NCBI RefSeq assembly: GCF_024029435.1
Contig: NZ_CP097118.1
Location: 930,001-994,000 of the forward strand
DNA from: Fructilactobacillus hinvesii
GTDB lineage: Bacteria > Bacillota > Bacilli > Lactobacillales > Lactobacillaceae
DNA length: 64,000 nucleotides
Reading direction: 5' to 3'
A model generated the notes under the pieces. That model did no database searches. It was given only the letters and a program-made list of their open reading frames with translations, and was not told where the DNA came from. The translations under genes and the position numbers were made by a program. This document shows, in pieces, positions 1-64,000 of the stretch. Each line of letters begins with the position of its first letter. The stretch's first letter is position 1.

Positions 1-1173
1 GGAGAATGGCTGGGACATAATTTTAATTTAATTGATACCGGTGGAATTGAAGTCTCTGAGCAACCGTTTATGCAACAGATTACGGCGCAGGCAGCGGTAG
101 CAATCGATGAAGCAGATGTGATCATTTTTATGGTAAACGGGCGCCAGGGCATTACAGATGCTGATGAACGCGTGGCTCAGTTACTATACCGTGCAGATAA
201 GCCAGTTGTGGTGGCGGTCAATAAAATTGATAATTTTGAGAGTCGAGCAGACGTTTACGATTTTTACGCATTAGGATTTGGGGATCCCTATCCAATTTCT
301 GGAGCGCACGGACTTGGATTGGGGGATTTGCTGGATGCAGTGATTAAAAACTTTCCAGAAGTTCCTGATCCAGAGCCGGATACAAGCATTCGCTTTAGTT
401 TAATTGGGCGGCCTAACGTAGGAAAATCTTCATTAGTAAACGCCATCCTGGGGGATCAACGGGTCATTGTTTCGGATGTTGCTGGAACGACCCGCGACGC
501 CATTGATACGAAATTTATCCATGATGGACAAGAATTTACCATTGTGGATACCGCCGGAATTCGAAAACGGGGCAAGGTTTACGAAAAAACCGAAAAATAT
601 AGTGTGATGCGGGCCATGAAGTCCATTGATGAAAGCAACGTGGTCCTAGTGGTCTTAAATGCTGAAGAAGGCATTAGAGAGCAGGATAAGCGGGTTGCAG
701 GCTATGCTCACGAAGCTGGGAAGGGAATTATTATTGTCGTTAACAAATGGGATATCCTAAAAAAGGATAATCATACCCAGCGGCAATTTGAGGCCCAGAT
801 TAGAATGGAATTTAAATACCTAGATTACGCACCAATTATTTTTGTGTCTGCCAAGACGAAGCAACGCTTACAACAACTTCCGGAGTTAATCGAACGGGTT
901 AATGATAACCACGAAAAGCGGATTAGTTCTTCAACCTTGAATGAGGTCATTATGGATGCAGTGGCGATGACGCCCACTCCAACCGTTAAAACTCGAAAAT
1001 TGCGGATCTACTATGCTACTCAAGTAGCTATTGCTCCGCCAACCATCGTTCTGTTTGTCAACGACCCAGAACTGCTCCATTTTTCATACAAGCGTTATCT
1101 AGAAAACCAAATTCGGAAAAACTTTGACTTTAGCGGGACCCCCATTCACATTATTGCACGAAGTCGAAAATAG
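1..1173 (+). CDS. der: Ribosome-assembly GTPase Der (EngA), 5' end missing
   Basis: Der is a double GTPase needed for maturation of the large ribosomal subunit. The reading frame is open from base 1, so the window starts inside the gene; about 45 residues including the first P-loop lie outside. Visible in the first G domain are DTGG (G3) and NKID (G4). The second G domain has [13 protein letters not shown] and NKWD, followed by the KH-like C-terminal domain that ends in a basic tail (ARSRK). An internal ATG at 70 is not the start, because the upstream residues ([14 protein letters not shown]) are conserved Der sequence. The gene lies just upstream of hup, as in many Firmicutes. No strong terminator follows, so some read-through to hup is possible. 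Confidence 0.97.
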
Positions 1174-1215
1174 GCATGATGGGATGAAAACCCTTAAGAT
1201 TGTGTTAAAATGGCG

Positions 1216-1244
1216 TTGCAATCGTGGTTTCCGTGTGCTATCTT
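1216..1244 (+). promoter_or_regulatory. Probable promoter of hup
   Basis: TTGCAA (1216-1221), a 17-base spacer and TATCTT (1239-1244) form a sigma-A type promoter. It would give hup a long 5' leader of about 100 bases containing the palindrome at 1311-1331. Confidence 0.6.
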
Positions 1245-1310
1245 TAAATACGAGATGATGCTTGCATTGTGTCATCTAGTGTTCTGATTGGATGAGAACG
1301 CTTAGAAGTC

Positions 1311-1331
1311 GATGTTTGAATTTCAAACATC
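1311..1331. repeat. Perfect palindrome in the hup leader
   Basis: GATGTTTGAA, one T, then its exact reverse complement. It ends six bases before the AGGAGGTG ribosome binding site of hup and is followed by only four T. It could be a weak terminator, an RNA hairpin that tunes HU translation, or a DNA-binding site. Confidence 0.7.
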
Positions 1332-1352
1332 TTTTCAGGAGGTGAATCACTC

Positions 1353-1628
1353 ATGGCCAACAAAGCAGAATTAGTAGACGATGTTGCGCAAGCAACTGGT
1401 TTAACTAAAAAGGATGCTACGGCAGCAATGGATGCTGTTTTTGATGCAATCCAAGCACAACTTGCAAAAGGTGAACGTGTTCAATTAATCGGTTTTGGTA
1501 GTTTTGAAGTGCGTGAACGTGCTGCACGTAAAGGACGTAACCCACAAACTGGTAAGGAAATTGAAATCCCTGCAAGTAAAGTACCTGCCTTTAAACCTGG
1601 TAAAGCTTTAAAGGATGCTGTTAAATAA
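1353..1628 (+). CDS. hup: DNA-binding protein HU
   Basis: This is the histone-like HU protein, 91 residues, the usual family length. It binds and bends DNA without strong sequence preference as a dimer in the nucleoid. The N-terminal helical dimerisation region ([20 protein letters not shown]) is followed by the [21 protein letters not shown] hairpin arm, with the conserved Arg-Asn-Pro intercalating tip near residues 61-63, and by the C-terminal helix. The AGGAGGTG ribosome binding site at 1337-1344 fixes the start. The gene has its own promoter and a strong terminator, so it is probably monocistronic and highly expressed. Confidence 0.98.
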
Positions 1629-1643
1629 ACATTATTTAGCAGG

Positions 1644-1675
1644 AGTCGGTTCGCATGTGCGAACTGGCTTTTTTT
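1644..1675 (+). terminator. Rho-independent terminator of hup
   Basis: A 12-bp stem (AGTCGGTTCGCA with TGCGAACTGGCT, including G-T pairs) is followed by seven T. It overlaps the ATG at 1655, which is therefore not a translation start. Confidence 0.9.
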
Positions 1676-1696
1676 GTTGGAAAAGAGAGGTTGACA

Positions 1697-2968
1697 ATGA
1701 GTTATTCAGAACAAGCACTAGAGGCATTACAAAATAACGATCTAGATTCATACCAAAAAAACTTAAAACTAGCGGAAGCACAAGATGACGATGAGCTCTT
1801 GTTTTCTCTAGCTGAAGAAATTTATTCCCTCGGTTTTGCTGATGATGCCCTGCAATTGTATCGAAAGCTACTCAAACGTTATCCTGATGAGGACGAACTG
1901 CGGACCTACATTGCAGACATTTTGATTACGCAAGATGAAACTGACAAAGCGCTCGATTACTTGCATCAGATTCAACCAGATTCGGAGTTTTACTTAAATT
2001 CTCTACTAGGTCAGGCTGACTTATACCAAACCCAGGGACTAACCGTGGTTAGTGAACAAAAATTAAAAGAAGCAGAAAAATTAGCGCCTGATGAACCAGT
2101 GGTAAAATTTGCCCTAGCTGAACTTTACTTTTCGGAAGGAAAATATGCCGAAGCGATTCCGTTGTATTTAGCTTTAATCAAACAGGGGAAGTTAAACATT
2201 TCCAACGTAAACCTCGTAGAACGGATTGGGGTGGCCTATGCCAACGTCGGGAACTTTGAGAATGCAATTGGTTATTTAGAACAGATTCAACCGGCCGAAA
2301 TGTCTCCGGCCGTGCAATTTGAAACCGGGTTTACGTATTTACAACTCAAGGATTACAAAAAAGCGATTGCGCTGTTTGAAACGTTGCGTGATACCGATCC
2401 TCAGTATAGCTCTTTGTATCCGTACCTGGGTCAGGCTCTTGAAGCTGATCATCAACCGGAAGCAGCGCTGCGAACCTACCAGGAAGGGATTGGAATTGAT
2501 GAATACAATGTGACCCTTTATCTTCTAGCAGCTAAACTGGCGGAACAACAAGGCGACCAAGCCACCGCCATTGATTACTTACAACGCGGGCATCAGGCTA
2601 ATCCGGATAATCTAGCGGTAATTACCCAATTAGCTGCCGCTTATTTACGCAATCAGCAAAACCAAGCGGTTGTTGATTTATTAACGCCGTATCGAAACGA
2701 ACACGAAACGGATGGTCAACTGGATTGGGACTTAGCCGTTGCCAATGCCCGCTTGGATAATTTGACTGAAGCCACTGCTGATTACAAGCAGGCTTATTCG
2801 AGTTTTAAAGATGATCCAGAATTTTTAAAAGAATACATTTTATTTTTGCGAGAAACTGGATCAGTTCAAGCAACGTTGCCATTACTGCGTCACTACGTTC
2901 AGCTGGCCCCGAATGACGACGAAATGATTTACATGTTAGAAGACTTAGAAGACTTAGAAGACCAATAG
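1697..2968 (+). CDS. Tetratricopeptide repeat protein (YpiA-like)
   Basis: The product has 423 residues and is built almost entirely of helical TPR units of about 34 residues (for example AEEIYSLGFADDALQLYRKL, ALAELYFSEGKYAEAIPLYL, TFTYLQLKDYKKAIALFETL-type segments). There is no signal peptide or membrane segment, so it is a cytoplasmic scaffold for protein interactions. The ATG at 1697 has an AGAGAGG ribosome binding site; the longer frame from 1655 starts inside the hup terminator and is rejected. Its place between hup and cca resembles the ypiA-type gene of other lactobacilli. The partner protein is unknown. The acidic C-terminus carries a short direct repeat (DLEDLED). Confidence 0.85.
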   Translation: MSYSEQALEALQNNDLDSYQKNLKLAEAQDDDELLFSLAEEIYSLGFADDALQLYRKLLKRYPDEDELRTYIADILITQDETDKALDYLHQIQPDSEFYLNSLLGQADLYQTQGLTVVSEQKLKEAEKLAPDEPVVKFALAELYFSEGKYAEAIPLYLALIKQGKLNISNVNLVERIGVAYANVGNFENAIGYLEQIQPAEMSPAVQFETGFTYLQLKDYKKAIALFETLRDTDPQYSSLYPYLGQALEADHQPEAALRTYQEGIGIDEYNVTLYLLAAKLAEQQGDQATAIDYLQRGHQANPDNLAVITQLAAAYLRNQQNQAVVDLLTPYRNEHETDGQLDWDLAVANARLDNLTEATADYKQAYSSFKDDPEFLKEYILFLRETGSVQATLPLLRHYVQLAPNDDEMIYMLEDLEDLEDQ

Positions 2969-2975
2969 GTAGACA

Positions 2976-3025
2976 AAATACCTCCAAAAGTTAGAGCAAA
3001 ATCTAATTTTTCAGAGGTATTTTTG
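2976..3025 (+). terminator. Terminator after the TPR gene
   Basis: An imperfect stem of AATACCTC-AAAA-TTAGA with TCTAA-TTTT-GAGGTATT, followed by a T-rich run. The bases from here to about 3150 show no coding feature. Confidence 0.75.
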
Positions 3026-3154
3026 CTTTGGTCATTTTTAGTTTTCATAAATTATTGCTATCCGTTAGCAGATCATCTAAAAATGAAACTGGACCGTTTT
3101 GCTGTTTATAAATAAATTGTCTCTGATGTCAATGGTTAAATTGACGTAGTTTCT

Positions 3155-3163
3155 TGGTATAAT
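3155..3163 (+). promoter_or_regulatory. Extended -10 promoter of cca
   Basis: TGGTATAAT is an extended -10 element with no good -35 box at normal spacing. Transcription would begin near 3170, which rules out the TTG at 3163 as the cca start. Confidence 0.55.
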
Positions 3164-3195
3164 TGACAAAAAGACGAAGAAAGAAGTGGCACTGT

Positions 3196-4398
3196 TTGCA
3201 GATTAAAAAATTACCCAACGCTTTTAAAGAGGCCCAACAAGTGCTCCAAATCATTGAGGAGCATGGTTATGAAGCTTATTTTGTGGGAGGAAGCGTACGG
3301 GATACAATCTTGAAATTACCGCTTCATGACGTTGACATTGCGACGTCCGCTTATCCAGCAGAGATTAAGCAAATTTTTGTACACACGGTTGATACTGGAA
3401 TCGAACACGGAACGGTCACCGTTTTGCATCATGGGCAAAGTTTTGAGATTACGACCTTTCGGACTGAGTCGGGGTATCAAGATTATCGCCGGCCGGATCA
3501 GGTTACGTTTGTGCGTTCTCTAAAGGAAGACCTCATGCGTCGTGATTTTACGGTGAATGCCCTGGCCATGCGCGAAAACGGGGAGGTAATTGACCTGTTT
3601 GGTGGCATTTCTGATTTACAGCAGCACATCATCCGCGCTGTGGGGAATCCCTCTGAGCGCTTTCACGAAGATGCGTTACGGATGATGCGAGCGGTTCGCT
3701 TCGGGAGCCAGTTGGATTTTACGATTGAAGCGCAGACAATGGCCGCTATTAAAAGTAATAGTCCGTTATTAGAAAAAATTGCGGTGGAACGGATTCACGT
3801 TGAGTTTGTAAAGATGCTACTGGGAATTGCTCCTTTACGCGGACTGGCTCAGATGCTCCAGACGGACTTGCTCTGTTATGTGCCCGTTTTAAATCACCAT
3901 TTGAAGCAATTAGCGGTGGTAAGTGAACTTCCACTAGCACGTCAATTAGAGAATGAAACTGAGGTTTGGAGTTGGCTGGCCGTGAGCCTGGATTGGTCGG
4001 TCGCGCAAATTCGGACAACGCTGCAGGCGTGGAAGAGTTCTAAGCAACTAATTGCCGATGTGGCCAGCGTTACAGCAGCGAGTCAGTCCTTACTTACGGA
4101 TCAAATGACGGATTGGCAGCTATACCAAACTGGAGCGACGAACTTACAAACAGCAGCCCAATTACTAGTTGTCTTAGGAAAACCGGATTACAGTCAGGAA
4201 CTTGCCCGTCGGTACGAAACGCTGCCCATTCACAATAAGCACGAGCTTGCTATCAACGGGAAACAGTTGATGCAAGCAGGGATTAAACCGGGACCCCAAC
4301 TGGGCCAAATCTTAAACCAATTAGAACAGCAGGTCGTGGCAGGAGCAATTGAAAATGAACCCCAGCAATTGTTAGATCACGCCCAATCAATGAAGTGA
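3196..4398 (+). CDS. cca: CCA tRNA nucleotidyltransferase
   Basis: This class II nucleotidyltransferase adds or repairs the 3' CCA of tRNAs. The head domain shows GGSVRD (about residues 31-36) and the metal-binding HDVDIATSAYP. Next come the ERFHEDALRMMRAVRF neck motif and RRDFTVNALAM, then an all-helical body and tail. The length from the TTG at 3196 is 400 residues, usual for Firmicute Cca, and the N-terminus (MQIKKLPNAF) resembles relatives. The frame continues upstream to a TTG at 3163, but that codon lies within the -10 box. The ribosome binding site (AGAAAGAAG) is weak, so the exact start is less certain than the identity. It is followed after 12 bases by the ABC-F gene. Confidence 0.95.
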   Translation: MQIKKLPNAFKEAQQVLQIIEEHGYEAYFVGGSVRDTILKLPLHDVDIATSAYPAEIKQIFVHTVDTGIEHGTVTVLHHGQSFEITTFRTESGYQDYRRPDQVTFVRSLKEDLMRRDFTVNALAMRENGEVIDLFGGISDLQQHIIRAVGNPSERFHEDALRMMRAVRFGSQLDFTIEAQTMAAIKSNSPLLEKIAVERIHVEFVKMLLGIAPLRGLAQMLQTDLLCYVPVLNHHLKQLAVVSELPLARQLENETEVWSWLAVSLDWSVAQIRTTLQAWKSSKQLIADVASVTAASQSLLTDQMTDWQLYQTGATNLQTAAQLLVVLGKPDYSQELARRYETLPIHNKHELAINGKQLMQAGIKPGPQLGQILNQLEQQVVAGAIENEPQQLLDHAQSMK

Positions 4399-4410
4399 GG
4401 CAGGAAAGCA

Positions 4411-6324
4411 ATGGTAGAAACGTTACGAGCCGAGCATTTAACCAAAACCTATGGAGAAAAGACCCTCTTTCGGGATCTGAATTTTATTATTAATGAACAC
4501 GATCGGATTGGATTGATCGGGACGAATGGGAGTGGAAAATCATCTCTTCTAAACGTGATTGCTCAGTTAGATCACGATGCTACTGGAGAGATTATTACTT
4601 CTAAAACCTATACAATTGGTTATTTAAAACAGCATCCAGAATTGCCAGAGGATAAAACCGTTTTAGAGGCAGTCTTTTCAGGAAATCAGACCATTTTTCA
4701 GGTGATTCGACGCTATGAAGACACTTTAACTGCCTATTCTGAACATCCCGAAAATCATGATGCTGAACGCGCGTATTTAGCAGCTGAAGCGAAGATGAAC
4801 GAATTAGATGCCTGGAATGCTGAGAGTCAGGTCAAAACGATTTTAACCCAACTCAAAATTACAGATTTAAACCAAAAAATTGGGACCATGTCAGGAGGAA
4901 TGCAAAAACGAGTGGGATTAGCTCAAATCCTAATTCAAGCACCGAACCTCTTGTTATTGGATGAGCCAACGAACCATTTGGATTTTGATTCCATTGCCTG
5001 GCTGGAGCAGTATTTGAGCCGTTATCATGGCTCCTTACTAGTTGTAACTCATGATCGTTACTTTTTGGATCAGGTGACCAATCACATTTGGGAATTGTCG
5101 TTTGGAAAATTACATGAATACGATGGAAATTACCAAACGTACGTTGCAAAAAAAGCAGAACGAGTAGATCAAGAACTGGCAGCGGGACATAAACAACAAC
5201 AGCTGTACAAGCAGGAATTACAGTGGATGAAAACCGGGGCTAAGGCTCGTTCTACCAAGCAAAACGCCCGAATTGAACGTTTCCAAGAACTCAAACAAGA
5301 GGTCGATCAAGGGACTCCAGTTGAAGAAGACGTGAACATTAGCATGGGCCAGCAGCGGTTAGGGAAAAAAGTAATTGAAATGAAAGACGTTAACCTCACG
5401 GTGGCGGATCATCCGATTTTACGTGACTTTAATTTAATCGTTCAAAACGGACAACGCTTGGGAATTAGTGGGGAAAACGGAACTGGAAAATCGAGTTTTC
5501 TCAATGCAATTGCAGGCAAGCTTCCGCTAGACTCTGGAACCATTGAACTGGGTGAGACTGTGAAGCTGGGCTACTATACTCAGCAAATGGAACCCATTCC
5601 AGAAGATAAACGGGTGATTAACTATCTGACGGACATCGGTCAAAAGGTGGTCGATAAGGATGGGAATCAGATCAGCGTTACTAATCTGTTGGAACAGTTC
5701 CTGTTTCCCAAATCAACGCACGGAACTCTGATTCGCAAGCTTTCCGGGGGCGAAAAACGGCGTCTTTATTTACTTAAACTTCTGATGGAACAACCAAACG
5801 TTCTCTTACTAGATGAACCTACTAATAACCTGGACATTGGAACTCTGACCGTGTTAGAGAATTACATTGATAATTTTAACGGAACCACAATCACCGTTTC
5901 TCATGATCGTTACTTCTTAGACAAGGTTGCTGATCAACTCTTGATGTTTAAAGGGGATGCTGAAATTGATCGTTACACGGGGTCCTTATCGAGTTATTTA
6001 GCAGAACAACGCGAACAAACAAATGCAGCAGCTGAGCCGGCCAAGGCTAAAAAAACGCAATCCAATCCCAAAACAGAACAAAAATCAGAGATTAAAACGA
6101 AAACAAAGCTGACTTATGCCGAAAAACTCGAATGGGATCAGATGGACCAAAAATTAGCTGACAATGAAGCCGCCGTGACAAATATCCAGGAAGAGATGCA
6201 ACAAAACGCGGCGGACTATAACAAACTAGCAGAGTTACAACGCCAACTGGATGAATTAAATGCCCAGGGCGATCAACTAGTTGAACGGTGGGAATACTTA
6301 AGTCAGTACGTGGACGAAGACTAG
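4411..6324 (+). CDS. ABC-F ATPase, YfmR/Uup type
   Basis: This soluble tandem ATPase has no membrane domain and belongs to the ABC-F family, which acts on the ribosome rather than in transport. The first cassette has GTNGSGKSS near residue 40, the signature MSGGMQKR and [13 protein letters not shown] basic interdomain linker ([20 protein letters not shown]) follows. The second cassette has [17 protein letters not shown] and [11 protein letters not shown]. The C-terminal 80 residues form a charged coiled coil after a Lys/Ala/Thr-rich hinge, as in YfmR and Uup, and 637 residues fits. It probably shares a transcript with cca and thyA. The exact subfamily is an inference. Confidence 0.93.
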
Positions 6325-6327
6325 CGA

Positions 6328-6363
6328 GGAGAATGGAATGTTAGAGGAGAATGGAATGTTAGA
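6328..6363 (+). repeat. 18-bp tandem duplication of ribosome binding site and start codon
   Basis: Two identical copies of GGAGAATGGAATGTTAGA lie head to tail (6328-6345 and 6346-6363). Each contains GGAG, an ATG and the next two codons of thyA. The duplication keeps the frame, so thyA has two possible starts, 6338 and 6356. Confidence 0.95.
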
Positions 6364-7306
6364 AGACCAATATTTAAACCTAGCGCGCTTTGTGTTAGAA
6401 AATGGCCACCCCAAGGGTGACCGCACGGGAACCGGAACCATTAGTTACTTTGGCTATCAGATGCGCTTTAACCTAGCAGAAGGGTTTCCGTTGTTAACCA
6501 CGAAAAGCGTTCCCTTCCGCTTGATTAAAAGTGAACTGCTGTGGTTTTTACACGGAGATACTAACATTCGCTACCTCTTGCAAAACAATAATCACATTTG
6601 GGACGAATGGGCCTTTAAAAACTGGGTGGAATCCGCTGAATATCACGGACCAGACATGACTGATTTTGGTTTACGCTCTCAAGTAAATCCAGAGTTTAGA
6701 GCAGAATATCTTAAGCAAAAAGACTGGTTTTGCCAGCAAATTGTTGCAGATGAGGAATTTGCTAAGCGTTATGGTGACCTAGGGTTAGTCTATGGGAGTC
6801 AGTGGCGCAGTTGGCAAACAGCCGATGGTCGAACGGTGGATCAGATTCAAAAGGTGATTGAGCAAATCAAGACCAATCCTAATTCTCGGCGCTTAATTGT
6901 TTCGGCTTGGAATCCTGGCGACGTTGATGATGTGGCATTACCACCGTGTCATACGTTGTTTCAGTTTTATGTGAACGATGGCAAATTAAATTGTCAGCTC
7001 TACCAGCGTAGTGGCGATATTTTCCTCGGGGTTCCGTTTAACATCGCCAGTTACTCTCTGTTAACGAGTTTAATTGCGAAAGAATGCGATTTAGTTCCGG
7101 GCGAGTTCATTCATACTTTGGGAGACGCTCATATTTATCAGAATCACGTTGCCCAAATTAAAGAACAACTAACTAGAAAACCATATCCAGCGCCCCAACT
7201 GTGGTTGAATCCGGCGAAAAAGAGTATTTTTGACTATGACATCGATGATATTAAGGTAGAAAATTATCGTCATCATCCGCGGATTAAGGGAGCGGTTGCC
7301 GTTTAG
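6356..7306 (+). CDS. thyA: Thymidylate synthase
   Basis: ThyA converts dUMP to dTMP using methylene-tetrahydrofolate. From the ATG at 6356 the product has 316 residues, the length of the well-studied Lactobacillus casei enzyme. It also has that enzyme's extra segment after the small domain (about residues 85-140). Visible motifs include DRTGTGT near the N-terminus, the catalytic cysteine in [30 protein letters not shown] and the invariant C-terminal VAV. An upstream in-frame ATG at 6338 within the duplicated start region would add six residues. The dfrA gene follows after 11 bases, giving the classical thyA-dfrA pair that regenerates the folate oxidised by ThyA. Confidence 0.98.
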
Positions 7307-7317
7307 GAGGAAGAAAA

Positions 7318-7818
7318 ATGTTAGCATTTATTTGGGCAGAAGCGCATCAACATGTAATTGGCAAAGATGGAACGTTGCCGTGGCATCTTCCAGATGACAT
7401 GCACTTTTTTAAAGAACAAACGACGGGGCATCCCATTTTAGCGGGGCGAACAACGTTTGAGAGTTTTGGTCGTCCCTTACCGCACCGTGAAAATATGGTT
7501 TTAACTCGCCAACCCGCCACCGATTTTCCCGCCGGAGTAGAGGTCTTTCCTACTACAACTAGTTTCTTGCGATATGCAAATGAGCATCAAGACGAGTTAA
7601 TTTTTGTGGTGGGGGGAAGCCAAATCTTTCGCTTATTCCGCTCTGAAGTAACCTGGTTATACCGGACGGTGATTGATGCGGATGTTAGTGGTGATACTTG
7701 GATGCCAGAGATTGATTATGTCCAATTTAACTTGGTTAAAGAGTGGCCTGGTGAAGCAGGTGAACAATATCCCCACCATTTTGAAATTTGGCAGCGAAAG
7801 GAAGCAAACCATGCGTAA
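7318..7818 (+). CDS. dfrA: Dihydrofolate reductase
   Basis: The enzyme reduces dihydrofolate to tetrahydrofolate with NADPH and is the trimethoprim target. The 166-residue product shows MLAFIWAE, the IGKDGTLPWHLPDDM substrate-loop motif with Trp and catalytic Asp, GRTTFESF and FVVGGSQIF (nucleotide binding). It follows thyA in one operon. Its last eight bases overlap the start of the next gene (ATGCGTAA), so translation is probably coupled. Confidence 0.97.
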   Translation: MLAFIWAEAHQHVIGKDGTLPWHLPDDMHFFKEQTTGHPILAGRTTFESFGRPLPHRENMVLTRQPATDFPAGVEVFPTTTSFLRYANEHQDELIFVVGGSQIFRLFRSEVTWLYRTVIDADVSGDTWMPEIDYVQFNLVKEWPGEAGEQYPHHFEIWQRKEANHA

Positions 7819-8032
7819 GAGTTTTTACGAGTATCTGATGACGGAACGAAATCCAAATAGTCATGATGAAATTGCTGAGTTTGCTAATAATGCCTTTTTT
7901 GATCAGAGCTTTCCCAAGCATACCGATAATTTTGCCGAAATTTCTAAGTATCTCGAAGAAAATGCGGGATATCTACCGACCATGACAATTTTTGACGATG
8001 TTTGGCAGCGCTACTTGGCGTACTTAGATTAA
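7811..8032 (+). CDS. YozE/UPF0346 family protein
   Basis: This is a small cytoplasmic protein of 73 residues starting MRKSFYEYLMTERNP, the hallmark of the YozE (UPF0346) family of helical proteins of unknown function. The ATG at 7811 overlaps the dfrA stop; a longer frame back to 7673 only shadows dfrA. The SFPKHTDNFAEISKYLE and DDVWQRYLAYL segments also fit the family. It stands between dfrA and rbgA, as in other lactobacilli. Confidence 0.88.
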   Translation: MRKSFYEYLMTERNPNSHDEIAEFANNAFFDQSFPKHTDNFAEISKYLEENAGYLPTMTIFDDVWQRYLAYLD

Positions 8033-8043
8033 GGAGGATTTTT

Positions 8044-8907
8044 ATGCAAAGTAACATCCAATGGTTTCCCGGCCACATGGCCAAGGCCATTCGGCAGTTT
8101 GAAGAAAACATCAAACTGGTTGATATCGTTTTTGAACTAGTGGACGCTCGGATTCCTTTTACTTCGATTAATCCAGAGGTGAGTCGCATTAGTCTGACCA
8201 AGCCGCGTTTAATGATTCTCACTAAGGCTGATTTAGCTGATCCCAATTTAACTAATCAGTGGTTAACTTATTTTCGTCAGCAGGGTAATGCCGCTCTAGC
8301 AGTTGATTCTAAAGTTAATGGTGTCTCTAAAAGGATTGAAAAAGCGGCTCAAACCCAACTCGCTAGTAAACTAACGTCTCAGAGTGAACGGGGATTAGCT
8401 CGACAGAGCTTAAAGGCTATCTGTGTCGGAGTCCCCAATGTCGGGAAATCAACCCTTTTGAATCAACTGGTTAAACGTCGTTCTGCTCCGGTGGGAAATC
8501 GTCCTGGGGTAACGAAGGGGCAACAATGGTTAACCGGAAACGGCCATTTAGAATTACTGGATACCCCAGGAATTTTATGGCCTAAATTTCAAAATCAAAC
8601 AGTTGCCGAAAAGCTAGCTTTGACGGGCGCCATTCGGGAAAGCGCATATCATAGTGATGATGTTGCTTTGTATGCTCTCCGCTTTTTCAAAAACCAGCAG
8701 CCGACTGCACTAATTAACCGCTATCGATTAACAGAGGCTGATTTACAATTAGCTGATCCTGATTTATTATTAACTATCACTGCTAATCTAGGAATGCGTG
8801 ATGACTATGAACGGGCCTCTGATCGAATCATCAACGACGTTCGTAAGGGCAAATTGGGACGGTTTACGTTAGATGATCTAAAGGAACTGATTTCCGATGA
8901 AAATTAG
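8044..8907 (+). CDS. rbgA: Ribosome biogenesis GTPase RbgA (YlqF)
   Basis: RbgA is a circularly permuted GTPase needed for late assembly of the 50S subunit. The product has 287 residues. The G4 motif (LTKADL) precedes G1 (GVPNVGKST) and G3 (DTPG), the order typical of this family. The N-terminal IQWFPGHMAKA motif is conserved in RbgA. The start at 8044 follows AAGGAGG at 8031-8037. The last 11 bases overlap rnhB, a conserved pairing in Firmicutes. Confidence 0.97.
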   Translation: MQSNIQWFPGHMAKAIRQFEENIKLVDIVFELVDARIPFTSINPEVSRISLTKPRLMILTKADLADPNLTNQWLTYFRQQGNAALAVDSKVNGVSKRIEKAAQTQLASKLTSQSERGLARQSLKAICVGVPNVGKSTLLNQLVKRRSAPVGNRPGVTKGQQWLTGNGHLELLDTPGILWPKFQNQTVAEKLALTGAIRESAYHSDDVALYALRFFKNQQPTALINRYRLTEADLQLADPDLLLTITANLGMRDDYERASDRIINDVRKGKLGRFTLDDLKELISDEN

Positions 8908-9658
8908 TGAACTTAAGGTGGCTTTTGCGCAGGTTCAATCTGATGGAGATCCGCTCTTAGCGACCTATCAAGATGACCCAAGAAAGGGGGTCCAACGGTT
9001 GTTGCAACAAACCCATCGTCGGTTAGAACGACAGCGGCTTGCTGTCGCCGCTTTTCAGCAACGGTTGCACTATGAAAAAGAATTGTGGCATCACGGAATT
9101 GAGTACGTTGCTGGGGTAGATGAGGTTGGTCGGGGACCGTTAGCTGGTCCTGTGGTCGTAGGCGCAGTCATTCTTCCGCATGATTTTTCGCTGGTAAACG
9201 TCAATGACTCCAAGCAACTTAGTGATCACGAACGCCGGTCCCTCGTACCATTAATTAAACAAGCTGCGGTGGCGTATCAAATCGTAAGGATTAGTCCCCA
9301 AATCATTGATCAAGTTAATATTTATGAAGCCAGTCGTCTAGGGATGAAACAAGCTGTAGAACAATTAAATCCGCTGCCAAATCATCTTTTGGTGGATGCC
9401 ATGGTGATTGACGCTGATTTTCCCCAAACCAAATTAATTAAAGGGGACGCAAAATCCGCTAGCATTGCTGCGGCTAGTATTCTTGCAAAGGTTGCTCGAG
9501 ATGATTTAATGATTGAATATGCCAAACAATATCCAGAATACGGATTTGATCATAACGATGGCTATGGCACCGCGTCCCACTTACAGGCCCTGCGTCAATT
9601 TGGGGCGACTCCCATTCATCGAAAAAGTTTTGCTCCAGTACGTGATTTGGGACAATAA
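8897..9658 (+). CDS. rnhB: Ribonuclease HII
   Basis: RNase HII cuts RNA in RNA-DNA hybrids and removes misincorporated ribonucleotides. The 253-residue product has an N-terminal extension of about 70 residues typical of Firmicutes. The catalytic core follows: AGVDEVGRGPLAGPVVVGA (Asp and Glu ligands), NDSKQLS, LLVDAM and the DHNDGYGT region with the last acidic ligand. The ATG overlaps the end of rbgA. Confidence 0.97.
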   Translation: MKISELKVAFAQVQSDGDPLLATYQDDPRKGVQRLLQQTHRRLERQRLAVAAFQQRLHYEKELWHHGIEYVAGVDEVGRGPLAGPVVVGAVILPHDFSLVNVNDSKQLSDHERRSLVPLIKQAAVAYQIVRISPQIIDQVNIYEASRLGMKQAVEQLNPLPNHLLVDAMVIDADFPQTKLIKGDAKSASIAAASILAKVARDDLMIEYAKQYPEYGFDHNDGYGTASHLQALRQFGATPIHRKSFAPVRDLGQ

Positions 9659-9689
9659 CTTCGTATCTCTTCTAAAAGGAGAGAAAACG

Positions 9690-10568
9690 ATGGATAAAAG
9701 AGAATTTTTATTACGCATAAAATTATGCCCTGGGATTGGATTAAAGGGTGAGAGTTTAATTTATGATTGGCTATTACAGCAGGTTCATTTTGCGAGCTAT
9801 TCGTTAGCGGGGTTGTTGCAACCACTAGCTGCTTTATTGCGAGCACATCGCTTGAAAACAAGTTCCTTTATTCAACATTTTTTAAGTCCAGAACTTAGCG
9901 AACGGGTGCAAGCAAATCAACGGGGCGGCTGGATTACCATTTTAGATGCTGAATATCCAGCTCAGCTTAAAGAAATTTTCCTGCCCCCCATCGTGTTATT
10001 TTTTGCAGGGAAGCTAAAATTTTTGACCAAGATTCCTGTTCTGGGAATTGTTGGCTCACGAAAATGCTCAGCATATGCAGTTAACTCATTAAAACGAACT
10101 GTAACGGCTCCGGTGGTTAAGCAGTATTTAATTGTGTCTGGATTAGCAGCCGGAGTGGACACCTTGGGTCATCAGTTAGCACTAGCACATCAAGGACAAA
10201 CCGTCGCGGTGTTAGGTACGGGTTTAGATCATTATTATCCGGCTGCTAATCGGGCCTTACAACAAGAGTTAGTGCGTCATCAACTGGTGATAACGGAATA
10301 CCCGTTAGGCTTTGGCCCCCGCCGGTACCAATTTGTGGAACGGAACCGGATTATTGCCGGGTTGTGCCAAAAGTTATTAGTGGTGGAGGCTCGCCAAAAG
10401 TCCGGGAGTCTCATTACTGCTAGTTTGGCATTGCAATCTAATCGCGATGTGCTCGCAATTCCAGGCAACATTAATAGCCAGCTCTCGTTAGGAGCTAACG
10501 AATTAATTGCTGCTGGAGCCCAACCTTGTATTGATACGCAGGATTTGTTGGGACGAGTAGTCTTGTAG
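9690..10568 (+). CDS. dprA: DNA processing protein DprA
   Basis: DprA protects incoming single-stranded DNA and loads RecA during natural transformation. The 292-residue product has a helical N-terminal part and the Rossmann-like DprA core: GIVGSRKCSAYA, VSGLAAGVDTLGHQLAL, TVAVLGTGLDHYYPAAN, ERNRIIAGL and SGSLITASLALQSNRDVLAIPG. The ATG at 9690 has the AAAGGAG ribosome binding site; the longer frame from 9513 overlaps rnhB. It is complete, so this part of the competence pathway appears intact, but other competence genes are not in the window. Confidence 0.95.
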   Translation: MDKREFLLRIKLCPGIGLKGESLIYDWLLQQVHFASYSLAGLLQPLAALLRAHRLKTSSFIQHFLSPELSERVQANQRGGWITILDAEYPAQLKEIFLPPIVLFFAGKLKFLTKIPVLGIVGSRKCSAYAVNSLKRTVTAPVVKQYLIVSGLAAGVDTLGHQLALAHQGQTVAVLGTGLDHYYPAANRALQQELVRHQLVITEYPLGFGPRRYQFVERNRIIAGLCQKLLVVEARQKSGSLITASLALQSNRDVLAIPGNINSQLSLGANELIAAGAQPCIDTQDLLGRVVL

Positions 10569-10580
10569 CTAGCTTTTGTT

Positions 10581-10619
10581 AAAATCACTTTTATTCAATT
10601 AATTCTTAAGCGATTTTTT
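10581..10619 (+). terminator. Weak terminator after dprA
   Basis: AAAATC-A-CTT pairs with AAG-C-GATTTT across a 17-base loop, ending in a T run. Confidence 0.5.
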
Positions 10620-10687
10620 GGAACTTCTCACTTGTTTACGTGTATAATCTAAAATAGACGATACTTGATACGTAAAGGAGAAGTGCC

Positions 10688-11005
10688 ATGTTTAATTTTC
10701 TTAGTAGCGTTAATTCATTGGAATTTCTTGCGGTAACAAACATCTTACTGTGGATCATTACAGCCTTATTATGGGGAATTGATCGCCTGATGAAAAAGCC
10801 AGCCTATAAGATTGCCTGGGCTGACTGTGGCCAAATTGTGTGCTTTATCGACACGGTGATTTTAATTTTTAGCATCTGGTTCTACGGAATTGTCTTAACC
10901 TTAGGACTTTACGTTCCTGATGTAATGTTGTTATTGATTGCCGTGTTTGTATTAGTAGCAGCTTTTGTAGGCGGCGTTGTATGGAAATTTCTCAATAAGA
11001 AATAA
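10688..11005 (+). CDS. Small membrane protein of unknown function
   Basis: The product has 105 residues and three predicted membrane helices, at about residues 14-31, 47-70 and 76-98. A Lys-rich cytoplasmic segment (DRLMKKPAYK) and C-terminus (KFLNKK) flank them. There is no signal for cleavage and no recognisable catalytic motif. GGAG precedes the ATG. A TTGGAA/TATAAT pair with a 19-base spacer at 10618-10648 could serve as its promoter, and a terminator follows, so it seems to be transcribed alone. It sits between dprA and topA, which are usually adjacent. I do not recognise the family. Confidence 0.75.
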   Translation: MFNFLSSVNSLEFLAVTNILLWIITALLWGIDRLMKKPAYKIAWADCGQIVCFIDTVILIFSIWFYGIVLTLGLYVPDVMLLLIAVFVLVAAFVGGVVWKFLNKK

Positions 11006-11035
11006 GCAGTTGGGTAAATTTTATGCGCTCACGAT

Positions 11036-11065
11036 GTCTTTCAAATGATTTTGGAAGGCTTTTTT
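11036..11065 (+). terminator. Terminator before topA
   Basis: GTCTTTCAAA pairs with TTTGGAAGGC and is followed by six T. Confidence 0.75.
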
Positions 11066-11078
11066 GTTACTCTTTAAT

Positions 11079-11107
11079 TTGACACGTATAAAAAATTGCA
11101 ATATGCT
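11079..11107 (+). promoter_or_regulatory. Promoter of topA
   Basis: TTGACA (11079-11084), a 17-base spacer and TATGCT (11102-11107). This is a strong sigma-A promoter about 75 bases before the topA start. Confidence 0.75.
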
Positions 11108-11180
11108 TTGTTAGAATTTCACTGCCAATTGGGGCATCAAGTTCATATATATAGTAGAAAAGTGACGAGGGATAAAGTGA

Positions 11181-13298
11181 ATGGCCACTAAAACAACAAC
11201 CAAAAAGAAAGCAACCAAACGAAAACGGAGTACTACCAAAAAAAAGTTAGTAATTGTCGAATCACCCGCAAAGGCTAAAACGATTAGTAAATATTTAGGC
11301 AGAACTTATAGCGTCATTGCTAGTAAAGGGCACATCCGTGATTTACCGAAGAGTCGGATGGGGATTGAAATTGACGATAATTTTAAACCTGATTACATTT
11401 CAATTCGGGGTAAGGGTGATACCATTAAAACCCTCAAGGCCGAAGCAAAAAAAGCTAAGGAAGTTTTTCTGGCTTCTGACCCGGACCGAGAGGGAGAAGC
11501 GATTGCCTGGCACGTAGCTCACATTTTAAACCTAGATGTGAATGACCATAACCGGGTAACCTTCAACGAAATTACCAAGGAAACCGTTAAAGATGCCTTT
11601 AAACATCCCCGGACGATTGACATGAACCTGGTGAATGCCCAACAAGCTCGGCGCATCATTGACCGCTTGGTGGGGTATTCCATTTCACCTATTTTATGGA
11701 AAAAAGTTAAGAAGGGGCTGAGTGCGGGTCGGGTTCAATCTGTGGCTCTGTGGATTATTATCCAACGGGAACGAGAGATCCAAAAATTCCAACCAGAAGA
11801 GTATTGGACTATTGATGGAGTTTTTAAAAAAGGACGCTCTCAATTTAAAGCCAGTTTTTATGGGTTAGACGGTAAAAAAACGGCCTTAAAGAATAACGAT
11901 GCCGTCCAAGCGGTCCTAAGCCGAATGGATGCAGATTCCGATTTCACCATTATAGACGTCAAAAAGCGGGAAAAGAAACGGCAGCCACCCCGGCCATTTA
12001 CCACTAGTACGTTGCAACAGGATGCCAACAAGAAGCTTCGTTTTCGGACGGGGCGGACAATGATGGCCGCTCAGCAACTTTACGAAGGAATCAACATTGG
12101 TAAGGAAGGTAGTCAGGGATTAATTACTTACATGCGGACCGATTCAACTCGAATTTCTGCAGGAGCTAAGCACGAAGCAGCCACTTTCTTACACGAAAAC
12201 TACGGGGCTGAGTACGCTGCCAACCATCCGCGGAAGGGAAAGTTACCAGAAGGGGCCCAGGATGCGCACGAAGCAGTTCGCCCGACGTCGGTCTTACGGA
12301 CACCCAAGAGTATTGAACAGTACCTCACAAAGGATCAATATAAACTATACAATTTAATTTGGAGTCGTTTTGTTGCTAGTCAAATGACCCCGGCCGTTGT
12401 TGACACGGAAACCGTTACCATTGACCAAAATGGGGTAAACTACAGGGCCAACGGATCAAAACTCAAGTTTGAAGGGTATTTAAAGGTTTATGCAGCGGGA
12501 AAAGAAAAGGATAACGTTTTACCGGACTTAGAGGTGGCAGATAAGGTTCGTTTGGTTAGCAATCAACCCGACCAACACTTTACCCAGCCACCTGCTCGTT
12601 ATACTGAAGCCGCGTTGATTAAAACGTTGGAAGAAAACGGGGTTGGCCGGCCATCTACATATGCACCAACCTTAATGACGATTCAAAAGCGTTACTACGT
12701 TAAGCTTGAAGCGCGCCGTTTTGTCCCAACGGAACTAGGTGAAATCGTCAACAAATTGATCGAAGAATATTTTCCAGACATCGTCAACGTTGATTTTACG
12801 GCCGACATCGAAGGACAACTTGATGAAATTGAAGAGGCCAAACGTAAGTGGGTCGCCGTGGTTAATGAGTTCTACCAACCATTTTCTAAGGAAGTTAGTC
12901 ATGCGGAAAAGGAAATGGAAAACATCCAGATTAAAGAACCACTGGCAGGCTTTAACTGTGAAATCTGTGGAGCACCCATGGTAGAAAAAATGGGGAAGTA
13001 CGGGAAGTTCTTTGCTTGTTCTCGGTTCCCAGATTGTCGTAATACCAAAACAATTGTTAAAGAAATTGGAGTTACCTGTCCGAAGTGTCATAAGGGACAG
13101 GTCATCGAACGCAAGACCAAGAAGAAACGAACCTTTTACGGTTGTTCACGGTATCCAGATTGTGATTTTGTCTCATGGGATAAGCCGATTGGGCGTGATT
13201 GTCCGAAGTGTCAACACTTCCTGGTCAACAAAAAGGTCCGGGGTGGCTGGCAAATCCTGTGTCCTAACGGTGACTACGAAGAAAGCATCATTAAATAA
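11181..13298 (+). CDS. topA: DNA topoisomerase I
   Basis: This type IA topoisomerase relaxes negative supercoils. The 705-residue product begins with a Lys/Thr-rich tail of about 22 residues, then the Toprim domain ([27 protein letters not shown]). The active-site tyrosine is in [11 protein letters not shown] near residue 320. The C-terminus holds two clear four-cysteine zinc modules (CEIC...CSRFPDC and CPKC...CSRYPDC) and a third, degenerate one (CPKC with a single later Cys). It has its own promoter, and a terminator separates it from xerC. Confidence 0.98.
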
Positions 13299-13300
13299 AA

Positions 13301-13334
13301 CAGAAAAGGCCGTCCTAGTGGAACGACCTTTTTT
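13301..13334 (+). terminator. Terminator between topA and xerC
   Basis: An imperfect hairpin of AAAAGGCCGT with AACGACCTTTT plus a T run, lying just before the xerC ribosome binding site. Some read-through into xerC is likely because no other promoter is obvious. Confidence 0.7.
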
Positions 13335-13350
13335 CTCACGGAGAATAACA

Positions 13351-14271
13351 ATGAAAACGAAGCATACTGATCGAGAATTAATTACGTTATTTGAGCGTTA
13401 CTTGGATAACGAACGCCAGTACTCTAAGTTAACCATTCGGGCTTATCGTGATGACTTGGAACAATTTTGGCATTTTTTGCAGAATACGGGGAAACAAATT
13501 TCCTTTACAAAGGTAGAACCCTTTGACGTGGAAGTGTTTTTGAGTGAACTACATGATCAAGGTGATGCTACCAATACAATTGCACGGAAGGTTTCAGCTT
13601 TGAGTTCCTTTTACAATTTTTTGGCAAATAATCGCTTGACCGCCGAAAATCCCTTCCGTTACGTGCAAATTAAACGGCAACATCAGCTTCTTCCCCGTTT
13701 TTTTTACGATCAGGAACTTAATCAATTATTTAAAACGGCCAGGGCCAACCCCAAACCGGAGTTAGCTGAGCGAGATACGGTGCTGCTGGAGGTTTTATAT
13801 GGAACCGGGATTCGAGTGAGCGAATGTGCCAACCTAACGTTACGACAAATTGATCTCGACAATAACATGATGTTAGTACATGGAAAGGGGAATAAAGATC
13901 GTTACATTCCCTTTGGGCATTATGCTCACGAAGCGATTGAAACCTTTGTTAAGCATGGGAGAAAGCAATTAATGGAAAAAAATCATCAGGAGCATGACTA
14001 CCTAGTGATTGACTATTTAGGTAAGCCCATGACAGCTCGTGGAATTGAGTATTCATTGGATCAAGTCATGAAGCGGAGCGGGCTGCACAGTCAAATTCAT
14101 CCACACATGCTGCGTCACTCGTTTGCCACGCAGATGTTAAATAACGGGGCCGATTTACGGACGGTTCAAGAGATGTTAGGGCATAGTAATTTATCGACGA
14201 CTCAAATTTATACCCACGTTACCAAAGAAAAATTACTCCAGAATTATCAACAGTTTTTTAAACGTGATTAA
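13351..14271 (+). CDS. xerC: Tyrosine recombinase XerC
   Basis: XerC acts with XerD at the chromosomal dif site to resolve chromosome dimers. The 306-residue product has an N-terminal SAM-like core-binding domain (residues 1-90). The catalytic domain contains Arg in GTGIRVSEC, Lys in VHGKGNKDR, HMLRHSF, GHSN and the nucleophilic Tyr in TTQIYTHV. The start at 13351 has GGAGA upstream; the longer frame overlaps topA and is spurious. The usual trmFO gene between topA and xerC and the hslVU genes after it are absent here. A candidate dif site lies about 27 kb downstream. Confidence 0.95.
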   Translation: MKTKHTDRELITLFERYLDNERQYSKLTIRAYRDDLEQFWHFLQNTGKQISFTKVEPFDVEVFLSELHDQGDATNTIARKVSALSSFYNFLANNRLTAENPFRYVQIKRQHQLLPRFFYDQELNQLFKTARANPKPELAERDTVLLEVLYGTGIRVSECANLTLRQIDLDNNMMLVHGKGNKDRYIPFGHYAHEAIETFVKHGRKQLMEKNHQEHDYLVIDYLGKPMTARGIEYSLDQVMKRSGLHSQIHPHMLRHSFATQMLNNGADLRTVQEMLGHSNLSTTQIYTHVTKEKLLQNYQQFFKRD

Positions 14272-14379
14272 TTGGGTAAGATAATTCTTTTTAATTCTGC
14301 ACAATTATTATAGAATTAAACTAGGTAGACCAAAAATCAATCATTGGGCTAAATCAATTAAAACATTGGAGCGAGAATC

Positions 14380-15252
14380 ATGACTGTTGAATTACGCAAT
14401 GACCAATTAACCATCAAAATTGATGAACTCGGAGCTGAGCTGGTCTCCGTTGTCCGCGCTGGTCACGAGTACATTTGGAATGCTGATCCCGCTCATTGGA
14501 AGCGGCACGCTCCGATTTTATTTCCCATCGTGGGGAAACTAAAAAATAATCAATATCAATACCAGGGGCAAACGTACCGCATGTTTCAACATGGTTTTGC
14601 CCGTGACCAACAATTTCAGGTGATTAGTAATGCTGCCGATCAAGCAGTTTTCCTTTTGGAAGCTAACTCAGAAACCAAGCAGATGTATCCATTCGATTTT
14701 CAATTAGTTGTCAGTTATACGCTACGCAAAGATCAAGTGGATGTCCAAATGACGGTTCTCAATCCCAGTGAAACGGATGATTTGCTTTTTGCAATTGGAG
14801 CTCATCCGGGCTTTCAAGTTCCGTTGGAAAAAGATGTCGAGCCAGCGACCTTAACGGTTACCCCGGAGGAATCTTACCAACTAATCCAATTAGGAACAGA
14901 TGGATTAACTAAGCCCGAACAACTAACGGAGCTTTTTACACAACCAGTACCACTAACACCTGCTTTATTTCAACATGATGCTCAAATCATAAACGTAAAG
15001 GTTAATCCTAAAACAGAATTAACCATCACTGCTCCTAACCATAAATGGGGTGTAACGGTTACAGGGATTTTAAATGACTACTTTGGCATTTGGTCGACTG
15101 CTCCTCAGGTTTCTAACTTTGTGTGCTTAGAACCCTGGTGGGGGATTGCAGATTCTGAAGCGGTTTCTGGGGAGTTGGCTGATAAGCCAGACATTCGGAA
15201 GTTAACTGCTGGAGCAAAAAAAACATTTGAATTTCAAATTAAATTCTTCTAA
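14380..15252 (+). CDS. Aldose 1-epimerase family protein (LacX-like)
   Basis: The 290-residue beta-sandwich protein belongs to the galactose mutarotase superfamily, most like LacX/YihR-type members. Conserved residues include His in FQHGFARDQQF, His in AIGAHPGF (acid) and Glu in CLEPWWGIAD (base). Such enzymes interconvert the anomers of hexoses or hexose phosphates; the substrate here is unknown. It is a single gene, separated from xerC by about 100 bases that contain an AT-rich -10-like TATTATAGAAT. It ends at a long hairpin facing plsY. Confidence 0.88.
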   Translation: MTVELRNDQLTIKIDELGAELVSVVRAGHEYIWNADPAHWKRHAPILFPIVGKLKNNQYQYQGQTYRMFQHGFARDQQFQVISNAADQAVFLLEANSETKQMYPFDFQLVVSYTLRKDQVDVQMTVLNPSETDDLLFAIGAHPGFQVPLEKDVEPATLTVTPEESYQLIQLGTDGLTKPEQLTELFTQPVPLTPALFQHDAQIINVKVNPKTELTITAPNHKWGVTVTGILNDYFGIWSTAPQVSNFVCLEPWWGIADSEAVSGELADKPDIRKLTAGAKKTFEFQIKFF

Positions 15253-15254
15253 CT

Positions 15255-15335
15255 AAAAAGGACTCTAATTATGAGTTTGACCAACAGGAGTAAATGTTTC
15301 ATGCTGGTGGTAGCTCAAACTAAAGAGTCCTTTTT
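15255..15335. terminator. Long composite hairpin, two-way terminator
   Basis: The outer arms AAAAAGGACTCT and AGAGTCCTTTTT enclose a second paired segment (AGTTTGA with TCAAACT) and a further imperfect one (CCAACAG with CTGGTGG). The whole 81-base structure lies between the convergent epimerase and plsY genes and ends in T runs on both strands. Confidence 0.8.
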
Positions 15336-15350
15336 CTTGTCGCTTTAATT

Positions 15351-15977
15351 TTATTGATGGGATTTACGATACTTTAAATACCAGTAATATAATCCAAATG
15401 GAAGGATATTTTCCGTACCATTTAAGATTTTTTTGATATTATTACGATGTCGATAGAGCGTGAAGCTGGTCAGTACCAAGGCCACCATTTGCAGTGCAGT
15501 ATCTGAGGTTGTTAGTGAAACAAGGAAAATAATGATGAAGCCGAGGATACTGCCAAGGCTCATCATACTGGTGATAAAAACGCAGATAAATGCCGTGCCA
15601 GCTGCAATTAGAAAGAAACCAAAATTGTAAGCCATTAGCATGCCGGCACTCGTTGCTACCGCTTTACCACCTTTAAAGTGATCAAAAATCGAGAAAGTAT
15701 GACCTAAAACCGCCATTACCCCAAAAATCAGGGGATACCAGGAATGAATGCCAAATTGCATGGGAAGCCAGGTTGCCAACCAACCCTTCCCAATGTCTAA
15801 TAACATTACAATTGTGCCAGCTACGGGACCTAAAACCCGTAATGTATTAGTAGCTCCGATATTTTTTGATCCGTGCCGGCGGATGTCAACGTGAAAAAAA
15901 AGCTTTCCAATCCAAATTCCATTGGGAATTGAGCCTAACAAATAGGCAACACTTAAAAGTAGTATTATTTTAATCAT
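15351..15977 (-). CDS. plsY: Acyl-phosphate glycerol-3-phosphate acyltransferase PlsY
   Basis: PlsY makes lysophosphatidate from acyl-phosphate and glycerol-3-phosphate at the membrane, the first step of phospholipid synthesis. The 208-residue product has about five membrane helices and the family motifs LLGSIPNGIWIGKLF, GSKNIGATNTLRVLG and GHTFSIFDHFKGGKAVATSAG. The start at 15977 has a GGAGGA ribosome binding site; the open frame runs further up to 16151 but overlaps the parE promoter. An extended -10 (TGCTATAAT, minus strand) lies at 16024-16032. It is divergent from parE, a conserved arrangement in Firmicutes. Confidence 0.95.
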   Translation of the reverse strand: MIKIILLLSVAYLLGSIPNGIWIGKLFFHVDIRRHGSKNIGATNTLRVLGPVAGTIVMLLDIGKGWLATWLPMQFGIHSWYPLIFGVMAVLGHTFSIFDHFKGGKAVATSAGMLMAYNFGFFLIAAGTAFICVFITSMMSLGSILGFIIIFLVSLTTSDTALQMVALVLTSFTLYRHRNNIKKILNGTENILPFGLYYWYLKYRKSHQ

Positions 15978-16070
15978 TTGTCCTCCTACTTTGAAAAAAC
16001 TATCACTCGTTATTTTAGCATTTATTATAGCAATAAAACAGCATGCCTCATTCACCACGAATTCTGATTG

Positions 16071-16098
16071 TTGCAATCGTAGTTCAATCGGGTATGAT
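16071..16098 (+). promoter_or_regulatory. Promoter of parE-parC
   Basis: TTGCAA (16071-16076), a 16-base spacer and TATGAT (16093-16098), then AAAAGGAG before the ATG at 16128. Confidence 0.7.
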
Positions 16099-16127
16099 GA
16101 TAATGGCAAAAAAAGGAGTAATGAACG

Positions 16128-18089
16128 ATGACAAAGAAAAAGGAAAATCAAGCATACGATGCTTCCTCAATCCAGGTTTTACATGGATTAGAAGCTGTGC
16201 GGAAACGACCAGGAATGTACATCGGTTCTACCGATAGTCGGGGACTGCATCACTTGGTGTATGAAATTGTTGATAATGCCGTGGACGAAGCCATCGCTGG
16301 TTACGGTGATGCCATCAATGTCACAATCAATGCAGATAATAGCATTACCGTGGAAGACCACGGTCGGGGAATGCCAGTAGAGATGCATGCTTCTGGTAAA
16401 CCTACTCCAGAAGTAATTCTGACGGTCCTACACGCTGGAGGGAAATTTGGCCAAGGTGGTTATAAAACCTCAGGAGGCTTACATGGAGTGGGATCGAGCG
16501 TTGTTAACGCGCTTTCAACCAGTCTTACCGTCCAAATTGTCAGAGATCAACAACTATATCAAGAAGAATTTGTGGATGGCGGAAAGCCGGTTGGTACTTT
16601 GAAAAAGCTAGGTAAAACAAAGCGACCAACGGGAACCACGATTACATTTAAGCCAGATCCAACGATTTTTACCACGGTGGTCTATAACTTTGATACGTTG
16701 GCAACTCGGCTTCGTGAAGCAGCTTTCTTGCTAAAGGGAGTTAAAATTACTCTAACTGATAAACGAGCAGGGCAAGAACGCCAGGAGGTTTATCAATTTG
16801 ATGAGGGAATTAAAGAGTTTGTTACGTATTTAAATGAAAGTAAGAGTACGCTGGGTCCCGTCATGGATTTTGATACGGTGAAAGATGGAATCGAAGTGGA
16901 AGTGGCCGCTCAGTATAACGACGGCTACACAGAAACCATGATTTCGTTTGTTAATAACGTTCGCACCAACGATGGCGGGACTCACGAAGCTGGTTTTCGA
17001 AGTGGTTGGACGAAAGCGATGAATGAGTATGCTCGCAAGGTGGGATTACTAAAAGATAAGGATAAAAACCTTGATGGCTCCGACGTTCGGGAGGGATTAA
17101 CGGCCGTGATTTCTCTGCGCGTGCCAGAAGAAGAACTCCAATTTGAAGGGCAAACTAAGGGAAAATTAGGGACTCCTGCCGCTCGCTCCATTGTTGATAA
17201 TGTGACTTCAGAACAGTTAGTGTACTTTCTGATGGAAAACGGTGATTTTGCTAATACCTTAGTGCAAAAGGCACTTCGTGCGCGTAAAGCGCGAGAAGCT
17301 GCTAAGAAAGCTCGTGATGAAAGTCGCAAAGGGAAAAAGAAGAAAAAGAGTGAACGACTTCTCTCTGGGAAATTAACCCCAGCTCAATCTAAAGATGCCA
17401 GCAAAAATGAATTGTTTCTAGTCGAAGGTGATTCGGCCGGTGGTTCTGCTAAGCAAGGACGAGATCGCAAGCATCAGGCCATTTTACCGTTACGAGGAAA
17501 GGTGTTAAACACCGAAAAAGCCAATGTTACTGATATCTTAAAGAATGAAGAAATCAGTACGATTATGTATACGGTGGGCGCCGGGATGGGGAGTGACTTT
17601 TCTCTGGATGATGCAAACTACGATAAGATTATCATTATGACCGATGCCGATGATGATGGGGCACACATTCAGATTCTGTTACTTACGTTCTTTTATAAAT
17701 ACATGCGACCGATGATTGAAGCCGGCCGTGTGTACGTAGCACTACCCCCGTTGTATAAATTACAAGCAGGGAAAGGGAAGCAAGCCCAGGTTGAATATGC
17801 CTGGACAAACGAGGAATTAGAACAGGCCCGCAAGGATTTCCCCAAAGGAATGACCTTACAACGATTTAAGGGATTGGGAGAAATGAATGCGGATCAACTG
17901 TGGGAAACTACGATGGATCCAGAGCACCGGACTCTCATTCGGGTTCAAATTGATGACGCCGCCCAGGCCGAAAAGCAAGTTTCAACCCTAATGGGGACCA
18001 AGGTGGAACCGCGGAGGGATTGGATTGAAAGTAACGTCCAATTTACCCTTGAGGATGAAGGTAGCATTCTCGATAAAACTTTGAATTAG
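16128..18089 (+). CDS. parE: Topoisomerase IV subunit B
   Basis: ParE is the ATPase subunit of topoisomerase IV, which unlinks daughter chromosomes. The 653-residue product shows the GHKL ATPase (EIVDNAVDEA, GRGMPVEMH, GGLHGVGSSVVNAL), the QTK loop (GQTKGKLG) and the Toprim motifs VEGDSAGGSAKQGRD and MTDADDDGAHI. It is assigned to ParE rather than GyrB because it lies next to plsY and is followed directly by parC, with no recF or dnaN nearby. The start at 16128 follows AAAAGGAG; an ATG at 16121 is out of frame. Confidence 0.95.
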   Translation: MTKKKENQAYDASSIQVLHGLEAVRKRPGMYIGSTDSRGLHHLVYEIVDNAVDEAIAGYGDAINVTINADNSITVEDHGRGMPVEMHASGKPTPEVILTVLHAGGKFGQGGYKTSGGLHGVGSSVVNALSTSLTVQIVRDQQLYQEEFVDGGKPVGTLKKLGKTKRPTGTTITFKPDPTIFTTVVYNFDTLATRLREAAFLLKGVKITLTDKRAGQERQEVYQFDEGIKEFVTYLNESKSTLGPVMDFDTVKDGIEVEVAAQYNDGYTETMISFVNNVRTNDGGTHEAGFRSGWTKAMNEYARKVGLLKDKDKNLDGSDVREGLTAVISLRVPEEELQFEGQTKGKLGTPAARSIVDNVTSEQLVYFLMENGDFANTLVQKALRARKAREAAKKARDESRKGKKKKKSERLLSGKLTPAQSKDASKNELFLVEGDSAGGSAKQGRDRKHQAILPLRGKVLNTEKANVTDILKNEEISTIMYTVGAGMGSDFSLDDANYDKIIIMTDADDDGAHIQILLLTFFYKYMRPMIEAGRVYVALPPLYKLQAGKGKQAQVEYAWTNEELEQARKDFPKGMTLQRFKGLGEMNADQLWETTMDPEHRTLIRVQIDDAAQAEKQVSTLMGTKVEPRRDWIESNVQFTLEDEGSILDKTLN

Positions 18090-18100
18090 AAGGTGAACAA

Positions 18101-20557
18101 ATGGCAAAACAGGCCGAAATTAAAGATCTTTCACTAGCATCTGTGATGGATGAGCGCTTTAGCCGCTATTCGAAGGCCATTATTCAAGAGCGAGCACTTC
18201 CAGACGTTCGTGATGGGTTAAAACCCGTCCAACGGCGGATTTTGTATTCCATGAATAAGGATGGCAATACCTATGATAAGGGATTTCGGAAATCAGCGAA
18301 GTCGGTGGGAAACGTTATGGGAAATTTTCATCCCCATGGAGACAGTTCCATCTATGATGCGTTGGTCCGGATGAGTCAGGACTGGAAATTACGGGCTCCC
18401 TTGATTGATATGCACGGAAACAATGGTTCTATGGATGGGGATCCACCGGCTGCGATGCGGTATACAGAAGCCCGGTTAAGCAAGATTGCCGGGGAGATGT
18501 TACGTGATATTGATAAAGATACGGTTAGCTGGGTTCTCAATTTTGATGATACGGAGTACGAACCGACCGTTTTACCCGCTCGAATTCCCAACTTGCTGGT
18601 GAATGGGGCCACTGGGATCTCAGCTGGTTATGCGACAGAAATTCCTCCGCACAATTTGAGTGAGGTGATTGATGCCCTGATTTACCTGCAAGCTCACCCA
18701 GCTGCCACGCTAGATCAACTGATGCAATTTATTCAAGGACCAGACTTTCCGACGGGTGGCATTATTCAAGGATTAGATGGGATTAAACAAGCCTATGAAA
18801 CTGGACACGGTCGGATTGTGGTACGATCCCGCACTGCCATTAGTGAAATGCGTGGTGGGAAAAAGCTGGTGCAGGTAACGGAAATTCCGTATGAAGTTAA
18901 CAAAGCCCAGCTCGTTAAACAGATTGATGAAATTCGGTTAAATAAAAAAATCGATGGAATTGCTGAGGTGCGAGATGATTCTGACCGGTCAGGATTAATG
19001 ATTTCAATTGAATTAAAACGCAATGTTGATGAACGTGGAATTTTAAACTATTTGTATAAGAATACTGATTTGCAAATTTCTTACAATTTTAACGTAGTGG
19101 CGATCAAGGATATGCGTCCGGAACGACTTTCCTTAAAAACAATTTTAACCACTTATCTAGAATATCAACGTTCCGTCTTAACCAAACGCACTCAGTTTGA
19201 CTTAAAGAAGGCCCAAGAGCGACAACACATTGTGTTGGGATTAATTAAGGCTCTGTCCATTCTTGATGAAGTGATTAAAACGATTCGGGCGAGTCAGAAT
19301 CGCAAGGATGCCCGTGATAACCTGGTTTCTACCTATGATTTTACTCAGAAACAGGCAGAAGCCATCGTAGCGTTACAACTATATCGGTTGACCAACACCG
19401 ATGTTACTAAATTAAACGAAGAAAATGCGAACCTTGCAGCGCAAATTGCCGAATATCAAAATATTTTAGCCGATCCCAGTGAATTAGATCGCGTATTGAA
19501 GCAGGAATTGGAAGCCGTTGCGCAGGAATACCAGATGCCGCGCCGTTCCACCATTCAAGCAGAGATTGAAAGCCTAAACATTAGTAAACAGGTCACGGTT
19601 CCTGATGAGCAGGTGATGGTAATGGTTTCTCGTGATGGTTATTTAAAGCGCACCAGCCTACGCTCATTTGGTGCAACCGAACTAGAGGATAATGGTCTAA
19701 AAGAAGATGATTATCCGGTCTTTATTCAGCAACTAAGTACCCGGGATTCCGTCTATATTTTCACCGACGGTGGGAACTTGATTTATCGTCCCGTTCATGA
19801 AATTGAAGACGTGAAGTGGAAAGATACTGGCGAACATATTTCGCAACTAAATGGGTTGCAACCAACTGAAAAGGTAGTTACGGTAAAAGATTTTTCATCG
19901 TTGCGAAAATCCGGAAACTTTTTAATTGCCACTCGAGCTGGTCACATTAAGCAGGTTGAATTTGCAAAACTATTACCTGGTCGAACTTATCGCAGTCGGG
20001 CCATGACGTACGTCAAGTTAAAGAATGAACTAGATGCAGTGGTAAACGTTACTTACCGAGAACCAGATGATCCAGCGGATGTTTTAATCATGACGGAACA
20101 CGGATTAGGATTGCGGTATGCAATTACAGAAGTGTCTACCAATGGTCCCCGAACGGTCGGAGTAAAGGCGATTAATCTAGGGGAAACAGATCATGTGGTT
20201 AACATGCAATTAGTTACAGAAGCAGATCAAGTAGCGATGATTTTTCAATCCGGAAACTTTAAAAAGATGGCGGTTGCTGACATTCCCCAAACTGCGCGTT
20301 CGCGGAAGGGCATTAAGGTTTTGCGAGATCTAAAAACTAAAGAGAACTTATTAGCTAACTTTATTAAGCTTGATGCTAATGAAACAATCTTGCGGGTTTA
20401 TACCGATACACGCCATTCCCAAGACGTGATCTTGGCTGATTATCAAACAGCGCCGCGAACCGCCAACGGATCTAAACTAGTGGACGTTTCTCAGGCGGGA
20501 ACCCCCGTCCTATTGACTCATTTAGTGATGGACCAGTCAGAACCAACGGCTGAATAA
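18101..20557 (+). CDS. parC: Topoisomerase IV subunit A
   Basis: ParC is the DNA-cleaving subunit. The 818-residue product has LPDVRDGLKPVQRRILYSM, the catalytic Tyr in AAMRYTEARLS near residue 125 and a C-terminal beta-pinwheel (about 500-810). The GyrA box (QRRGGKG) is absent; the corresponding strand reads TARSRKGIKVLRDL, which supports ParC over GyrA. It starts 11 bases after parE on the same transcript. The HPHGDSSIYDALVRMSQDW quinolone-resistance region shows the usual Ser and Asp. Confidence 0.96.
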   Translation: MAKQAEIKDLSLASVMDERFSRYSKAIIQERALPDVRDGLKPVQRRILYSMNKDGNTYDKGFRKSAKSVGNVMGNFHPHGDSSIYDALVRMSQDWKLRAPLIDMHGNNGSMDGDPPAAMRYTEARLSKIAGEMLRDIDKDTVSWVLNFDDTEYEPTVLPARIPNLLVNGATGISAGYATEIPPHNLSEVIDALIYLQAHPAATLDQLMQFIQGPDFPTGGIIQGLDGIKQAYETGHGRIVVRSRTAISEMRGGKKLVQVTEIPYEVNKAQLVKQIDEIRLNKKIDGIAEVRDDSDRSGLMISIELKRNVDERGILNYLYKNTDLQISYNFNVVAIKDMRPERLSLKTILTTYLEYQRSVLTKRTQFDLKKAQERQHIVLGLIKALSILDEVIKTIRASQNRKDARDNLVSTYDFTQKQAEAIVALQLYRLTNTDVTKLNEENANLAAQIAEYQNILADPSELDRVLKQELEAVAQEYQMPRRSTIQAEIESLNISKQVTVPDEQVMVMVSRDGYLKRTSLRSFGATELEDNGLKEDDYPVFIQQLSTRDSVYIFTDGGNLIYRPVHEIEDVKWKDTGEHISQLNGLQPTEKVVTVKDFSSLRKSGNFLIATRAGHIKQVEFAKLLPGRTYRSRAMTYVKLKNELDAVVNVTYREPDDPADVLIMTEHGLGLRYAITEVSTNGPRTVGVKAINLGETDHVVNMQLVTEADQVAMIFQSGNFKKMAVADIPQTARSRKGIKVLRDLKTKENLLANFIKLDANETILRVYTDTRHSQDVILADYQTAPRTANGSKLVDVSQAGTPVLLTHLVMDQSEPTAE

Positions 20558-20632
20558 GCGAAAATTTTGCTCCACCGTCATTGCTTAAAATGTGGTACAG
20601 TGATAACAAAGGTGAATAAAGGAGATTTTTTC

Positions 20633-21574
20633 ATGACAAAAGAATTAGTTTTTGGCCACCAAAATCCAGATACAGATGCAATTGCTGCAGCAATTGCGTT
20701 AGCGTATTTAGAAAAACAAGATGGTTATGATACTGAAGCAGTTGCCTTAGGTCCAGTTAACCCTGAAACCCGATTTGTTTTGGATCACTTTGGGGTAAAG
20801 GCACCTCGAGTAGTGGAACACGCTAAACCAGAGACCGATTTAGTGATGTTAGTAGATCACAACGAACCACAACAAAGTATTGCCGATATCGCGGACTTAA
20901 CGGTGACCCACGTGGTTGATCACCACCGGATTAATGGCTTTGATACGTCCAAACCGCTTTATTACAGAGCTGCTCCTTACGGTTGCTGTTCTACTATCAT
21001 CACGCAAATGTTTTCAGAAGAAGGCGTGACGATTCCAAAGGAAATTGCCGGATTAATGATGTCTGCCATCATTTCTGACACCTTGTTGTTGAAGTCACCA
21101 ACGACGACGGATGTTGATCGAGATGCTTTACAAGCCCTAGCCGAAATTGCTGGCGTTGATAACTACGAAGAATATGGGGTACAGATGCTAAAGGCAGGTA
21201 CTAACGTTGATGCTAAATCTGCCCAAGAATTAATTGATAGCGACGCCAAATCATTTACATTAGGCGGAAAGAGCGTTCGGATTGATCAAATTAACGTGGT
21301 TGATTTAGAAGACGTGAACAAACGACTTGCTGAAATTAAGACAGCCATGGAAGCAGAAGCTCAAAATGAAAACTATGATCTTTTCTTGGTATTAGTTACG
21401 AACGTCTTAACTAGTAACTCCGAATTGATTGTGGTGGGAGAACCGAAGGACGTGGTTGCTAAGTCCTTTAACAACCAATTCGATGAAAACGACGTTATGA
21501 ATTTACCGGGAGTGGTTTCTAGAAAGAAACAAGTGGTTCCACCATTAACGGATCAATTAGAAGGAAACAAATAA
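20633..21574 (+). CDS. ppaC: Manganese-dependent inorganic pyrophosphatase
   Basis: This is a family II pyrophosphatase of the DHH superfamily, which hydrolyses pyrophosphate to drive biosynthesis. Its 313 residues include GHQNPDTDAI, DHNEPQQS and VDHHRI (Mn ligands) in the N-terminal DHH domain, and the C-terminal DHHA2 domain with the substrate-binding SRKKQVVPPL near the end. The ATG at 20633 has AAAGGAG; a longer frame from 20567 has no ribosome binding site. A terminator closes the unit. Confidence 0.97.
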   Translation: MTKELVFGHQNPDTDAIAAAIALAYLEKQDGYDTEAVALGPVNPETRFVLDHFGVKAPRVVEHAKPETDLVMLVDHNEPQQSIADIADLTVTHVVDHHRINGFDTSKPLYYRAAPYGCCSTIITQMFSEEGVTIPKEIAGLMMSAIISDTLLLKSPTTTDVDRDALQALAEIAGVDNYEEYGVQMLKAGTNVDAKSAQELIDSDAKSFTLGGKSVRIDQINVVDLEDVNKRLAEIKTAMEAEAQNENYDLFLVLVTNVLTSNSELIVVGEPKDVVAKSFNNQFDENDVMNLPGVVSRKKQVVPPLTDQLEGNK

Positions 21575-21580
21575 TTAAGT

Positions 21581-21618
21581 AAAAATAGCTAGATCTTGAT
21601 TGAGGTCTAGCTATTTTT
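21581..21618 (+). terminator. Terminator of ppaC
   Basis: AAAAATAGCTAGATC pairs with GGTCTAGCTATTTTT, a 15-bp stem with T run. Confidence 0.9.
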
Positions 21619-21635
21619 AATTGTGAGCAATATAT

Positions 21636-21663
21636 TTGCAATTGATCTTCATATCATTAGAAT
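21636..21663 (+). promoter_or_regulatory. Promoter of msrB-msrA
   Basis: TTGCAA (21636-21641), a 16-base spacer and TAGAAT (21658-21663), about 30 bases before the msrB start. Confidence 0.65.
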
Positions 21664-21695
21664 AAAGGACAGTAATAGTCAAGGAGGGATTTGTG

Positions 21696-22145
21696 ATGAA
21701 CAAAGATGAATTAAAACAAAAGTTAACCCCAGAGGAATACGCGGTTACCCAAGAAGCAGCTACTGAACCTGCTTTTACGGGGAAGTACGACCAATTCTTT
21801 AAGAAAGGGATTTACGTCGACGTGGTTAGTGGAGAACCACTGTTCAGCTCGGCTGATAAGTACGACTCTGGTTGTGGTTGGCCTGCTTTCACTAAGCCAA
21901 TTCAAAAAGACAACCTCAAGAGCAAGACTGACACGTCCTTTGGAATGATTAGAGAAGAAGTTGAGAGTTCTAAAGCTGGGTCCCACTTGGGACACGTCTT
22001 TCCTGATGGTCCTGCCGATAAGGGTGGACTCCGGTACTGCATTAACTCTGCTGCTTTAAAGTTCATTCCTTATGATGAAATGGATGCTGCTGGCTATGGT
22101 CAATACAAAGCGCAGGTAGATGCCAATGGAGGTCCTAACGAATGA
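21696..22145 (+). CDS. msrB: Methionine-R-sulfoxide reductase MsrB
   Basis: MsrB reduces the R form of methionine sulfoxide in proteins after oxidative damage. The 149-residue product has [16 protein letters not shown] and the catalytic Cys in [11 protein letters not shown]. The two CxxC zinc motifs of some family members are missing, so it is the zinc-free type. AAGGAGGG at 21681-21688 points to the ATG at 21696 rather than the GTG just before it. Its stop overlaps the msrA start (ATGA), so both halves of the repair system are translated together. Confidence 0.96.
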
Positions 22146-22663
22146 AAAAAGAAGAAACCGCAATTTTTGCTGGAGGATGTTTCTGGTGCATGGTCCGTCC
22201 ATTTGAAGAAACACCGGGAATTATCTCAGTTGTATCTGGATACACTGGTGGACACGTGCCGAATCCAACTTACGAACAAGTCTGCAGCCACACTACTGGT
22301 CATACCGAAGCAGTTAAGATTACCTTTGATCCAAGTGTTATTTCTTACAAGGATTTGGTGGAAATTTATTGGCGCCAGACGGACCCAACTGATGCTATGG
22401 GTCAATTCCAAGACCGGGGGGATAGTTACCGGCCGGTGATCTTTGTAAACAGTCCGGAACAACGTGAGGTTGCTGAAACTTCTAAAAAAGCTTTGGAAGA
22501 ATCCGGCAAATTTGACGAACCAATTGTGACTAAGATTGAACCAGCCCAACCATTTTACCCAGCTGAAGATTATCATCAAGATTTCTACAAGAAAAATCCT
22601 TTGCGGGCTCAAATTGAAGAAATGGGTGGCCGGGAACAATTCATCAAAGACCACTGGAAATAA
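22142..22663 (+). CDS. msrA: Methionine-S-sulfoxide reductase MsrA
   Basis: MsrA reduces the S form of methionine sulfoxide. The 173-residue product has the GGCFWCM active site with the catalytic first Cys, followed by [56 protein letters not shown] and [10 protein letters not shown], all family landmarks. Translation is coupled to msrB by a 4-base overlap. Confidence 0.97.
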
Positions 22664-22667
22664 ACTT

Positions 22668-22704
22668 AATCCTTTCGTCGTTTAGAACGGCGGAAGGATT
22701 TTTT
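22668..22704 (+). terminator. Terminator of msrBA
   Basis: AATCCTTTCGTCG pairs with CGGCGGAAGGATT (two G-T pairs), followed by a T run. Confidence 0.85.
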
Positions 22705-22790
22705 ATTATGCTCGATTGGGATAAACACGGACGTTTACTTCGTTAAAATGACTTTTAGTGAAATTTTCCGAATTAAATTACTAAAAAGGG

Positions 22791-22818
22791 TTGTAATTTA
22801 TTCAAATCATGCTATGAT
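22791..22818 (+). promoter_or_regulatory. Promoter of the T-box operon
   Basis: TTGTAA (22791-22796), a 16-base spacer and TATGAT (22813-22818), starting the leader RNA near 22825. Confidence 0.65.
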
Positions 22819-22839
22819 AAATAAAAATTACAAAGACAA

Positions 22840-23099
22840 AGCATTAGTTAGGAAGTAGTAATCTAATTGGAAACCCGCAGTGAGATGTTGGTTGGTGCGA
22901 AACATCATGTGGAAGATTAGACGAACGTCACCTAATTGTTGTATGCGATTGCAAACCATACTGGGTGCTCCCATTATAGAGCCAACGATTCGAAGCTGGA
23001 TTGTGAGAGGTGTTGATTTTAAATCAGCATAATAAAGGTGGTACCGCGTATAAGGCGTCCTTTAGTCAAAAGAAATTTTGACTAAAGGACGCCTTTTTT
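22840..23099 (+). promoter_or_regulatory. T-box leader with antiterminator and terminator
   Basis: T-box leaders sense uncharged tRNA and let transcription continue when an amino acid is scarce. The canonical T-box motif AAAGGTGGTACCGCG lies at 23034-23048. It is followed by a long terminator stem at 23054-23093 (GGCGTCCTTTAGTCAAA with its complement) and six T. Stem I is built from TTAGG (22848-22852) and CCTAA (22931-22935), with the AGTA loop-E motif at 22854-22857 and its partner GAA at 22923-22925. The triplets after GAA are CGT (22926-22928, Arg) or, shifted by one, GTC (Val). The UGGU bulge calls for a tRNA with A at the discriminator position, which argues against histidine. The leader precedes two transporters, argG and argH, so arginine is the functionally consistent reading, but it is not proven. 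Confidence 0.93.
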
Positions 23100-23135
23100 G
23101 TTGGTGTAATAAATTAGAAAGCGGAGGAGAAGGAA

Positions 23136-24596
23136 ATGCAGAAGCAGAAAAAATGGCTGCAATGGTTGATCATGACTTGCATGTTATTAATCGGGATCAG
23201 CGTGACCGGTCAGATTGTCCATGCAGATGAGTCGTTACAGAAGGTAAAGGATAAAGGGGTTCTAACGGTGGCCACTTCCCCTGATTATCCCCCTTTTGAG
23301 TTTCAAGTGAATCAACATGGACGTTCAAAGGACGTCGGGATGGACATTGAGTTAGCCAAACAAATTGCCAAAGATTTGGGGGTCAAGCTCCAAATTAAGA
23401 ACATGGATTTTAATTCTTTGTTAGTTGCCATTCAAACCGGCAAGGCTGACATGGCAATTGGGGGAATTAATCCCTCCCCCGAACGGAACCTAAATGCAGA
23501 TTTTTCACAAATCTATTATTACGGCGGAGAATCATTTTTAATCAATAAGGCGGATGCAGAGAAGCTGAACAAACAATCTGCTTTGAAAGGATTAAAAGTC
23601 GGAACCCAAACTGGATCCATGCAACAAAGCCTAGCCAAGAAAAATCTAAAGGGCACCAAAGTGGTTACGATGGATAAAAATACCGATTTAATTTTGGCAC
23701 TCAAAACCCATAAAGTCGACGCTGTCGGAGTGGAAACTCCAGTAGCACAGGCTTACGTCAAAAACGATTCAGATTTAAAGATGGTTAAAGCTGATTATCA
23801 TTTAAATAAAAAGGATACGGGTTCAGCGGTTGCCTTTCCTAAGGGGGCCACAACCTTACAAACGGCCGTGAACCAGTCGATTGATAAGGCAAAATCCCAA
23901 CACTTAATGCCTAAGTATTTAAAAACCGCTGGAAAGTACATGAAGGTTAATACCGCCAACACATCAATGGCTCATTACTGGAAGTACTTCTTTAATGGAT
24001 TGAAATATACCTTGTTAATTTCAGTTTGTGCCGTGGCCGGTGGAATCATCTTAGGAATTATCTTAGCTCTCATGCGTTTAAGTAATTTTAAATGGTTGAG
24101 TTGGCCTGCCGTTAGTTATGTTGAAGTAGTCCGGGGAACGCCCATGATGGTACAGGTCCTGTTAGTCTACTTTGGACTGGGCGTCTTAGTTAACATTCCG
24201 GCTTTGCCGGCTGGGATGATTGCCGTGACTTTGAACAGTGCTGCTTATGTAAGTGAAATCATTCGGGGCGGAATTAATTCGGTAGCTAAGGGCCAAAAGG
24301 AAGCTGCACAAAGTTTAGGTTTGTCGAAAACTGATGCACTCCGGTTTATTGTTTTACCGCAGGCCTTTAAGAACATTTGGCCGGCGCTTGGGAACGAATT
24401 TATCTCGGTGATTAAGGAAAGTTCAATTGTTTCTATTATTGGAGTAACCGATTTAGTATACGAGTTGAATGTGGTTCGAGCTGATACTTACCGGGGCGTG
24501 GCACCAATTGTAGTGGTAATGGCCATCTACTTTATTATTACATTTACGCTAACTCGGCTCTTAAATTACATGGAAAGAAGAATGAAACACGATTAA
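23136..24596 (+). CDS. Amino acid ABC transporter, binding protein fused to permease (copy 1)
   Basis: The 486-residue protein has a signal peptide (residues 1-30, ending near VHADES). A type 3 extracellular solute-binding domain follows (about 35-270: [38 protein letters not shown]). The GlnP-type permease comes last (about 280-480; conserved [23 protein letters not shown] loop contacting the ATPase). Such fusions import polar amino acids, often Gln, Glu, Asn or Arg. It is about 80 percent identical by eye to the next gene. It is the first gene after the T-box. Confidence 0.93.
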   Translation: MQKQKKWLQWLIMTCMLLIGISVTGQIVHADESLQKVKDKGVLTVATSPDYPPFEFQVNQHGRSKDVGMDIELAKQIAKDLGVKLQIKNMDFNSLLVAIQTGKADMAIGGINPSPERNLNADFSQIYYYGGESFLINKADAEKLNKQSALKGLKVGTQTGSMQQSLAKKNLKGTKVVTMDKNTDLILALKTHKVDAVGVETPVAQAYVKNDSDLKMVKADYHLNKKDTGSAVAFPKGATTLQTAVNQSIDKAKSQHLMPKYLKTAGKYMKVNTANTSMAHYWKYFFNGLKYTLLISVCAVAGGIILGIILALMRLSNFKWLSWPAVSYVEVVRGTPMMVQVLLVYFGLGVLVNIPALPAGMIAVTLNSAAYVSEIIRGGINSVAKGQKEAAQSLGLSKTDALRFIVLPQAFKNIWPALGNEFISVIKESSIVSIIGVTDLVYELNVVRADTYRGVAPIVVVMAIYFIITFTLTRLLNYMERRMKHD

Positions 24597-24619
24597 AAAC
24601 GGATGAGGAGGAAAGGACG

Positions 24620-26074
24620 ATGCAGAAAAAATGGCTTAAGTGGTTATTAGTTGTTGTCACGGTGGTGTTAGGAAGTACCCTTGCTAAGGCAACGGTTCAT
24701 GCTGATGACTCGTTGCAAAAAGTGAAAGAACGGGGGGTTTTAAAGGTCGCAGTGGCTCCCGATTATCCCCCGTTTGCCTTTCAAGTTAATGAACACGGAA
24801 AATCCAAAGACGTGGGAATGGACATTGAAGTCGCAAAGCAAATCGCTAAGGATTTGAACGTCAAATTACAACTAAAAAACATGGATTTCTCTTCGGTATT
24901 AGTGGCCGTGCAAACTGGAAAAGTTGATTTAGCTTTAGGTGGGATTAATCCTACTCCGGCTCGGGAACAAAATGCGGATTTTTCTAACATCTATTACTAC
25001 GGGGGCCAAAGCTTCCTGATTAACAAAACGGACGTTAATAAATTTAAGAACCAAAAGAGTTTGAAGGGACAGAAAGTGGGAACTCAGACCGGTTCCATGC
25101 AGCAGACGCTAGCGAAAAAATATTTAACTGATAGTAAGCTAGTTAGCATGGATAAAACCACAGATTTGGTCCTAGCCATTAAAACGCATAAGGTTAACGC
25201 CGTAGGAGTGGAAAAGCCCGTAGCGCAAGCCTACGTGGAAAATGATCCAGATCTAAAGATGATTCCAGCAGACTATAAATTAGATAAAAAAGAAACCGGA
25301 TTTGCCGCTGCCATGCCTAAGGGAGCAACTTCATTGCAAACGGCGGTAAACCAATCACTGGATAAAATTGCGAAACAACATTTAATGCCGCAGTATTTAA
25401 AAACAGCAGCAAAATATATGAAAGTAAATACGGTGAATACCTCAATGTGGCACTACTGGAAGTATTTCTTCGATGGATTAAAATATACGCTGCTAATTTC
25501 TGTTTGTGCCGTGGCCGGAGGAATTATCCTGGGAGTTTTGTTAGCGTTGATGCGGTTAAGCAAGTGGAAGGTTCTCAGTTGGCCCGCTATTAGCTACGTC
25601 GAAGTAGTGCGGGGGACGCCGATGATGGTGCAAGTCCTGTTAGTCTACTTTGGACTGGGGATTTTAATTAACATTCCTGCGCTCCCGGCTGGAATCATCG
25701 CCGTTACGTTAAACAGTGCCGCGTATGTCAGTGAAATTATTAGAGGGGGAATTAATTCGGTGGCCAAGGGCCAAAAGGAAGCCGCACAAAGTCTGGGCTT
25801 ATCCAAAACGGATGCTTTACATTACATTATTTTGCCCCAAGCCTTTAAGAACATTTGGCCAGCGCTTGGAAACGAGTTTATTTCGGTGATTAAGGAAAGT
25901 TCAATTGTCTCCATCATTGGGGTAACCGATCTGGTGTACGAGTTGAACGTGGTTCGGGCTGATACCTACAGAGGAGTGGCTCCGATTGTAGTGGTAATGG
26001 CGATTTACTTCATCATTACGTTTACGTTGACAAGATTATTAAACTACTGGGAAGGGAAGATGAAACATGACTAA
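24620..26074 (+). CDS. Amino acid ABC transporter, binding protein fused to permease (copy 2)
   Basis: This tandem paralogue of the previous gene has 484 residues and the same layout: signal peptide to about residue 29 (HADDSLQK), binding domain, then permease. The permease halves are nearly identical ([36 protein letters not shown]). The binding domains differ more, for example SPERNLNADFSQ against [12 protein letters not shown], so substrate preference may differ. The last eight bases overlap the ATPase gene. The two copies probably arose by recent duplication and share one ATPase. Confidence 0.93.
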
Positions 26075-26810
26075 TCCATTGATTAAAATTGATCACATTC
26101 AAAAGCAATTCGAAAAGAACCAGGTTTTAAAAGACATTAACGGAGTGGTAAATCAGGGGGAAGTAGTTTGCATCATCGGGCCCTCGGGATCTGGGAAAAG
26201 TACTTTACTCCGGTGCATTAACCAGTTGGAAACACCGACGGCTGGAGCGGTCTGGTTTAACGGCAAGGATCTGACTAAGGAAACAGCTCAGCAGCTTTCC
26301 ACGCTAGGCGAATCAATCGGGATGGTGTTTCAGAATTTTAATTTATTCCCGAACTTAACGGTCATGGAAAATCTCACGTTGGCCCCAATGCGGGTGAAAA
26401 AGTTAAGCCAAACGGAAGCACAAAAAATTGGGATGAAGTATCTAGATCGGGTTGGATTAGCGCAAAAAGCGGATGCTTATCCGGCCAGCTTATCTGGAGG
26501 ACAGCAGCAACGGGTGGCAATCGCCCGGGCCCTGTCGATGAATCCGGAGGTAATGTTATTTGATGAACCAACTAGTGCTCTTGATCCAGAAATGGTGGGC
26601 GAAGTGTTGCAAGTAATGCAGGAACTAGCAGAAGAAAAGATGACCATGATCGTGGTTACCCACGAAATGGGCTTTGCCAAACAGGTGGCTGATCAAGTCT
26701 GGTTCATGGACGGCGGTTATCTGTTAGAAAAAGATACACCTGAAGCCGTTTTTGAACATCCAATGGAAGAACGGACTAAGGATTTTATTAATAAAATCAT
26801 CGTTGATTAA
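26067..26810 (+). CDS. Amino acid ABC transporter ATPase (GlnQ-like)
   Basis: The 247-residue ATPase energises the two preceding transporters. It shows [13 protein letters not shown] (Walker A), the Q-loop in [19 protein letters not shown], the signature [33 protein letters not shown] (Walker B and D-loop) and the switch His in VVTHEMGFA. These features are diagnostic of polar amino acid uptake ATPases. Its start overlaps copy 2 of the permease; argG follows after 22 bases. Confidence 0.96.
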
Positions 26811-26832
26811 ACCAATATAGGAGGAATTCAGA

Positions 26833-28044
26833 ATGACAAACCAAAAAGTAGTATTAGCATATTCAGGTGGATTAGATACCTCGGTCGCAATTGCGTGGTT
26901 AATCGATCGGGGTTACGACGTGGTGGCTTGCTGCGTGAACGTTGGTGAAGAAAAAGATGCGGCGATGTTGGAAGCAAAGGCCTTAAAAACTGGAGCAGTG
27001 GCAGCGTACGTAATTGATGCGAAGGATGAGTTTGCTGATAATTATTTGACGTTAGCACTCCAAGGAAATGTTTTATACGAAGGGGTCTACCCGCTCGTAT
27101 CTGCTTTATCACGTCCCTTGATTGTCCAAAAGTTAGTGGAGGTTGCTAAACAAGTGGGCGCAACGGCAATTGCCCACGGATGTACCGGGAAAGGAAACGA
27201 CCAAGTACGATTTGAAGTAGCTATTCATTCCCTTGCTCCAAACGTGGAAGTCCTCAGTCCAGTGCGGGATTGGCATTGGTCTCGAGAGGAAGAGATTGAT
27301 TATGCTAAGGAACATGACATTGCCATTCCCATTGATTTGGATTCGCCATATTCTATCGACGCTAACATCTGGGGCCGGGCTAATGAAGCCGGTATTTTAG
27401 AAGATCCGTGGGTAAGTGCACCAGCGGATGCCTTTGCGATGACCAATTCGATTGCGGATGCTCCCGATCAAGCAACGGAACTCGTGATTAGTTTTAAGCA
27501 CGGAAAACCAGTAGCTTTAGATGGACAAGCAATGGACTTTGCTCCAATGATTGAAACTTTGAATCAAATTGCCGGAGAAAATGGGGTCGGCCGGATTGAC
27601 CACATTGAAAATCGGTTAGTGGGAATTAAATCCAGAGAAATTTACGAAGCCCCGGCTGCTACAGTGTTGATTAAAGCGCACCAGGCCCTTGAAAATCTGA
27701 CGTTAGAACGGGATTTAGCCCACTACAAACTTACCGTTGAAAAAGAACTAAGTGAGTTAATTTACAATGGATTGTGGTTCTCACCGTTAATGAAAGCCCT
27801 GCAAGCCTTCATCACCACTAGTCAACAAGTTGTAACTGGTGACGTCCGTCTGAGCCTTTGCAAAGGCAACGTTACCATTCTAGGACGGAAATCAAATTGG
27901 AGCTTGTATGACAAGGATCTTGCTACTTACACGGCTGCTGATTCCTTTGATCAGGAAGCAGCCAAGGGCTTCATTAAACTGTGGGGCTTACCGACCCAAG
28001 TAGCTGCACAAGTTAAGCAAAAAGAGGAAGGTCATCATGAGTAA
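26833..28044 (+). CDS. argG: Argininosuccinate synthase
   Basis: ArgG condenses citrulline and aspartate to argininosuccinate with ATP. The 403-residue product has the pyrophosphatase loop [15 protein letters not shown] near the start, the [13 protein letters not shown] motif and [10 protein letters not shown] near the end. It is translationally linked to argH (8-base overlap). There is no promoter or terminator between the ATPase gene and argG, so it should fall under T-box control. Confidence 0.98.
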
Positions 28045-29419
28045 AAAGCTATGGGGCGGCCGGTTTCAAGCAGAAACGAATCAACTAGTCGATGATTTTG
28101 GGGCGTCAATTGGATTTGATCAATTGATGGCCGAAGAAGATCTAATGGGATCCTTAGCGCACGTTAAAATGCTGGGTCATACCGGTATTTTGAAGCAGGA
28201 CGAGGTTGAGCAAATTACCACTGGATTAAAATCTTTACAGGATGAATTAAAGGAAGGAAAGTTACAATTTTCGACCGCAAACGAAGATATCCATATGAAC
28301 CTGGAAGCTTTGCTGACAGAGCGAATTGGACCGGTTGCTGGGAAACTGCATACGGCCCGTTCGCGGAATGACCAGGTGGCCACTGACTTTCATTTGTATG
28401 TGAAACGGCGTTTACCTCAGATTTTAGCCGCCATTAAGGAACTGCAAGCTACGTTACTAAAACTGGCTGAAAAAAATGTCAAAACGGTTATGCCGGGCTA
28501 TACCCATTTACAGCATGCACAACCAATTTCGTTAGCTCAGTCGTTTCTGGCGTACTTTAACATGTTACAACGAGACTACGAGCGGTTTGAATTTAACCAA
28601 AAGCACACTGATTTATTACCACTCGGTGCTGCGGCCTTAGCTGGAACGACTTTTCCGATTGACCGGGAATATACCGCTCAAGAATTGGAATTTGATGCGG
28701 TCTATCCTAACTCGTTAGATGCCGTTTCTGATCGGGATTTTGCTCTGGAATTTTTAAGTAATTGCTCGATTTTAATGATGCATCTCTCCCGTTTTTGTGA
28801 AGAATTAAGTTTATGGGTAAGTCAGGAATTCAACTTCGTCGAGCTCAGCGATGCCTATACCACTGGTAGTTCGATTATGCCACAAAAGAAGAATCCGGAC
28901 ATGGTGGAACTAATTCGTGGCAAAACGGGACGAGTTTATGGGCATTTAATTGGATTGTTAACAACGATGAAGGGATTGCCCCTTGCCTATAATAAGGATT
29001 TGCAAGAGGATAAAGAGGGTGTTTTTGATACGGTTAAAACGATTTTACCCACTCTGAAAATCTTTACCGGAATGTTGCAAACGATGAAAATTAACAAAGA
29101 GCAAATGTACGCTAGCACTGAAAACGACTATTCCAATGCTACCGAGTTAGCTGATTATTTAGCTAGCAAGGGAGTCCCATTCAGAGAAGCCCATGGCATC
29201 GTGGGGCAATTAGTGTTTAAAGGCATTCAGGAACACCGGAATCTCCAGGAGATGTCATTAGCTGAATTACAAGCAGCCTCGCCATTGATTGAAAATGATG
29301 TGTATCATGAGCTACAGCCAGAGGTAGCAGTGGAACGGCGCAATTCACTAGGGGGAACTGGATTTAAGTCGATTCAACAGCAAATTGAACAGGCTCAACA
29401 AACATTAGCTCAAGAATAA
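28037..29419 (+). CDS. argH: Argininosuccinate lyase
   Basis: ArgH splits argininosuccinate into arginine and fumarate. The 460-residue product shows LWGGRF at the start, [27 protein letters not shown] and the fumarase/lyase signature [12 protein letters not shown]. With argG it makes arginine from citrulline. The upstream ornithine-to-citrulline genes are not in the window. Confidence 0.98.
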
Positions 29420-29440
29420 AAAATTTGATTTTACAGAACC

Positions 29441-29478
29441 AAAAAAGGGGTTGGAAAAGTGAATTTCCAACCCCTTTT
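29441..29478 (+). terminator. Terminator of the T-box/arg operon
   Basis: AAAAGGGGTTGGAAA pairs with TTTCCAACCCCTTTT, strong on both strands. Confidence 0.9.
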
Positions 29479-29496
29479 AGTTAGTGCTGTAATTAT

Positions 29497-30126
29497 TTAA
29501 AAATTAATGACTTCAGGAGCATCCCGGAATGATTCAATCACAGCTGAAGTTAAAGTAATTTCAAGCACGGCCTGGTTAATAATATTATCGTCAAATCCTT
29601 GTAAGGCAGTAGTTTGATTAACCAACTCTGTCACAGCTTGTTTTCCTGTAATAACCTTAGCGGTGGCATGATTAGAAGAAAACCGAATTCCTAGTTTCGG
29701 ATCATATAAACTAGCAATGGCCACCTGTGGGTGAACAGCGGTATTTTGTGCTCGGCTTGTTTAGGGATTCGTAACGACATAGAACACGTTTTCGTGTTTT
29801 TCCGACTGAGTGTAGGTCACAATTGAATTACTAATCTTACCAGCATCATCACTAGAGGCCAAATAGAAGTATCCAGGTAATTCACTCAAGACGTTACTAA
29901 AACGAGATTGACCCGGTTGGTTTTCACCACTAGCAGTTTCTCGTTTGGTCATTTTGCGAATGGTCATAATGGTTAATGGAATTACTAAAATAATGTAACC
30001 AATGATCCCGCCAACTAAAATTAAAAACCAGTAACTACTAAAAAAGTTCCAACCATAGATTAAACTCCCAAGCACAAAAGAAATCACATAGACAATAAAG
30101 AGTTCAACAAACCGTTTTAAATACAT
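29497..30126 (-). pseudogene. Membrane-anchored PNPOx-like protein, split by one in-frame stop
   Basis: Two open segments lie in the same frame with only a TAA (29761-29763) between them. The first (121 residues) has two membrane helices (about 8-30 and 32-54), a charged linker and the start of a flavin-reductase-like fold (LPGYFYLASSDDAGKISNSIVTYTQSE, NVFYVVTNP). After the stop the frame goes on with TSRAQNTAVHPQVAIASLYDP and ends in PEVINF. This is the pattern of pyridoxamine-phosphate-oxidase-like proteins (VTNP-x-SRKxxN-PxVAxASL). A single base change would restore about 209 residues. The 5' end has a GAGGTG ribosome binding site. Recent nonsense mutation is most likely; read-through or sequencing error are alternatives. 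Confidence 0.75.
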
Positions 30127-30176
30127 CAGTGCACCTCATTTAAATTTATTTTTGATAATCTAATTAATGAATTAAT

Positions 30177-30216
30177 ACAAAAAAGGTAGATGCATTAAAT
30201 TAATCACATCCACCTT
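30177..30216 (-). terminator. Terminator behind the 14-residue peptide gene
   Basis: On the minus strand AAGGTGGATG pairs with CATCTACCTT (one G-T pair) and six T follow. It separates the peptide gene from the PNPOx-like pseudogene. Confidence 0.8.
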
Positions 30217-30241
30217 ATTGTCACTTAATTAATTGATAAAA

Positions 30242-30286
30242 TTAAAATTTAAAGAACCACGTAAAAATGTTAAAGATTGATGGCAT
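30242..30286 (-). CDS. Candidate signalling peptide gene, 14 residues, divergent from rgg
   Basis: The reading frame encodes MPSIFNIFTWFFKF, a very hydrophobic aromatic peptide. It is preceded by an excellent ribosome binding site (AAGGAGGTG, 30293-30301) at six bases from the ATG. It has a TATACT -10 box upstream (30316-30321) and its own terminator downstream, so it looks like a complete minimal gene. Short hydrophobic peptide genes divergent from Rgg regulators encode the SHP pheromones of streptococci. This peptide is shorter than known SHPs and lacks their Lys-rich start, so it may be a variant pheromone, a leaderless toxin or a regulatory leader. Confidence 0.6.
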   Translation of the reverse strand: MPSIFNIFTWFFKF

Positions 30287-30315
30287 AGTTAACACCTCCT
30301 TAATTGTCTAAATAC

Positions 30316-30361
30316 AGTATAACTTAAATTTAGTAATCTTTAATCAAATGTAGTAAATTTA
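30316..30361 (-). promoter_or_regulatory. Peptide-gene promoter with inverted repeat
   Basis: The minus-strand -10 box TATACT lies at 30316-30321 with no good -35. The -35 region is flanked by AAATTTA (30326-30332) and TAAATTT (30354-30360), an inverted repeat centred near 30343. A poor -35 with a flanking repeat is what an activator-dependent promoter would look like. Confidence 0.45.
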
Positions 30362-30410
30362 CTTCATTTTTCAGATTAACTAGTTAGCATGTATGTTACA
30401 ATACTCACTA

Positions 30411-30436
30411 AATTGTTATCATACAATTGTTATGAT
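30411..30436 (+). repeat. 12-bp direct repeat at the rgg promoter
   Basis: AATTGTTATCAT (30411-30422) and AATTGTTATGAT (30425-30436) repeat with a 14-base period. The second copy contains the likely -10 box TATGAT of the regulator gene, so the pair may be an operator for autoregulation. Confidence 0.5.
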
Positions 30437-30459
30437 TTTAATATTAAGGAGGAACTATT

Positions 30460-31320
30460 TTGACAGAATTTGGGAAATTATTGAAATACTTACGTACAAG
30501 CCGTCAAGTTACCCAAAGTCAGTTGGCACATAACCTAATTTCACGTGATACGGTAGTACGAATTGAAAATAAACATCAAAGTCCTTCTTTTGAAACAGGA
30601 GCCGAAATATTGGAAAAATTAGGCATTTCTCTAAGTGATTTTGATAAACAACGAGCTGCCTATAATCCCAATAGTTTTTCTGAGTTAAGTCAGTTATTTT
30701 TATATCAACTAAGTAGTTCTGGGGATCATCAAACTTTAAAAAGAATCAAGGAATTAGCACGGAAAATTTATCAAGAAGATGAGAACAGCACTGCGAGAAA
30801 TATCATGTTAGCTGTAGAAGCAATGATGAAAATTGATGATGATAATTTTGATGTGCAAAAATTAAAATCCTTACGTTGCTTACTAAAACCAGTATGGAAA
30901 GATTTATCGAAAATTGATGAATGGTGCATGTTGGACTTACGAATTTTAGATACAAGTCTTTTTTTCTTTGAATTAGAAACTGCCCGTGAGATTATGCACC
31001 ATGCTTTTCGAATTATTGATAAAAAATATCCAACATTAGCAGGATTAAAAGCAGCATTTAGTGCTAATTATTGTTACTTATTAATTTTAAACCAAAAAAT
31101 CAAAGCACCATTTTTAGAATTAGCAGAATCACGGAAAATTGCTTCACAGACTGGTAGATATGATTTGGTTTTAGTGGCTGATATTCGCCGGATTGTCTTA
31201 GAACATTTACCTGATTATAAGATTAAAGTAAATCATAAGTTAGCTATTTTAAATGATTTGGGTGCCCAAAAATTAGTTATATCGTTACGAAAGGAAATTA
31301 ATACTATTTTAGCTAGGTAA
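30460..31320 (+). CDS. Rgg/GadR/MutR-type transcriptional regulator
   Basis: The 286-residue protein starts at TTG (30460), seven bases after AAGGAGG. Residues 3-60 form an XRE-type helix-turn-helix (FGKLLKYLRTSRQVTQSQLA, ISRDTVVRIENKHQSPSFET, LEKLGISLSDF), which closely fits the Rgg pattern. The rest is all-helical, like the TPR-like peptide-binding domain of RNPP regulators. In Streptococcus gordonii the founding Rgg gene sits directly before the glucosyltransferase gene it activates; here the glucansucrase likewise follows. The gene is clearly more AT-rich than the housekeeping block. Binding of the divergent 14-residue peptide is an inference. Confidence 0.85.
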   Translation: MTEFGKLLKYLRTSRQVTQSQLAHNLISRDTVVRIENKHQSPSFETGAEILEKLGISLSDFDKQRAAYNPNSFSELSQLFLYQLSSSGDHQTLKRIKELARKIYQEDENSTARNIMLAVEAMMKIDDDNFDVQKLKSLRCLLKPVWKDLSKIDEWCMLDLRILDTSLFFFELETAREIMHHAFRIIDKKYPTLAGLKAAFSANYCYLLILNQKIKAPFLELAESRKIASQTGRYDLVLVADIRRIVLEHLPDYKIKVNHKLAILNDLGAQKLVISLRKEINTILAR

Positions 31321-31359
31321 TTGTAATAATTTTGCTACAATCTTAAAATATTTTTCGAT

Positions 31360-31378
31360 AAAGTTTTAGAATAACTTT
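31360..31378 (+). promoter_or_regulatory. Inverted repeat before the glucansucrase gene
   Basis: AAAGTT and AACTTT are separated by seven bases (TTAGAAT). The adjoining CTTTAATCAA (31375-31384) also occurs in the peptide-gene promoter at 30338-30347. It may be a regulator site, though the AT-rich context makes chance matches likely. Confidence 0.3.
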
Positions 31379-31411
31379 AATCAACTCAAACAAACCGGAA
31401 GGGGATTATAG

Positions 31412-34400
31412 ATGTTTAATAAAACTTGTCGAAAAAAGATGTACAAAGCGGGTAAGTCCTGGGTAATTGGGGCAATTTTCACCATTACGTTAGCTGGAGT
31501 TACTGTAGTTAGTGGGGACCAGGTCTCTGCTGCTGATAATCAGAATGAACCAGCTACTAGGATAACTAAACAGGTTGATTCTAATGAAGCGAATAAAGCT
31601 GATGATAGTCAACTGGCACCGGATCAAAAGCAACCTGATGTAAAAGCTGCTGAGGAAAAACCAACAGTTACGCAATTAGCAACCAAAACTGATGCTGCCA
31701 CCGGAAATACGAAAACGGAAGCAGCTCAAACGGAAAAGCAGGAAAGCCAGTCAGAAAAAAGTAACGTTATTGCAGAAGATCCACAGCAATCAGTTAATTT
31801 AGAAAAAGATGCTGCTAATAATGTTTCAGATCAGCAAAAGTCGGTTCAATCGACATCAGAACAAACGCAAACTGCTAGTTCTAAAGAAACGAATTTCGAG
31901 TCACAATCTAATCAATTAAATTCAAAGGCTAGTTCTGATCAAGTAGATTCCGAAAAACAAAACTCGGAAAATGGTGAACAACCAGATTCAAATAACGAAC
32001 TTCGTCATGACTCGCAAGAAACAAAAAACACAGATTCTAACCAGCAACCAGAATCAGCAAAAACTGATGATGAAGAACAAAATGAAGAAACCGATTTTAA
32101 CAAACACAATAAATTATCAGAAAAACCAGGCCAGTATCTTGATAAAAATGGTGCTTTTTACTATCAATATGATGATGGTAGCTATGCTAAAGGTTTAACC
32201 ACAATTAGTGGATTCACTCAATACTTTGATTCTGACGGAAAACAAGTAAAAGGTGACTACGCTACGATTGATGGTAAAAATTATTACTTTAAGCCCGGGA
32301 GTGGGAATCTTGCCACTGGAATTCAAACAATTAATTCCCAAAAAATTGCATTTAATAAAGATGGTAGTCGAGTGCAAAACTCATTTTATGAATCTGATAA
32401 GCAAAAAGAATTGAATAATTTAGATGCTTTAAAATTGCAACCAGACGATGATGACGAAACTGGGAATAGCGCTAGTTCAAATAGTAATCCTTATTATCAA
32501 CAACGGAAAAAAGAAAATGACAAAAATAAAGTATCCGGAAATATTTATTATGTCGATCAAAACGGTGAAATTGTAACAGGATTACAAACGGTTGATAAAA
32601 AAACTTACTATTTTGACGGTAGCGGAATTATGCGGCGGGGATTCTCAGGAGTCTTTAACGGGGAGTTACTTTATTTTGATGCTAAGACTGGAATTGCAAC
32701 GGAAACGAAAAATTCCAAAATCAAAGAAGGAATTAATGATCAGACCACTGCATACACACCTCATAATGCTGTCAATGGAACCTCAAAGGATAATTTTAAA
32801 AACATTGATGGATATTTAACTGCTGAGTCATGGTATCGACCAAAAGAAATTTTGGCTGAGGGAAAAGACTGGCGGGCGTCGACAGCAAATGAATATCGTC
32901 CGATTCTAATGACTTGGTGGCCAGACAAAAAGACGGAAGTTAACTATTTAAATTATATGGTTAAAGCCGGCTTAATTGATAACCATCAGGGGTTTAAACT
33001 TGATGATGACCAACATTTATTAAATGAATCAGTTACCGCTGTGCAAAAAGCGATTGAAACTAAAATTAGTCAACGAAATGATACAGAATGGTTACGTGAA
33101 TTGATGAAAGATTTCATCAAAGAACAACCACAGTGGAATATTATTAGTGAAACTCCTAATCATGATCACTTGCAACGAGGGGCGTTAAGTTTCGTTAACA
33201 GTAAATTGACGCCCGACGCTAATTCAAACTTCCGTTTGATGAATCGGACGCCAACGAACCAAACTGGAAAAGAAAAGTATGACGTTGACAAAAGTAAGGG
33301 TGGATTTGAGTTACTATTAGCTGATGATGTTGATAATTCCAATCCTGTGGTTCAAGCGGAACAATTAAACTGGTTACATTTCTTAATGCACTTTGGTTCC
33401 ATTACTAATAATGATCCAGATGCCAATTTTGATGGAATTAGAATTGATGCCGTTGATAACGTTGATGCTGATTTACTCAATATTTCTGCCAAGTACTTTG
33501 ATTCCTTATACGGGGTAAAAAAATCTGATAAAAATGCGATGAGTCATTTGTCCATTTTAGAGGACTGGAGTCATAATGATCCGCTTTACATGCGTGATCA
33601 TGGGCAAGGTCAGCTTAGTATGGATGATTATAGTCACACGCAGTTAATTTGGTCACTAACTAAACCAGATAAACTGCGGGGGGCGATGAAACGATTCTTA
33701 GAATATAAAATGGTAGATCGAAGCCGAGATAATCAAGATAATCAAGCTCTACCTAATTATTCTTTCGTAAGAGCACACGATAGTGAGGTGCAAACTGTCA
33801 TTGCACAAATTATCGAAGATTTATATCCTGGAGTAAAAAATAGTTTGGCACCAACCCAAGCACAGCTTGATGCTGCTTTCAAAGTTTACAATGCGGATAT
33901 GAAGCAGGCTAAGAAAAAGTATACCCATTACAATATGCCGAGTGCATATGCAATGATGCTTACCAACAAAGACACGATCCCTAGGATTTACTATGGAGAT
34001 TTGTATACAGATGATGGGGCATTCATGGAAACCAAATCACCTTACTTTGAAGCAATTGATAATTTCCTTAAGACTAGAATGAAATATGTAGCTGGTGGGC
34101 AAACGATGGATGTCGATAAAAATGATGTCTTAACCAGCGTTCGCTTTGGAAAAGGGGCTATGAATGTCGATGACCAAGGGACTGATGAAACTAGAACCGA
34201 AGGAATTGGAGTAATTGTCAGCAATAATCACGATTTGAAGTTAAATGAATCTGATCAAGTTGTATTGCACATGGGAGCTTCCCATCGAAACCAAGCCTTT
34301 AGAGCGGTAATTTTAACGATGACCGATGGCTTACAAAATTACGCTACTGATGAACAGGCTCCCGTTCGTTGGACAAATGAAAATGGAGATTTAATTTTCA

Positions 34401-36262
34401 CTGGTAATGAAATTAAGGGTTATCTCAATCCCCAAGTTTCTGGATATCTTTCTGCATGGGTTCCAGTTGGGGCAGCTGTAAATCAAGATGCAAGAACTAA
34501 CGCCAGTGAACAACAGAATAATGATGGGAATACTTTCCGGTCTAATTCGGCTTTAGATTCACAAGTTATTTTTGAAGGATTTTCAAATTTCCAAGCAATG
34601 CCGAAAACTATTGATGAGTTTGCTAACGTTCGGATTGCTAAAAATGCTCAAATGTTCCGTGATTGGGGAATTACTAGTATGCAGCTTGCACCACAGTATC
34701 GGTCTAGTGAAGACGACACTTTCCTAGACTCAATCGTTAAAAATGGATACGCATTTTCAGACCGATACGATCTTGGATTCAATACGCCAACTAAATATGG
34801 AACTGATGGACAGCTGCGTGATGCAATTAAGGCCCTTCACGCCCAAGGAATTCAAGTTATGGCTGACTTTGTTCCTGACCAACTTTACAACATGAAAAAG
34901 CAGGAACTAACGACGGTCAATCGGACAGACTCCTTAGGAAAACAGAATACAGATTCTGATATGCAGGGAGATCTATATGTTTCTAATACCCGTGGTGGTG
35001 GAGCTTACCAAGAAAAATTTGGTGGGGAATTCTTAGATCAATTGCAAAAAGATTATCCAGAATTATTTAAGGATAAACAGATTTCAACTGGTCAACCGAT
35101 TGATCCAAGCACTAAAATTAAGGAATGGTCTGCTAAATACTTTAATGGAAGTAACATTGAAGGTAAGGGTAAAGATTTCGTCTTAAAGGATCCTTCTACT
35201 GGTCAATACTTCAAGGTGGTTGATAATGGGAACGGTAATGATTATCTGCCAAAACAATTGGTTAACCTACCTTCTTCCGCCGGATTTACTCGTGATCAAC
35301 AAGGAATTATTTACTTTGATACGAGCGGTTATCAAGCCAAGCATTCTATCATTAAAGATGATTTAGATAATTACTACTACTTTGATGACAATGGTCACTT
35401 AGCAACGGGAGAACAAACGATTAATGGTTCCAAGTATTACTTTTTACCAAATGGAACTGAACTAAGAAGTTCATTCTTCCAGGGGCAAGATGGCAATACG
35501 TATTATTACACCGGTTCAGGAAAACAAGCGCGTAACCAATACGTTCTAGATAAGGGTGGTAATGCTTACTACTTTGGTGATGATGGGAAGATGTTGACTA
35601 ATCAACTATATTCCGTTGAAGGACGTTATACCCAATATTTTGACCAGAATGGGGTGGAAGCTAAAGACCGCTTTGTTAAAACTCCTGATGGTCACGTTCA
35701 TTATTTTGATGATGGAAGTGGGAACTTAATTGCTAATCGTTATGCTGGTGATCATGATGGTAACTGGTATTACATTGATAAGAACGGAAATGCTACGACC
35801 GGAATGATTGAGCTAGATGGAGTGAAAAAATATTTCCACGACAATGGAATTCAAAGCAAGGGCGAATTTATTGACCTTGGAAATAATCAATTTTTCTATA
35901 CCGATGCAAGAGACGGGCATGTTGTTTCTGGATATCAAGTAATTAATGGACATCCACATTATTTCGATCCAAATACTTCAATTCAAGTTAAAGGTGACTT
36001 TGCTACTAATCCGGAAAACGGTAAAACTTATTACTTTGATGTAAATAATGGTACTCCGGTAGAAAATCAATATCTTACCAAAGATGGTAAAACTTATTAT
36101 CTTAATGCTGCTGGTGAAAAGGTATATGGAACCCAAGTGATTGGGGGAAAAAAAGTTAATTTTGATTCACAAACAGGAGCATTGTTACAAGAAACTGTAG
36201 ATGACAAACCTGAAGCTACGGTTACTGATACTGATGAAGCAAAAACAGCAGTTACTAATTAA
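31412..36262 (+). CDS. Glucansucrase (GH70), secreted
   Basis: Glucansucrases polymerise the glucose of sucrose into extracellular alpha-glucan. The 1616-residue protein has a KxYKxGKxW signal peptide (residues 1-42). A Gln/Ser/Glu-rich variable region follows (about 43-240), then YG/cell-wall-type glucan-binding repeats (about 245-440), the catalytic core, and further repeats (about 1310-1590). The core is circularly permuted as in GH70. [17 protein letters not shown] (nucleophile Asp, about 678), LSILEDWS (acid/base Glu, about 717) and [11 protein letters not shown] (stabiliser Asp, about 790) come before [10 protein letters not shown] (about 1151). The SEV after the stabilising Asp is the dextransucrase pattern, so mainly alpha-1,6 glucan is expected. 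There is no LPxTG anchor. A terminator follows. Confidence 0.97.
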
Positions 36263-36280
36263 TAATTAACACGTATTTAA

Positions 36281-36312
36281 GGAAGTAGTTTTTATAACTA
36301 CTTCCTTTTTTT
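36281..36312 (+). terminator. Terminator of the glucansucrase gene
   Basis: GGAAGTAGTT pairs with AACTACTTCC, followed by seven T. Confidence 0.9.
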
Positions 36313-36458
36313 ATTGAGTTAAACCATTGATTTAAAGCGACTGCAACCTTGCGTTGCGAGCTTGTCAATTAACCAGAGCTTCAGATTAGCTAGCATTATC
36401 CACTTAGTTTGCTATATTGAAAACAGTTTAAATTTATTAATGCAGGAAGGAACGAACC

Positions 36459-37361
36459 ATGCAAAATAATTCATTAGGGAAGCAGATTATTCGCTTACGC
36501 CAAAAGCAGCAGTTGTCACAAGCTAAATTAGCAGAACGTTTATTTGTGTCCAGACAGGCAATCTCGAAATGGGAAAATGGAGAAGCAGAGCCGGATTTAG
36601 ATAAATTGGTTCAACTAAGTCAAATTTTTAACGTCGATTTAGATTATTTGGTTTTAAATCATCCAATGCACCAAGCATCGATATTAACATTATCGAAAAT
36701 CAGGAAGAAATATCAGCAGCCAATTTTAAGGGATGTCAGTTTTAGTTTACATAATCATGAACGGGTAGCGTTATTAGGAAGTAACGGAGCCGGAAAAACG
36801 ACGTTAGTTAACTTAATTGCAGGGCGAATAAGACCAGATTCTGGAACTATTCAGCGTAATTACCAACCGCAACTAGAGTTTAGTTTAATGCCACAGCAAA
36901 ACGTTTTAATTGGCCCTATGCGCGTGCAAGAAATGATCGAATTGGAAGTTAGTATTTCCCAATTAAAAACGGTTGACGTTCCGGAATTACTAAAAAGGGC
37001 AAATTTATGGGACCAGCGAAACCAGGTAATTGGTTCATTGTCCGGGGGACAAAAACGAAAATTGATGTTTTTATTAACTGTGATTAAACCTGCTCAATTA
37101 TTTATTTTTGATGAACCAACCGTTGGTATGGACTTAGAAACAATTGATCGTTTTTGGCAGCATCTCGACCAAATTACCGGAGCAACGCTGGTGATTACAC
37201 ATGATTTTAATCAGATTGACCATTATTTTGATCGGGTCTTGTTGTTAAGAGAGGGAGTCATCACCGCAGACGAACGGGTAGCCACGATTCATGCCCATAA
37301 TCAGAATTTGGATACTTGGTATCGCCAGCATAATCAAACACCGGAGGTTTCGTATGAATAA
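36459..37361 (+). CDS. XRE helix-turn-helix domain fused to an ABC ATPase
   Basis: The 300-residue protein combines two domains that are normally separate. Residues 5-65 form an XRE-type DNA-binding domain (LGKQIIRLRQKQQLSQAKLA, FVSRQAISKWENGEAEPDLDKL). Residues 73-285 form an ABC ATPase with GSNGAGKTTLVN (Walker A), GSLSGGQKRKLMFLL (signature), LFIFDEPTVGMDLE (Walker B) and the switch His in VITHDFNQ. The partner permease overlaps its last eight bases. The fusion could let transporter state or ATP binding control transcription directly, perhaps of its own operon. I know no characterised function; drug or peptide export is a guess from the ABC-2 permease. Confidence 0.85.
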   Translation: MQNNSLGKQIIRLRQKQQLSQAKLAERLFVSRQAISKWENGEAEPDLDKLVQLSQIFNVDLDYLVLNHPMHQASILTLSKIRKKYQQPILRDVSFSLHNHERVALLGSNGAGKTTLVNLIAGRIRPDSGTIQRNYQPQLEFSLMPQQNVLIGPMRVQEMIELEVSISQLKTVDVPELLKRANLWDQRNQVIGSLSGGQKRKLMFLLTVIKPAQLFIFDEPTVGMDLETIDRFWQHLDQITGATLVITHDFNQIDHYFDRVLLLREGVITADERVATIHAHNQNLDTWYRQHNQTPEVSYE

Positions 37362-38079
37362 CTATTTAATCCTGAAAATGACCTTTCGTAATCGACGCTT
37401 TATCTTTTTTACCTTGATAATTCCAATTTTATGGTACATCTTGATTCGATTACTTAATCATAATTATGCTCAAATAGCGTCTAATTCATTATTGATGGTT
37501 ACTTGTGCAATTTTAGCTGGAATTGCCGGCAATTCCTTGGTTACATTTGCTAAATCGGTCAATTACACGAATGATTTTTATTTACTGCAAATTGAAACAT
37601 CACCATATAGTATTAAAAAGTGGCTTAGTGATGATATTTTGGTACAAACCATTTTAAATGCTGTCATTTCAGTTGCAGTTCTTATTTTCGGTATGATCCT
37701 AGGAGACTATGGTTTATCCTGGAACTTATTAATTGTTTTTTGCTTATTGCTTTATATCGGGATTTACTTAAGTTTGTTTGGCTTTTTAATCGGTCAGTGG
37801 TTAGATGTACAAACCTTAGATGCAACAAGCTTCTTTTTAATGTTTTTGGTCATGTTCTTTTTGATTCCGTTTCATGAATTTGCTAGTGGTAAATGGATCC
37901 AATTGATTACCAAGGTCCAACAGTTGTTTCCGTTCTATTACTTATATCAGATTTTTACATCTAAATTATTGGGTCAAACGTGGATAATTAATTTAATTTG
38001 GTTAGTTGGCACTAGTTTACTAACCGGGGTTCCAGCCATAATTGCCATTTATTATTTATTGAAGAAAAGGATTGTCTAA
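37354..38079 (+). CDS. ABC-2 type permease
   Basis: The 241-residue membrane protein has about six helices and is the likely channel for the HTH-ATPase encoded just upstream. It begins MNNYLILKMTFRNRRFIFFTLIIP, the typical amphipathic N-terminus plus first helix of ABC-2 permeases. The ATG at 37354 overlaps the ATPase stop (ATGAATAA) and follows GGAGG; the longer frame from 37291 lies inside the ATPase gene. The substrate is unknown. Confidence 0.85.
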   Translation: MNNYLILKMTFRNRRFIFFTLIIPILWYILIRLLNHNYAQIASNSLLMVTCAILAGIAGNSLVTFAKSVNYTNDFYLLQIETSPYSIKKWLSDDILVQTILNAVISVAVLIFGMILGDYGLSWNLLIVFCLLLYIGIYLSLFGFLIGQWLDVQTLDATSFFLMFLVMFFLIPFHEFASGKWIQLITKVQQLFPFYYLYQIFTSKLLGQTWIINLIWLVGTSLLTGVPAIIAIYYLLKKRIV

Positions 38080-38110
38080 CAAGCAGAATTGGAATCGGAG
38101 GGATTTAGTA

Positions 38111-38422
38111 ATGGCAGATCAGCATAACTGGAGTGCCATTCATAACTGGTTGAAACATGAATACGAGGCGGGGCATTTTCAGCAACCGCCAGCTGGGAAT
38201 GACCGACAATCTCAAGCATCTAATCAGGAAAGTGATTGGAAATTGGGGCAAAGACAGGCCCAACGAGATTGGCAATTTAGGCATCATTACCGTTGGCATT
38301 GGGAAATGATGTGGATTCTTTTAAGATGGTTAAATCCATTGTTTCAGAGTAGGTTCCAAGAAATTATTGATTATGGTGATGGTTACAGACAAACGTGGAA
38401 ATGGTTAAAGGAAAGACATTAA
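38111..38422 (+). CDS. Trp- and His-rich small protein of unknown function
   Basis: The product has 103 residues, ten of them Trp, with many His, Gln and Arg. There is a Gln/Asn/Ser-rich middle (about 30-55) and an amphipathic, strongly aromatic stretch near residues 70-87 (WHWEMMWILLRWLNPLF) that could lie on a membrane. There is no signal peptide and no known motif. The ATG at 38111 follows GGAGGG; an upstream TTG at 38072 overlaps the permease and is less likely. It is the last gene of the HTH-ABC operon and may be an accessory or immunity-like factor. Confidence 0.7.
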   Translation: MADQHNWSAIHNWLKHEYEAGHFQQPPAGNDRQSQASNQESDWKLGQRQAQRDWQFRHHYRWHWEMMWILLRWLNPLFQSRFQEIIDYGDGYRQTWKWLKERH

Positions 38423-38443
38423 AAGTGATTAATGTCTTTTTTT
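38412..38443. terminator. Terminator between the Trp-rich gene and the DHA2 exporter
   Basis: AAAGACATTA pairs with TAATGTCTTT around an eight-base loop, with T runs both ways. It overlaps the ends of both convergent genes. Confidence 0.75.
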
Positions 38444-40174
38444 GAATTGAAAAATAGGAATTACCAATAGAGATAAAAATGGAATCCAGATCATTGTCTT
38501 ATATACTTTTAAAAATGCCGCTTTAAGCTGATGTTTAATCATTCTCTTGAATTTTTTGACGAAATTCTCAATGCTTGTGCTAATCAAAGTAGTTTCTGCT
38601 CTGACTTTGTGATCGACAATTTGATCAACCTTAATTTTAATCTGCTTTTTCAAGGGTTCGGGAAGCTCATCGGAGGTAATCCCTTTGGTTGCGGCCGTTT
38701 GTTGAATTGCAAGTTGGTAATTTTGGTCTTTCAAGGCCTGGATTTTACGGGCGGGAATGGTTAGATGGGTTTTATTGAACGTTTCCTTGTTCTGAGAGAT
38801 GTTATTAATATTAGGGTTCAATTTTTGTTTAATTGTCTGGTTAAGCTTACGTTTGGCTACTGAAGGAATTTGTAATTCAGCAACTTGACGATGACCATAC
38901 TCGATTAAATTGGCCTTAGCCGTTTTAACATTGTTGGTTAATAACGAAGTAAAAATAGCAATTGCAAGCACCATTCCGACTTGTCTTAACACGTTAGCGA
39001 CACTATTAGAATCAGTTAATAATTGCCCATGGAAATTAGATGCTGCCAAGATATTTGCGGTTGAAGCAACGATTCCGTAACCAATTCCAAGCACGATTCC
39101 GGCGTAGATTAATGGTAGTGAACCGTGATCTAGGTTTAATTTTGATAACAGATAATAGGCAATTCCCATCAAAATAAATCCAGTTGCGAGCATTATTTTT
39201 TTATTTACTTTTTTGATAGCTAGTGATGAAAAAATCACTGAGAACATGACCGCAATCGAATAGGGAGTGATTAATAGTGCCGCTGAAAGCTCACTATGAT
39301 GATAGACTTTGGTTAAAAAAGTGGGGATTATAACTGCAAATCCCCCCAGTAAATAATTACAAATTACCAAAGCAAGGGCAGATCCGGTAAAGTTGCGGTC
39401 TTTGAACAACTCTAAGTTAATCATGGGATTTGCAACTTTATTTTCAATTAGAATGAATGCGATAAATGCTACTAATGCAGTTAATAACAAACTAATGAGT
39501 GGAAAAGAACCCCAGCCCCAGTCTTTTCCTTGAACCAATGCTAGTGAAAAAGAAGAGAGAACAAGCATACTAACGATTGTTCCAAGCCAGTCAAGGTTAA
39601 CCGTCTTCTGAATTAGTTCTTTTTTAAGTGGTAAAACTAGGTTGAAAATAAGCAGGATCACAACGATAATTGGAACATTAATGAAAAATACCCAACGCCA
39701 ACCCCAAAATTGAGCAACTAATCCACCAATTGTCGGGCCTAATGCAACGGCTAATCCTTGAGATCCAGCTAATATCCCAATTGTTTTATTTCGATTATGA
39801 TCATCTGTTAATTCCATTGCAGTTACCATACTGGTTGGGATAATCATAGCGGCTCCAAGACTTTGCAATCCTCGTGCTACGAGCATGAAGGGCAGATTGG
39901 GGGAAATTCCGGTTAATAATGACCCAATTCCAAAAATAAGTAACCCGGTAAAGATAAATTTATTTTTACCTAACTTGTCTGAGAGTCGACCAAAAGGAAT
40001 GATCATACTAGCAAAAATAATGGTGTAGATATTTAAAGCCCAGGATAAATTATTGAGGCTCGTTCTAAAAGCAGTTTGGATTTCTGGCAATACGATCGTC
40101 ATAATGGACGTGTCTATCATACAAAGAATATTAACAATAATTAAAATTGGTAAAACCGTTCTTACTTTTTTCAT
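38429..40174 (-). CDS. DHA2-family drug exporter (EmrB/QacA type)
   Basis: The 581-residue major facilitator has 14 predicted helices. MIDTSIMTIVLPEIQ in helix 1, the loop motif GRLSDKLGKNKFIF and GPTIGGLVAQFWGWRWVFFINVP (motif C) are typical of DHA2 proton antiporters. Between the last two helices lies an extra segment of about 150 charged residues (roughly 420-560), as in some lactobacillus relatives. The substrate is unknown. A divergent TetR gene and a palindrome in the shared spacer suggest induction by the exported compound. It is one of the few minus-strand genes left of the dif site. Confidence 0.9.
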   Translation of the reverse strand: MKKVRTVLPILIIVNILCMIDTSIMTIVLPEIQTAFRTSLNNLSWALNIYTIIFASMIIPFGRLSDKLGKNKFIFTGLLIFGIGSLLTGISPNLPFMLVARGLQSLGAAMIIPTSMVTAMELTDDHNRNKTIGILAGSQGLAVALGPTIGGLVAQFWGWRWVFFINVPIIVVILLIFNLVLPLKKELIQKTVNLDWLGTIVSMLVLSSFSLALVQGKDWGWGSFPLISLLLTALVAFIAFILIENKVANPMINLELFKDRNFTGSALALVICNYLLGGFAVIIPTFLTKVYHHSELSAALLITPYSIAVMFSVIFSSLAIKKVNKKIMLATGFILMGIAYYLLSKLNLDHGSLPLIYAGIVLGIGYGIVASTANILAASNFHGQLLTDSNSVANVLRQVGMVLAIAIFTSLLTNNVKTAKANLIEYGHRQVAELQIPSVAKRKLNQTIKQKLNPNINNISQNKETFNKTHLTIPARKIQALKDQNYQLAIQQTAATKGITSDELPEPLKKQIKIKVDQIVDHKVRAETTLISTSIENFVKKFKRMIKHQLKAAFLKVYKTMIWIPFLSLLVIPIFQFKKRH

Positions 40175-40203
40175 AAATACAATTTCTCCTTTTTATTTAT
40201 TTT

Positions 40204-40219
40204 TGTCACACTAGTGACA
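40204..40219. promoter_or_regulatory. Candidate TetR operator
   Basis: TGTCAC and GTGACA flank ACTA, a perfect 6-bp inverted repeat in the leader of the exporter. A half site (TTTGTGACTT) recurs just before the TetR ribosome binding site near 40294-40303, which fits repression of the exporter and autoregulation. Confidence 0.6.
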
Positions 40220-40318
40220 TTTTTCAGGAAAAGCATATTATAAAAAAGAGAATCAGTCTATAATAATTCTAAAAATGAAACAAAAACCGTTAATTTGTGA
40301 CTTAAAAAGGAGCTAAAA

Positions 40319-40876
40319 ATGAGCAAAACAACTGATCGGACGAAACAATGGTTAATTAATGGATTTTTCACTAAATTAAAAACTAAGCCGTATGACAAAA
40401 TCACAATTAATGACATTACTGCTCAAGCTAATGTTTCCAGAAGAACATTTTATCGATTATTCAATCATAAAGAAGAACTATTAGATGAGTACTGCGATGC
40501 AATTTTTGCAGAGTATTTTGCTTTTTTAAGGTCAACATTCACAGATCAGTTAACTTTTGACCAGATGCTGTTGAATTTGTTTACTTTTTGGTATCAAAAA
40601 AGAGATAAAGTTACGGTTTTAATTCAAAATAATCTGTTTTTACCGTTAACGTTAAAAAGAAGAGAGCAAAGACGAGCAGACACACTGAAAGCTTATAGGA
40701 AGTTTGACGTAGCATGGCATGGTGAAGTTAATCAGCAAGAAGCGCAATATATTATGGATTTCTTTTTAGGCGGGTATTGGAATTTAATTTCTAATTGGTT
40801 AGCTAAAGAAACGCCGGACGATCCAACAGTAATTGCAAAGACGCTAGGAGAAGCACTGCAACGTTTAAACGAATAA
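40319..40876 (+). CDS. TetR-family regulator
   Basis: The 185-residue protein has an N-terminal TetR helix-turn-helix (about residues 22-52: ITINDITAQANVSRRTFYRLFNHKEEL-type sequence) and a helical C-terminal ligand-binding domain like the TetR_C_7/DhaS group (YWNLISNWLAKETPDDP near the end). AAAAAGGAG precedes the ATG. It is divergent from the DHA2 exporter, whose gene it probably represses. Confidence 0.9.
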   Translation: MSKTTDRTKQWLINGFFTKLKTKPYDKITINDITAQANVSRRTFYRLFNHKEELLDEYCDAIFAEYFAFLRSTFTDQLTFDQMLLNLFTFWYQKRDKVTVLIQNNLFLPLTLKRREQRRADTLKAYRKFDVAWHGEVNQQEAQYIMDFFLGGYWNLISNWLAKETPDDPTVIAKTLGEALQRLNE

Positions 40877-41057
40877 ACGAAGAATGCTAAAAAGAGCTAA
40901 AAATGGAATTGAACAAATGGCCATTGGCCATTGGGCCAAAATTAACTGAATTTGTTTAAAATTTTTAATTGATGCTTAATTTACGATGAATTCATGGCTT
41001 GGAAAGACGAGAAGCTTAAATTGGCTAATAGTGTTAATTTTTATTAATTATATAATT

Positions 41058-41085
41058 ACTTCGTATAATATATATTATGTAAACT
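41058..41085. other. Candidate chromosomal dif site (XerCD recombination site)
   Basis: The 28-bp site has a left arm ACTTCGTATAA, a 6-bp centre TATATA and a right arm TTATGTAAACT. As I recall the Bacillus subtilis dif sequence, it differs only at two left-arm positions (26 of 28 identical). It lies in a 312-base gene-free gap (40877-41188). Genes to the left run mainly on the plus strand and those to the right mainly on the minus strand, as expected at the replication terminus. The rest of the gap holds a GGCCATTGGCCA-type palindrome near 40921 and the degV terminator. Confidence 0.85.
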
Positions 41086-41153
41086 AAATAAGTAATTAAG
41101 GGATTTCGAATTCGCTATTTACTACCTATTTCTAAATACGGATTTTAAATAAA

Positions 41154-41178
41154 AAACAACGGATTTTAAATCCGTTGT
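41154..41178 (-). terminator. Terminator of marR-degV
   Basis: AACAACGGATTT and its complement flank one central base pair; on the minus strand it ends in a T run. Confidence 0.85.
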
Positions 41179-41188
41179 TACTTCTTGA

Positions 41189-42058
41189 TTAATCGTTATT
41201 TTTAATCTTTCGTTCCCAACCTAAAGCTAACGCACCAGAACCCAAATGCGTTCCGATTACCGGTCCAATCTCTGCTTGACTAAACTCAACCTCTGGAAAT
41301 TCACTTTTAAGGTGCTTTAACCATTTCTTTCCAACTTGGTTTGCATTCGCATCAAACACAAATGCCTTAATCGGATAATCAACATCAGCTGCTTTTTCTT
41401 TAAATAAATGTTCAACTCGTTTTAATGCACGTTTCATAGTTCGAACTTTCTCAAATGCCACAATTTCATCAGTTTGTCGATCAAAAGTTAAAATTGGTTT
41501 AATGTTCAATAATCCACCAATAAATGATGATGCATTGGATAAACGTCCGCCTTTAACTAAATTTTTAAGATCATCAACTACAAATAGCTCATCAATGGTT
41601 GCGCGTTGTTCCTTTAATTTAGAAATAATTGTATCTGGATCGGTATCAGTAGCTGCTAACTGAGCAGCATAAATTGCTAAATCTCCCATTAATCCCAATG
41701 TAATCTCCGAATCAAATGGGATTACTCGGATATTTGTAATTGTACTAGCAATGTTCATAATTTGGTTATAGAATCCAGAAATAGTCCCCGCAAGTGTAAT
41801 TGTGATAACGTTTTCATATCCTTCATTTGCTAATTTATTGTATAAATCAATTAATCTTCCGGTTGCTGGTTGTGAGGTAGTTGGTAACTGAGATACGGCT
41901 GCAAGCTTTGGATAAAAATCTTTGCTAGTTATGTCTACATTTTCCAAATATTGGCTTGATTCAAATAAAATGTCTAATGGAATAACATGAATATGATTCT
42001 TCTTAATTTCTTTTTGAGAAAGATAACATGTACTATCGGTCACAATTGCGGTTTTCAT
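41189..42058 (-). CDS. DegV family fatty-acid-binding protein
   Basis: DegV proteins bind a fatty acid and present it to fatty acid kinase. The 289-residue product shows the N-terminal TAIVTDSTCYLS, PTTSQPATG, the TLAGTISGFYNQ ligand-cradle motif, FVVDDLKNLVKGGRLSNASSFIGGLLNIKPIL and GPVIGTHLGSGALALGW. The ATG at 42058 has GAGGTG at 42065-42070; the GTG at 42067 lies within that site. It follows marR after one base, so the two are co-transcribed. Confidence 0.93.
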   Translation of the reverse strand: MKTAIVTDSTCYLSQKEIKKNHIHVIPLDILFESSQYLENVDITSKDFYPKLAAVSQLPTTSQPATGRLIDLYNKLANEGYENVITITLAGTISGFYNQIMNIASTITNIRVIPFDSEITLGLMGDLAIYAAQLAATDTDPDTIISKLKEQRATIDELFVVDDLKNLVKGGRLSNASSFIGGLLNIKPILTFDRQTDEIVAFEKVRTMKRALKRVEHLFKEKAADVDYPIKAFVFDANANQVGKKWLKHLKSEFPEVEFSQAEIGPVIGTHLGSGALALGWERKIKNND

Positions 42059-42059
42059 T

Positions 42060-42488
42060 CTATACACCTCGTTTGTCTAATCGTTTCATACTGGTTTCTA
42101 AACGGTTTAAGAGAATTTTCAGTAAATTAGATTCATCAGTTGTCCATTGAGAAAAGATTTGTCGTTGTAATTGATCATAGGCAGCATTAACATCGTTTAA
42201 TTCAGTTTGTCCCTGCTCCGTCAAATGATAAACTAACTGACGGTGATCATCTCCAACTGCATGTTTATCAATCATTTCCTTTACTAGCAATCGTTTAAGC
42301 TGACGAGAAAGCGTTGATGTATCTAATTTCATTGCTTGAGACAATTTTTCTTGGGTATCATTACCGGAATTAATTGCTATTAGCAACTGCCATTCTGAAA
42401 TGGTTAGATGATGTGCTTTAGTAATCATTTGTAAATTGTGTTGATGAATTTTACTGACAGCACGCAATGCTTCCAAACTATTCTTCAT
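42060..42488 (-). CDS. MarR-family regulator
   Basis: The 142-residue protein has the winged helix fold of the MarR family: ISEWQLLIAINSGNDTQEKLSQAMKLDTSTLSRQLKRL for the helix-turn-helix and VGDDHRQLVYHLTEQGQ for the wing. GGAGG lies before the ATG. With degV it forms a two-gene operon next to the terminus, so it may control lipid-related genes including degV; the ligand is unknown. Confidence 0.9.
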   Translation of the reverse strand: MKNSLEALRAVSKIHQHNLQMITKAHHLTISEWQLLIAINSGNDTQEKLSQAMKLDTSTLSRQLKRLLVKEMIDKHAVGDDHRQLVYHLTEQGQTELNDVNAAYDQLQRQIFSQWTTDESNLLKILLNRLETSMKRLDKRGV

Positions 42489-42617
42489 TGTTAAATCCTC
42501 CGCTAATCATTATAGCATTAATTGCCTACTACAAAATTAACCTTTTCCTTATTACTGTTCGCAACTGCCTTTATAAGATATACTTAAAATAACGTTAAAT
42601 TTAGAAGGAGACAAACT

Positions 42618-44327
42618 ATGTCATTTGACGGATCCTTTACTCATGCAATGGTGAATGAATTAAATTCTGTACTCATTGGAGGACGCATCACAAAGATTAG
42701 TGAACCATATCCCAATGAAATCATTGTGACGGTTCGTTCTCAACATCATAACTATCAAGTCTTATTATCAGCCAACCCCACTTATGCTAGAATCCAAACA
42801 ACTAGCATTCCGTTTCAAAATCCTCGAACGCCTAATACCTTTACCATGACGCTAAGAAAACACTTACAGGGTAGTTTTATTAAGCAAATTCATCAGGTTG
42901 ATAATGATCGTATCGTTCACATTCACATTAATACTAGGAATGAAATTGGGGATTTAGAAGAACTAGTCCTGGTAATTGAAATCATGGCCCGCCACAGCAA
43001 TATTATGTTAGTGGAAGCTCAAAATAGAAATATTATTGATGCCATCAAGCGCATTGGTCCTGATAAAAATCGCTTTCGAACCATTTTACCTGGTTCAAAA
43101 TACGTAAATCCACCACAACAAGATTTAATCGACCCCTTTAAACTAACAAACATGAATTTAATCGAACAATTAAATCACGACTTTCCCAATGCTGAAGTAT
43201 TGGCAGGTGAACTACGAAAATCATTACAAGGATTGGGAACTGATACTTCTTTAGTTTTAGCTGCTGCTTTACACCAACCAGGTGAAGATTTACAAACTAA
43301 ATACAATCATTTTTGGAATCAATTTGATCGTCCTACCCCCGTAACTACCCTCACCCAGCAGGGTAAGTTAGGGTTTGCCCCCTTTCCCTACCCTCCTTTG
43401 CAAACCGAGCAGCATTTTTCTTCTTTGAGCACGATGCTGGATCATTTCTTTCAAACCAAGGTCCAGAGAGAACGAGTTCGTGAGCAAGGTGCTCAATTAA
43501 TTCAAGTTACGAGAAATGAGCTAAAAAAGAATCGCAAAAAAATTAAGCGTTTAGAAAAAGATGCCAAAGATGCCACTAATGCGGACCAATACCGAATTAA
43601 GGGTGAAGTATTGATGACCTATTTACATCAAGTTAAACCAGGGATGAAGCAAGTTTCATTACCTAACTTTTACGATAACAACCAACCAATTGAGATTAAC
43701 TTAAAAGTAGATCTTTCTCCATCGGCTAATGCACAGTGGTACTTTAAACAATTCCAAAAGAAAAAAAACGCTGGCAAATACATTCAAGAGCAGCTTCAAA
43801 ATACTCACGTTGAAATTGATTACTTTGAAAATATTGAGAGTCAAATTGAATTAGCTAATCCTGAAAATTTAGCAGATATTAAAACTGAATTACAACAAGC
43901 TGGTTATTTGAAACGTAAGACAAAAAAAACAACAAAGAAAGTTATGGTTAGTCAGCCAGAAAAATTTGTAGCTAGTGATGGTACCGTAATTTTAGTTGGT
44001 AAAAACAATTTACAAAATGATAAATTAACCTTAAAAACAGCCGATAAACGAGAAACTTGGTTGCATACCCAAAACATTCACGGCTCTCACGTGATTATTC
44101 GTTCATTTTCACCTAGTGAAAAAACTATTTTAGAAGCTGCTAATCTAGCAGCCTACTTTTCCAAAGCACGCAATTCAGCAAATGTTCCCGTTGACTATGA
44201 TTTGGTAAAAAGAGTCAAAAAGCCTAATGGAGCTAAACCGGGATTGGTTCATTATACCGGTCAAAAGACGGTCTATGTTACCCCTAGTCAAACCTTAGTG
44301 GAACAGTTACGTCAAAACGCTAAATAA
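42618..44327 (+). CDS. rqcH: Ribosome quality control factor RqcH (NFACT, FbpA-like)
   Basis: RqcH binds stalled 50S subunits and adds C-terminal alanine tails to nascent chains. The 569-residue product has the NFACT-N domain (1-200) with the key DR pair at Asp97-Arg98 (HQVDNDRIV). HhH and coiled-coil regions follow (about 280-430), then NFACT-R (about 450-560: VGKNNLQNDKLTLK, TWLHTQNIHGSHVII). In older annotation the family is called fibronectin-binding protein. It is one of the few plus-strand genes right of dif. Confidence 0.95.
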   Translation: MSFDGSFTHAMVNELNSVLIGGRITKISEPYPNEIIVTVRSQHHNYQVLLSANPTYARIQTTSIPFQNPRTPNTFTMTLRKHLQGSFIKQIHQVDNDRIVHIHINTRNEIGDLEELVLVIEIMARHSNIMLVEAQNRNIIDAIKRIGPDKNRFRTILPGSKYVNPPQQDLIDPFKLTNMNLIEQLNHDFPNAEVLAGELRKSLQGLGTDTSLVLAAALHQPGEDLQTKYNHFWNQFDRPTPVTTLTQQGKLGFAPFPYPPLQTEQHFSSLSTMLDHFFQTKVQRERVREQGAQLIQVTRNELKKNRKKIKRLEKDAKDATNADQYRIKGEVLMTYLHQVKPGMKQVSLPNFYDNNQPIEINLKVDLSPSANAQWYFKQFQKKKNAGKYIQEQLQNTHVEIDYFENIESQIELANPENLADIKTELQQAGYLKRKTKKTTKKVMVSQPEKFVASDGTVILVGKNNLQNDKLTLKTADKRETWLHTQNIHGSHVIIRSFSPSEKTILEAANLAAYFSKARNSANVPVDYDLVKRVKKPNGAKPGLVHYTGQKTVYVTPSQTLVEQLRQNAK

Positions 44328-44328
44328 C

Positions 44329-44373
44329 ACTGAAATAACCCAATGCTAAGACAATAGCATTGGGTTATTTCAG
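44329..44373. terminator. Two-way terminator between rqcH and the truncated MFS gene
   Basis: A 20-bp perfect stem (ACTGAAATAACCCAATGCTA with its complement) around a six-base loop. Confidence 0.9.
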
Positions 44374-45348
44374 TTTATCTTGATGGTCCATTAAAATTAA
44401 AAATAGGATTGACAAAATTGTAAATCCAGCAACAATGCCTAGCATTGTAATTACTCCCAATCTTGTCAGTAATAAACTAATGAGCGGATTAAAAATTACG
44501 GTTAAAATTGTAATTAAAAAAGCTAGACCAGATAAAAACGTAGCGCGCTCTCGATCCTGAACCCATTGATTTAAGATGGTCATTACAAGTGGATCAAGAA
44601 AATCAACTGTAATATACAAAATACCTAGACCAATGATAAACAACCATGACATTGGTTGGATTTGTAGTAAAAAACTAACGCTAATCATCACAATTATGAA
44701 CAGCATTATCCTGGTGATTTTCCAGTCTAAAATGCGATATGATTGCGTAGCTACTAATCCACCAGCAAAACTAAATAACATAAAGATTAAGCCATTAGAA
44801 GTTGCAGAAAACCCCATTTTAGCAATTGTCTGGGGCATAAAAGTGAAAATTGCATTTACAATTGCTGTAATCATTCCAGTTAGTAAAAAGGTAACTAAAA
44901 TGTTCCCACTACTAAGCATGGCACGAAAAACCACTAATGGTTGCCAAAAATTGGTTGCTCTTAAATTACGCGCGGATTTAGCTTCATTAGGTAATTTACT
45001 AATTAACAGTATCGTTCCAAGTAAGAAGCCTGTTTGTGCAAAATAAGGCCACGTAAAATTATAATGAAATAAAAAGCCACCAATAAAAGTTGCAATCCCA
45101 GTTGCTAATGCTGTAATTAACTGAACTTGTCCTCTAATTCGATCATAATAATTACCCTCATGATGATTTCGTAATGCTTCAAAAAAATATGCCGTATCAG
45201 AGCCACTTAAAAGTGCATTTCCAATTCCTTCTAAAATAGCTGAACTAAAAATGATTAATTGTGGGACAATTAAATGATAATTAACATGTAGTTCCATAGA
45301 TTGCCAAAATCGTTGATATAGAGGCATTAATAAAATTAGTAGTTTCAC
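44365..45348 (-). pseudogene. MFS transporter lacking its N-terminal part
   Basis: The frame encodes 327 residues with about nine helices. It begins in what should be the middle of the first half: SSAILEGIGNALLSGSDTAYFFEAL is the usual helix 4/5 region of this MFS group, normally near residue 100. About 70-90 residues including helices 1-3 are missing. A stop codon directly precedes the GTG at 45348, and phage-like DNA starts there. The prophage therefore probably integrated in this gene and cut off its 5' end, which should lie beyond the far prophage end outside this window. Confidence 0.7.
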
Positions 45349-45370
45349 TTATTTTCATAAATTACCAAAA

Positions 45371-45392
45371 AAAGTCGGTAAAAAGTCGGTAA
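45371..45392. repeat. Tandem 11-bp repeat near the prophage end (integrase arm sites?)
   Basis: AAAGTCGGTAA occurs twice in perfect tandem (45371-45381, 45382-45392), with an inverted TTACC just before it (45362-45366). Such short repeats beside an attachment core are typical arm-binding sites of phage tyrosine integrases. Confidence 0.6.
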
Positions 45393-45399
45393 GCAAACT

Positions 45400-45430
45400 A
45401 AAAGAGGATGACATTAGTCGTCCTCTTTTT
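45400..45430. terminator. Terminator at the prophage end
   Basis: AAAAGAGGATGAC pairs with GTCGTCCTCTTTT around ATTA/TTA; it overlaps the end of the 66-residue gene. Confidence 0.8.
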
Positions 45431-45614
45431 CTGTTGTGTTTAAATTCGTTCTACGCTCAGCGATGTATTTTTCTATATCGACCAAATCATCTTCAGTGGC
45501 CAATTTTAAAATGAAGCTCTTAGTAGTCGAACGTTTGTTGATATATTGTTTTCTAATTTTGTTTGCTTCGTCCCATTTTTTGTTAGCTTTTCTTCTGGAA
45601 TTGGATAACGTCAT
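45414..45614 (-). CDS. Small phage protein, 66 residues
   Basis: This is a Lys/Arg-rich helical protein: LSNSRRKANKKWDEANK, STTKSFILKLATEDDLVDIEKYIAERRTNL. It resembles short proteins common in lactobacillus phages and plasmids that contain KSFI...AT..DL..I...I.ERR, function unknown. The ATG at 45614 has AGGTGG upstream and overlaps the stop of the 46-residue gene (ATGA), so the two are translationally coupled. Confidence 0.65.
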   Translation of the reverse strand: MTLSNSRRKANKKWDEANKIRKQYINKRSTTKSFILKLATEDDLVDIEKYIAERRTNLNTTEKEDD

Positions 45615-45751
45615 TTTAATAACCACCTAAAGAGTAGAATGATTAATCCTATCAATCCAAATAGTTCAGCCAGTCCATGCCAACTAAATTTCTGTGGTTC
45701 AACTGTTATTTCAAAATGTTTTCCTACCCATTTTCTAGGTTTAAACTTCAT
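45611..45751 (-). CDS. Small membrane protein, 46 residues
   Basis: The N-terminal half is basic (MKFKPRKWVGKHFEITVEP), followed by one membrane helix at about residues 28-43 (LAELFGLIGLIILLFRWLL). AGAGAGG and GAGAGG lie before the ATG, and a TATTATAAC -10-like element lies about 35 bases upstream. The stop overlaps the next gene. The pair could be a small lysogeny or exclusion cassette; function unknown. Confidence 0.6.
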   Translation of the reverse strand: MKFKPRKWVGKHFEITVEPQKFSWHGLAELFGLIGLIILLFRWLLK

Positions 45752-45794
45752 TTCCTCTCATCCTCTCTTTTTTTCTGTTATAATAAAAACGTAG

Positions 45795-45819
45795 CAAGGA
45801 GGAGGTCGAGTCCTCCTTG
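45795..45819 (-). terminator. Hairpin terminator upstream of the 46-residue gene
   Basis: CAAGGAGGA and TCCTCCTTG form a perfect 9-bp stem; on the minus strand CTACGTTTTT follows. It would end transcripts from the palindromic promoter at 45950-45981. Confidence 0.7.
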
Positions 45820-45828
45820 TGGTAACTA

Positions 45829-45924
45829 CTATCTAAAAACGAATCTGAGCTTTACAATTAGAGGAATGTTAATTGTTATTTCAATTTCCTTTAATTTAGG
45901 GCTCTTTTTCTTTTTAGAGGTCAT
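45829..45924 (-). CDS. Possible 31-residue basic peptide
   Basis: MTSKKKKSPKLKEIEITINI starts a Lys-rich peptide that ends in RFVFR. GGGAGGTG at 45931-45938 stands six bases before the ATG at 45924. A promoter with a palindromic spacer precedes it and a hairpin terminator follows. I do not recognise it, and so short a frame may be a leader or chance. Confidence 0.4.
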   Translation of the reverse strand: MTSKKKKSPKLKEIEITINIPLIVKLRFVFR

Positions 45925-45949
45925 AGTCATCACCTCCCTTACTACAACT

Positions 45950-45981
45950 ATTATATTACACGCTAAAGCGTGTAAAGTCAA
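45950..45981 (-). promoter_or_regulatory. Promoter whose spacer is a perfect 20-bp palindrome
   Basis: On the minus strand TTGACT (45976-45981) and TATAAT (45950-45955) enclose TTACACGCTWWAGCGTGTAA (45956-45975), in which the whole 20-base spacer is an inverted repeat. A dimeric repressor bound there would block RNA polymerase. The region between this site and the endolysin terminator (45982-46170) shows nothing else. Confidence 0.6.
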
Positions 45982-46170
45982 CAAAAATTAGCAAACTTCT
46001 TTATAAATTTATCTGCAGGATATTTTCACTTTTATGTTTGATTTCCATTTGATAATTCCCTAATCCCTTGGGAGAGTAAGTTAAATACTTTTGATTTATT
46101 TTTGACTTATTTCAAATTTTCCGTAAATTTACTCTACATTTTTTCGTTTAAACCGTAAACCAAAATAAAA

Positions 46171-46207
46171 AAGGCCCGACCATCTAATTAAAGATGATCG
46201 GGTCTTA
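46171..46207 (-). terminator. Terminator of the phage late operon
   Basis: AAGGCCCGACCATC pairs with GATGATCGGGTCTT; on the minus strand it ends in a T run just after the endolysin stop. Confidence 0.85.
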
Positions 46208-46219
46208 TTATTAATTATT

Positions 46220-47146
46220 TTAGTAGAACGTTCCCCAGGCAGCTTGACCAACTGGACGAACCGGGCAATAGCGTGTCCCATTGTAACTCGTGTAGACGAT
46301 CCAAACGTAGCCATCATTAACTACGTATCCATAGTAAACAAGTGAATACCATGCTGGCAATTGGCCGGTTACGGATGATTCAACATTCGGTGCACTGTGA
46401 ACGTTGATTGGTGTATCACCATTCACGAATGTACCATCTTCAGACGTATAAGATTGTGCACGCGGCTGTGATGGCCGGCTAGGTTGCGACGGTTTTGGCG
46501 CTGGCACAGGTTGGCTAGGTGTTGAATCACTTACGCCATTCTCAACGTCGTGAGCAAACTGTGCTGGTGTAATTCCCATCTTTGATAAGTAGCCATACGG
46601 GTCTGTGTGGTCACCCCAAATGTTGTTTGAAATCCAGTTGTGGCTCTTAACGCCCCAGTAGTTCCCATCATCAACGGTTAGCGGGATCCCATAGGCGTTA
46701 GCACTATCACGGATGAGATTGATGTACGTAGCGTAGTTTACTTTGAAATCCTCGTAGTTGTCAGTTTCTGCTAATTCAATTTGTACAGGTGAGTTAGCGT
46801 TAGCCCACGTTCCGGCTCCCCATTGAACGTAACCAGGTTGTCCCACTTGATAAATGTGACCAGGTGTACCATCATTGGCATTTCCCACGATATAAGCAAC
46901 GTAGGCTCCGTTTGAGTACCAGGTACGCTTTTCAAAAGCTGCATTGTTCTGTGCACTAGCATTTGGTGTCCCAGTTTCGTGGGCAATGATGGTTTTGTTA
47001 GTGGTTGGTTGGCTAGAACCTTCACCAGTACCTAACGAATAAGTGTAGTCCACAGTAGCAGCCTTAGTATTGGCCGGTACAAGTGCAAATAAAAAGCCCG
47101 CAGACAGAACTGCGAGCGTTGAAACTACTTTAGTTTTTGTTTCCAT
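46220..47146 (-). CDS. Secreted endolysin: amidase with SH3b domain
   Basis: The 308-residue product has a Sec-type signal sequence (residues 1-30, METKTKVVSTLAVLSAGFLFALVPANTKA). An N-acetylmuramoyl-L-alanine amidase domain of the Amidase_2/PGRP type follows (about 50-185: TIIAHETG and KSHNWISNNIWGDHTDPYGY with the zinc-binding His residues). A Pro/Ser linker (PAPKPSQPSRPSQP) leads to a C-terminal SH3b wall-binding domain (about 240-308). The start at 47146 follows AAGGGGG; the longer frame lies in the holin gene. The signal sequence means export could use the host Sec system, with the holin controlling timing. Confidence 0.92.
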   Translation of the reverse strand: METKTKVVSTLAVLSAGFLFALVPANTKAATVDYTYSLGTGEGSSQPTTNKTIIAHETGTPNASAQNNAAFEKRTWYSNGAYVAYIVGNANDGTPGHIYQVGQPGYVQWGAGTWANANSPVQIELAETDNYEDFKVNYATYINLIRDSANAYGIPLTVDDGNYWGVKSHNWISNNIWGDHTDPYGYLSKMGITPAQFAHDVENGVSDSTPSQPVPAPKPSQPSRPSQPRAQSYTSEDGTFVNGDTPINVHSAPNVESSVTGQLPAWYSLVYYGYVVNDGYVWIVYTSYNGTRYCPVRPVGQAAWGTFY

Positions 47147-47402
47147 TTTTTGGTCCCCCTTGATTTCCGTTGTAATCATAAACAACGCCAAGCATGACGC
47201 CAATAGTTAGAATTGTGCCTAAAACACCAACGACTTGGTCTTGATGAATTGGTAATTCAACCCCAAAGGCGTTGCAAATTTGCTGTGCAAGTAATAAAAA
47301 AAGTAGAACAAGGTTCAGAACGACTGACCCGTCTACTTTCCCGTCACTACTAACAATGGCCGTACGTTCAAGCCACTGTCTTAGTTTTCCTTTATTTGTC
47401 AA
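47130..47402 (-). CDS. Holin
   Basis: A small protein (about 90 residues) with two membrane helices: VVLNLVLLFLLLAQQICNAFG and VVGVLGTILTIGVMLGVVYDY. A charged Asn/Gly/Lys tail (GNQGGPKNGNKN) follows. This is the layout of phi-LC3/LLH-type holins that form membrane lesions at lysis. The best start is the TTG at 47402, eight bases after GGGAG; ATG at 47420 or GTG at 47411 are possible. Both ends overlap neighbours, as in compact lysis cassettes. Confidence 0.8.
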   Translation of the reverse strand: MTNKGKLRQWLERTAIVSSDGKVDGSVVLNLVLLFLLLAQQICNAFGVELPIHQDQVVGVLGTILTIGVMLGVVYDYNGNQGGPKNGNKN

Positions 47403-47697
47403 TGTGTTCACTCCCAACATCTGCTTCCAAATGATGAATCTTAATTGCGTGTTCTTGTAATTGAAGCTGGTGCGCTTGTAGAGTTGCATCCGTGTGTTTT
47501 TGATAATTATCTAAACTCTTCCCCAACTTGTCGATAGACTCGCTAAGTGCTTCATTAGAATTTCTCAACGCGTCCGTGCTGCGATTTGTTGGTTCTACCA
47601 ATAGTTTTTTGACTAAGAATGTCAGCCCACCACCTAGCACGGTCAAAATTCCCATGACGCTAGCCCAATCCTCAATAGTTAGCCCAAAGATTGTCAT
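47392..47697 (-). CDS. Phage membrane/coiled-coil protein (XhlA-like)
   Basis: The 101-residue product has one N-terminal helix (about 10-32: WASVMGILTVLGGGLTFLVKK) and a long coiled coil with Ser/Leu/His heptads (ALRNSNEALSESIDKLGKSL, HAIKIHHLEADVG). It resembles haemolysin XhlA-type partners found beside holins. The start at 47697 has AAGGTGG. It probably helps holin function or anchors another lysis component. Confidence 0.65.
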   Translation of the reverse strand: MTIFGLTIEDWASVMGILTVLGGGLTFLVKKLLVEPTNRSTDALRNSNEALSESIDKLGKSLDNYQKHTDATLQAHQLQLQEHAIKIHHLEADVGSEHIDK

Positions 47698-47721
47698 TTC
47701 ATCGCCACCTTTCCAAATTAA

Positions 47722-47757
47722 AAGCATCCGCTTAATTTAACAATTAGACGGATGCTT
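47722..47757 (-). terminator. Terminator inside the late operon
   Basis: AAGCATCCG pairs with CGGATGCTT over an 18-base loop. It overlaps the end of the XkdX-like gene and may reduce lysis gene expression. Confidence 0.6.
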
Positions 47758-47896
47758 CTTTGCCGTGTTTTTCTTTGAGAATTTGCTGGTATTGATCATC
47801 AGTAAGATTGCCGTTGTCACGGAACCATAGCAGTTGGTCGCTGCTAAAATAGTCTTCATACTGCTGAATCATTTCAAAACTCGGAAAATTATCCAT
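47744..47896 (-). CDS. XkdX-like small phage protein
   Basis: The 50-residue product starts MDNFPSFEMIQQYEDYF, with LLWFRDNGNLTDDQYQQIL after it. A Tyr/Phe-rich first helix followed by a TxxQYxxI helix is typical of the XkdX family, found between tail fibre and lysis genes. AAGGGTGG precedes the ATG at 47896, which overlaps the end of the preceding gene by eight bases. Function in the baseplate is unknown. Confidence 0.7.
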   Translation of the reverse strand: MDNFPSFEMIQQYEDYFSSDQLLWFRDNGNLTDDQYQQILKEKHGKEASV

Positions 47897-48251
47897 TAGT
47901 AGAACCACCCTTCTTTAGTTCAGCAACTTCTTTTTGCAAGCTACTAATTTGAGCTCCCTGCTGCGATACCGTAAAAACTAATGTGGAAATTGTATTATTA
48001 GCAGTAGCATGACCTTGCGCTAATTTTGATAACTTAACACTAGCAATTACATTTTGAATTTCATCAAAATCTTGTGGCAGCACCGTGCCGACACCTGCAT
48101 TAGCTGGAACAAAATTAAATAGTTTAAAATTGTCTGCAAAAATATCTTGGAAATCACTAGGAACATTGGCCGGATACATATCTGTCTGCTCAGTTGAGCT
48201 GAAATCAGTGACGGCGTAGGTATATTTGTCATATTTAATATAAACTTGCAT
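47889..48251 (-). CDS. Phage protein with C-terminal coiled coil
   Basis: The 120-residue protein begins MQVYIKYDKYTYAVTDFSST and ends in a predicted coiled coil (STLVFTVSQQGAQISSLQKE). It belongs to the small tail-fibre-associated proteins placed before XkdX in lactobacillus phages. An AGGAGGAA ribosome binding site supports the start. A specific role cannot be assigned. Confidence 0.65.
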   Translation of the reverse strand: MQVYIKYDKYTYAVTDFSSTEQTDMYPANVPSDFQDIFADNFKLFNFVPANAGVGTVLPQDFDEIQNVIASVKLSKLAQGHATANNTISTLVFTVSQQGAQISSLQKEVAELKKGGSTNG

Positions 48252-48266
48252 TACTGTTCCTCCTTT

Positions 48267-48767
48267 CTAGCTGTAAACTAGATGACAGCTTCCGTTAATT
48301 TCGACAGTGACTTCATCGCCAATGTATTCAGGTTTAAAGCCCACTGCATTTCCCCAAGATGTGTCTAACACAATTCTTCTATCCCAAGAGCGGACCCAGA
48401 ATTCACCATTGTAGCCAGCAATGCTACATGTCATTCGTTGTACACCCAGTGAATCGTCAATCAGACTATCAGGGAACCACAGCAACTGACCATCTTCCCA
48501 TCCCCGTTGTGCGAAGAAATATTTAGTAACCTTAGCTCTTCCGGATAAGTCAAAATAGATTACTCCATTTTCTTTCCGAACACGCCAATTCAATTGAGTT
48601 GAATCCGTTACTTGTGGGCCAAAGTTGAGTCCACCAGTTTTCCAACCGGTATTCATTAAATCCGTCTTTTTTATAACATCTGGGAAATCAACAATTTGGG
48701 CAATTTCAGTCTCTAAATGTATTGCTTCCCCATTGTTGCTATTAAACATTGTCCGCATTTCAGCCAT
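48267..48767 (-). CDS. Phage baseplate-associated protein of unknown function
   Basis: The 166-residue protein is rich in Trp, Gly and beta-strand patterns (TGWKTGGLNFGPQVTDSTQL, RKENGVIYFDLSGRAKVTKY), with no signal peptide. AGGAC lies before the ATG. Its place after the tail genes suggests a virion tip or fibre component, possibly receptor binding. I do not recognise a family. Confidence 0.6.
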   Translation of the reverse strand: MAEMRTMFNSNNGEAIHLETEIAQIVDFPDVIKKTDLMNTGWKTGGLNFGPQVTDSTQLNWRVRKENGVIYFDLSGRAKVTKYFFAQRGWEDGQLLWFPDSLIDDSLGVQRMTCSIAGYNGEFWVRSWDRRIVLDTSWGNAVGFKPEYIGDEVTVEINGSCHLVYS

Positions 48768-48769
48768 TT

Positions 48770-48925
48770 TTAGTCCTTTCTGAGCCCAATAGCTCGTTCA
48801 ATTTTTTGAAGCCTATCATCTAGCCCAATTACAGCTTTAATAGAAGTTTGTGGCAACACTTGTTCGTCTTGCTCGCTACCGTCCTTTTTCTTTTGTGTAA
48901 TAACTACGATTTGAAATTCTTCCAT
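48770..48925 (-). CDS. Small phage protein, 51 residues
   Basis: The product starts MEEFQIVVITQKKKDGSEQD and ends LDDRLQKIERAIGLRKD, a short beta segment followed by an amphipathic helix. The stop lies two bases before the next start. A G-rich but imperfect ribosome binding site (GGGGGG) precedes it. Such small fillers are common between tail-fibre genes. Confidence 0.55.
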   Translation of the reverse strand: MEEFQIVVITQKKKDGSEQDEQVLPQTSIKAVIGLDDRLQKIERAIGLRKD

Positions 48926-48941
48926 AGCTAGTAACCCCCCA

Positions 48942-49457
48942 TTATTTAAAATCTAAATCTGCCAGATCAATTGTTTCAATTCCAACTGGCATTTTGTGCA
49001 AACCATTCGTTCCCGTTAATTTTGTAAAAAATTTGTCTGTTTTGCTGTCAACATTCTTCACAAATAGAGCAGTGTTATCAAATGAGTCAGAACCAATGCC
49101 CATGCCAATTTTCCCAGAATTGTCAAAATCATGATCTAACCTTGATTTTAAAGTTGGATAAACTTCGCCATTTCCGTTAATGCGAGCATCTTTAACTTCC
49201 GCGTCTTGCATCAACGAATTTAAAGCATTATCAAAGCGATGCTCCAAATCAGTAGTGCGTTTTTCTAACTTGTGCTGCAACGCAGCAAACTGCACCATTT
49301 CAACGGTCAAATTTTCCCAACATCTAGCTCCTGCTTCACGAACGTCGGACCCATACATTTTGGATCTCCACTGACTAATAAACGTAGCCATGTTGCCGTA
49401 AACAAGCGAAGTGTTATTCGGATCAACTGGGTCAATGTGACTAAAATCTTTTTCCAT
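48942..49457 (-). CDS. Phage tail/baseplate protein of unknown function
   Basis: The 171-residue protein has a helical first half (SLVYGNMATFISQWRSKMYG, VEMVQFAALQHKLEKRTTDLEHRF) and a Gly/Asp-rich second half (GKIGMGIGSDSFDNTALFVKN). It may connect the Tal-like protein to fibres. GGAGG supports the start at 49457. No domain could be named with confidence. Confidence 0.6.
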   Translation of the reverse strand: MEKDFSHIDPVDPNNTSLVYGNMATFISQWRSKMYGSDVREAGARCWENLTVEMVQFAALQHKLEKRTTDLEHRFDNALNSLMQDAEVKDARINGNGEVYPTLKSRLDHDFDNSGKIGMGIGSDSFDNTALFVKNVDSKTDKFFTKLTGTNGLHKMPVGIETIDLADLDFK

Positions 49458-49468
49458 TTTGTAACCTC

Positions 49469-50539
49469 CTATTGATGGGATTTACTATTAATACGACCAT
49501 TAGTGTAATTTTGATAGTCCAAAATTGTTTTTGGCGTGCTATTCAAGGTCAGCTGGGTTGGCTGCCCTGGATCATTAAATCCGGGTGGGTAATATTGAAA
49601 ACCCACGGTGGCCAAGTTAGTGATAAATTTAGCCGGCCGGATTTCTAATCTGACTAAATCTCCTTGAAATGGTTGAAATTGATAGTCATTAGTAATCTCA
49701 ATCGTAAAACTAGGTTCCGGCTGGAGCTGACTCTTTGCATAGTTGCGCATTGATTCCGGATTTGTAAATCGCTCATCGCTAATGGTGGCAATTTCGTGAA
49801 TCCCATACTTGTTAATGGAATCAGGAATGGTTACTAAGAACGGATCGAAAAAGTATTCAATGGGCGCATTGTCGGGTGCTCCCTCGGCTTTATCTTTTGC
49901 TTTTCCGATACACCAAACCTGATTAGACAGTGAGGTTGAATCATAGGTAATTTTAATATCTGATGCGTTTGCCTGATAATCAATTCGATGGCCACGATTA
50001 ATTTCAAAATCGTTCCGGCTATAAACTTTGATATGACGATTATCCGGAACAATTACAGCGTCGGGCCAAACCTCAATTAATTTGTTAAGGGCTTCTTGGC
50101 CACTAACGTTTCCAAAATTTTCAATTTGCTTGGTTGGGAAACTGCTAAGCACTTCAAAACTAAAACCGGCCACATTTCCATTGAACACAAAGCCAAGTAC
50201 ATCAGCTGGAGAATAAGTTATGACCCCGTTCCGAGTTTCCCGCTGTCGAAACCATTGGCATTCTTTGGACACATGAGTAGCGTTAACTGTTTTGGTATTC
50301 AGACCATTACTGTAATCGGATTGAACCTGCTTGATGAGGTACTCCTGACCTTGAAAGAACAATGAGGCCTCTGGCTCCAACAACTCATAGTCCATTTGCT
50401 GGTCGTCAAGCGCAACCAGCTGCAATTGATACGTACCGTTAAGTTCCCACTGTAAATAAAAAGAGTTGCGCAAGACGCAACTCAATTTCGTTTCAAATGT
50501 TTGGTCGTTTAATTTTCCTTTGACTAATAAATCATCCAT
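49469..50539 (-). CDS. Tail endopeptidase/Tal-like protein
   Basis: The 356-residue protein matches the phage minor tail (Prophage_tail) family that forms the tail tip: YQLQLVALDDQQMDYELLEP, YLIKQVQSDYSNGLNTKTVNATHVSKE, NKLIEVWPDAVIVPDNRHIKVYSRN and the C-terminal FQGDLVRLEIRP. These proteins form the hub through which DNA leaves. It starts within the last eight bases of the large depolymerase-like gene, so their synthesis is coupled. It is short for a Tal protein, consistent with enzymatic domains being on the neighbouring protein instead. Confidence 0.8.
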   Translation of the reverse strand: MDDLLVKGKLNDQTFETKLSCVLRNSFYLQWELNGTYQLQLVALDDQQMDYELLEPEASLFFQGQEYLIKQVQSDYSNGLNTKTVNATHVSKECQWFRQRETRNGVITYSPADVLGFVFNGNVAGFSFEVLSSFPTKQIENFGNVSGQEALNKLIEVWPDAVIVPDNRHIKVYSRNDFEINRGHRIDYQANASDIKITYDSTSLSNQVWCIGKAKDKAEGAPDNAPIEYFFDPFLVTIPDSINKYGIHEIATISDERFTNPESMRNYAKSQLQPEPSFTIEITNDYQFQPFQGDLVRLEIRPAKFITNLATVGFQYYPPGFNDPGQPTQLTLNSTPKTILDYQNYTNGRINSKSHQ

Positions 50540-53249
50540 GACGCACCTTCGTTCCTAACGAAGAGTTAAGGTCAATCTCCGGAAAGTATTCACACTGATT
50601 CAGATTTGCCAAGTCATTGTATAGAAAGGAACCGTGCCGCAATAAGAAAGGTCCAACAGTGGAGACTGGATCACTCCATTGTGTAAGTTCCGAATTCAAT
50701 GCCTGGCGGCGTAAATAATGAGAGTTCCAGGCCTGGCCTTGATTACTCCAAATCCGATCGTAGTAAAGATAAACGTTCCCACCTGCTTGAACTAATTCAG
50801 GGCCCTCTTCGTACCAAGCGTTATAATTCCCATCGAGATTGGTACTTAACCGAATGAATTTGCCATGTAAGCTGTCACTTACATAAACGTGATTACGGCT
50901 CATAAAGAGATAATACCGGCCATTGATGTAGTGCATTGAGGCATCAATATCGCTGCCACAATCAACATCTAATTCTTGCCACTCATTGCTAACGACACCG
51001 GATTCTAAATCAATGTCGGCGATAAAGACGAAGCGCCGGCCGTTAAAAATGTCGTTATTCCGATAGGCTGATGTAGCAGTGCAAATGATGTGCCAGTTAT
51101 GGTCTCTATCTGCAAAAAGTTCCGATGCCCAAACAAATTTCAAATCATCCCGCTGGTTAAGACCATTCTTAATGCGTTCAAAGTGTATAAAATCTTTAGT
51201 TCGCATTAAGTCCAAGGTCCCGGTTAGGTAGTACCAATCTCCGTATTTAATCATGAAGCCGTCTCGCAAGTCTAACCTAGGAAACTTCTTGATTAATGAA
51301 AAATTAATGCCATTGGTAGACTTGCAAAGAACCGGAACTGAAGCCCACGGGTTGTCTTTAGTGGCCATTGAGACATCCATTCCGAAATAGAGGTAGTTGG
51401 CATCTAAAGCTTGCTTTAAAGCGCTAGGTTGACTGTTATCCGGGTCGGGAATCTGAAATGAAGTTGGCAGTACCGGTTTCGGTTCAATTTTCCGATAATG
51501 GTAGACTACGTTTTCTACACCCTCTCTGTAAACTCCGTTTGGAATCCCTAAAACAAAGGTAAATTCATATCCTTCAAAAGCTTCTTGTTTTGTGGAGTAG
51601 AAGTCCCCGATTTTTCCGGTTATGGAAAGCACATTGCCTAAAATTTGATTATCTTGGTCCACGTACCGCACGTGCAAATAGCCATAGTCAGGTCTTTCGA
51701 AAAGATGCTGTGTAATTCGAAACATACCGCTGGCATTGCTGTTGGCGTACACGGTATACCACTGCGCTGCGCTTAAAGTATAACGAACTGCTGAATAGAC
51801 CCGCTTTTGGTTCAGAACTAGCTCATAGCTTTGCGTGTCGGTCCGGATATCAAAGTCCAACTTAGTCGGATCCGGGAGATTAAGCGGATATCGATAAATA
51901 GCACTGTAAGCTCGTGGAGATTCATTGCTATATGAGCCACCCTTTCGTTGGATTGAATAGTAGTTCTCATCAAAGTTAATGATCAACGTACAGTCACCGT
52001 CGTCAACATAGGCGTCTAATGAAATTTGTCCGGTTAGTTTCTTTCCATCATTTGAGTAACTTACGTTGAGAATTTGAGCTAAATTGTCAGCTTTCGGAAT
52101 TTTCAATGCCTGCTGATTAGCAGTTCCGCTGTAATGATTAACTTGGCTAAAATCATAATCAATCACTGGTACTAGAGAAATTTCCAGTTGGCCATTGACC
52201 ACTTTAAAAATGTGGAAGCTAGTACAACCACTAGAAGCTAATGTTGGGTCCCCGTTTTTAACCGACACGGTACTTGTTTCCCAGTTACCCAACCAAGCAT
52301 TCCCAATCACCTGGTTAAAACTATCATCGTTATCATGAATTGAATTAAACGGGTCTGGCAAACTCATAAAGTTGGCCCCGTAATAGTCAGACCCTTCATC
52401 TAACCTAGTAATGCGGTCCCAACTTGTCATTTTAAAACTAGGAAAATGATCATCGAATTGCTGACCATCAAGTGGTTCCAGAATTCCTCCAGAAACCGAA
52501 CTATTCTCTTTGACTTCAATCGCATACGTTCCCATCGTGTGACCATTACCAGGATTCCCACCAAAGCACAGAAATGAGTGCATGGATCCATCAGCCGAAT
52601 CTTTTAGCCGAATGAGGTTCGGGCATTCAATCATCCCCAGGAACACTTTGTCAGTGTTGATTGTCACACAGCCAATGTAGTTGAACCGTTGGCCATCTTT
52701 AGAAACATAAAAACCAATCTTGTCTCCTTCGGCTAGCAGCACTTCAAGCGATTGAATTTTGTCATTGTAAAAAATATGGGGATCCCGGCAATCTCCTTCA
52801 CTGTTTATCGGTCCCCCATCCGGCAACCCATAAACGGGATGATCTAAGTATGGTTTAAACGAGTACCCATCATCCGTGGAGTAGGCCATGTATTGCTTTT
52901 GCTTTCCTCCGTCGTTGTCATCGGGCGAAGTAAAAATGGCCACTTTTGTCGTTACGTTTTTAGGTAGGTCAGAAAAGAAACCGCGAGAATTATCAATGAT
53001 GGATCCAGTCCATACTTGGCCCCAAATTCCGTTGTAGCTTGTAATTGCTTCACCAACGTCCTCGTAGTGATTTAGGTCTTTAGTTCGGATGTGATGCCAG
53101 TGGTTACTGTGTGAGTTGTATTCGTCAGTGTCATTTTTCAGAAAGTAGAAATGATAATAGCCATCTTGACCCATGAACATGGTCTGAGTATCGTTCCCGA
53201 CTCCTTCCGTATCTGTGTAGTGAAATTTCTGTCTATATCTCGAAGCCAA
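50532..53249 (-). CDS. Tail protein with GH32-like, MucBP-like and GH43-like domains (probable exopolysaccharide depolymerase)
   Basis: The 905-residue protein has no signal peptide and starts at TTG (53249) after GGAGGTG. Residues 1-320 look like a GH32 five-bladed propeller: VGNDTQ with Asp20 (nucleophile), WTGS (80-83), CRDPHIF with Asp156 (stabiliser) and IECPNL with Glu208 (acid/base). Residues 330-515 fit the GH32 beta-sandwich. A MucBP-like domain follows (about 522-586: YGYLHVRYVDQDNQILG). Residues 605-885 look like a second propeller of GH43 type with LRDGFMIKYGDWYYL (Asp663), SDIDASMHYINGRYYLF (Asp769) and EEGPELVQAGGNVYLYY (Glu815). It lies between dit and tal, so it is probably a tail spike or baseplate enzyme that cuts fructan or another surface glycan. 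Confidence 0.8.
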   Translation of the reverse strand: MASRYRQKFHYTDTEGVGNDTQTMFMGQDGYYHFYFLKNDTDEYNSHSNHWHHIRTKDLNHYEDVGEAITSYNGIWGQVWTGSIIDNSRGFFSDLPKNVTTKVAIFTSPDDNDGGKQKQYMAYSTDDGYSFKPYLDHPVYGLPDGGPINSEGDCRDPHIFYNDKIQSLEVLLAEGDKIGFYVSKDGQRFNYIGCVTINTDKVFLGMIECPNLIRLKDSADGSMHSFLCFGGNPGNGHTMGTYAIEVKENSSVSGGILEPLDGQQFDDHFPSFKMTSWDRITRLDEGSDYYGANFMSLPDPFNSIHDNDDSFNQVIGNAWLGNWETSTVSVKNGDPTLASSGCTSFHIFKVVNGQLEISLVPVIDYDFSQVNHYSGTANQQALKIPKADNLAQILNVSYSNDGKKLTGQISLDAYVDDGDCTLIINFDENYYSIQRKGGSYSNESPRAYSAIYRYPLNLPDPTKLDFDIRTDTQSYELVLNQKRVYSAVRYTLSAAQWYTVYANSNASGMFRITQHLFERPDYGYLHVRYVDQDNQILGNVLSITGKIGDFYSTKQEAFEGYEFTFVLGIPNGVYREGVENVVYHYRKIEPKPVLPTSFQIPDPDNSQPSALKQALDANYLYFGMDVSMATKDNPWASVPVLCKSTNGINFSLIKKFPRLDLRDGFMIKYGDWYYLTGTLDLMRTKDFIHFERIKNGLNQRDDLKFVWASELFADRDHNWHIICTATSAYRNNDIFNGRRFVFIADIDLESGVVSNEWQELDVDCGSDIDASMHYINGRYYLFMSRNHVYVSDSLHGKFIRLSTNLDGNYNAWYEEGPELVQAGGNVYLYYDRIWSNQGQAWNSHYLRRQALNSELTQWSDPVSTVGPFLLRHGSFLYNDLANLNQCEYFPEIDLNSSLGTKVRHG

Positions 53250-53261
53250 TTAAACACCTCC

Positions 53262-54098
53262 TTAAACGTAAATGAACGGGAATTCAAATTTAATTTTACA
53301 TGATGAACAACCATTAACTGTAATTGCATTAAAGCCCGGTTCCAACTGTAAATTCCCGTAATCACTATTAATACTATCCTGGGTTCCGTTGGCGTAGGTA
53401 TTAATCCCATCAAGTACCAGATTATTAGTGCCATCGTTCTTTTTAAAATACGTGTAGCTGGTATTGTTAGTCCAGTTATTGAGCTTAATAAATGGGCCAA
53501 CCCAGCTCATATGGATTTTTAAATCGTGATGTTCATAATATGGATCAATCGGAACCCCACTCGGATTCATTAACTTAAAGTTGAACTTGTCAGTAAAAAT
53601 GAAGTCATTCGCAGTCATGACCGGAATGTCCCAACCTAAAGGAAAATCATCCCATAAATCCTGCTGTGACAAAGAGTCAAAGCGTGAATAGCGATAACCG
53701 CTGGGATTTTCCATCGGAATAACAATTGTACAGTCATGGCTACCGTTATCTATCGGTTTAATCTGAAAAGTAGTTGGCCGACAAAACATTACCAAATCAG
53801 GTTCCGAATTAGTTCTGATTCTATAAATCTTTTTCTGATGAAAAAACTGATTAATTAAGTAAATCCTGCTTCTATAATCCTGGAAGTTATCGTAATGAAA
53901 TAAAAATCTTAAATTTACTGAATTCTTTTGAATGGAAGAGCTAGTGAACAGACTGCCGTCTAATCCAGCATAATTTTGATAATTATTAACTATTGCTGGA
54001 TCGTCAGAATCACAACCCATAAAATCCATAATTGGCAGCTTGTCCTTGATGTTAAACTCAGGTTTCCCATCAATCATTAAATATAATTCTGGATTCAT
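53262..54098 (-). CDS. Distal tail protein (Dit)
   Basis: The 278-residue protein belongs to the siphovirus distal tail family. The N-terminal part forms the ring under the tail tube (MNPELYLMIDGKPEFNIKDK, YRIYLINQFFHQKKIYRI-type region). The second part (from about residue 150, WDDFPLGWDIP) is the galectin-like domain that often binds sugar or anchors receptor-binding proteins. It follows the tape measure gene by one base and precedes the depolymerase-like gene. GGGAGG precedes the ATG. Confidence 0.88.
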   Translation of the reverse strand: MNPELYLMIDGKPEFNIKDKLPIMDFMGCDSDDPAIVNNYQNYAGLDGSLFTSSSIQKNSVNLRFLFHYDNFQDYRSRIYLINQFFHQKKIYRIRTNSEPDLVMFCRPTTFQIKPIDNGSHDCTIVIPMENPSGYRYSRFDSLSQQDLWDDFPLGWDIPVMTANDFIFTDKFNFKLMNPSGVPIDPYYEHHDLKIHMSWVGPFIKLNNWTNNTSYTYFKKNDGTNNLVLDGINTYANGTQDSINSDYGNLQLEPGFNAITVNGCSSCKIKFEFPFIYV

Positions 54099-54099
54099 A

Positions 54100-57000
54100 C
54101 TAACCTCCCAATTGATAATTTCTTAAAGATCGATTATTAGCATCTTGAATGTATCTTTGCCTTGGATCCTGAGCCGTTTTAAGAACTGCATCTGCGGTAT
54201 CTTTAGATGCGATAACCGTATCAGTTTGTAGTTTTATGAGAGTAGCAACCATATTTTTTAAATCTTGTACTTCCTGTTCTAATCCGTTTCCGGATCCATT
54301 ATTTCCGTTACGATGAGGTGAAGCTCCATCAGAAGCAAATTGAGCATTAATTTCATCCATCAGCTGTTCAGCTCGGGGACGTTTTGCCGGATCCGTTGGA
54401 ATGACGAATTCACCCATGTTACCTTCAGCAATCTCAATCATTTGATGCTGATTGACGTAACCACCATTAGCGTAACCATGACCTTGGCCAAGAAAAGATA
54501 AATCCTTTCCATAACGCTTTTTCGCATAATTCAATCCAGCAAGCAAACTGTCATACCCGTTAAATGGATTGTTGTGACCTGGGAATGCATTAGCTCTAAA
54601 CGTTGCTCCAGTAACTTGCATTAGTCCTTTAGCAAGGTCACCAGTGATGTTATTAATATCACCAATAGCACCTTGAACAGCCTTTTCATTACCACCAGAT
54701 TCAGTAGCAATTTGGCGAAGAACTTTATTAACCATTCCTTCACTGGAAGAAAGTCCGTTGGCCTTTAAGGCAGCAACTACCTGGTCACGCCAACGTTGTA
54801 CACCATGGCCGGATGGAGCACCACGGCCACCGCCACCATCGCCGGCAAAATCGGTAAAGAGCTTCTTAACCCAGTTAATTGATTCGCTAGCTAGTTTCCC
54901 AGGAAAATGGGTAATGATTTCACTAGCTAACTTAATGTTCGATGAAAAGTTACCCAAGAAGTGATCCAGCGTTGCTTCCATAAATTTAGCGGGATTTTTA
55001 ATAATTTTTTCAGCATCATCTACGATGTCTTTTGCACCATCCCATAGACCACTAAAAAAGCCACCAATTCCGCCCTTATAAGCAGGAATTCCCATAAGTT
55101 TAGCCATTCTGGCCGAACGTTCACCATCCAACACAGACGTGCCGGCCGGCAGCGGAACAATCATGTTGCGCTTATTCGGAAACATCCCGACTTGGCCATT
55201 CGGTAGCTTGTACATTTCCCGGAAGTTCGAACCTGGACCATCGTTCACCATGGCCAAACCGCCCTTATGTGTATCCGGCGTACCGTTAGCATACCGAACC
55301 ATAGGAATTTCAAACTTACCAATTTTGTGAGCGCCAACCTTGTCTAGAATCCAATTAATACCGTCCCGAATTTTATCAAGCATCGTATTGATTGGTTTAA
55401 TAACTCCGTTAGCAATGTCAGCTACAACGTGGCCAACCGTTCGAACAGCACTTTTAGCTGTGTTAATAACTCCATTCCATGTATCGCTCCAAGCTTTACC
55501 AAGAAAGTGAGTTACAGAATCCCAAACGGAGCGTACTCCATTTATAAATCCGTTGAATACTCCGGAAATACCATTCCAAATGCCTTTTCCAAAGTTAAAG
55601 ACTGCATTCCAGGTATTATTCCAAATAATTGAAATGAATCTCAAAGAGGAATTAAACACATTCCGGACTCCATTCCAGAAACCGCCTAAGAACGAAGTGA
55701 TTCCGTTCCAAATACCCCGACCGATGTTGAAAATAGCATTCCAAGAATTAGTCCAGATACTAGAAACAAAGTGAAGGGAAGAATTGAATACATTCCGGAT
55801 CCCGTTCCAAAATCCACCTAAAAATGAAGTAATTCCATTCCAAACGCTCTTTCCAACATTAGCAACAGAGGTCCAGGTAACGTGCCAAATGTTTTCAATA
55901 AAGTGAAGAGAGGAACTAAAGACCTTAGTTGTTCCGTTCCAAAAACTAACAAAGAATTTACCAATAGCGTTAAACCCGCTAAAAATGATATTCCTAACCG
56001 TATTAACAAAATCACGGAATGGCTTTACTTTGTCGTAAAGCATTTTAGGGATCCTGACGAACGGATTAATAATGATTAATCCAATGCCTTTCCAATTATT
56101 TTTAAAGAAATCAACGACGGCCTTAAATGACTTAACAATCGCCCGGCCCAGTCCGTTAACAAAGTCTCTAAAAGGTTTAATTTTTGCATAGGCTAGAACT
56201 ACCGCAGTTACCAAAGCTGTTATTCCAATGATTGCTAGTCCAAAGGGATTAGTTGCAAAAGCAATTGCCATTCGACCTAATGATTTAACAACTGACAATG
56301 CCATTGAAGCCATCGATTTTCCAACTAAAATAGCTGTTTTAGTAGCTGATTTAGTCATCGATACAAGGTTTTTACCGAAATCTGCTGCAGCCCGGCCAGT
56401 ACCTTTAACCAACTGTCCCAAGCTGCCGGAAACTTTGAAGTACATTTTTTCTACTCCACTAGCAAAAGAATTCATACCTTTTGAAAATCCGCTAGCAGCT
56501 CCTCTAAACGCCGGTCCCACTTTAGACCATGATTTAGTAATTTTGCTAGCATCCTCAGCTACTTCAATTCCTCTGAAACCCTTAAATAAACCATTTACGG
56601 CTGCAAATGGACCATGAATCATTCTAAATGTCCCGGCAATTGGAACGAGAGCAGCATTCATTAGAGTTGATGCTTTGCTGGTAATAATCATGCTACTAGC
56701 CATAGCAGCAAATGCTTTTGGATGCTCACTAGCTGCTCCTCCAACTAGTTTAATTACCGGAGCCAAATCCTTTAGAGTTTCAATTAAGACTTTAAAGGTT
56801 CCGGATCCCGTTTCTTTGAAAACTTCAAAGAAGTCTTTGATGTCCTTAGCATGGGCAGCAACAGCATTACTAATGCTAGTAATTCCTTTGGCCAAACCAT
56901 TAACCATGTTATCCATGGCCTTTTGACTATCTTTAACATTAAATGCCTTAGAAAAGGCTTGGGTAATGGTATTAATCCCATTGGCAGCTGCTTTCCCAAC

Positions 57001-58623
57001 TTTATTAAATTCAGCTTCTGTTCTTGGGTCAGAAACCCATTTGGAAACGGCCAAGTACATCGGATTCTTTGATTCCATAATTGGCTTTTCAATCGCACCA
57101 ATTAACGCTGGGACTCGAGCTTTAATGACCCGTTCGGCCCCTTGCATGGTCGACAGCATGTTTTCAGCTGCCTTACCGTACTTAACGTTACCTAATTTTT
57201 CAAAGACCTTTTCCATGTCATCTGCAGAAACCTTACCTTGCTTAACTATTTCATTAAGCTGTTCAACGGTAACATTCTTGCTTTTAGCAAGTTCTTCACG
57301 GTACATCGGGAAATACTGTGTGATCTGATTAATTTCACCGGCACTGGCTTTTCCTCGAGACAATGCATTGGTCATATCTTGCGATACGGCATCAATTTGT
57401 TGACCATTTAACCCAACGGCATCAGCCATGTTAAGCATGGCTTTGGTCATTTCGTGGGCTTCATCCTTACTGGAATGAAGGTGATAGAATTTCTGTTCTA
57501 ACTCATCCGTTTGTTCAGCAGATTGACCAGTGGCCACGGATAACTTATTAACGTCATCGACCATACCCTGGGCATCTTTTCGATGGCCAGTTAATGTAGT
57601 CCAAACGGCAACCATTTTCTGCTGCTGTTTGTCATATTCCATTCCGGCTCTAGTCGCTTCACCAATTGATCCAGTTAACCGGGCCCAACCAGAAATAACA
57701 GCATTGGAAACTAAGTTAGCAGCAAATGCTGCTTTGAAAACAGATTGGTGTTCCCGGCCTTTTTCATTAGTCTCTTGGATAGCATTACTTAATCGCTTGA
57801 ACGGACTAGGATTAATTTCCTCAATCCGACGATTTAGTTGACCTACTTCTGATTGAGCTTCTGCCATGCTAGTCTTCGTTTTTTCGACTCTGGCTGATTG
57901 AACTAAGAATGCTTCGTTAGATTTATCTAGTTCTAGCTTTAATCTAGCTAATTGCTCTTCCTGGGCTTTATACTCTGATGTATTTTCTTTCCCGGCCGCT
58001 TTCAATTGGGACAAAGTCGACTTCAAAGTGTCATATTTACTATGCGTCTCATCTAGTCTACTTTTGCTACTCTGCAATTCAGAATCCTGGATTTTTAATT
58101 GCTGAGTCAAACTTTCCAGTCCCTGCTTAGTTCCTTCTAGCTTAACTTTGGTAGCATCTAAGGTTCGGCCTTCGGCTTCTAGTCTGGCCACATGAGCTTC
58201 GGTTGCTTGGTTAGTTAAGTTATAACCTCGTTGAAGTTCGGCAAGTCCGCTAGTATAGTAAGTATTTTTTTGCCGAGCAGATTCCTGTTGGGCCGAATAC
58301 TTAGCAACTTGGGACTCCGCTTTCTCAATTTGGGTCTGCAACTTTAAATACTGATCGGCTCCGGTTTTAGTTGTGACATCTAATCCTTCTTGTTTGTTTC
58401 GCAGTAACTCGATTTTGTTTTCTAACGTAGTCATTACGTTACCAAGCCCGTCGATTTTGGCCTTATTGGCACCCATCGCATCGCCCAGGGCATTTGCTTG
58501 AGCAATCCCATTCTTCATGGCATTAACGTTAGTCTGCATAGCCCGGTTAAAGCTCTTTAAAGAGTCTTCGGCTCCAACAGTATCCAGGGCAATTTTAGTG
58601 TTCATTTGGAATGAAGTTTGCAT
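54100..58623 (-). CDS. Tape measure protein with lytic transglycosylase domain
   Basis: The 1507-residue protein sets the tail length. The N-terminal 280 residues are coiled coil (ELLRNKQEGLDVTTKTGADQ, SQLKAAGKENTSEYKAQEEQ). The TMP core (about 310-560: GQSAEQTDELEQKFYHLHSS, ALSRGKASAGEINQITQYFP) follows, then membrane helices near 780-830. Three to four Trp/Phe-rich 44-residue repeats lie at about 890-1030. An SLT-type transglycosylase domain is near 1280-1400, with Glu in LRQIATESGGNEKAV and GLMQVTG. This domain would locally open the wall during DNA entry. GGAGG lies before the ATG. Confidence 0.93.
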   Translation of the reverse strand: MQTSFQMNTKIALDTVGAEDSLKSFNRAMQTNVNAMKNGIAQANALGDAMGANKAKIDGLGNVMTTLENKIELLRNKQEGLDVTTKTGADQYLKLQTQIEKAESQVAKYSAQQESARQKNTYYTSGLAELQRGYNLTNQATEAHVARLEAEGRTLDATKVKLEGTKQGLESLTQQLKIQDSELQSSKSRLDETHSKYDTLKSTLSQLKAAGKENTSEYKAQEEQLARLKLELDKSNEAFLVQSARVEKTKTSMAEAQSEVGQLNRRIEEINPSPFKRLSNAIQETNEKGREHQSVFKAAFAANLVSNAVISGWARLTGSIGEATRAGMEYDKQQQKMVAVWTTLTGHRKDAQGMVDDVNKLSVATGQSAEQTDELEQKFYHLHSSKDEAHEMTKAMLNMADAVGLNGQQIDAVSQDMTNALSRGKASAGEINQITQYFPMYREELAKSKNVTVEQLNEIVKQGKVSADDMEKVFEKLGNVKYGKAAENMLSTMQGAERVIKARVPALIGAIEKPIMESKNPMYLAVSKWVSDPRTEAEFNKVGKAAANGINTITQAFSKAFNVKDSQKAMDNMVNGLAKGITSISNAVAAHAKDIKDFFEVFKETGSGTFKVLIETLKDLAPVIKLVGGAASEHPKAFAAMASSMIITSKASTLMNAALVPIAGTFRMIHGPFAAVNGLFKGFRGIEVAEDASKITKSWSKVGPAFRGAASGFSKGMNSFASGVEKMYFKVSGSLGQLVKGTGRAAADFGKNLVSMTKSATKTAILVGKSMASMALSVVKSLGRMAIAFATNPFGLAIIGITALVTAVVLAYAKIKPFRDFVNGLGRAIVKSFKAVVDFFKNNWKGIGLIIINPFVRIPKMLYDKVKPFRDFVNTVRNIIFSGFNAIGKFFVSFWNGTTKVFSSSLHFIENIWHVTWTSVANVGKSVWNGITSFLGGFWNGIRNVFNSSLHFVSSIWTNSWNAIFNIGRGIWNGITSFLGGFWNGVRNVFNSSLRFISIIWNNTWNAVFNFGKGIWNGISGVFNGFINGVRSVWDSVTHFLGKAWSDTWNGVINTAKSAVRTVGHVVADIANGVIKPINTMLDKIRDGINWILDKVGAHKIGKFEIPMVRYANGTPDTHKGGLAMVNDGPGSNFREMYKLPNGQVGMFPNKRNMIVPLPAGTSVLDGERSARMAKLMGIPAYKGGIGGFFSGLWDGAKDIVDDAEKIIKNPAKFMEATLDHFLGNFSSNIKLASEIITHFPGKLASESINWVKKLFTDFAGDGGGGRGAPSGHGVQRWRDQVVAALKANGLSSSEGMVNKVLRQIATESGGNEKAVQGAIGDINNITGDLAKGLMQVTGATFRANAFPGHNNPFNGYDSLLAGLNYAKKRYGKDLSFLGQGHGYANGGYVNQHQMIEIAEGNMGEFVIPTDPAKRPRAEQLMDEINAQFASDGASPHRNGNNGSGNGLEQEVQDLKNMVATLIKLQTDTVIASKDTADAVLKTAQDPRQRYIQDANNRSLRNYQLGG
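55540..55960 (-). repeat. 132-bp coding repeats in the tape measure gene
   Basis: Three to four copies of a 44-residue unit (IWNGITSFLGGFWNGVRNVF, then NSSLRFISIIWNNTWNAVFN) follow each other. Trp and Phe recur about every 11 residues, the spacing known from tape measure proteins. Two central copies are nearly identical, suggesting recent tandem duplication that may alter tail length. Confidence 0.8.
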
Positions 58624-58639
58624 GGTTTACCTCCTTTCT

Positions 58640-58888
58640 TTAAAAATTGATTCCGGCGGAAATATCGTCCGTCTTATCCTCAACTGAATAACCGTAAGTT
58701 TTAAAAGTTCTTTTCTCTTTCGGTTGTGCAGATAGTGTTTCCATTAATTCATCAAAGTCTTCATCAGCAATTTGTGATGGGACTACACCGAAATTTTCAA
58801 ACATTTGTTTGAAAAAATAGTTAGTATCCGCAATGTCTTTTTGCAGCTCAATACTTTGTTTGGCCAGCCGGGCTAGCTTGCTTTTGGG
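58640..58888 (-). CDS. gpT-type extension of the tail assembly chaperone (made by -1 frameshift)
   Basis: This frame has no start of its own but continues the gpG gene after a -1 slip at 58882-58888. It adds about 80 residues (LARLAKQSIELQKDIADTNY, FENFGVVPSQIADEDFDEL, KTYGYSVEDKTDDISAGINF) and ends 16 bases before the tape measure start. gpG/gpGT pairs coat the tape measure protein and recruit the tail tube during assembly. The frame position, length and slip site all match that system. Confidence 0.85.
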   Translation of the reverse strand, partial: PKSKLARLAKQSIELQKDIADTNYFFKQMFENFGVVPSQIADEDFDELMETLSAQPKEKRTFKTYGYSVEDKTDDISAGINF

Positions 58889-59400
58889 TCTTGCAGCACG
58901 CTACTTTGCTCTTTCTTAGCAGCTTCATAATCTGCGTCACTCAGGCCCGCAAACCGGCTGTTCACATAACTAATGGCTTCCCCAATTTCAAACGATGAAG
59001 GAGCATAGCTATTAAATTCGTCAATTTGTTCTTCAGAAAGTCCCAAAGCATCAATCAGGCCTTGGTTCATTTGGTCCATAAATGATTCCGCCTTTTCAGC
59101 ATCATCAGGGGTCTTTTTCAGTTCGTTTAATTCACGATTGAGCCGAATTCGTTTGATTTCTTTTTTCAGTTTGGCTGATTCAACTAGAGAATCAGTTTTG
59201 GATAATTTTTCCTGCAATTCAGCTAATTTAATGTCAGAATCGTCGTCTAATTCATTTAATTCTGCTTGAGTAGCTTCAATTTGCTGATCATTAACCTTTA
59301 AAGCCAGTTGGCTAAACTTTTTCCGGTTTTCAACCGTCTTTTTTAAAGAAACTGAGTTCTTTAATCCGATGTTTTGAAGATTCAATTTTAAAGTGGCCAT
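58873..59400 (-). CDS. Tail assembly chaperone (gpG-like)
   Basis: The 175-residue protein is highly helical and charged (EATQAELNELDDDSDIKLAE, KLKKEIKRIRLNRELNELKK) with a C-terminal globular part (FMDQMNQGLIDALGLSEEQI). It lies between the major tail and tape measure genes, where gpG-type chaperones are found. The frame ends just after a slippery CCCAAAA, so a fraction of ribosomes should make the longer gpGT form. AGGAGGAAATT precedes the ATG. Confidence 0.85.
   Translation of the reverse strand: MATLKLNLQNIGLKNSVSLKKTVENRKKFSQLALKVNDQQIEATQAELNELDDDSDIKLAELQEKLSKTDSLVESAKLKKEIKRIRLNRELNELKKTPDDAEKAESFMDQMNQGLIDALGLSEEQIDEFNSYAPSSFEIGEAISYVNSRFAGLSDADYEAAKKEQSSVLQDPKAS
58882..58888 (-). 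promoter_or_regulatory. Slippery heptamer for -1 frameshifting
   Basis: CCCAAAA is in the exact phase needed (C CCA AAA in the gpG frame). The zero-frame stop TAG follows nine bases later at 58873-58875, and the -1 frame stays open to 58640. This is the XXXYYYZ consensus. Confidence 0.88.
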
Positions 59401-59415
59401 AATTTCCTCCTAATG

Positions 59416-59459
59416 AAAAAAGCCGCCCGATTGTTCGTACTGTGAATTTCTTGGCGACT
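59416..59459 (-). terminator. Weak terminator between major tail and chaperone genes
   Basis: On the minus strand AGTCGCC pairs with GGCGGCT over a long loop and a T run follows. It could lower expression of the genes after the abundant tail protein. Confidence 0.55.
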
Positions 59460-59467
59460 AAAAGTGT

Positions 59468-59734
59468 TTATTGATTTTTTTGATAAGTTACTACTGCGCT
59501 TTGATCAGCTGTAAACGTTCCTTGCAAAGGAATTGTTGATTTTTGATATTTATATCCTGGAACATCATCAGGAGTATCAATTACGTAAGGATCCCCAACT
59601 TCACCAGTAATCTGCTTGTCACTTAATCCCTCAATGGCTTTCCCATCCGTATCCTGGTAGTGAACAATAATCGTTTGACTAGCTGTTACTCGCTGCCGTG
59701 GTCCCATACTTATTTCCAGGGAAAACAACATCAA
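59468..59734 (-). CDS. MucBP-like extension of the major tail protein (probable +1 frameshift)
   Basis: This frame overlaps the 3' end of the major tail gene and goes on for about 70 residues after its stop. It encodes a MucBP-like domain: QTIIVHYQDTDGKAIEGLSD, then VGDPYVIDTPDDVPGYKYQK and a final AVVTYQKNQ. No ribosome binding site precedes the internal ATGs (59734, 59731, 59704), so fusion to the tail protein by a +1 (or -2) shift between about 59748 and 59679 is likely. Listeria phage PSA makes a similar longer tail protein this way. The domain would decorate the tail surface and could bind glycans. Confidence 0.7.
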   Translation of the reverse strand: MMLFSLEISMGPRQRVTASQTIIVHYQDTDGKAIEGLSDKQITGEVGDPYVIDTPDDVPGYKYQKSTIPLQGTFTADQSAVVTYQKNQ

Positions 59735-60344
59735 ACAATTTCTTCAAGTCAAAGTTAGGGCTTGCAGATGAAGTCGTTCCCATCAATTGCTGGTTACCTT
59801 TGTCATCAAGGAAAACATTCTTATCCATTGGAGCCAGTGCTGAGTAGGTGTAAGCCGGATTAGATGCTGTTTGGTTCGTGTTATCAGTTTGGTGATTGAT
59901 CGTTGGTAGAATCATGTTCCCATTTGAGAAGCATTCATACTTTTTCGTACCATCGTATTTTTTCGAAACTAAAATCATGGCCACATGTGGTTTTGAAGAA
60001 CTAGTCCGTACTGTAATGCCCGTAGTTGGGTCAGTATAAGACCCAACACACTTCATCATCGGTTCCTCATCAGCATCTAATAGCGTCAATGCCACTTCGA
60101 TTTCTGGAGAACCATAGGTAACCCGTTTCTTGGTATCATTGGCCCACTGAGCTTGACCCTTTTGTTCAATTCCAGTGATGTTAGCTTGCGTGGTACCCCG
60201 TTCGTTTCCTTCAACAAAATAAAGACCACTATCACTCAATCCATTAGAACCAGTGATTACTTGACCTTTATCATCCTTGACTGCCAAGATTACAAGCTCA
60301 ATCCCGTGAGTGGCAATCGTTGTTCTTACTGTGTCATCAGCCAT
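59679..60344 (-). CDS. Major tail protein
   Basis: The 221-residue tail tube subunit is of the phi13/TP901-related type: MADDTVRTTIATHGIELVIL, KKRVTYGSPEIEVALTLLDA and the C-terminal NFDLKKLFDVVFPGNKYG. It is the expected gene between the tail terminator and the tail chaperones. AAGGAGAA precedes the ATG, which overlaps the stop of the preceding gene by one base (TAATG). Its C-terminus overlaps a second frame with a MucBP-like domain. Confidence 0.88.
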   Translation of the reverse strand: MADDTVRTTIATHGIELVILAVKDDKGQVITGSNGLSDSGLYFVEGNERGTTQANITGIEQKGQAQWANDTKKRVTYGSPEIEVALTLLDADEEPMMKCVGSYTDPTTGITVRTSSSKPHVAMILVSKKYDGTKKYECFSNGNMILPTINHQTDNTNQTASNPAYTYSALAPMDKNVFLDDKGNQQLMGTTSSASPNFDLKKLFDVVFPGNKYGTTAASNS

Positions 60345-60727
60345 TACTTATTCTCCTTTTCTATTAAAACGTTGCTAACAAAAAAAGACCGGGTAATTTG
60401 ATGCGATTCCGGATCCGTAATGTGCGGATCAGAACGCTCAATCGTCCAGCCTTTTTCGGTTAATTTATGAGTTAAATCAGATTCAGCTGTCATTAAGTTA
60501 AAGGCAGCTGATTTTTTGTAATAAATTTGAATTTCTACGGTAGCCATCCAGGCTTTAAAACCATCATTAGCATATCCGGTTGGCGTATTTTGTACTTCAG
60601 AAAGCACCACAACCGTTTCATTCGTTCCGTCCAGTGATGGGACTGTCAAACTAGAAACAACCTTGTCAATCCAAGATAAGTTGAATGATTTAATTAGTTT
60701 GGCCACTTGAACAACTGGCAGCAGCAT
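60344..60727 (-). CDS. DUF806 phage protein (tail terminator position)
   Basis: The 127-residue protein fits the DUF806 family: MLLPVVQVAKLIKSFNLSWI, VVVLSEVQNTPTGYANDGF and VEIQIYYKK. It stands between the HK97 gp10-like and major tail genes, where tail terminator or completion proteins occur. Start and stop overlap the neighbours by one base each. Confidence 0.82.
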   Translation of the reverse strand: MLLPVVQVAKLIKSFNLSWIDKVVSSLTVPSLDGTNETVVVLSEVQNTPTGYANDGFKAWMATVEIQIYYKKSAAFNLMTAESDLTHKLTEKGWTIERSDPHITDPESHQITRSFFVSNVLIEKENK

Positions 60728-61134
60728 TAGTTACCACCTCTTTCAAACTCTTTGACCATCGCTTTGAAGATATCCTGCTTAGAATTACTTACCGTTTCAT
60801 CAACAAAATGATCACCAACCAAATGACGTGAGGTCCCGTTATTTAGAAACATGGCCCGAACACCCCAATCAATTTTGTTGGTCTTATCGTAATTAAATCC
60901 AACTACTGAATTACCATTTTTGATGTTGTCGATATCCTTATCTTGCGAAACAATATTGTCGGCCAAATGCTTATGCTCGCCTTTGCGATAATGCTTTTGC
61001 TTTGTAACTTTTTCCAAGTTAGTTTTTAAGACCTGGGCTCCAGCTTGAGTAATTTGAGTTTTTCTCTCCGTGTCCGGAACTGCTTGTTGTAGCATTTTCT
61101 GCATTTCAAGTAGTTGTTCGTCTAAATCGTTCAT
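60727..61134 (-). CDS. HK97 gp10-like head-tail protein
   Basis: The 135-residue protein begins MNDLDEQLLEMQKMLQQAVP and contains VLKTNLEKVTKQKHYRKGEHKHLADNI and the conserved NNGTSRHLVGDHFVDE, typical of HK97 gp10 family proteins that complete the tail top. The start at 61134 has GAGAGGAA; the longer frame shadows the neighbouring gene. Confidence 0.85.
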   Translation of the reverse strand: MNDLDEQLLEMQKMLQQAVPDTERKTQITQAGAQVLKTNLEKVTKQKHYRKGEHKHLADNIVSQDKDIDNIKNGNSVVGFNYDKTNKIDWGVRAMFLNNGTSRHLVGDHFVDETVSNSKQDIFKAMVKEFERGGN

Positions 61135-61135
61135 C

Positions 61136-61483
61136 TTAGTTCCTCTCGCTAACCTGACGGATTGTGAGAATGTCATATCCATTAAATCCAAATGAATCAT
61201 CCGGTTGATAGCTGATGATGTTGCAAAGTTCACCATCATAACGAACTTGTAACTGCTCAGAAATACGGTCATCGTGGCGAACCATAATGTCGACCGTGTC
61301 CCCAAGCTTTAAATCATTGGCCCGCCATTGCAATCCACGACTTCGCTTTAACGGAGCCGCTTTGGCTTTAAACGTTGGAATGGGCATTGGCTTAGATTGA
61401 CCGGTATTTTCATCAATATCGTCATCACCTAATTTGTAAAATTGAACGGTATAACAAAAGGCAGATAACTTGGGAATTTTCAT
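61136..61483 (-). CDS. Head-tail adaptor (head closure) protein
   Basis: The 115-residue protein has the strand-rich phage head-tail joining pattern (FCYTVQFYKLGDDDIDENTG, RANDLKLGDTVDIMVRHDDR, YDILTIRQVSERN). Its position after the gp6-like connector supports the role of plugging the filled head. It overlaps the connector by four bases. Confidence 0.82.
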   Translation of the reverse strand: MKIPKLSAFCYTVQFYKLGDDDIDENTGQSKPMPIPTFKAKAAPLKRSRGLQWRANDLKLGDTVDIMVRHDDRISEQLQVRYDGELCNIISYQPDDSFGFNGYDILTIRQVSERN

Positions 61484-61836
61484 CCTTGGTCACCTGCCTT
61501 TTCGGCTTTTTCTTGTTCAATTAAATACATTCCGCGTAAACTCCCAATGTAAGATTTTCCGGTCAGATTCGATTCATATTGTTGCGCATTCGCATAAGCA
61601 ATTCGATTGGTGAAATTAGTGCCAGCAAACGCGAAAACAGCTTGCTTGTACAAGTCAAAGGCGTCACTACCTTTGGAATAAAAGCCAGGTAATTCAAACC
61701 CGATTGCGTTTTGCACATAAGATTCAGCTGCTTTCAGACACATGCGACAAATTCCATCATCGTCGTTGCTTAAAACGTTCATAAACTCTTTGAATTCTTC
61801 AAGCGTTGGGTCATCTTCCAGCTGATAATCAATCAT
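61480..61836 (-). CDS. gp6-like head-tail connector
   Basis: The 118-residue helical protein matches gp6/gp15-type connectors: KAAESYVQNAIGFELPGFYS and FDLYKQAVFAFAGTNFTNR. These form the ring beneath the portal. It directly follows the capsid gene, sharing one base with it. Confidence 0.82.
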   Translation of the reverse strand: MIDYQLEDDPTLEEFKEFMNVLSNDDDGICRMCLKAAESYVQNAIGFELPGFYSKGSDAFDLYKQAVFAFAGTNFTNRIAYANAQQYESNLTGKSYIGSLRGMYLIEQEKAEKAGDQG

Positions 61837-63179
61837 TACTTGCTACCCGTTGACTTGGAAGAATCATCCGCCTGCGTAGTGGTGTCAGTTGAAATCATCG
61901 GCACTGAATCAGCGATGTTGTTGAAGTAACCAAGCGCAAAACCATCCGGTTGCATAACCTTAGAATCAAACCGATCCAGGAACCGGATCACGTTAGCGTT
62001 TTCCAAGAATGCCAGTGAAGGATCCAAATCAATCCGACCATTCATCCGGTCAAACACAGTCCCGGTGTAGTCCAAGTCCCCAAAGACAATCGGTTCTGCA
62101 TTCTTCGGTAATTTCGTAAACAACGAGTTCCCGTCTTTGTCTTTAAACAAGGAATCTTCAACTGCTTTAATTTCTTTGCCACGGAAGCGGTAAATGTCAG
62201 GGTTCGTAACATCCGGTTCAATCATGTATTCACCCTTGGCATTCTTAACCTTAGCCAGTTTAGTGAACCCAGTGTTAGTGGTGTAAATCTTAGCATTCGG
62301 GCTTGTAGCAACCGCTCCATCAAGCACTGAACCAGGCATAATCAAATCAATAACGTCATCCAACTTGCTAATTTTGATGGTGGATTTTGGTGCTTTGATT
62401 TGGTTCCCATTTTTGTCAGTGATGTCAACAAACAATTGGTTCAACGCTCTTAAGCAAGCTTGTGACCGACCGAGAACTTGAGACAATCCAATCCACTTAA
62501 TCACGTAAGCTTGCAAATTTTCTGCAGAATCATTCAGCAGGTTATTAGTAAGCTTCGTAGCAGTTGCGTAAGTGTGGATTGAGTAAGCCAACGTTTTCAG
62601 ATTGTCAATATCTTGTAGCGTGATGGATTCCCCATCGGTTAAGTCCTGCATTGGAATTAAGTTAGCGTCGGTTTGCACAACCCGGCTACCAGTTAAGGTT
62701 CCAACTGCTTCTTGGTGGAATTCTTGAGAAAAGTCAGTCCGTTGTTTCCGGATTTCGTTGATGGCCGTTTGCTGGTCAACCGGGATTGTAACTGTGAATG
62801 AGTCATCATCAGTTTCTTTGGCCACGTTCACAATTTGGCCAAAGTTCTTTCTGGCCAAGTTGTAAATATCGTTTCCAAAAATTGCTTTAGAATTGTCGCT
62901 TGGTTTACCAGGAGTTCCCTTTTTGTCATCCACCGGAATTTTTTGGTCATCAGTCAATGACTTTTGGGCTTTTTCGTAGTCACTTTGAGCAATGTCTACT
63001 TTAGCTTGCAAGGAAGCTACTTTGTCAGCAGCTGCTTTCAGATCTTTCACTGATGCATCCGCTTGGTTCATTAATTCTTCTTTAGCTTTGTAAGCATCGG
63101 TTAATTTATTACTTAAATCTGTAAGCTTTTTTTGGGCATCATTAACGTTTAGCCCTGGTACTTTAAAGTTAGTTGGCAT
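61836..63179 (-). CDS. Major capsid protein (HK97 fold) with scaffold domain
   Basis: The 447-residue protein has an N-terminal coiled-coil delta/scaffold domain (about 10-110: KLTDLSNKLTDAYKAKEELM, AADKVASLQAKVDIAQSDYE). The HK97-type shell follows (about 150-425: QDLTDGESITLQDIDNLKTL, IVFGDLDYTGTVFDRMNGRI). The protease encoded just upstream would remove the scaffold. The start overlaps the protease gene by 11 bases. The C-terminus is Ser/Thr/Asp-rich. Confidence 0.92.
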   Translation of the reverse strand: MPTNFKVPGLNVNDAQKKLTDLSNKLTDAYKAKEELMNQADASVKDLKAAADKVASLQAKVDIAQSDYEKAQKSLTDDQKIPVDDKKGTPGKPSDNSKAIFGNDIYNLARKNFGQIVNVAKETDDDSFTVTIPVDQQTAINEIRKQRTDFSQEFHQEAVGTLTGSRVVQTDANLIPMQDLTDGESITLQDIDNLKTLAYSIHTYATATKLTNNLLNDSAENLQAYVIKWIGLSQVLGRSQACLRALNQLFVDITDKNGNQIKAPKSTIKISKLDDVIDLIMPGSVLDGAVATSPNAKIYTTNTGFTKLAKVKNAKGEYMIEPDVTNPDIYRFRGKEIKAVEDSLFKDKDGNSLFTKLPKNAEPIVFGDLDYTGTVFDRMNGRIDLDPSLAFLENANVIRFLDRFDSKVMQPDGFALGYFNNIADSVPMISTDTTTQADDSSKSTGSK

Positions 63180-63975
63180 TATTAATCTCCTTTAGTTTTT
63201 TAGCATTTGCGAGATAAATTTCTCGTTGTGTTTTGACGTGCTTCTTTACGTCAGTAGGTTTAGGTTCGTCAGCTGGTTGGCCTTTTGCTTCAAAATCCTG
63301 GAAGGCTTTAAACTTTGCTAACTGATCCGGGCCTGGCAGTTTTAAATTGGAAGCTTGTTTGGTCATGGCCGTAATCTGGAACTTGTCAGCAAAATTAGTA
63401 ATGGACGTCCCAGCCTTGCTAGACGGTTCGTAAATCACTTTGTCGGCAAAGCCCATATCCACTGCATCAGTTGACGAAATCCAGGTTTCCTGGGCCATCA
63501 TGTTCAGAATCTTGCCTTTATCCATCCCCGTTTTTCGGGAATAGACATTGGCTAGTTCTTCATCGGTTTGGCTTAATACTGAGGATGCAAAATTCATGTC
63601 ATCCGCATTGCCAGCAATGCCGGCACTAGCTTTGTGAATCATGATTTTGGCTAGCGGCGCAATGTTGACTTCGTCAGCGGCCATAGCAATAAAAGAGGCA
63701 GCCGAAGCTGCCAATCCAGTAATATTTGCAATGATGTTGTTGCTATTTTGTTCAGCACATTTACGCAATGCTGAATAGATATCGGAAGCCGCATTAACGT
63801 CCCCACCAGGTGAGTTAATTTCCAGTACGATATCGTCCCCCGCAAACGTGCTATTCAAAGCATTATTTACGTTAGAAAAACCGGTATAAGTACTGGGATC
63901 AATCCCCAGCCACGAGTACATCGACTCCTGGTCAGCAGAAAGTACTGGCCCCTTAATTTGAATTGTTGTCGCCAT
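63169..63975 (-). CDS. ClpP-like prohead protease
   Basis: The 268-residue protein is the head maturation protease of the ClpP family. It shows LEINSPGGDVNAASDIYSAL, the catalytic Ser in TGLAASAASFIAMA, His in IMIHKASAG and a later Asp region. The C-terminal 60 residues are a Lys-rich helix. The ATG at 63975 has GGGGGTG six bases upstream; a GTG at 63984 overlaps that site. It precedes the capsid gene, as in HK97-type phages. Confidence 0.9.
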   Translation of the reverse strand: MATTIQIKGPVLSADQESMYSWLGIDPSTYTGFSNVNNALNSTFAGDDIVLEINSPGGDVNAASDIYSALRKCAEQNSNNIIANITGLAASAASFIAMAADEVNIAPLAKIMIHKASAGIAGNADDMNFASSVLSQTDEELANVYSRKTGMDKGKILNMMAQETWISSTDAVDMGFADKVIYEPSSKAGTSITNFADKFQITAMTKQASNLKLPGPDQLAKFKAFQDFEAKGQPADEPKPTDVKKHVKTQREIYLANAKKLKEINNAN

Positions 63976-64000
63976 TGTTCTCACCCCCTTTCATGGCATC
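63953..64000 (-). CDS. C-terminal end of the portal protein (partial)
   Basis: An open frame enters from the right edge and ends at TAA (63953-63955), giving DAMKGGENNGDNNSN. It overlaps the protease start by 23 bases. The gene before the prohead protease is almost always portal, and Asn/Gly/Glu-rich tails are common there. Only 15 residues are visible, so the call rests on position. Confidence 0.5.
   Translation of the reverse strand, partial: DAMKGGENNGDNNSN

What the first reader, a model, noticed from the sequence alone, without database searches (positions are those of the whole stretch)
50532..53249. Phage tail protein with two different glycosidase-like propellers around a MucBP-like domain
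Seen directly: GH32-type motifs NDTQ (Asp20), RDP (Asp156) and EC (Glu208), a MucBP-like segment at about 522-586, and GH43-type motifs (Asp663, Asp769, Glu815) in one 905-residue protein between dit and tal. Known: GH32 enzymes cut fructans, and a levan-degrading phage enzyme (LevP) exists in Bacillus phages. Inference: a virion-bound depolymerase that clears fructan or mixed exopolysaccharide, with the second propeller cutting or binding another sugar. I know no described protein with this domain order.
Basis: partly seen in the sequence, partly recalled or inferred. Interest (0 to 1): 0.9.

Follow-up and report, generated by a model that had tools for sequence, protein, structure and literature searches.

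The report
Swappable sugar-cutting enzymes on phage tail
A dormant virus in a fructose-loving lactic acid bacterium carries an unusual tail protein that joins a levan-cutting-type enzyme, a mucus-binding-type module and a second sugar-cutting-type enzyme, in a gene position where related viruses carry quite different enzymes that end in the same short peptide.

Summary

The larger finding is the gene position. In Fructilactobacillus, 6 of 10 genomes carry this Tal, and all 6 have exactly one gene between Dit and Tal: a lone GH43-like protein (2), a GH5-like TIM barrel (3) or this triple fusion (1). All six end in [ND][ST]SLGT[KRE]V. Isolated phage EV3 has the same arrangement; its TIM-barrel protein shares its last 19 residues with unrelated GH43-like proteins. 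The peptide is absent in 9 of 9 Tal-fused GH43-like domains. I read it as a plug attaching exchangeable depolymerases to the tail tip (inferred). Activity, substrate and virion location are untested. The host genome has two glucansucrases and no levansucrase, so levan would have to come from other strains.

The parts
50532..53249 (-). slot gene: 905-aa GH32-MucBP-GH43-like protein
51693..53249 (-). GH32 propeller and beta-sandwich, residues 1-519 (Asp20, Asp156, Glu208)
51492..51674 (-). MucBP domain, residues 526-586
50646..51410 (-). GH43-like five-bladed propeller, residues about 614-868 (Asp663, Asp769, Glu815)
50544..50588 (-). C-terminal tag YFPEIDLNSSLGTKV, residues 888-902; its last codons may also serve as the tal ribosome site
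53262..54098 (-). Dit, distal tail protein
49469..50539 (-). Tal, prophage endopeptidase tail protein
54100..58623 (-). tape measure protein with a lytic transglycosylase (SLT) domain
46220..47203 (-). amidase endolysin with SH3 domain
45371..45392 (.). probable prophage attachment repeat (22 bp); the second copy lies outside the window at the end of the integrase gene

Best explanation
The gene encodes a separate tail-tip enzyme of a temperate siphophage of Fructilactobacillus. It occupies a one-gene slot between Dit and Tal that holds a polysaccharide-cutting enzyme, and its last ~20 residues probably plug it into the Dit/Tal baseplate. In this phage the older slot enzyme, a GH43-like propeller, carries an added GH32 endo-levanase-type domain and a MucBP spacer or binding domain in front. 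The GH32 most likely cuts beta-2,6 fructan (levan) slime around cells; MucBP holds or spaces it near the surface; the GH43-like propeller cuts or grips another surface polysaccharide, perhaps one with furanose sugars. Shown by computation: domains, folds, catalytic residues, slot position, shared peptide on different folds. Inferred: virion location, plug role, activity, substrates, and the order of events.
For: Levan-type GH32: phrog_21583 levanase; profile scores LevB1 448 bits, levan fructotransferase 234, exo-inulinase 174. Catalytic residues invariant. Tail part: a lone GH43-like protein lies between Dit and Tal in two sister prophages, and the same domain is covalently fused to Tal in nine loci, five of them near-identical. 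One slot gene in 6 of 6 genus genomes with this Tal. Tag in 6 of 6 slot genes and in no other of 721 ORFs, in EV3 and four IMG/VR contigs, absent in 9 of 9 Tal fusions. F. sanfranciscensis TMW 1.1304 makes fructan with a levansucrase (PMC3231932, passages).
Against: No assay, no virion proteomics. Own genome lacks GH68. GH32 model is weak and the GH43 Pfam score marginal. Two GH43-like proteins elsewhere in tail regions (L051, L055) lack the tag although they are not fused to Tal. One triple fusion only, so this exact protein rests on a single genome.
Confidence: 0.58

Rival explanations
1. The protein is mainly a receptor-binding protein: both propellers and MucBP bind surface sugars and hydrolysis is weak or absent (enzyme folds used as lectins).
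For: It sits where baseplate and receptor-binding parts sit; MucBP suggests adhesion; substrates are unknown.
Against: All three catalytic residues of each propeller are invariant in the rows aligned; the TIM-barrel slot proteins likewise keep their NEP and NEFG-type Glu residues in 3 of 3 rows.
Confidence: 0.2
2. The shared tag is no plug: it is a by-product of the tal translation signal and of recombination at the conserved 3' end of the slot gene.
For: The tag ends in AAG, GAG or AGG followed by GTG or GTA, ribosome-site-like and just before the tal start. The 19 identical residues of EV3_015 and P0006/P0007 could come from recent recombination; DNA of P0006/P0007 was not available.
Against: In the Ser-Leu-Gly-Thr stretch codons differ (TCG/TCT/TCA, TTA/CTT, ACG/ACA/ACT) while the residues stay; YFP and [ND][ST]S lie upstream of any ribosome site; the peptide is absent in 9 of 9 covalent fusions.
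Confidence: 0.25
3. The protein is released as a soluble enzyme, like LevP, and serves the lysogen or the spread of progeny rather than the virion.
For: The phage levanase named in the records, LevP, is encoded outside the tail module; EV3 lysogens are reported dextranase-positive (PMC4234937, passage).
Against: Position between Dit and Tal, with the homologous GH43-like domain covalently part of Tal in nine loci.
Confidence: 0.12

Closest known systems
Phage EV3 of Fructilactobacillus (Lactobacillus) sanfranciscensis, EV3_014 to EV3_018 (LN885237; PMC4234937)
   Same: Dit, one glycosidase gene ('glycoside hydrolase family 5'), Tal in that order; same C-terminal tag; TTG start
   Different: TIM-barrel enzyme instead of GH32-MucBP-GH43; a dextranase gene two genes after Tal; no GH32
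Lone GH43-like tail proteins of F. myrtifloralis (P0004) and F. ixorae (P0005)
   Same: Same slot, same tag, 37-39% identity to the C-terminal third
   Different: No GH32 and no MucBP
GH43-like domain fused to Tal (IMG/VR L025-L029; G145, G150, G261, G275; phrog_326)
   Same: Same GH43-like domain directly after Dit
   Different: Covalently part of Tal; no tag
LevP of Bacillus phage phiNIT1 and its SPO1-like relatives
   Same: Phage GH32 levanase, 32% identity over residues 3-240
   Different: Separate enzyme encoded outside the tail genes
LevB1 endo-levanase (PDB 9h8i) and levan fructotransferase (4fff-4ffi)
   Same: Best sequence and fold matches of the GH32 part
   Different: Bacterial enzymes without MucBP or tail position
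LPxTG cell-wall GH32 of the same genus (G003, L021:9199-11589)
   Same: Closest GH32 found by identity, 37% over residues 3-502
   Different: Wall-anchored by its C-terminus (read by eye), neighbours not phage genes; no GH43-like part

Membership tests
GH32, levanase type | GH32 sequence profile, nucleophile Asp, Asp of RDP and Glu of EC | tested here: met
   Pfam E 6e-35; three residues invariant in 8 of 8 rows
GH32, levanase type | five-bladed propeller with beta-sandwich | tested here: met
GH32, levanase type | endo-cleavage of beta-2,6 fructan | not testable with these tools
   Closest to LevB1 by profile; no assay
GH43 | clan GH-F propeller with Asp, Asp, Glu | tested here: met
GH43 | GH43 rather than a sister family such as GH159 | tested here: inconclusive
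MucBP | MucBP profile above cut-off | tested here: met
   46.9 bits against 23
MucBP | binds mucin or another surface glycan | not testable with these tools
   no assay
Virion-associated tail depolymerase | encoded in the tail-tip module | tested here: met
   between Dit and Tal; homologous domain fused to Tal in nine loci
Virion-associated tail depolymerase | present in the virion and cuts host polysaccharide | not testable with these tools
   needs proteomics and assays
LevP-type free phage levanase | stand-alone GH32 gene outside the tail module | tested here: not met
   fused to MucBP and a GH43-like domain between Dit and Tal

The most novel reading that the evidence does not exclude
Phages of Fructilactobacillus have a standard enzyme socket: one gene between Dit and Tal whose last ~19 residues plug any of several unrelated glycosidases (GH43-like propeller, GH5-like TIM barrel, or this GH32-MucBP-GH43 triple) into the same baseplate. 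Tail-tip depolymerases are exchanged as whole cassettes upstream of a fixed anchor peptide, and this phage enlarged its cassette with a levanase related to cell-wall enzymes of its host genus.
Probability: 0.48. Interest if true: 0.75.

Novelty: new variant of a known kind. Interest (0 to 1): 0.62.

Why it matters
Tail depolymerases are well known, above all in phages of Gram-negative bacteria; around Dit and Tal of lactic-acid-bacteria siphophages, peptidoglycan-cutting and sugar-binding modules are the usual description (established knowledge, recalled). A non-covalent socket that accepts unrelated glycosidases through one short C-terminal peptide would explain how these phages change tools for the glucan and fructan slimes of sourdough and flower lactobacilli, and it can be tested with purified proteins.

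Tried and rejected
Scans with the single sequence found no relative in viral or genome contigs. The GH43 profile found none in named genome contigs and 5 loci in viral contigs, all GH43-like/Tal fusions. The lone GH43-like protein of F. ixorae has no tblastn match in the named-phage collection at E 1e-3. LevP as a tail precedent was rejected. Of 6 'Bacteriophage sp.' GH32 records I examined 4 (MT835605, MT836746, MT837307, MT836884); no ORF there matches Dit, Tal or the tape measure, and the neighbours look bacterial by eye, so I do not count them as phage relatives; the other 2 were not examined. TIM-barrel slot proteins match no Pfam model (the one scanned), no NCBIfam model (two scanned) and only insignificant PDB rows (E 0.35 and above, among them a beta-glucosidase at 0.55); 'GH5' is the label of the EV3 record, and the clan reading of the NEP and NEFG motifs is recalled. 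One joint alignment (A6) paired GH32 parts with GH43 parts and was dropped; the halves were modelled apart, so their arrangement is unknown. Dropped row: P0010, a 225-residue partial match with another Pfam domain. Ten paper searches listed nothing whose title or abstract start describes this architecture, slot or tag; the library holds open-licence papers only. Seen of papers: PMC4234937 part 1 of 3 and passages; PMC3231932, PMC12403621 and PMC9863714 passages only.

Full report
Where it lies. The window is part of a 1.465-Mb single-contig genome. Two genomes of the same genus have contigs of exactly the lengths recorded for proteins named Fructilactobacillus myrtifloralis and F. ixorae, so the genus is Fructilactobacillus; the species of the window was not determined. 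The gene belongs to a prophage. A 22-bp repeat at window 45371 recurs at the end of an integrase gene outside the window, giving about 38.4 kb. Both terminase subunits, portal, tape measure, Dit, Tal, amidase endolysin and integrase match Pfam families; an HTH regulator is a likely repressor.

What the protein is. Residues 4-520 are GH32, 526-586 MucBP and about 614-868 a GH43-like propeller, followed by a short tail. The GH32 profile scores the LevB1 endo-levanase 448 bits, levan fructotransferase 234 and exo-inulinase 174. The Gln two residues after the nucleophile is shared with LevB1, levan fructotransferase and LevP, while the exo-inulinase shown has Asn there. The closest GH32 found by identity is a cell-wall LPxTG-type protein of the same genus (37% over residues 3-502; anchor read by eye), and matches to the MucBP region occur in 5 of 10 genus genomes (G002, G003, G005, G006, G008). 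I therefore infer that the GH32-MucBP part was taken from host surface proteins.

Where the GH43-like part comes from. Two sister prophages (G007, and G005 on a 48-kb plasmid that carries phage genes) have a lone GH43-like protein of about 300 residues exactly between Dit and Tal, 37-39% identical to the C-terminal third. In a family census the GH43 profile matched 19 of 301 genomes, some only weakly. Among 20 loci examined for context, nine have it fused to the N-terminus of Tal (L025-L029, which are near-identical, and L050, L052, L053, L054), two have it lone between Dit and Tal (L022, L023), one after Tal (L055), one next to a GDSL domain in a tail region (L051); four are chromosomal, not phage (L057, L058, L060, L061); one has no Dit or Tal nearby (L059); one matched through its tag alone (L056); one, L021, holds only the GH32. 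The four chromosomal proteins begin with a membrane-anchor-like stretch and a MucBP-like segment (below the Pfam cut-off in the one scanned). So the GH43-like propeller is a recurrent tail-tip part, and this phage extended it.

The slot. Six of 10 genus genomes have this Tal. All six have exactly one gene between Dit and Tal: this triple fusion, two lone GH43-like proteins and three TIM barrels. In a family census 58 of 301 genomes matched Tal; loci were returned for 30 of the places, 24 of them outside the genus. None of these 24 has a separate ORF of 120 residues or more between Dit and Tal; two have the GH43-like domain fused to Tal, and one has a 214-residue extension of Tal. The isolated phage EV3, reported active on five F. 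sanfranciscensis strains, has the same arrangement with a 'GH5' enzyme. Four IMG/VR contigs also have the TIM-barrel form; the 36 C-terminal residues printed are identical to those of G004 (one contig) or G006 (three), so they are hardly independent.

The tag. All six slot genes end in [ND][ST]SLGT[KRE]V. Among 721 distinct ORFs of 100 residues or more in the loci held at that point, only these six have it in the last 15 residues. EV3_015 has it too, and its last 19 residues are identical to those of the GH43-like metagenome proteins P0006 and P0007; apart from the last 20 residues EV3_015 and P0006 share no significant similarity. P0008 and P0009 carry close versions. The genome context of P0006-P0009 is unknown. 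The tag is absent in 9 of 9 Tal fusions, and also in the two GH43-like proteins at other tail positions; the latter shows that not every separate GH43-like tail protein uses it. Codons vary synonymously inside the tag, which argues for selection on the peptide; the last two codons may double as the tal ribosome site. The end of the protein has low confidence in the model, as a peptide that orders only on binding would. I infer a plug that replaces covalent fusion.

How it would work. The virion meets a slime coat, the GH32 cuts levan, MucBP and the GH43-like part engage a surface polysaccharide, and Tal reaches the wall. Levan is a plausible substrate in this genus: F. sanfranciscensis TMW 1.1304 has a levansucrase and makes fructan (PMC3231932, passages), and EV3 carries a dextranase, its lysogens being reported dextranase-positive (PMC4234937, passages). 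Against it: this host has two glucansucrases and no levansucrase, and GH68 is in 1 of 10 genus genomes. No activity or virion location has been shown.

Novelty. The domain order was found nowhere else in the protein database search, the named-phage collection or the 10 genus genomes; the protein search has limited reach to distant relatives. Tail depolymerases, phage levanases and GH43-like/Tal fusions are each known, so this is a new variant of a known kind. The shared peptide on unrelated enzymes is the part that would surprise a specialist; ten literature searches listed nothing on it.

Noticed in passing
window 31412-36262 (+) and G000:C1:134177-136594: Two large GH70 glucansucrases in the host; the one in the window has a KxYKxGKxW signal and choline-binding-type repeats.
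   Followed up: partly
L095:14118-16316 (G000, inside the prophage): An N6 DNA methylase family split over two ORFs, next to a second tyrosine recombinase, inside the prophage.
   Followed up: no
L113 (NZ_CP097479.1, F. ixorae, 48045 bp): A circular plasmid record that carries phage structural, lysis, integrase and replication-type genes: possibly a phage-plasmid or an excised phage.
   Followed up: no
L057, L058, L060, L061: Chromosomal proteins of another genus with a membrane-anchor-like start, a MucBP-like segment and a GH43-like domain, near ABC transporter genes.
   Followed up: partly
L105, L106, L107, L109 (MT835605, MT836746, MT837307, MT836884): Records named 'Bacteriophage sp.' whose genes look bacterial by eye.
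   Followed up: partly
L110:8569-10974 (phage EV3 dexA): The EV3 dextranase has collagen-like repeats near its N-terminus and lies two genes after Tal, so it may be a tail-fibre enzyme too.
   Followed up: no
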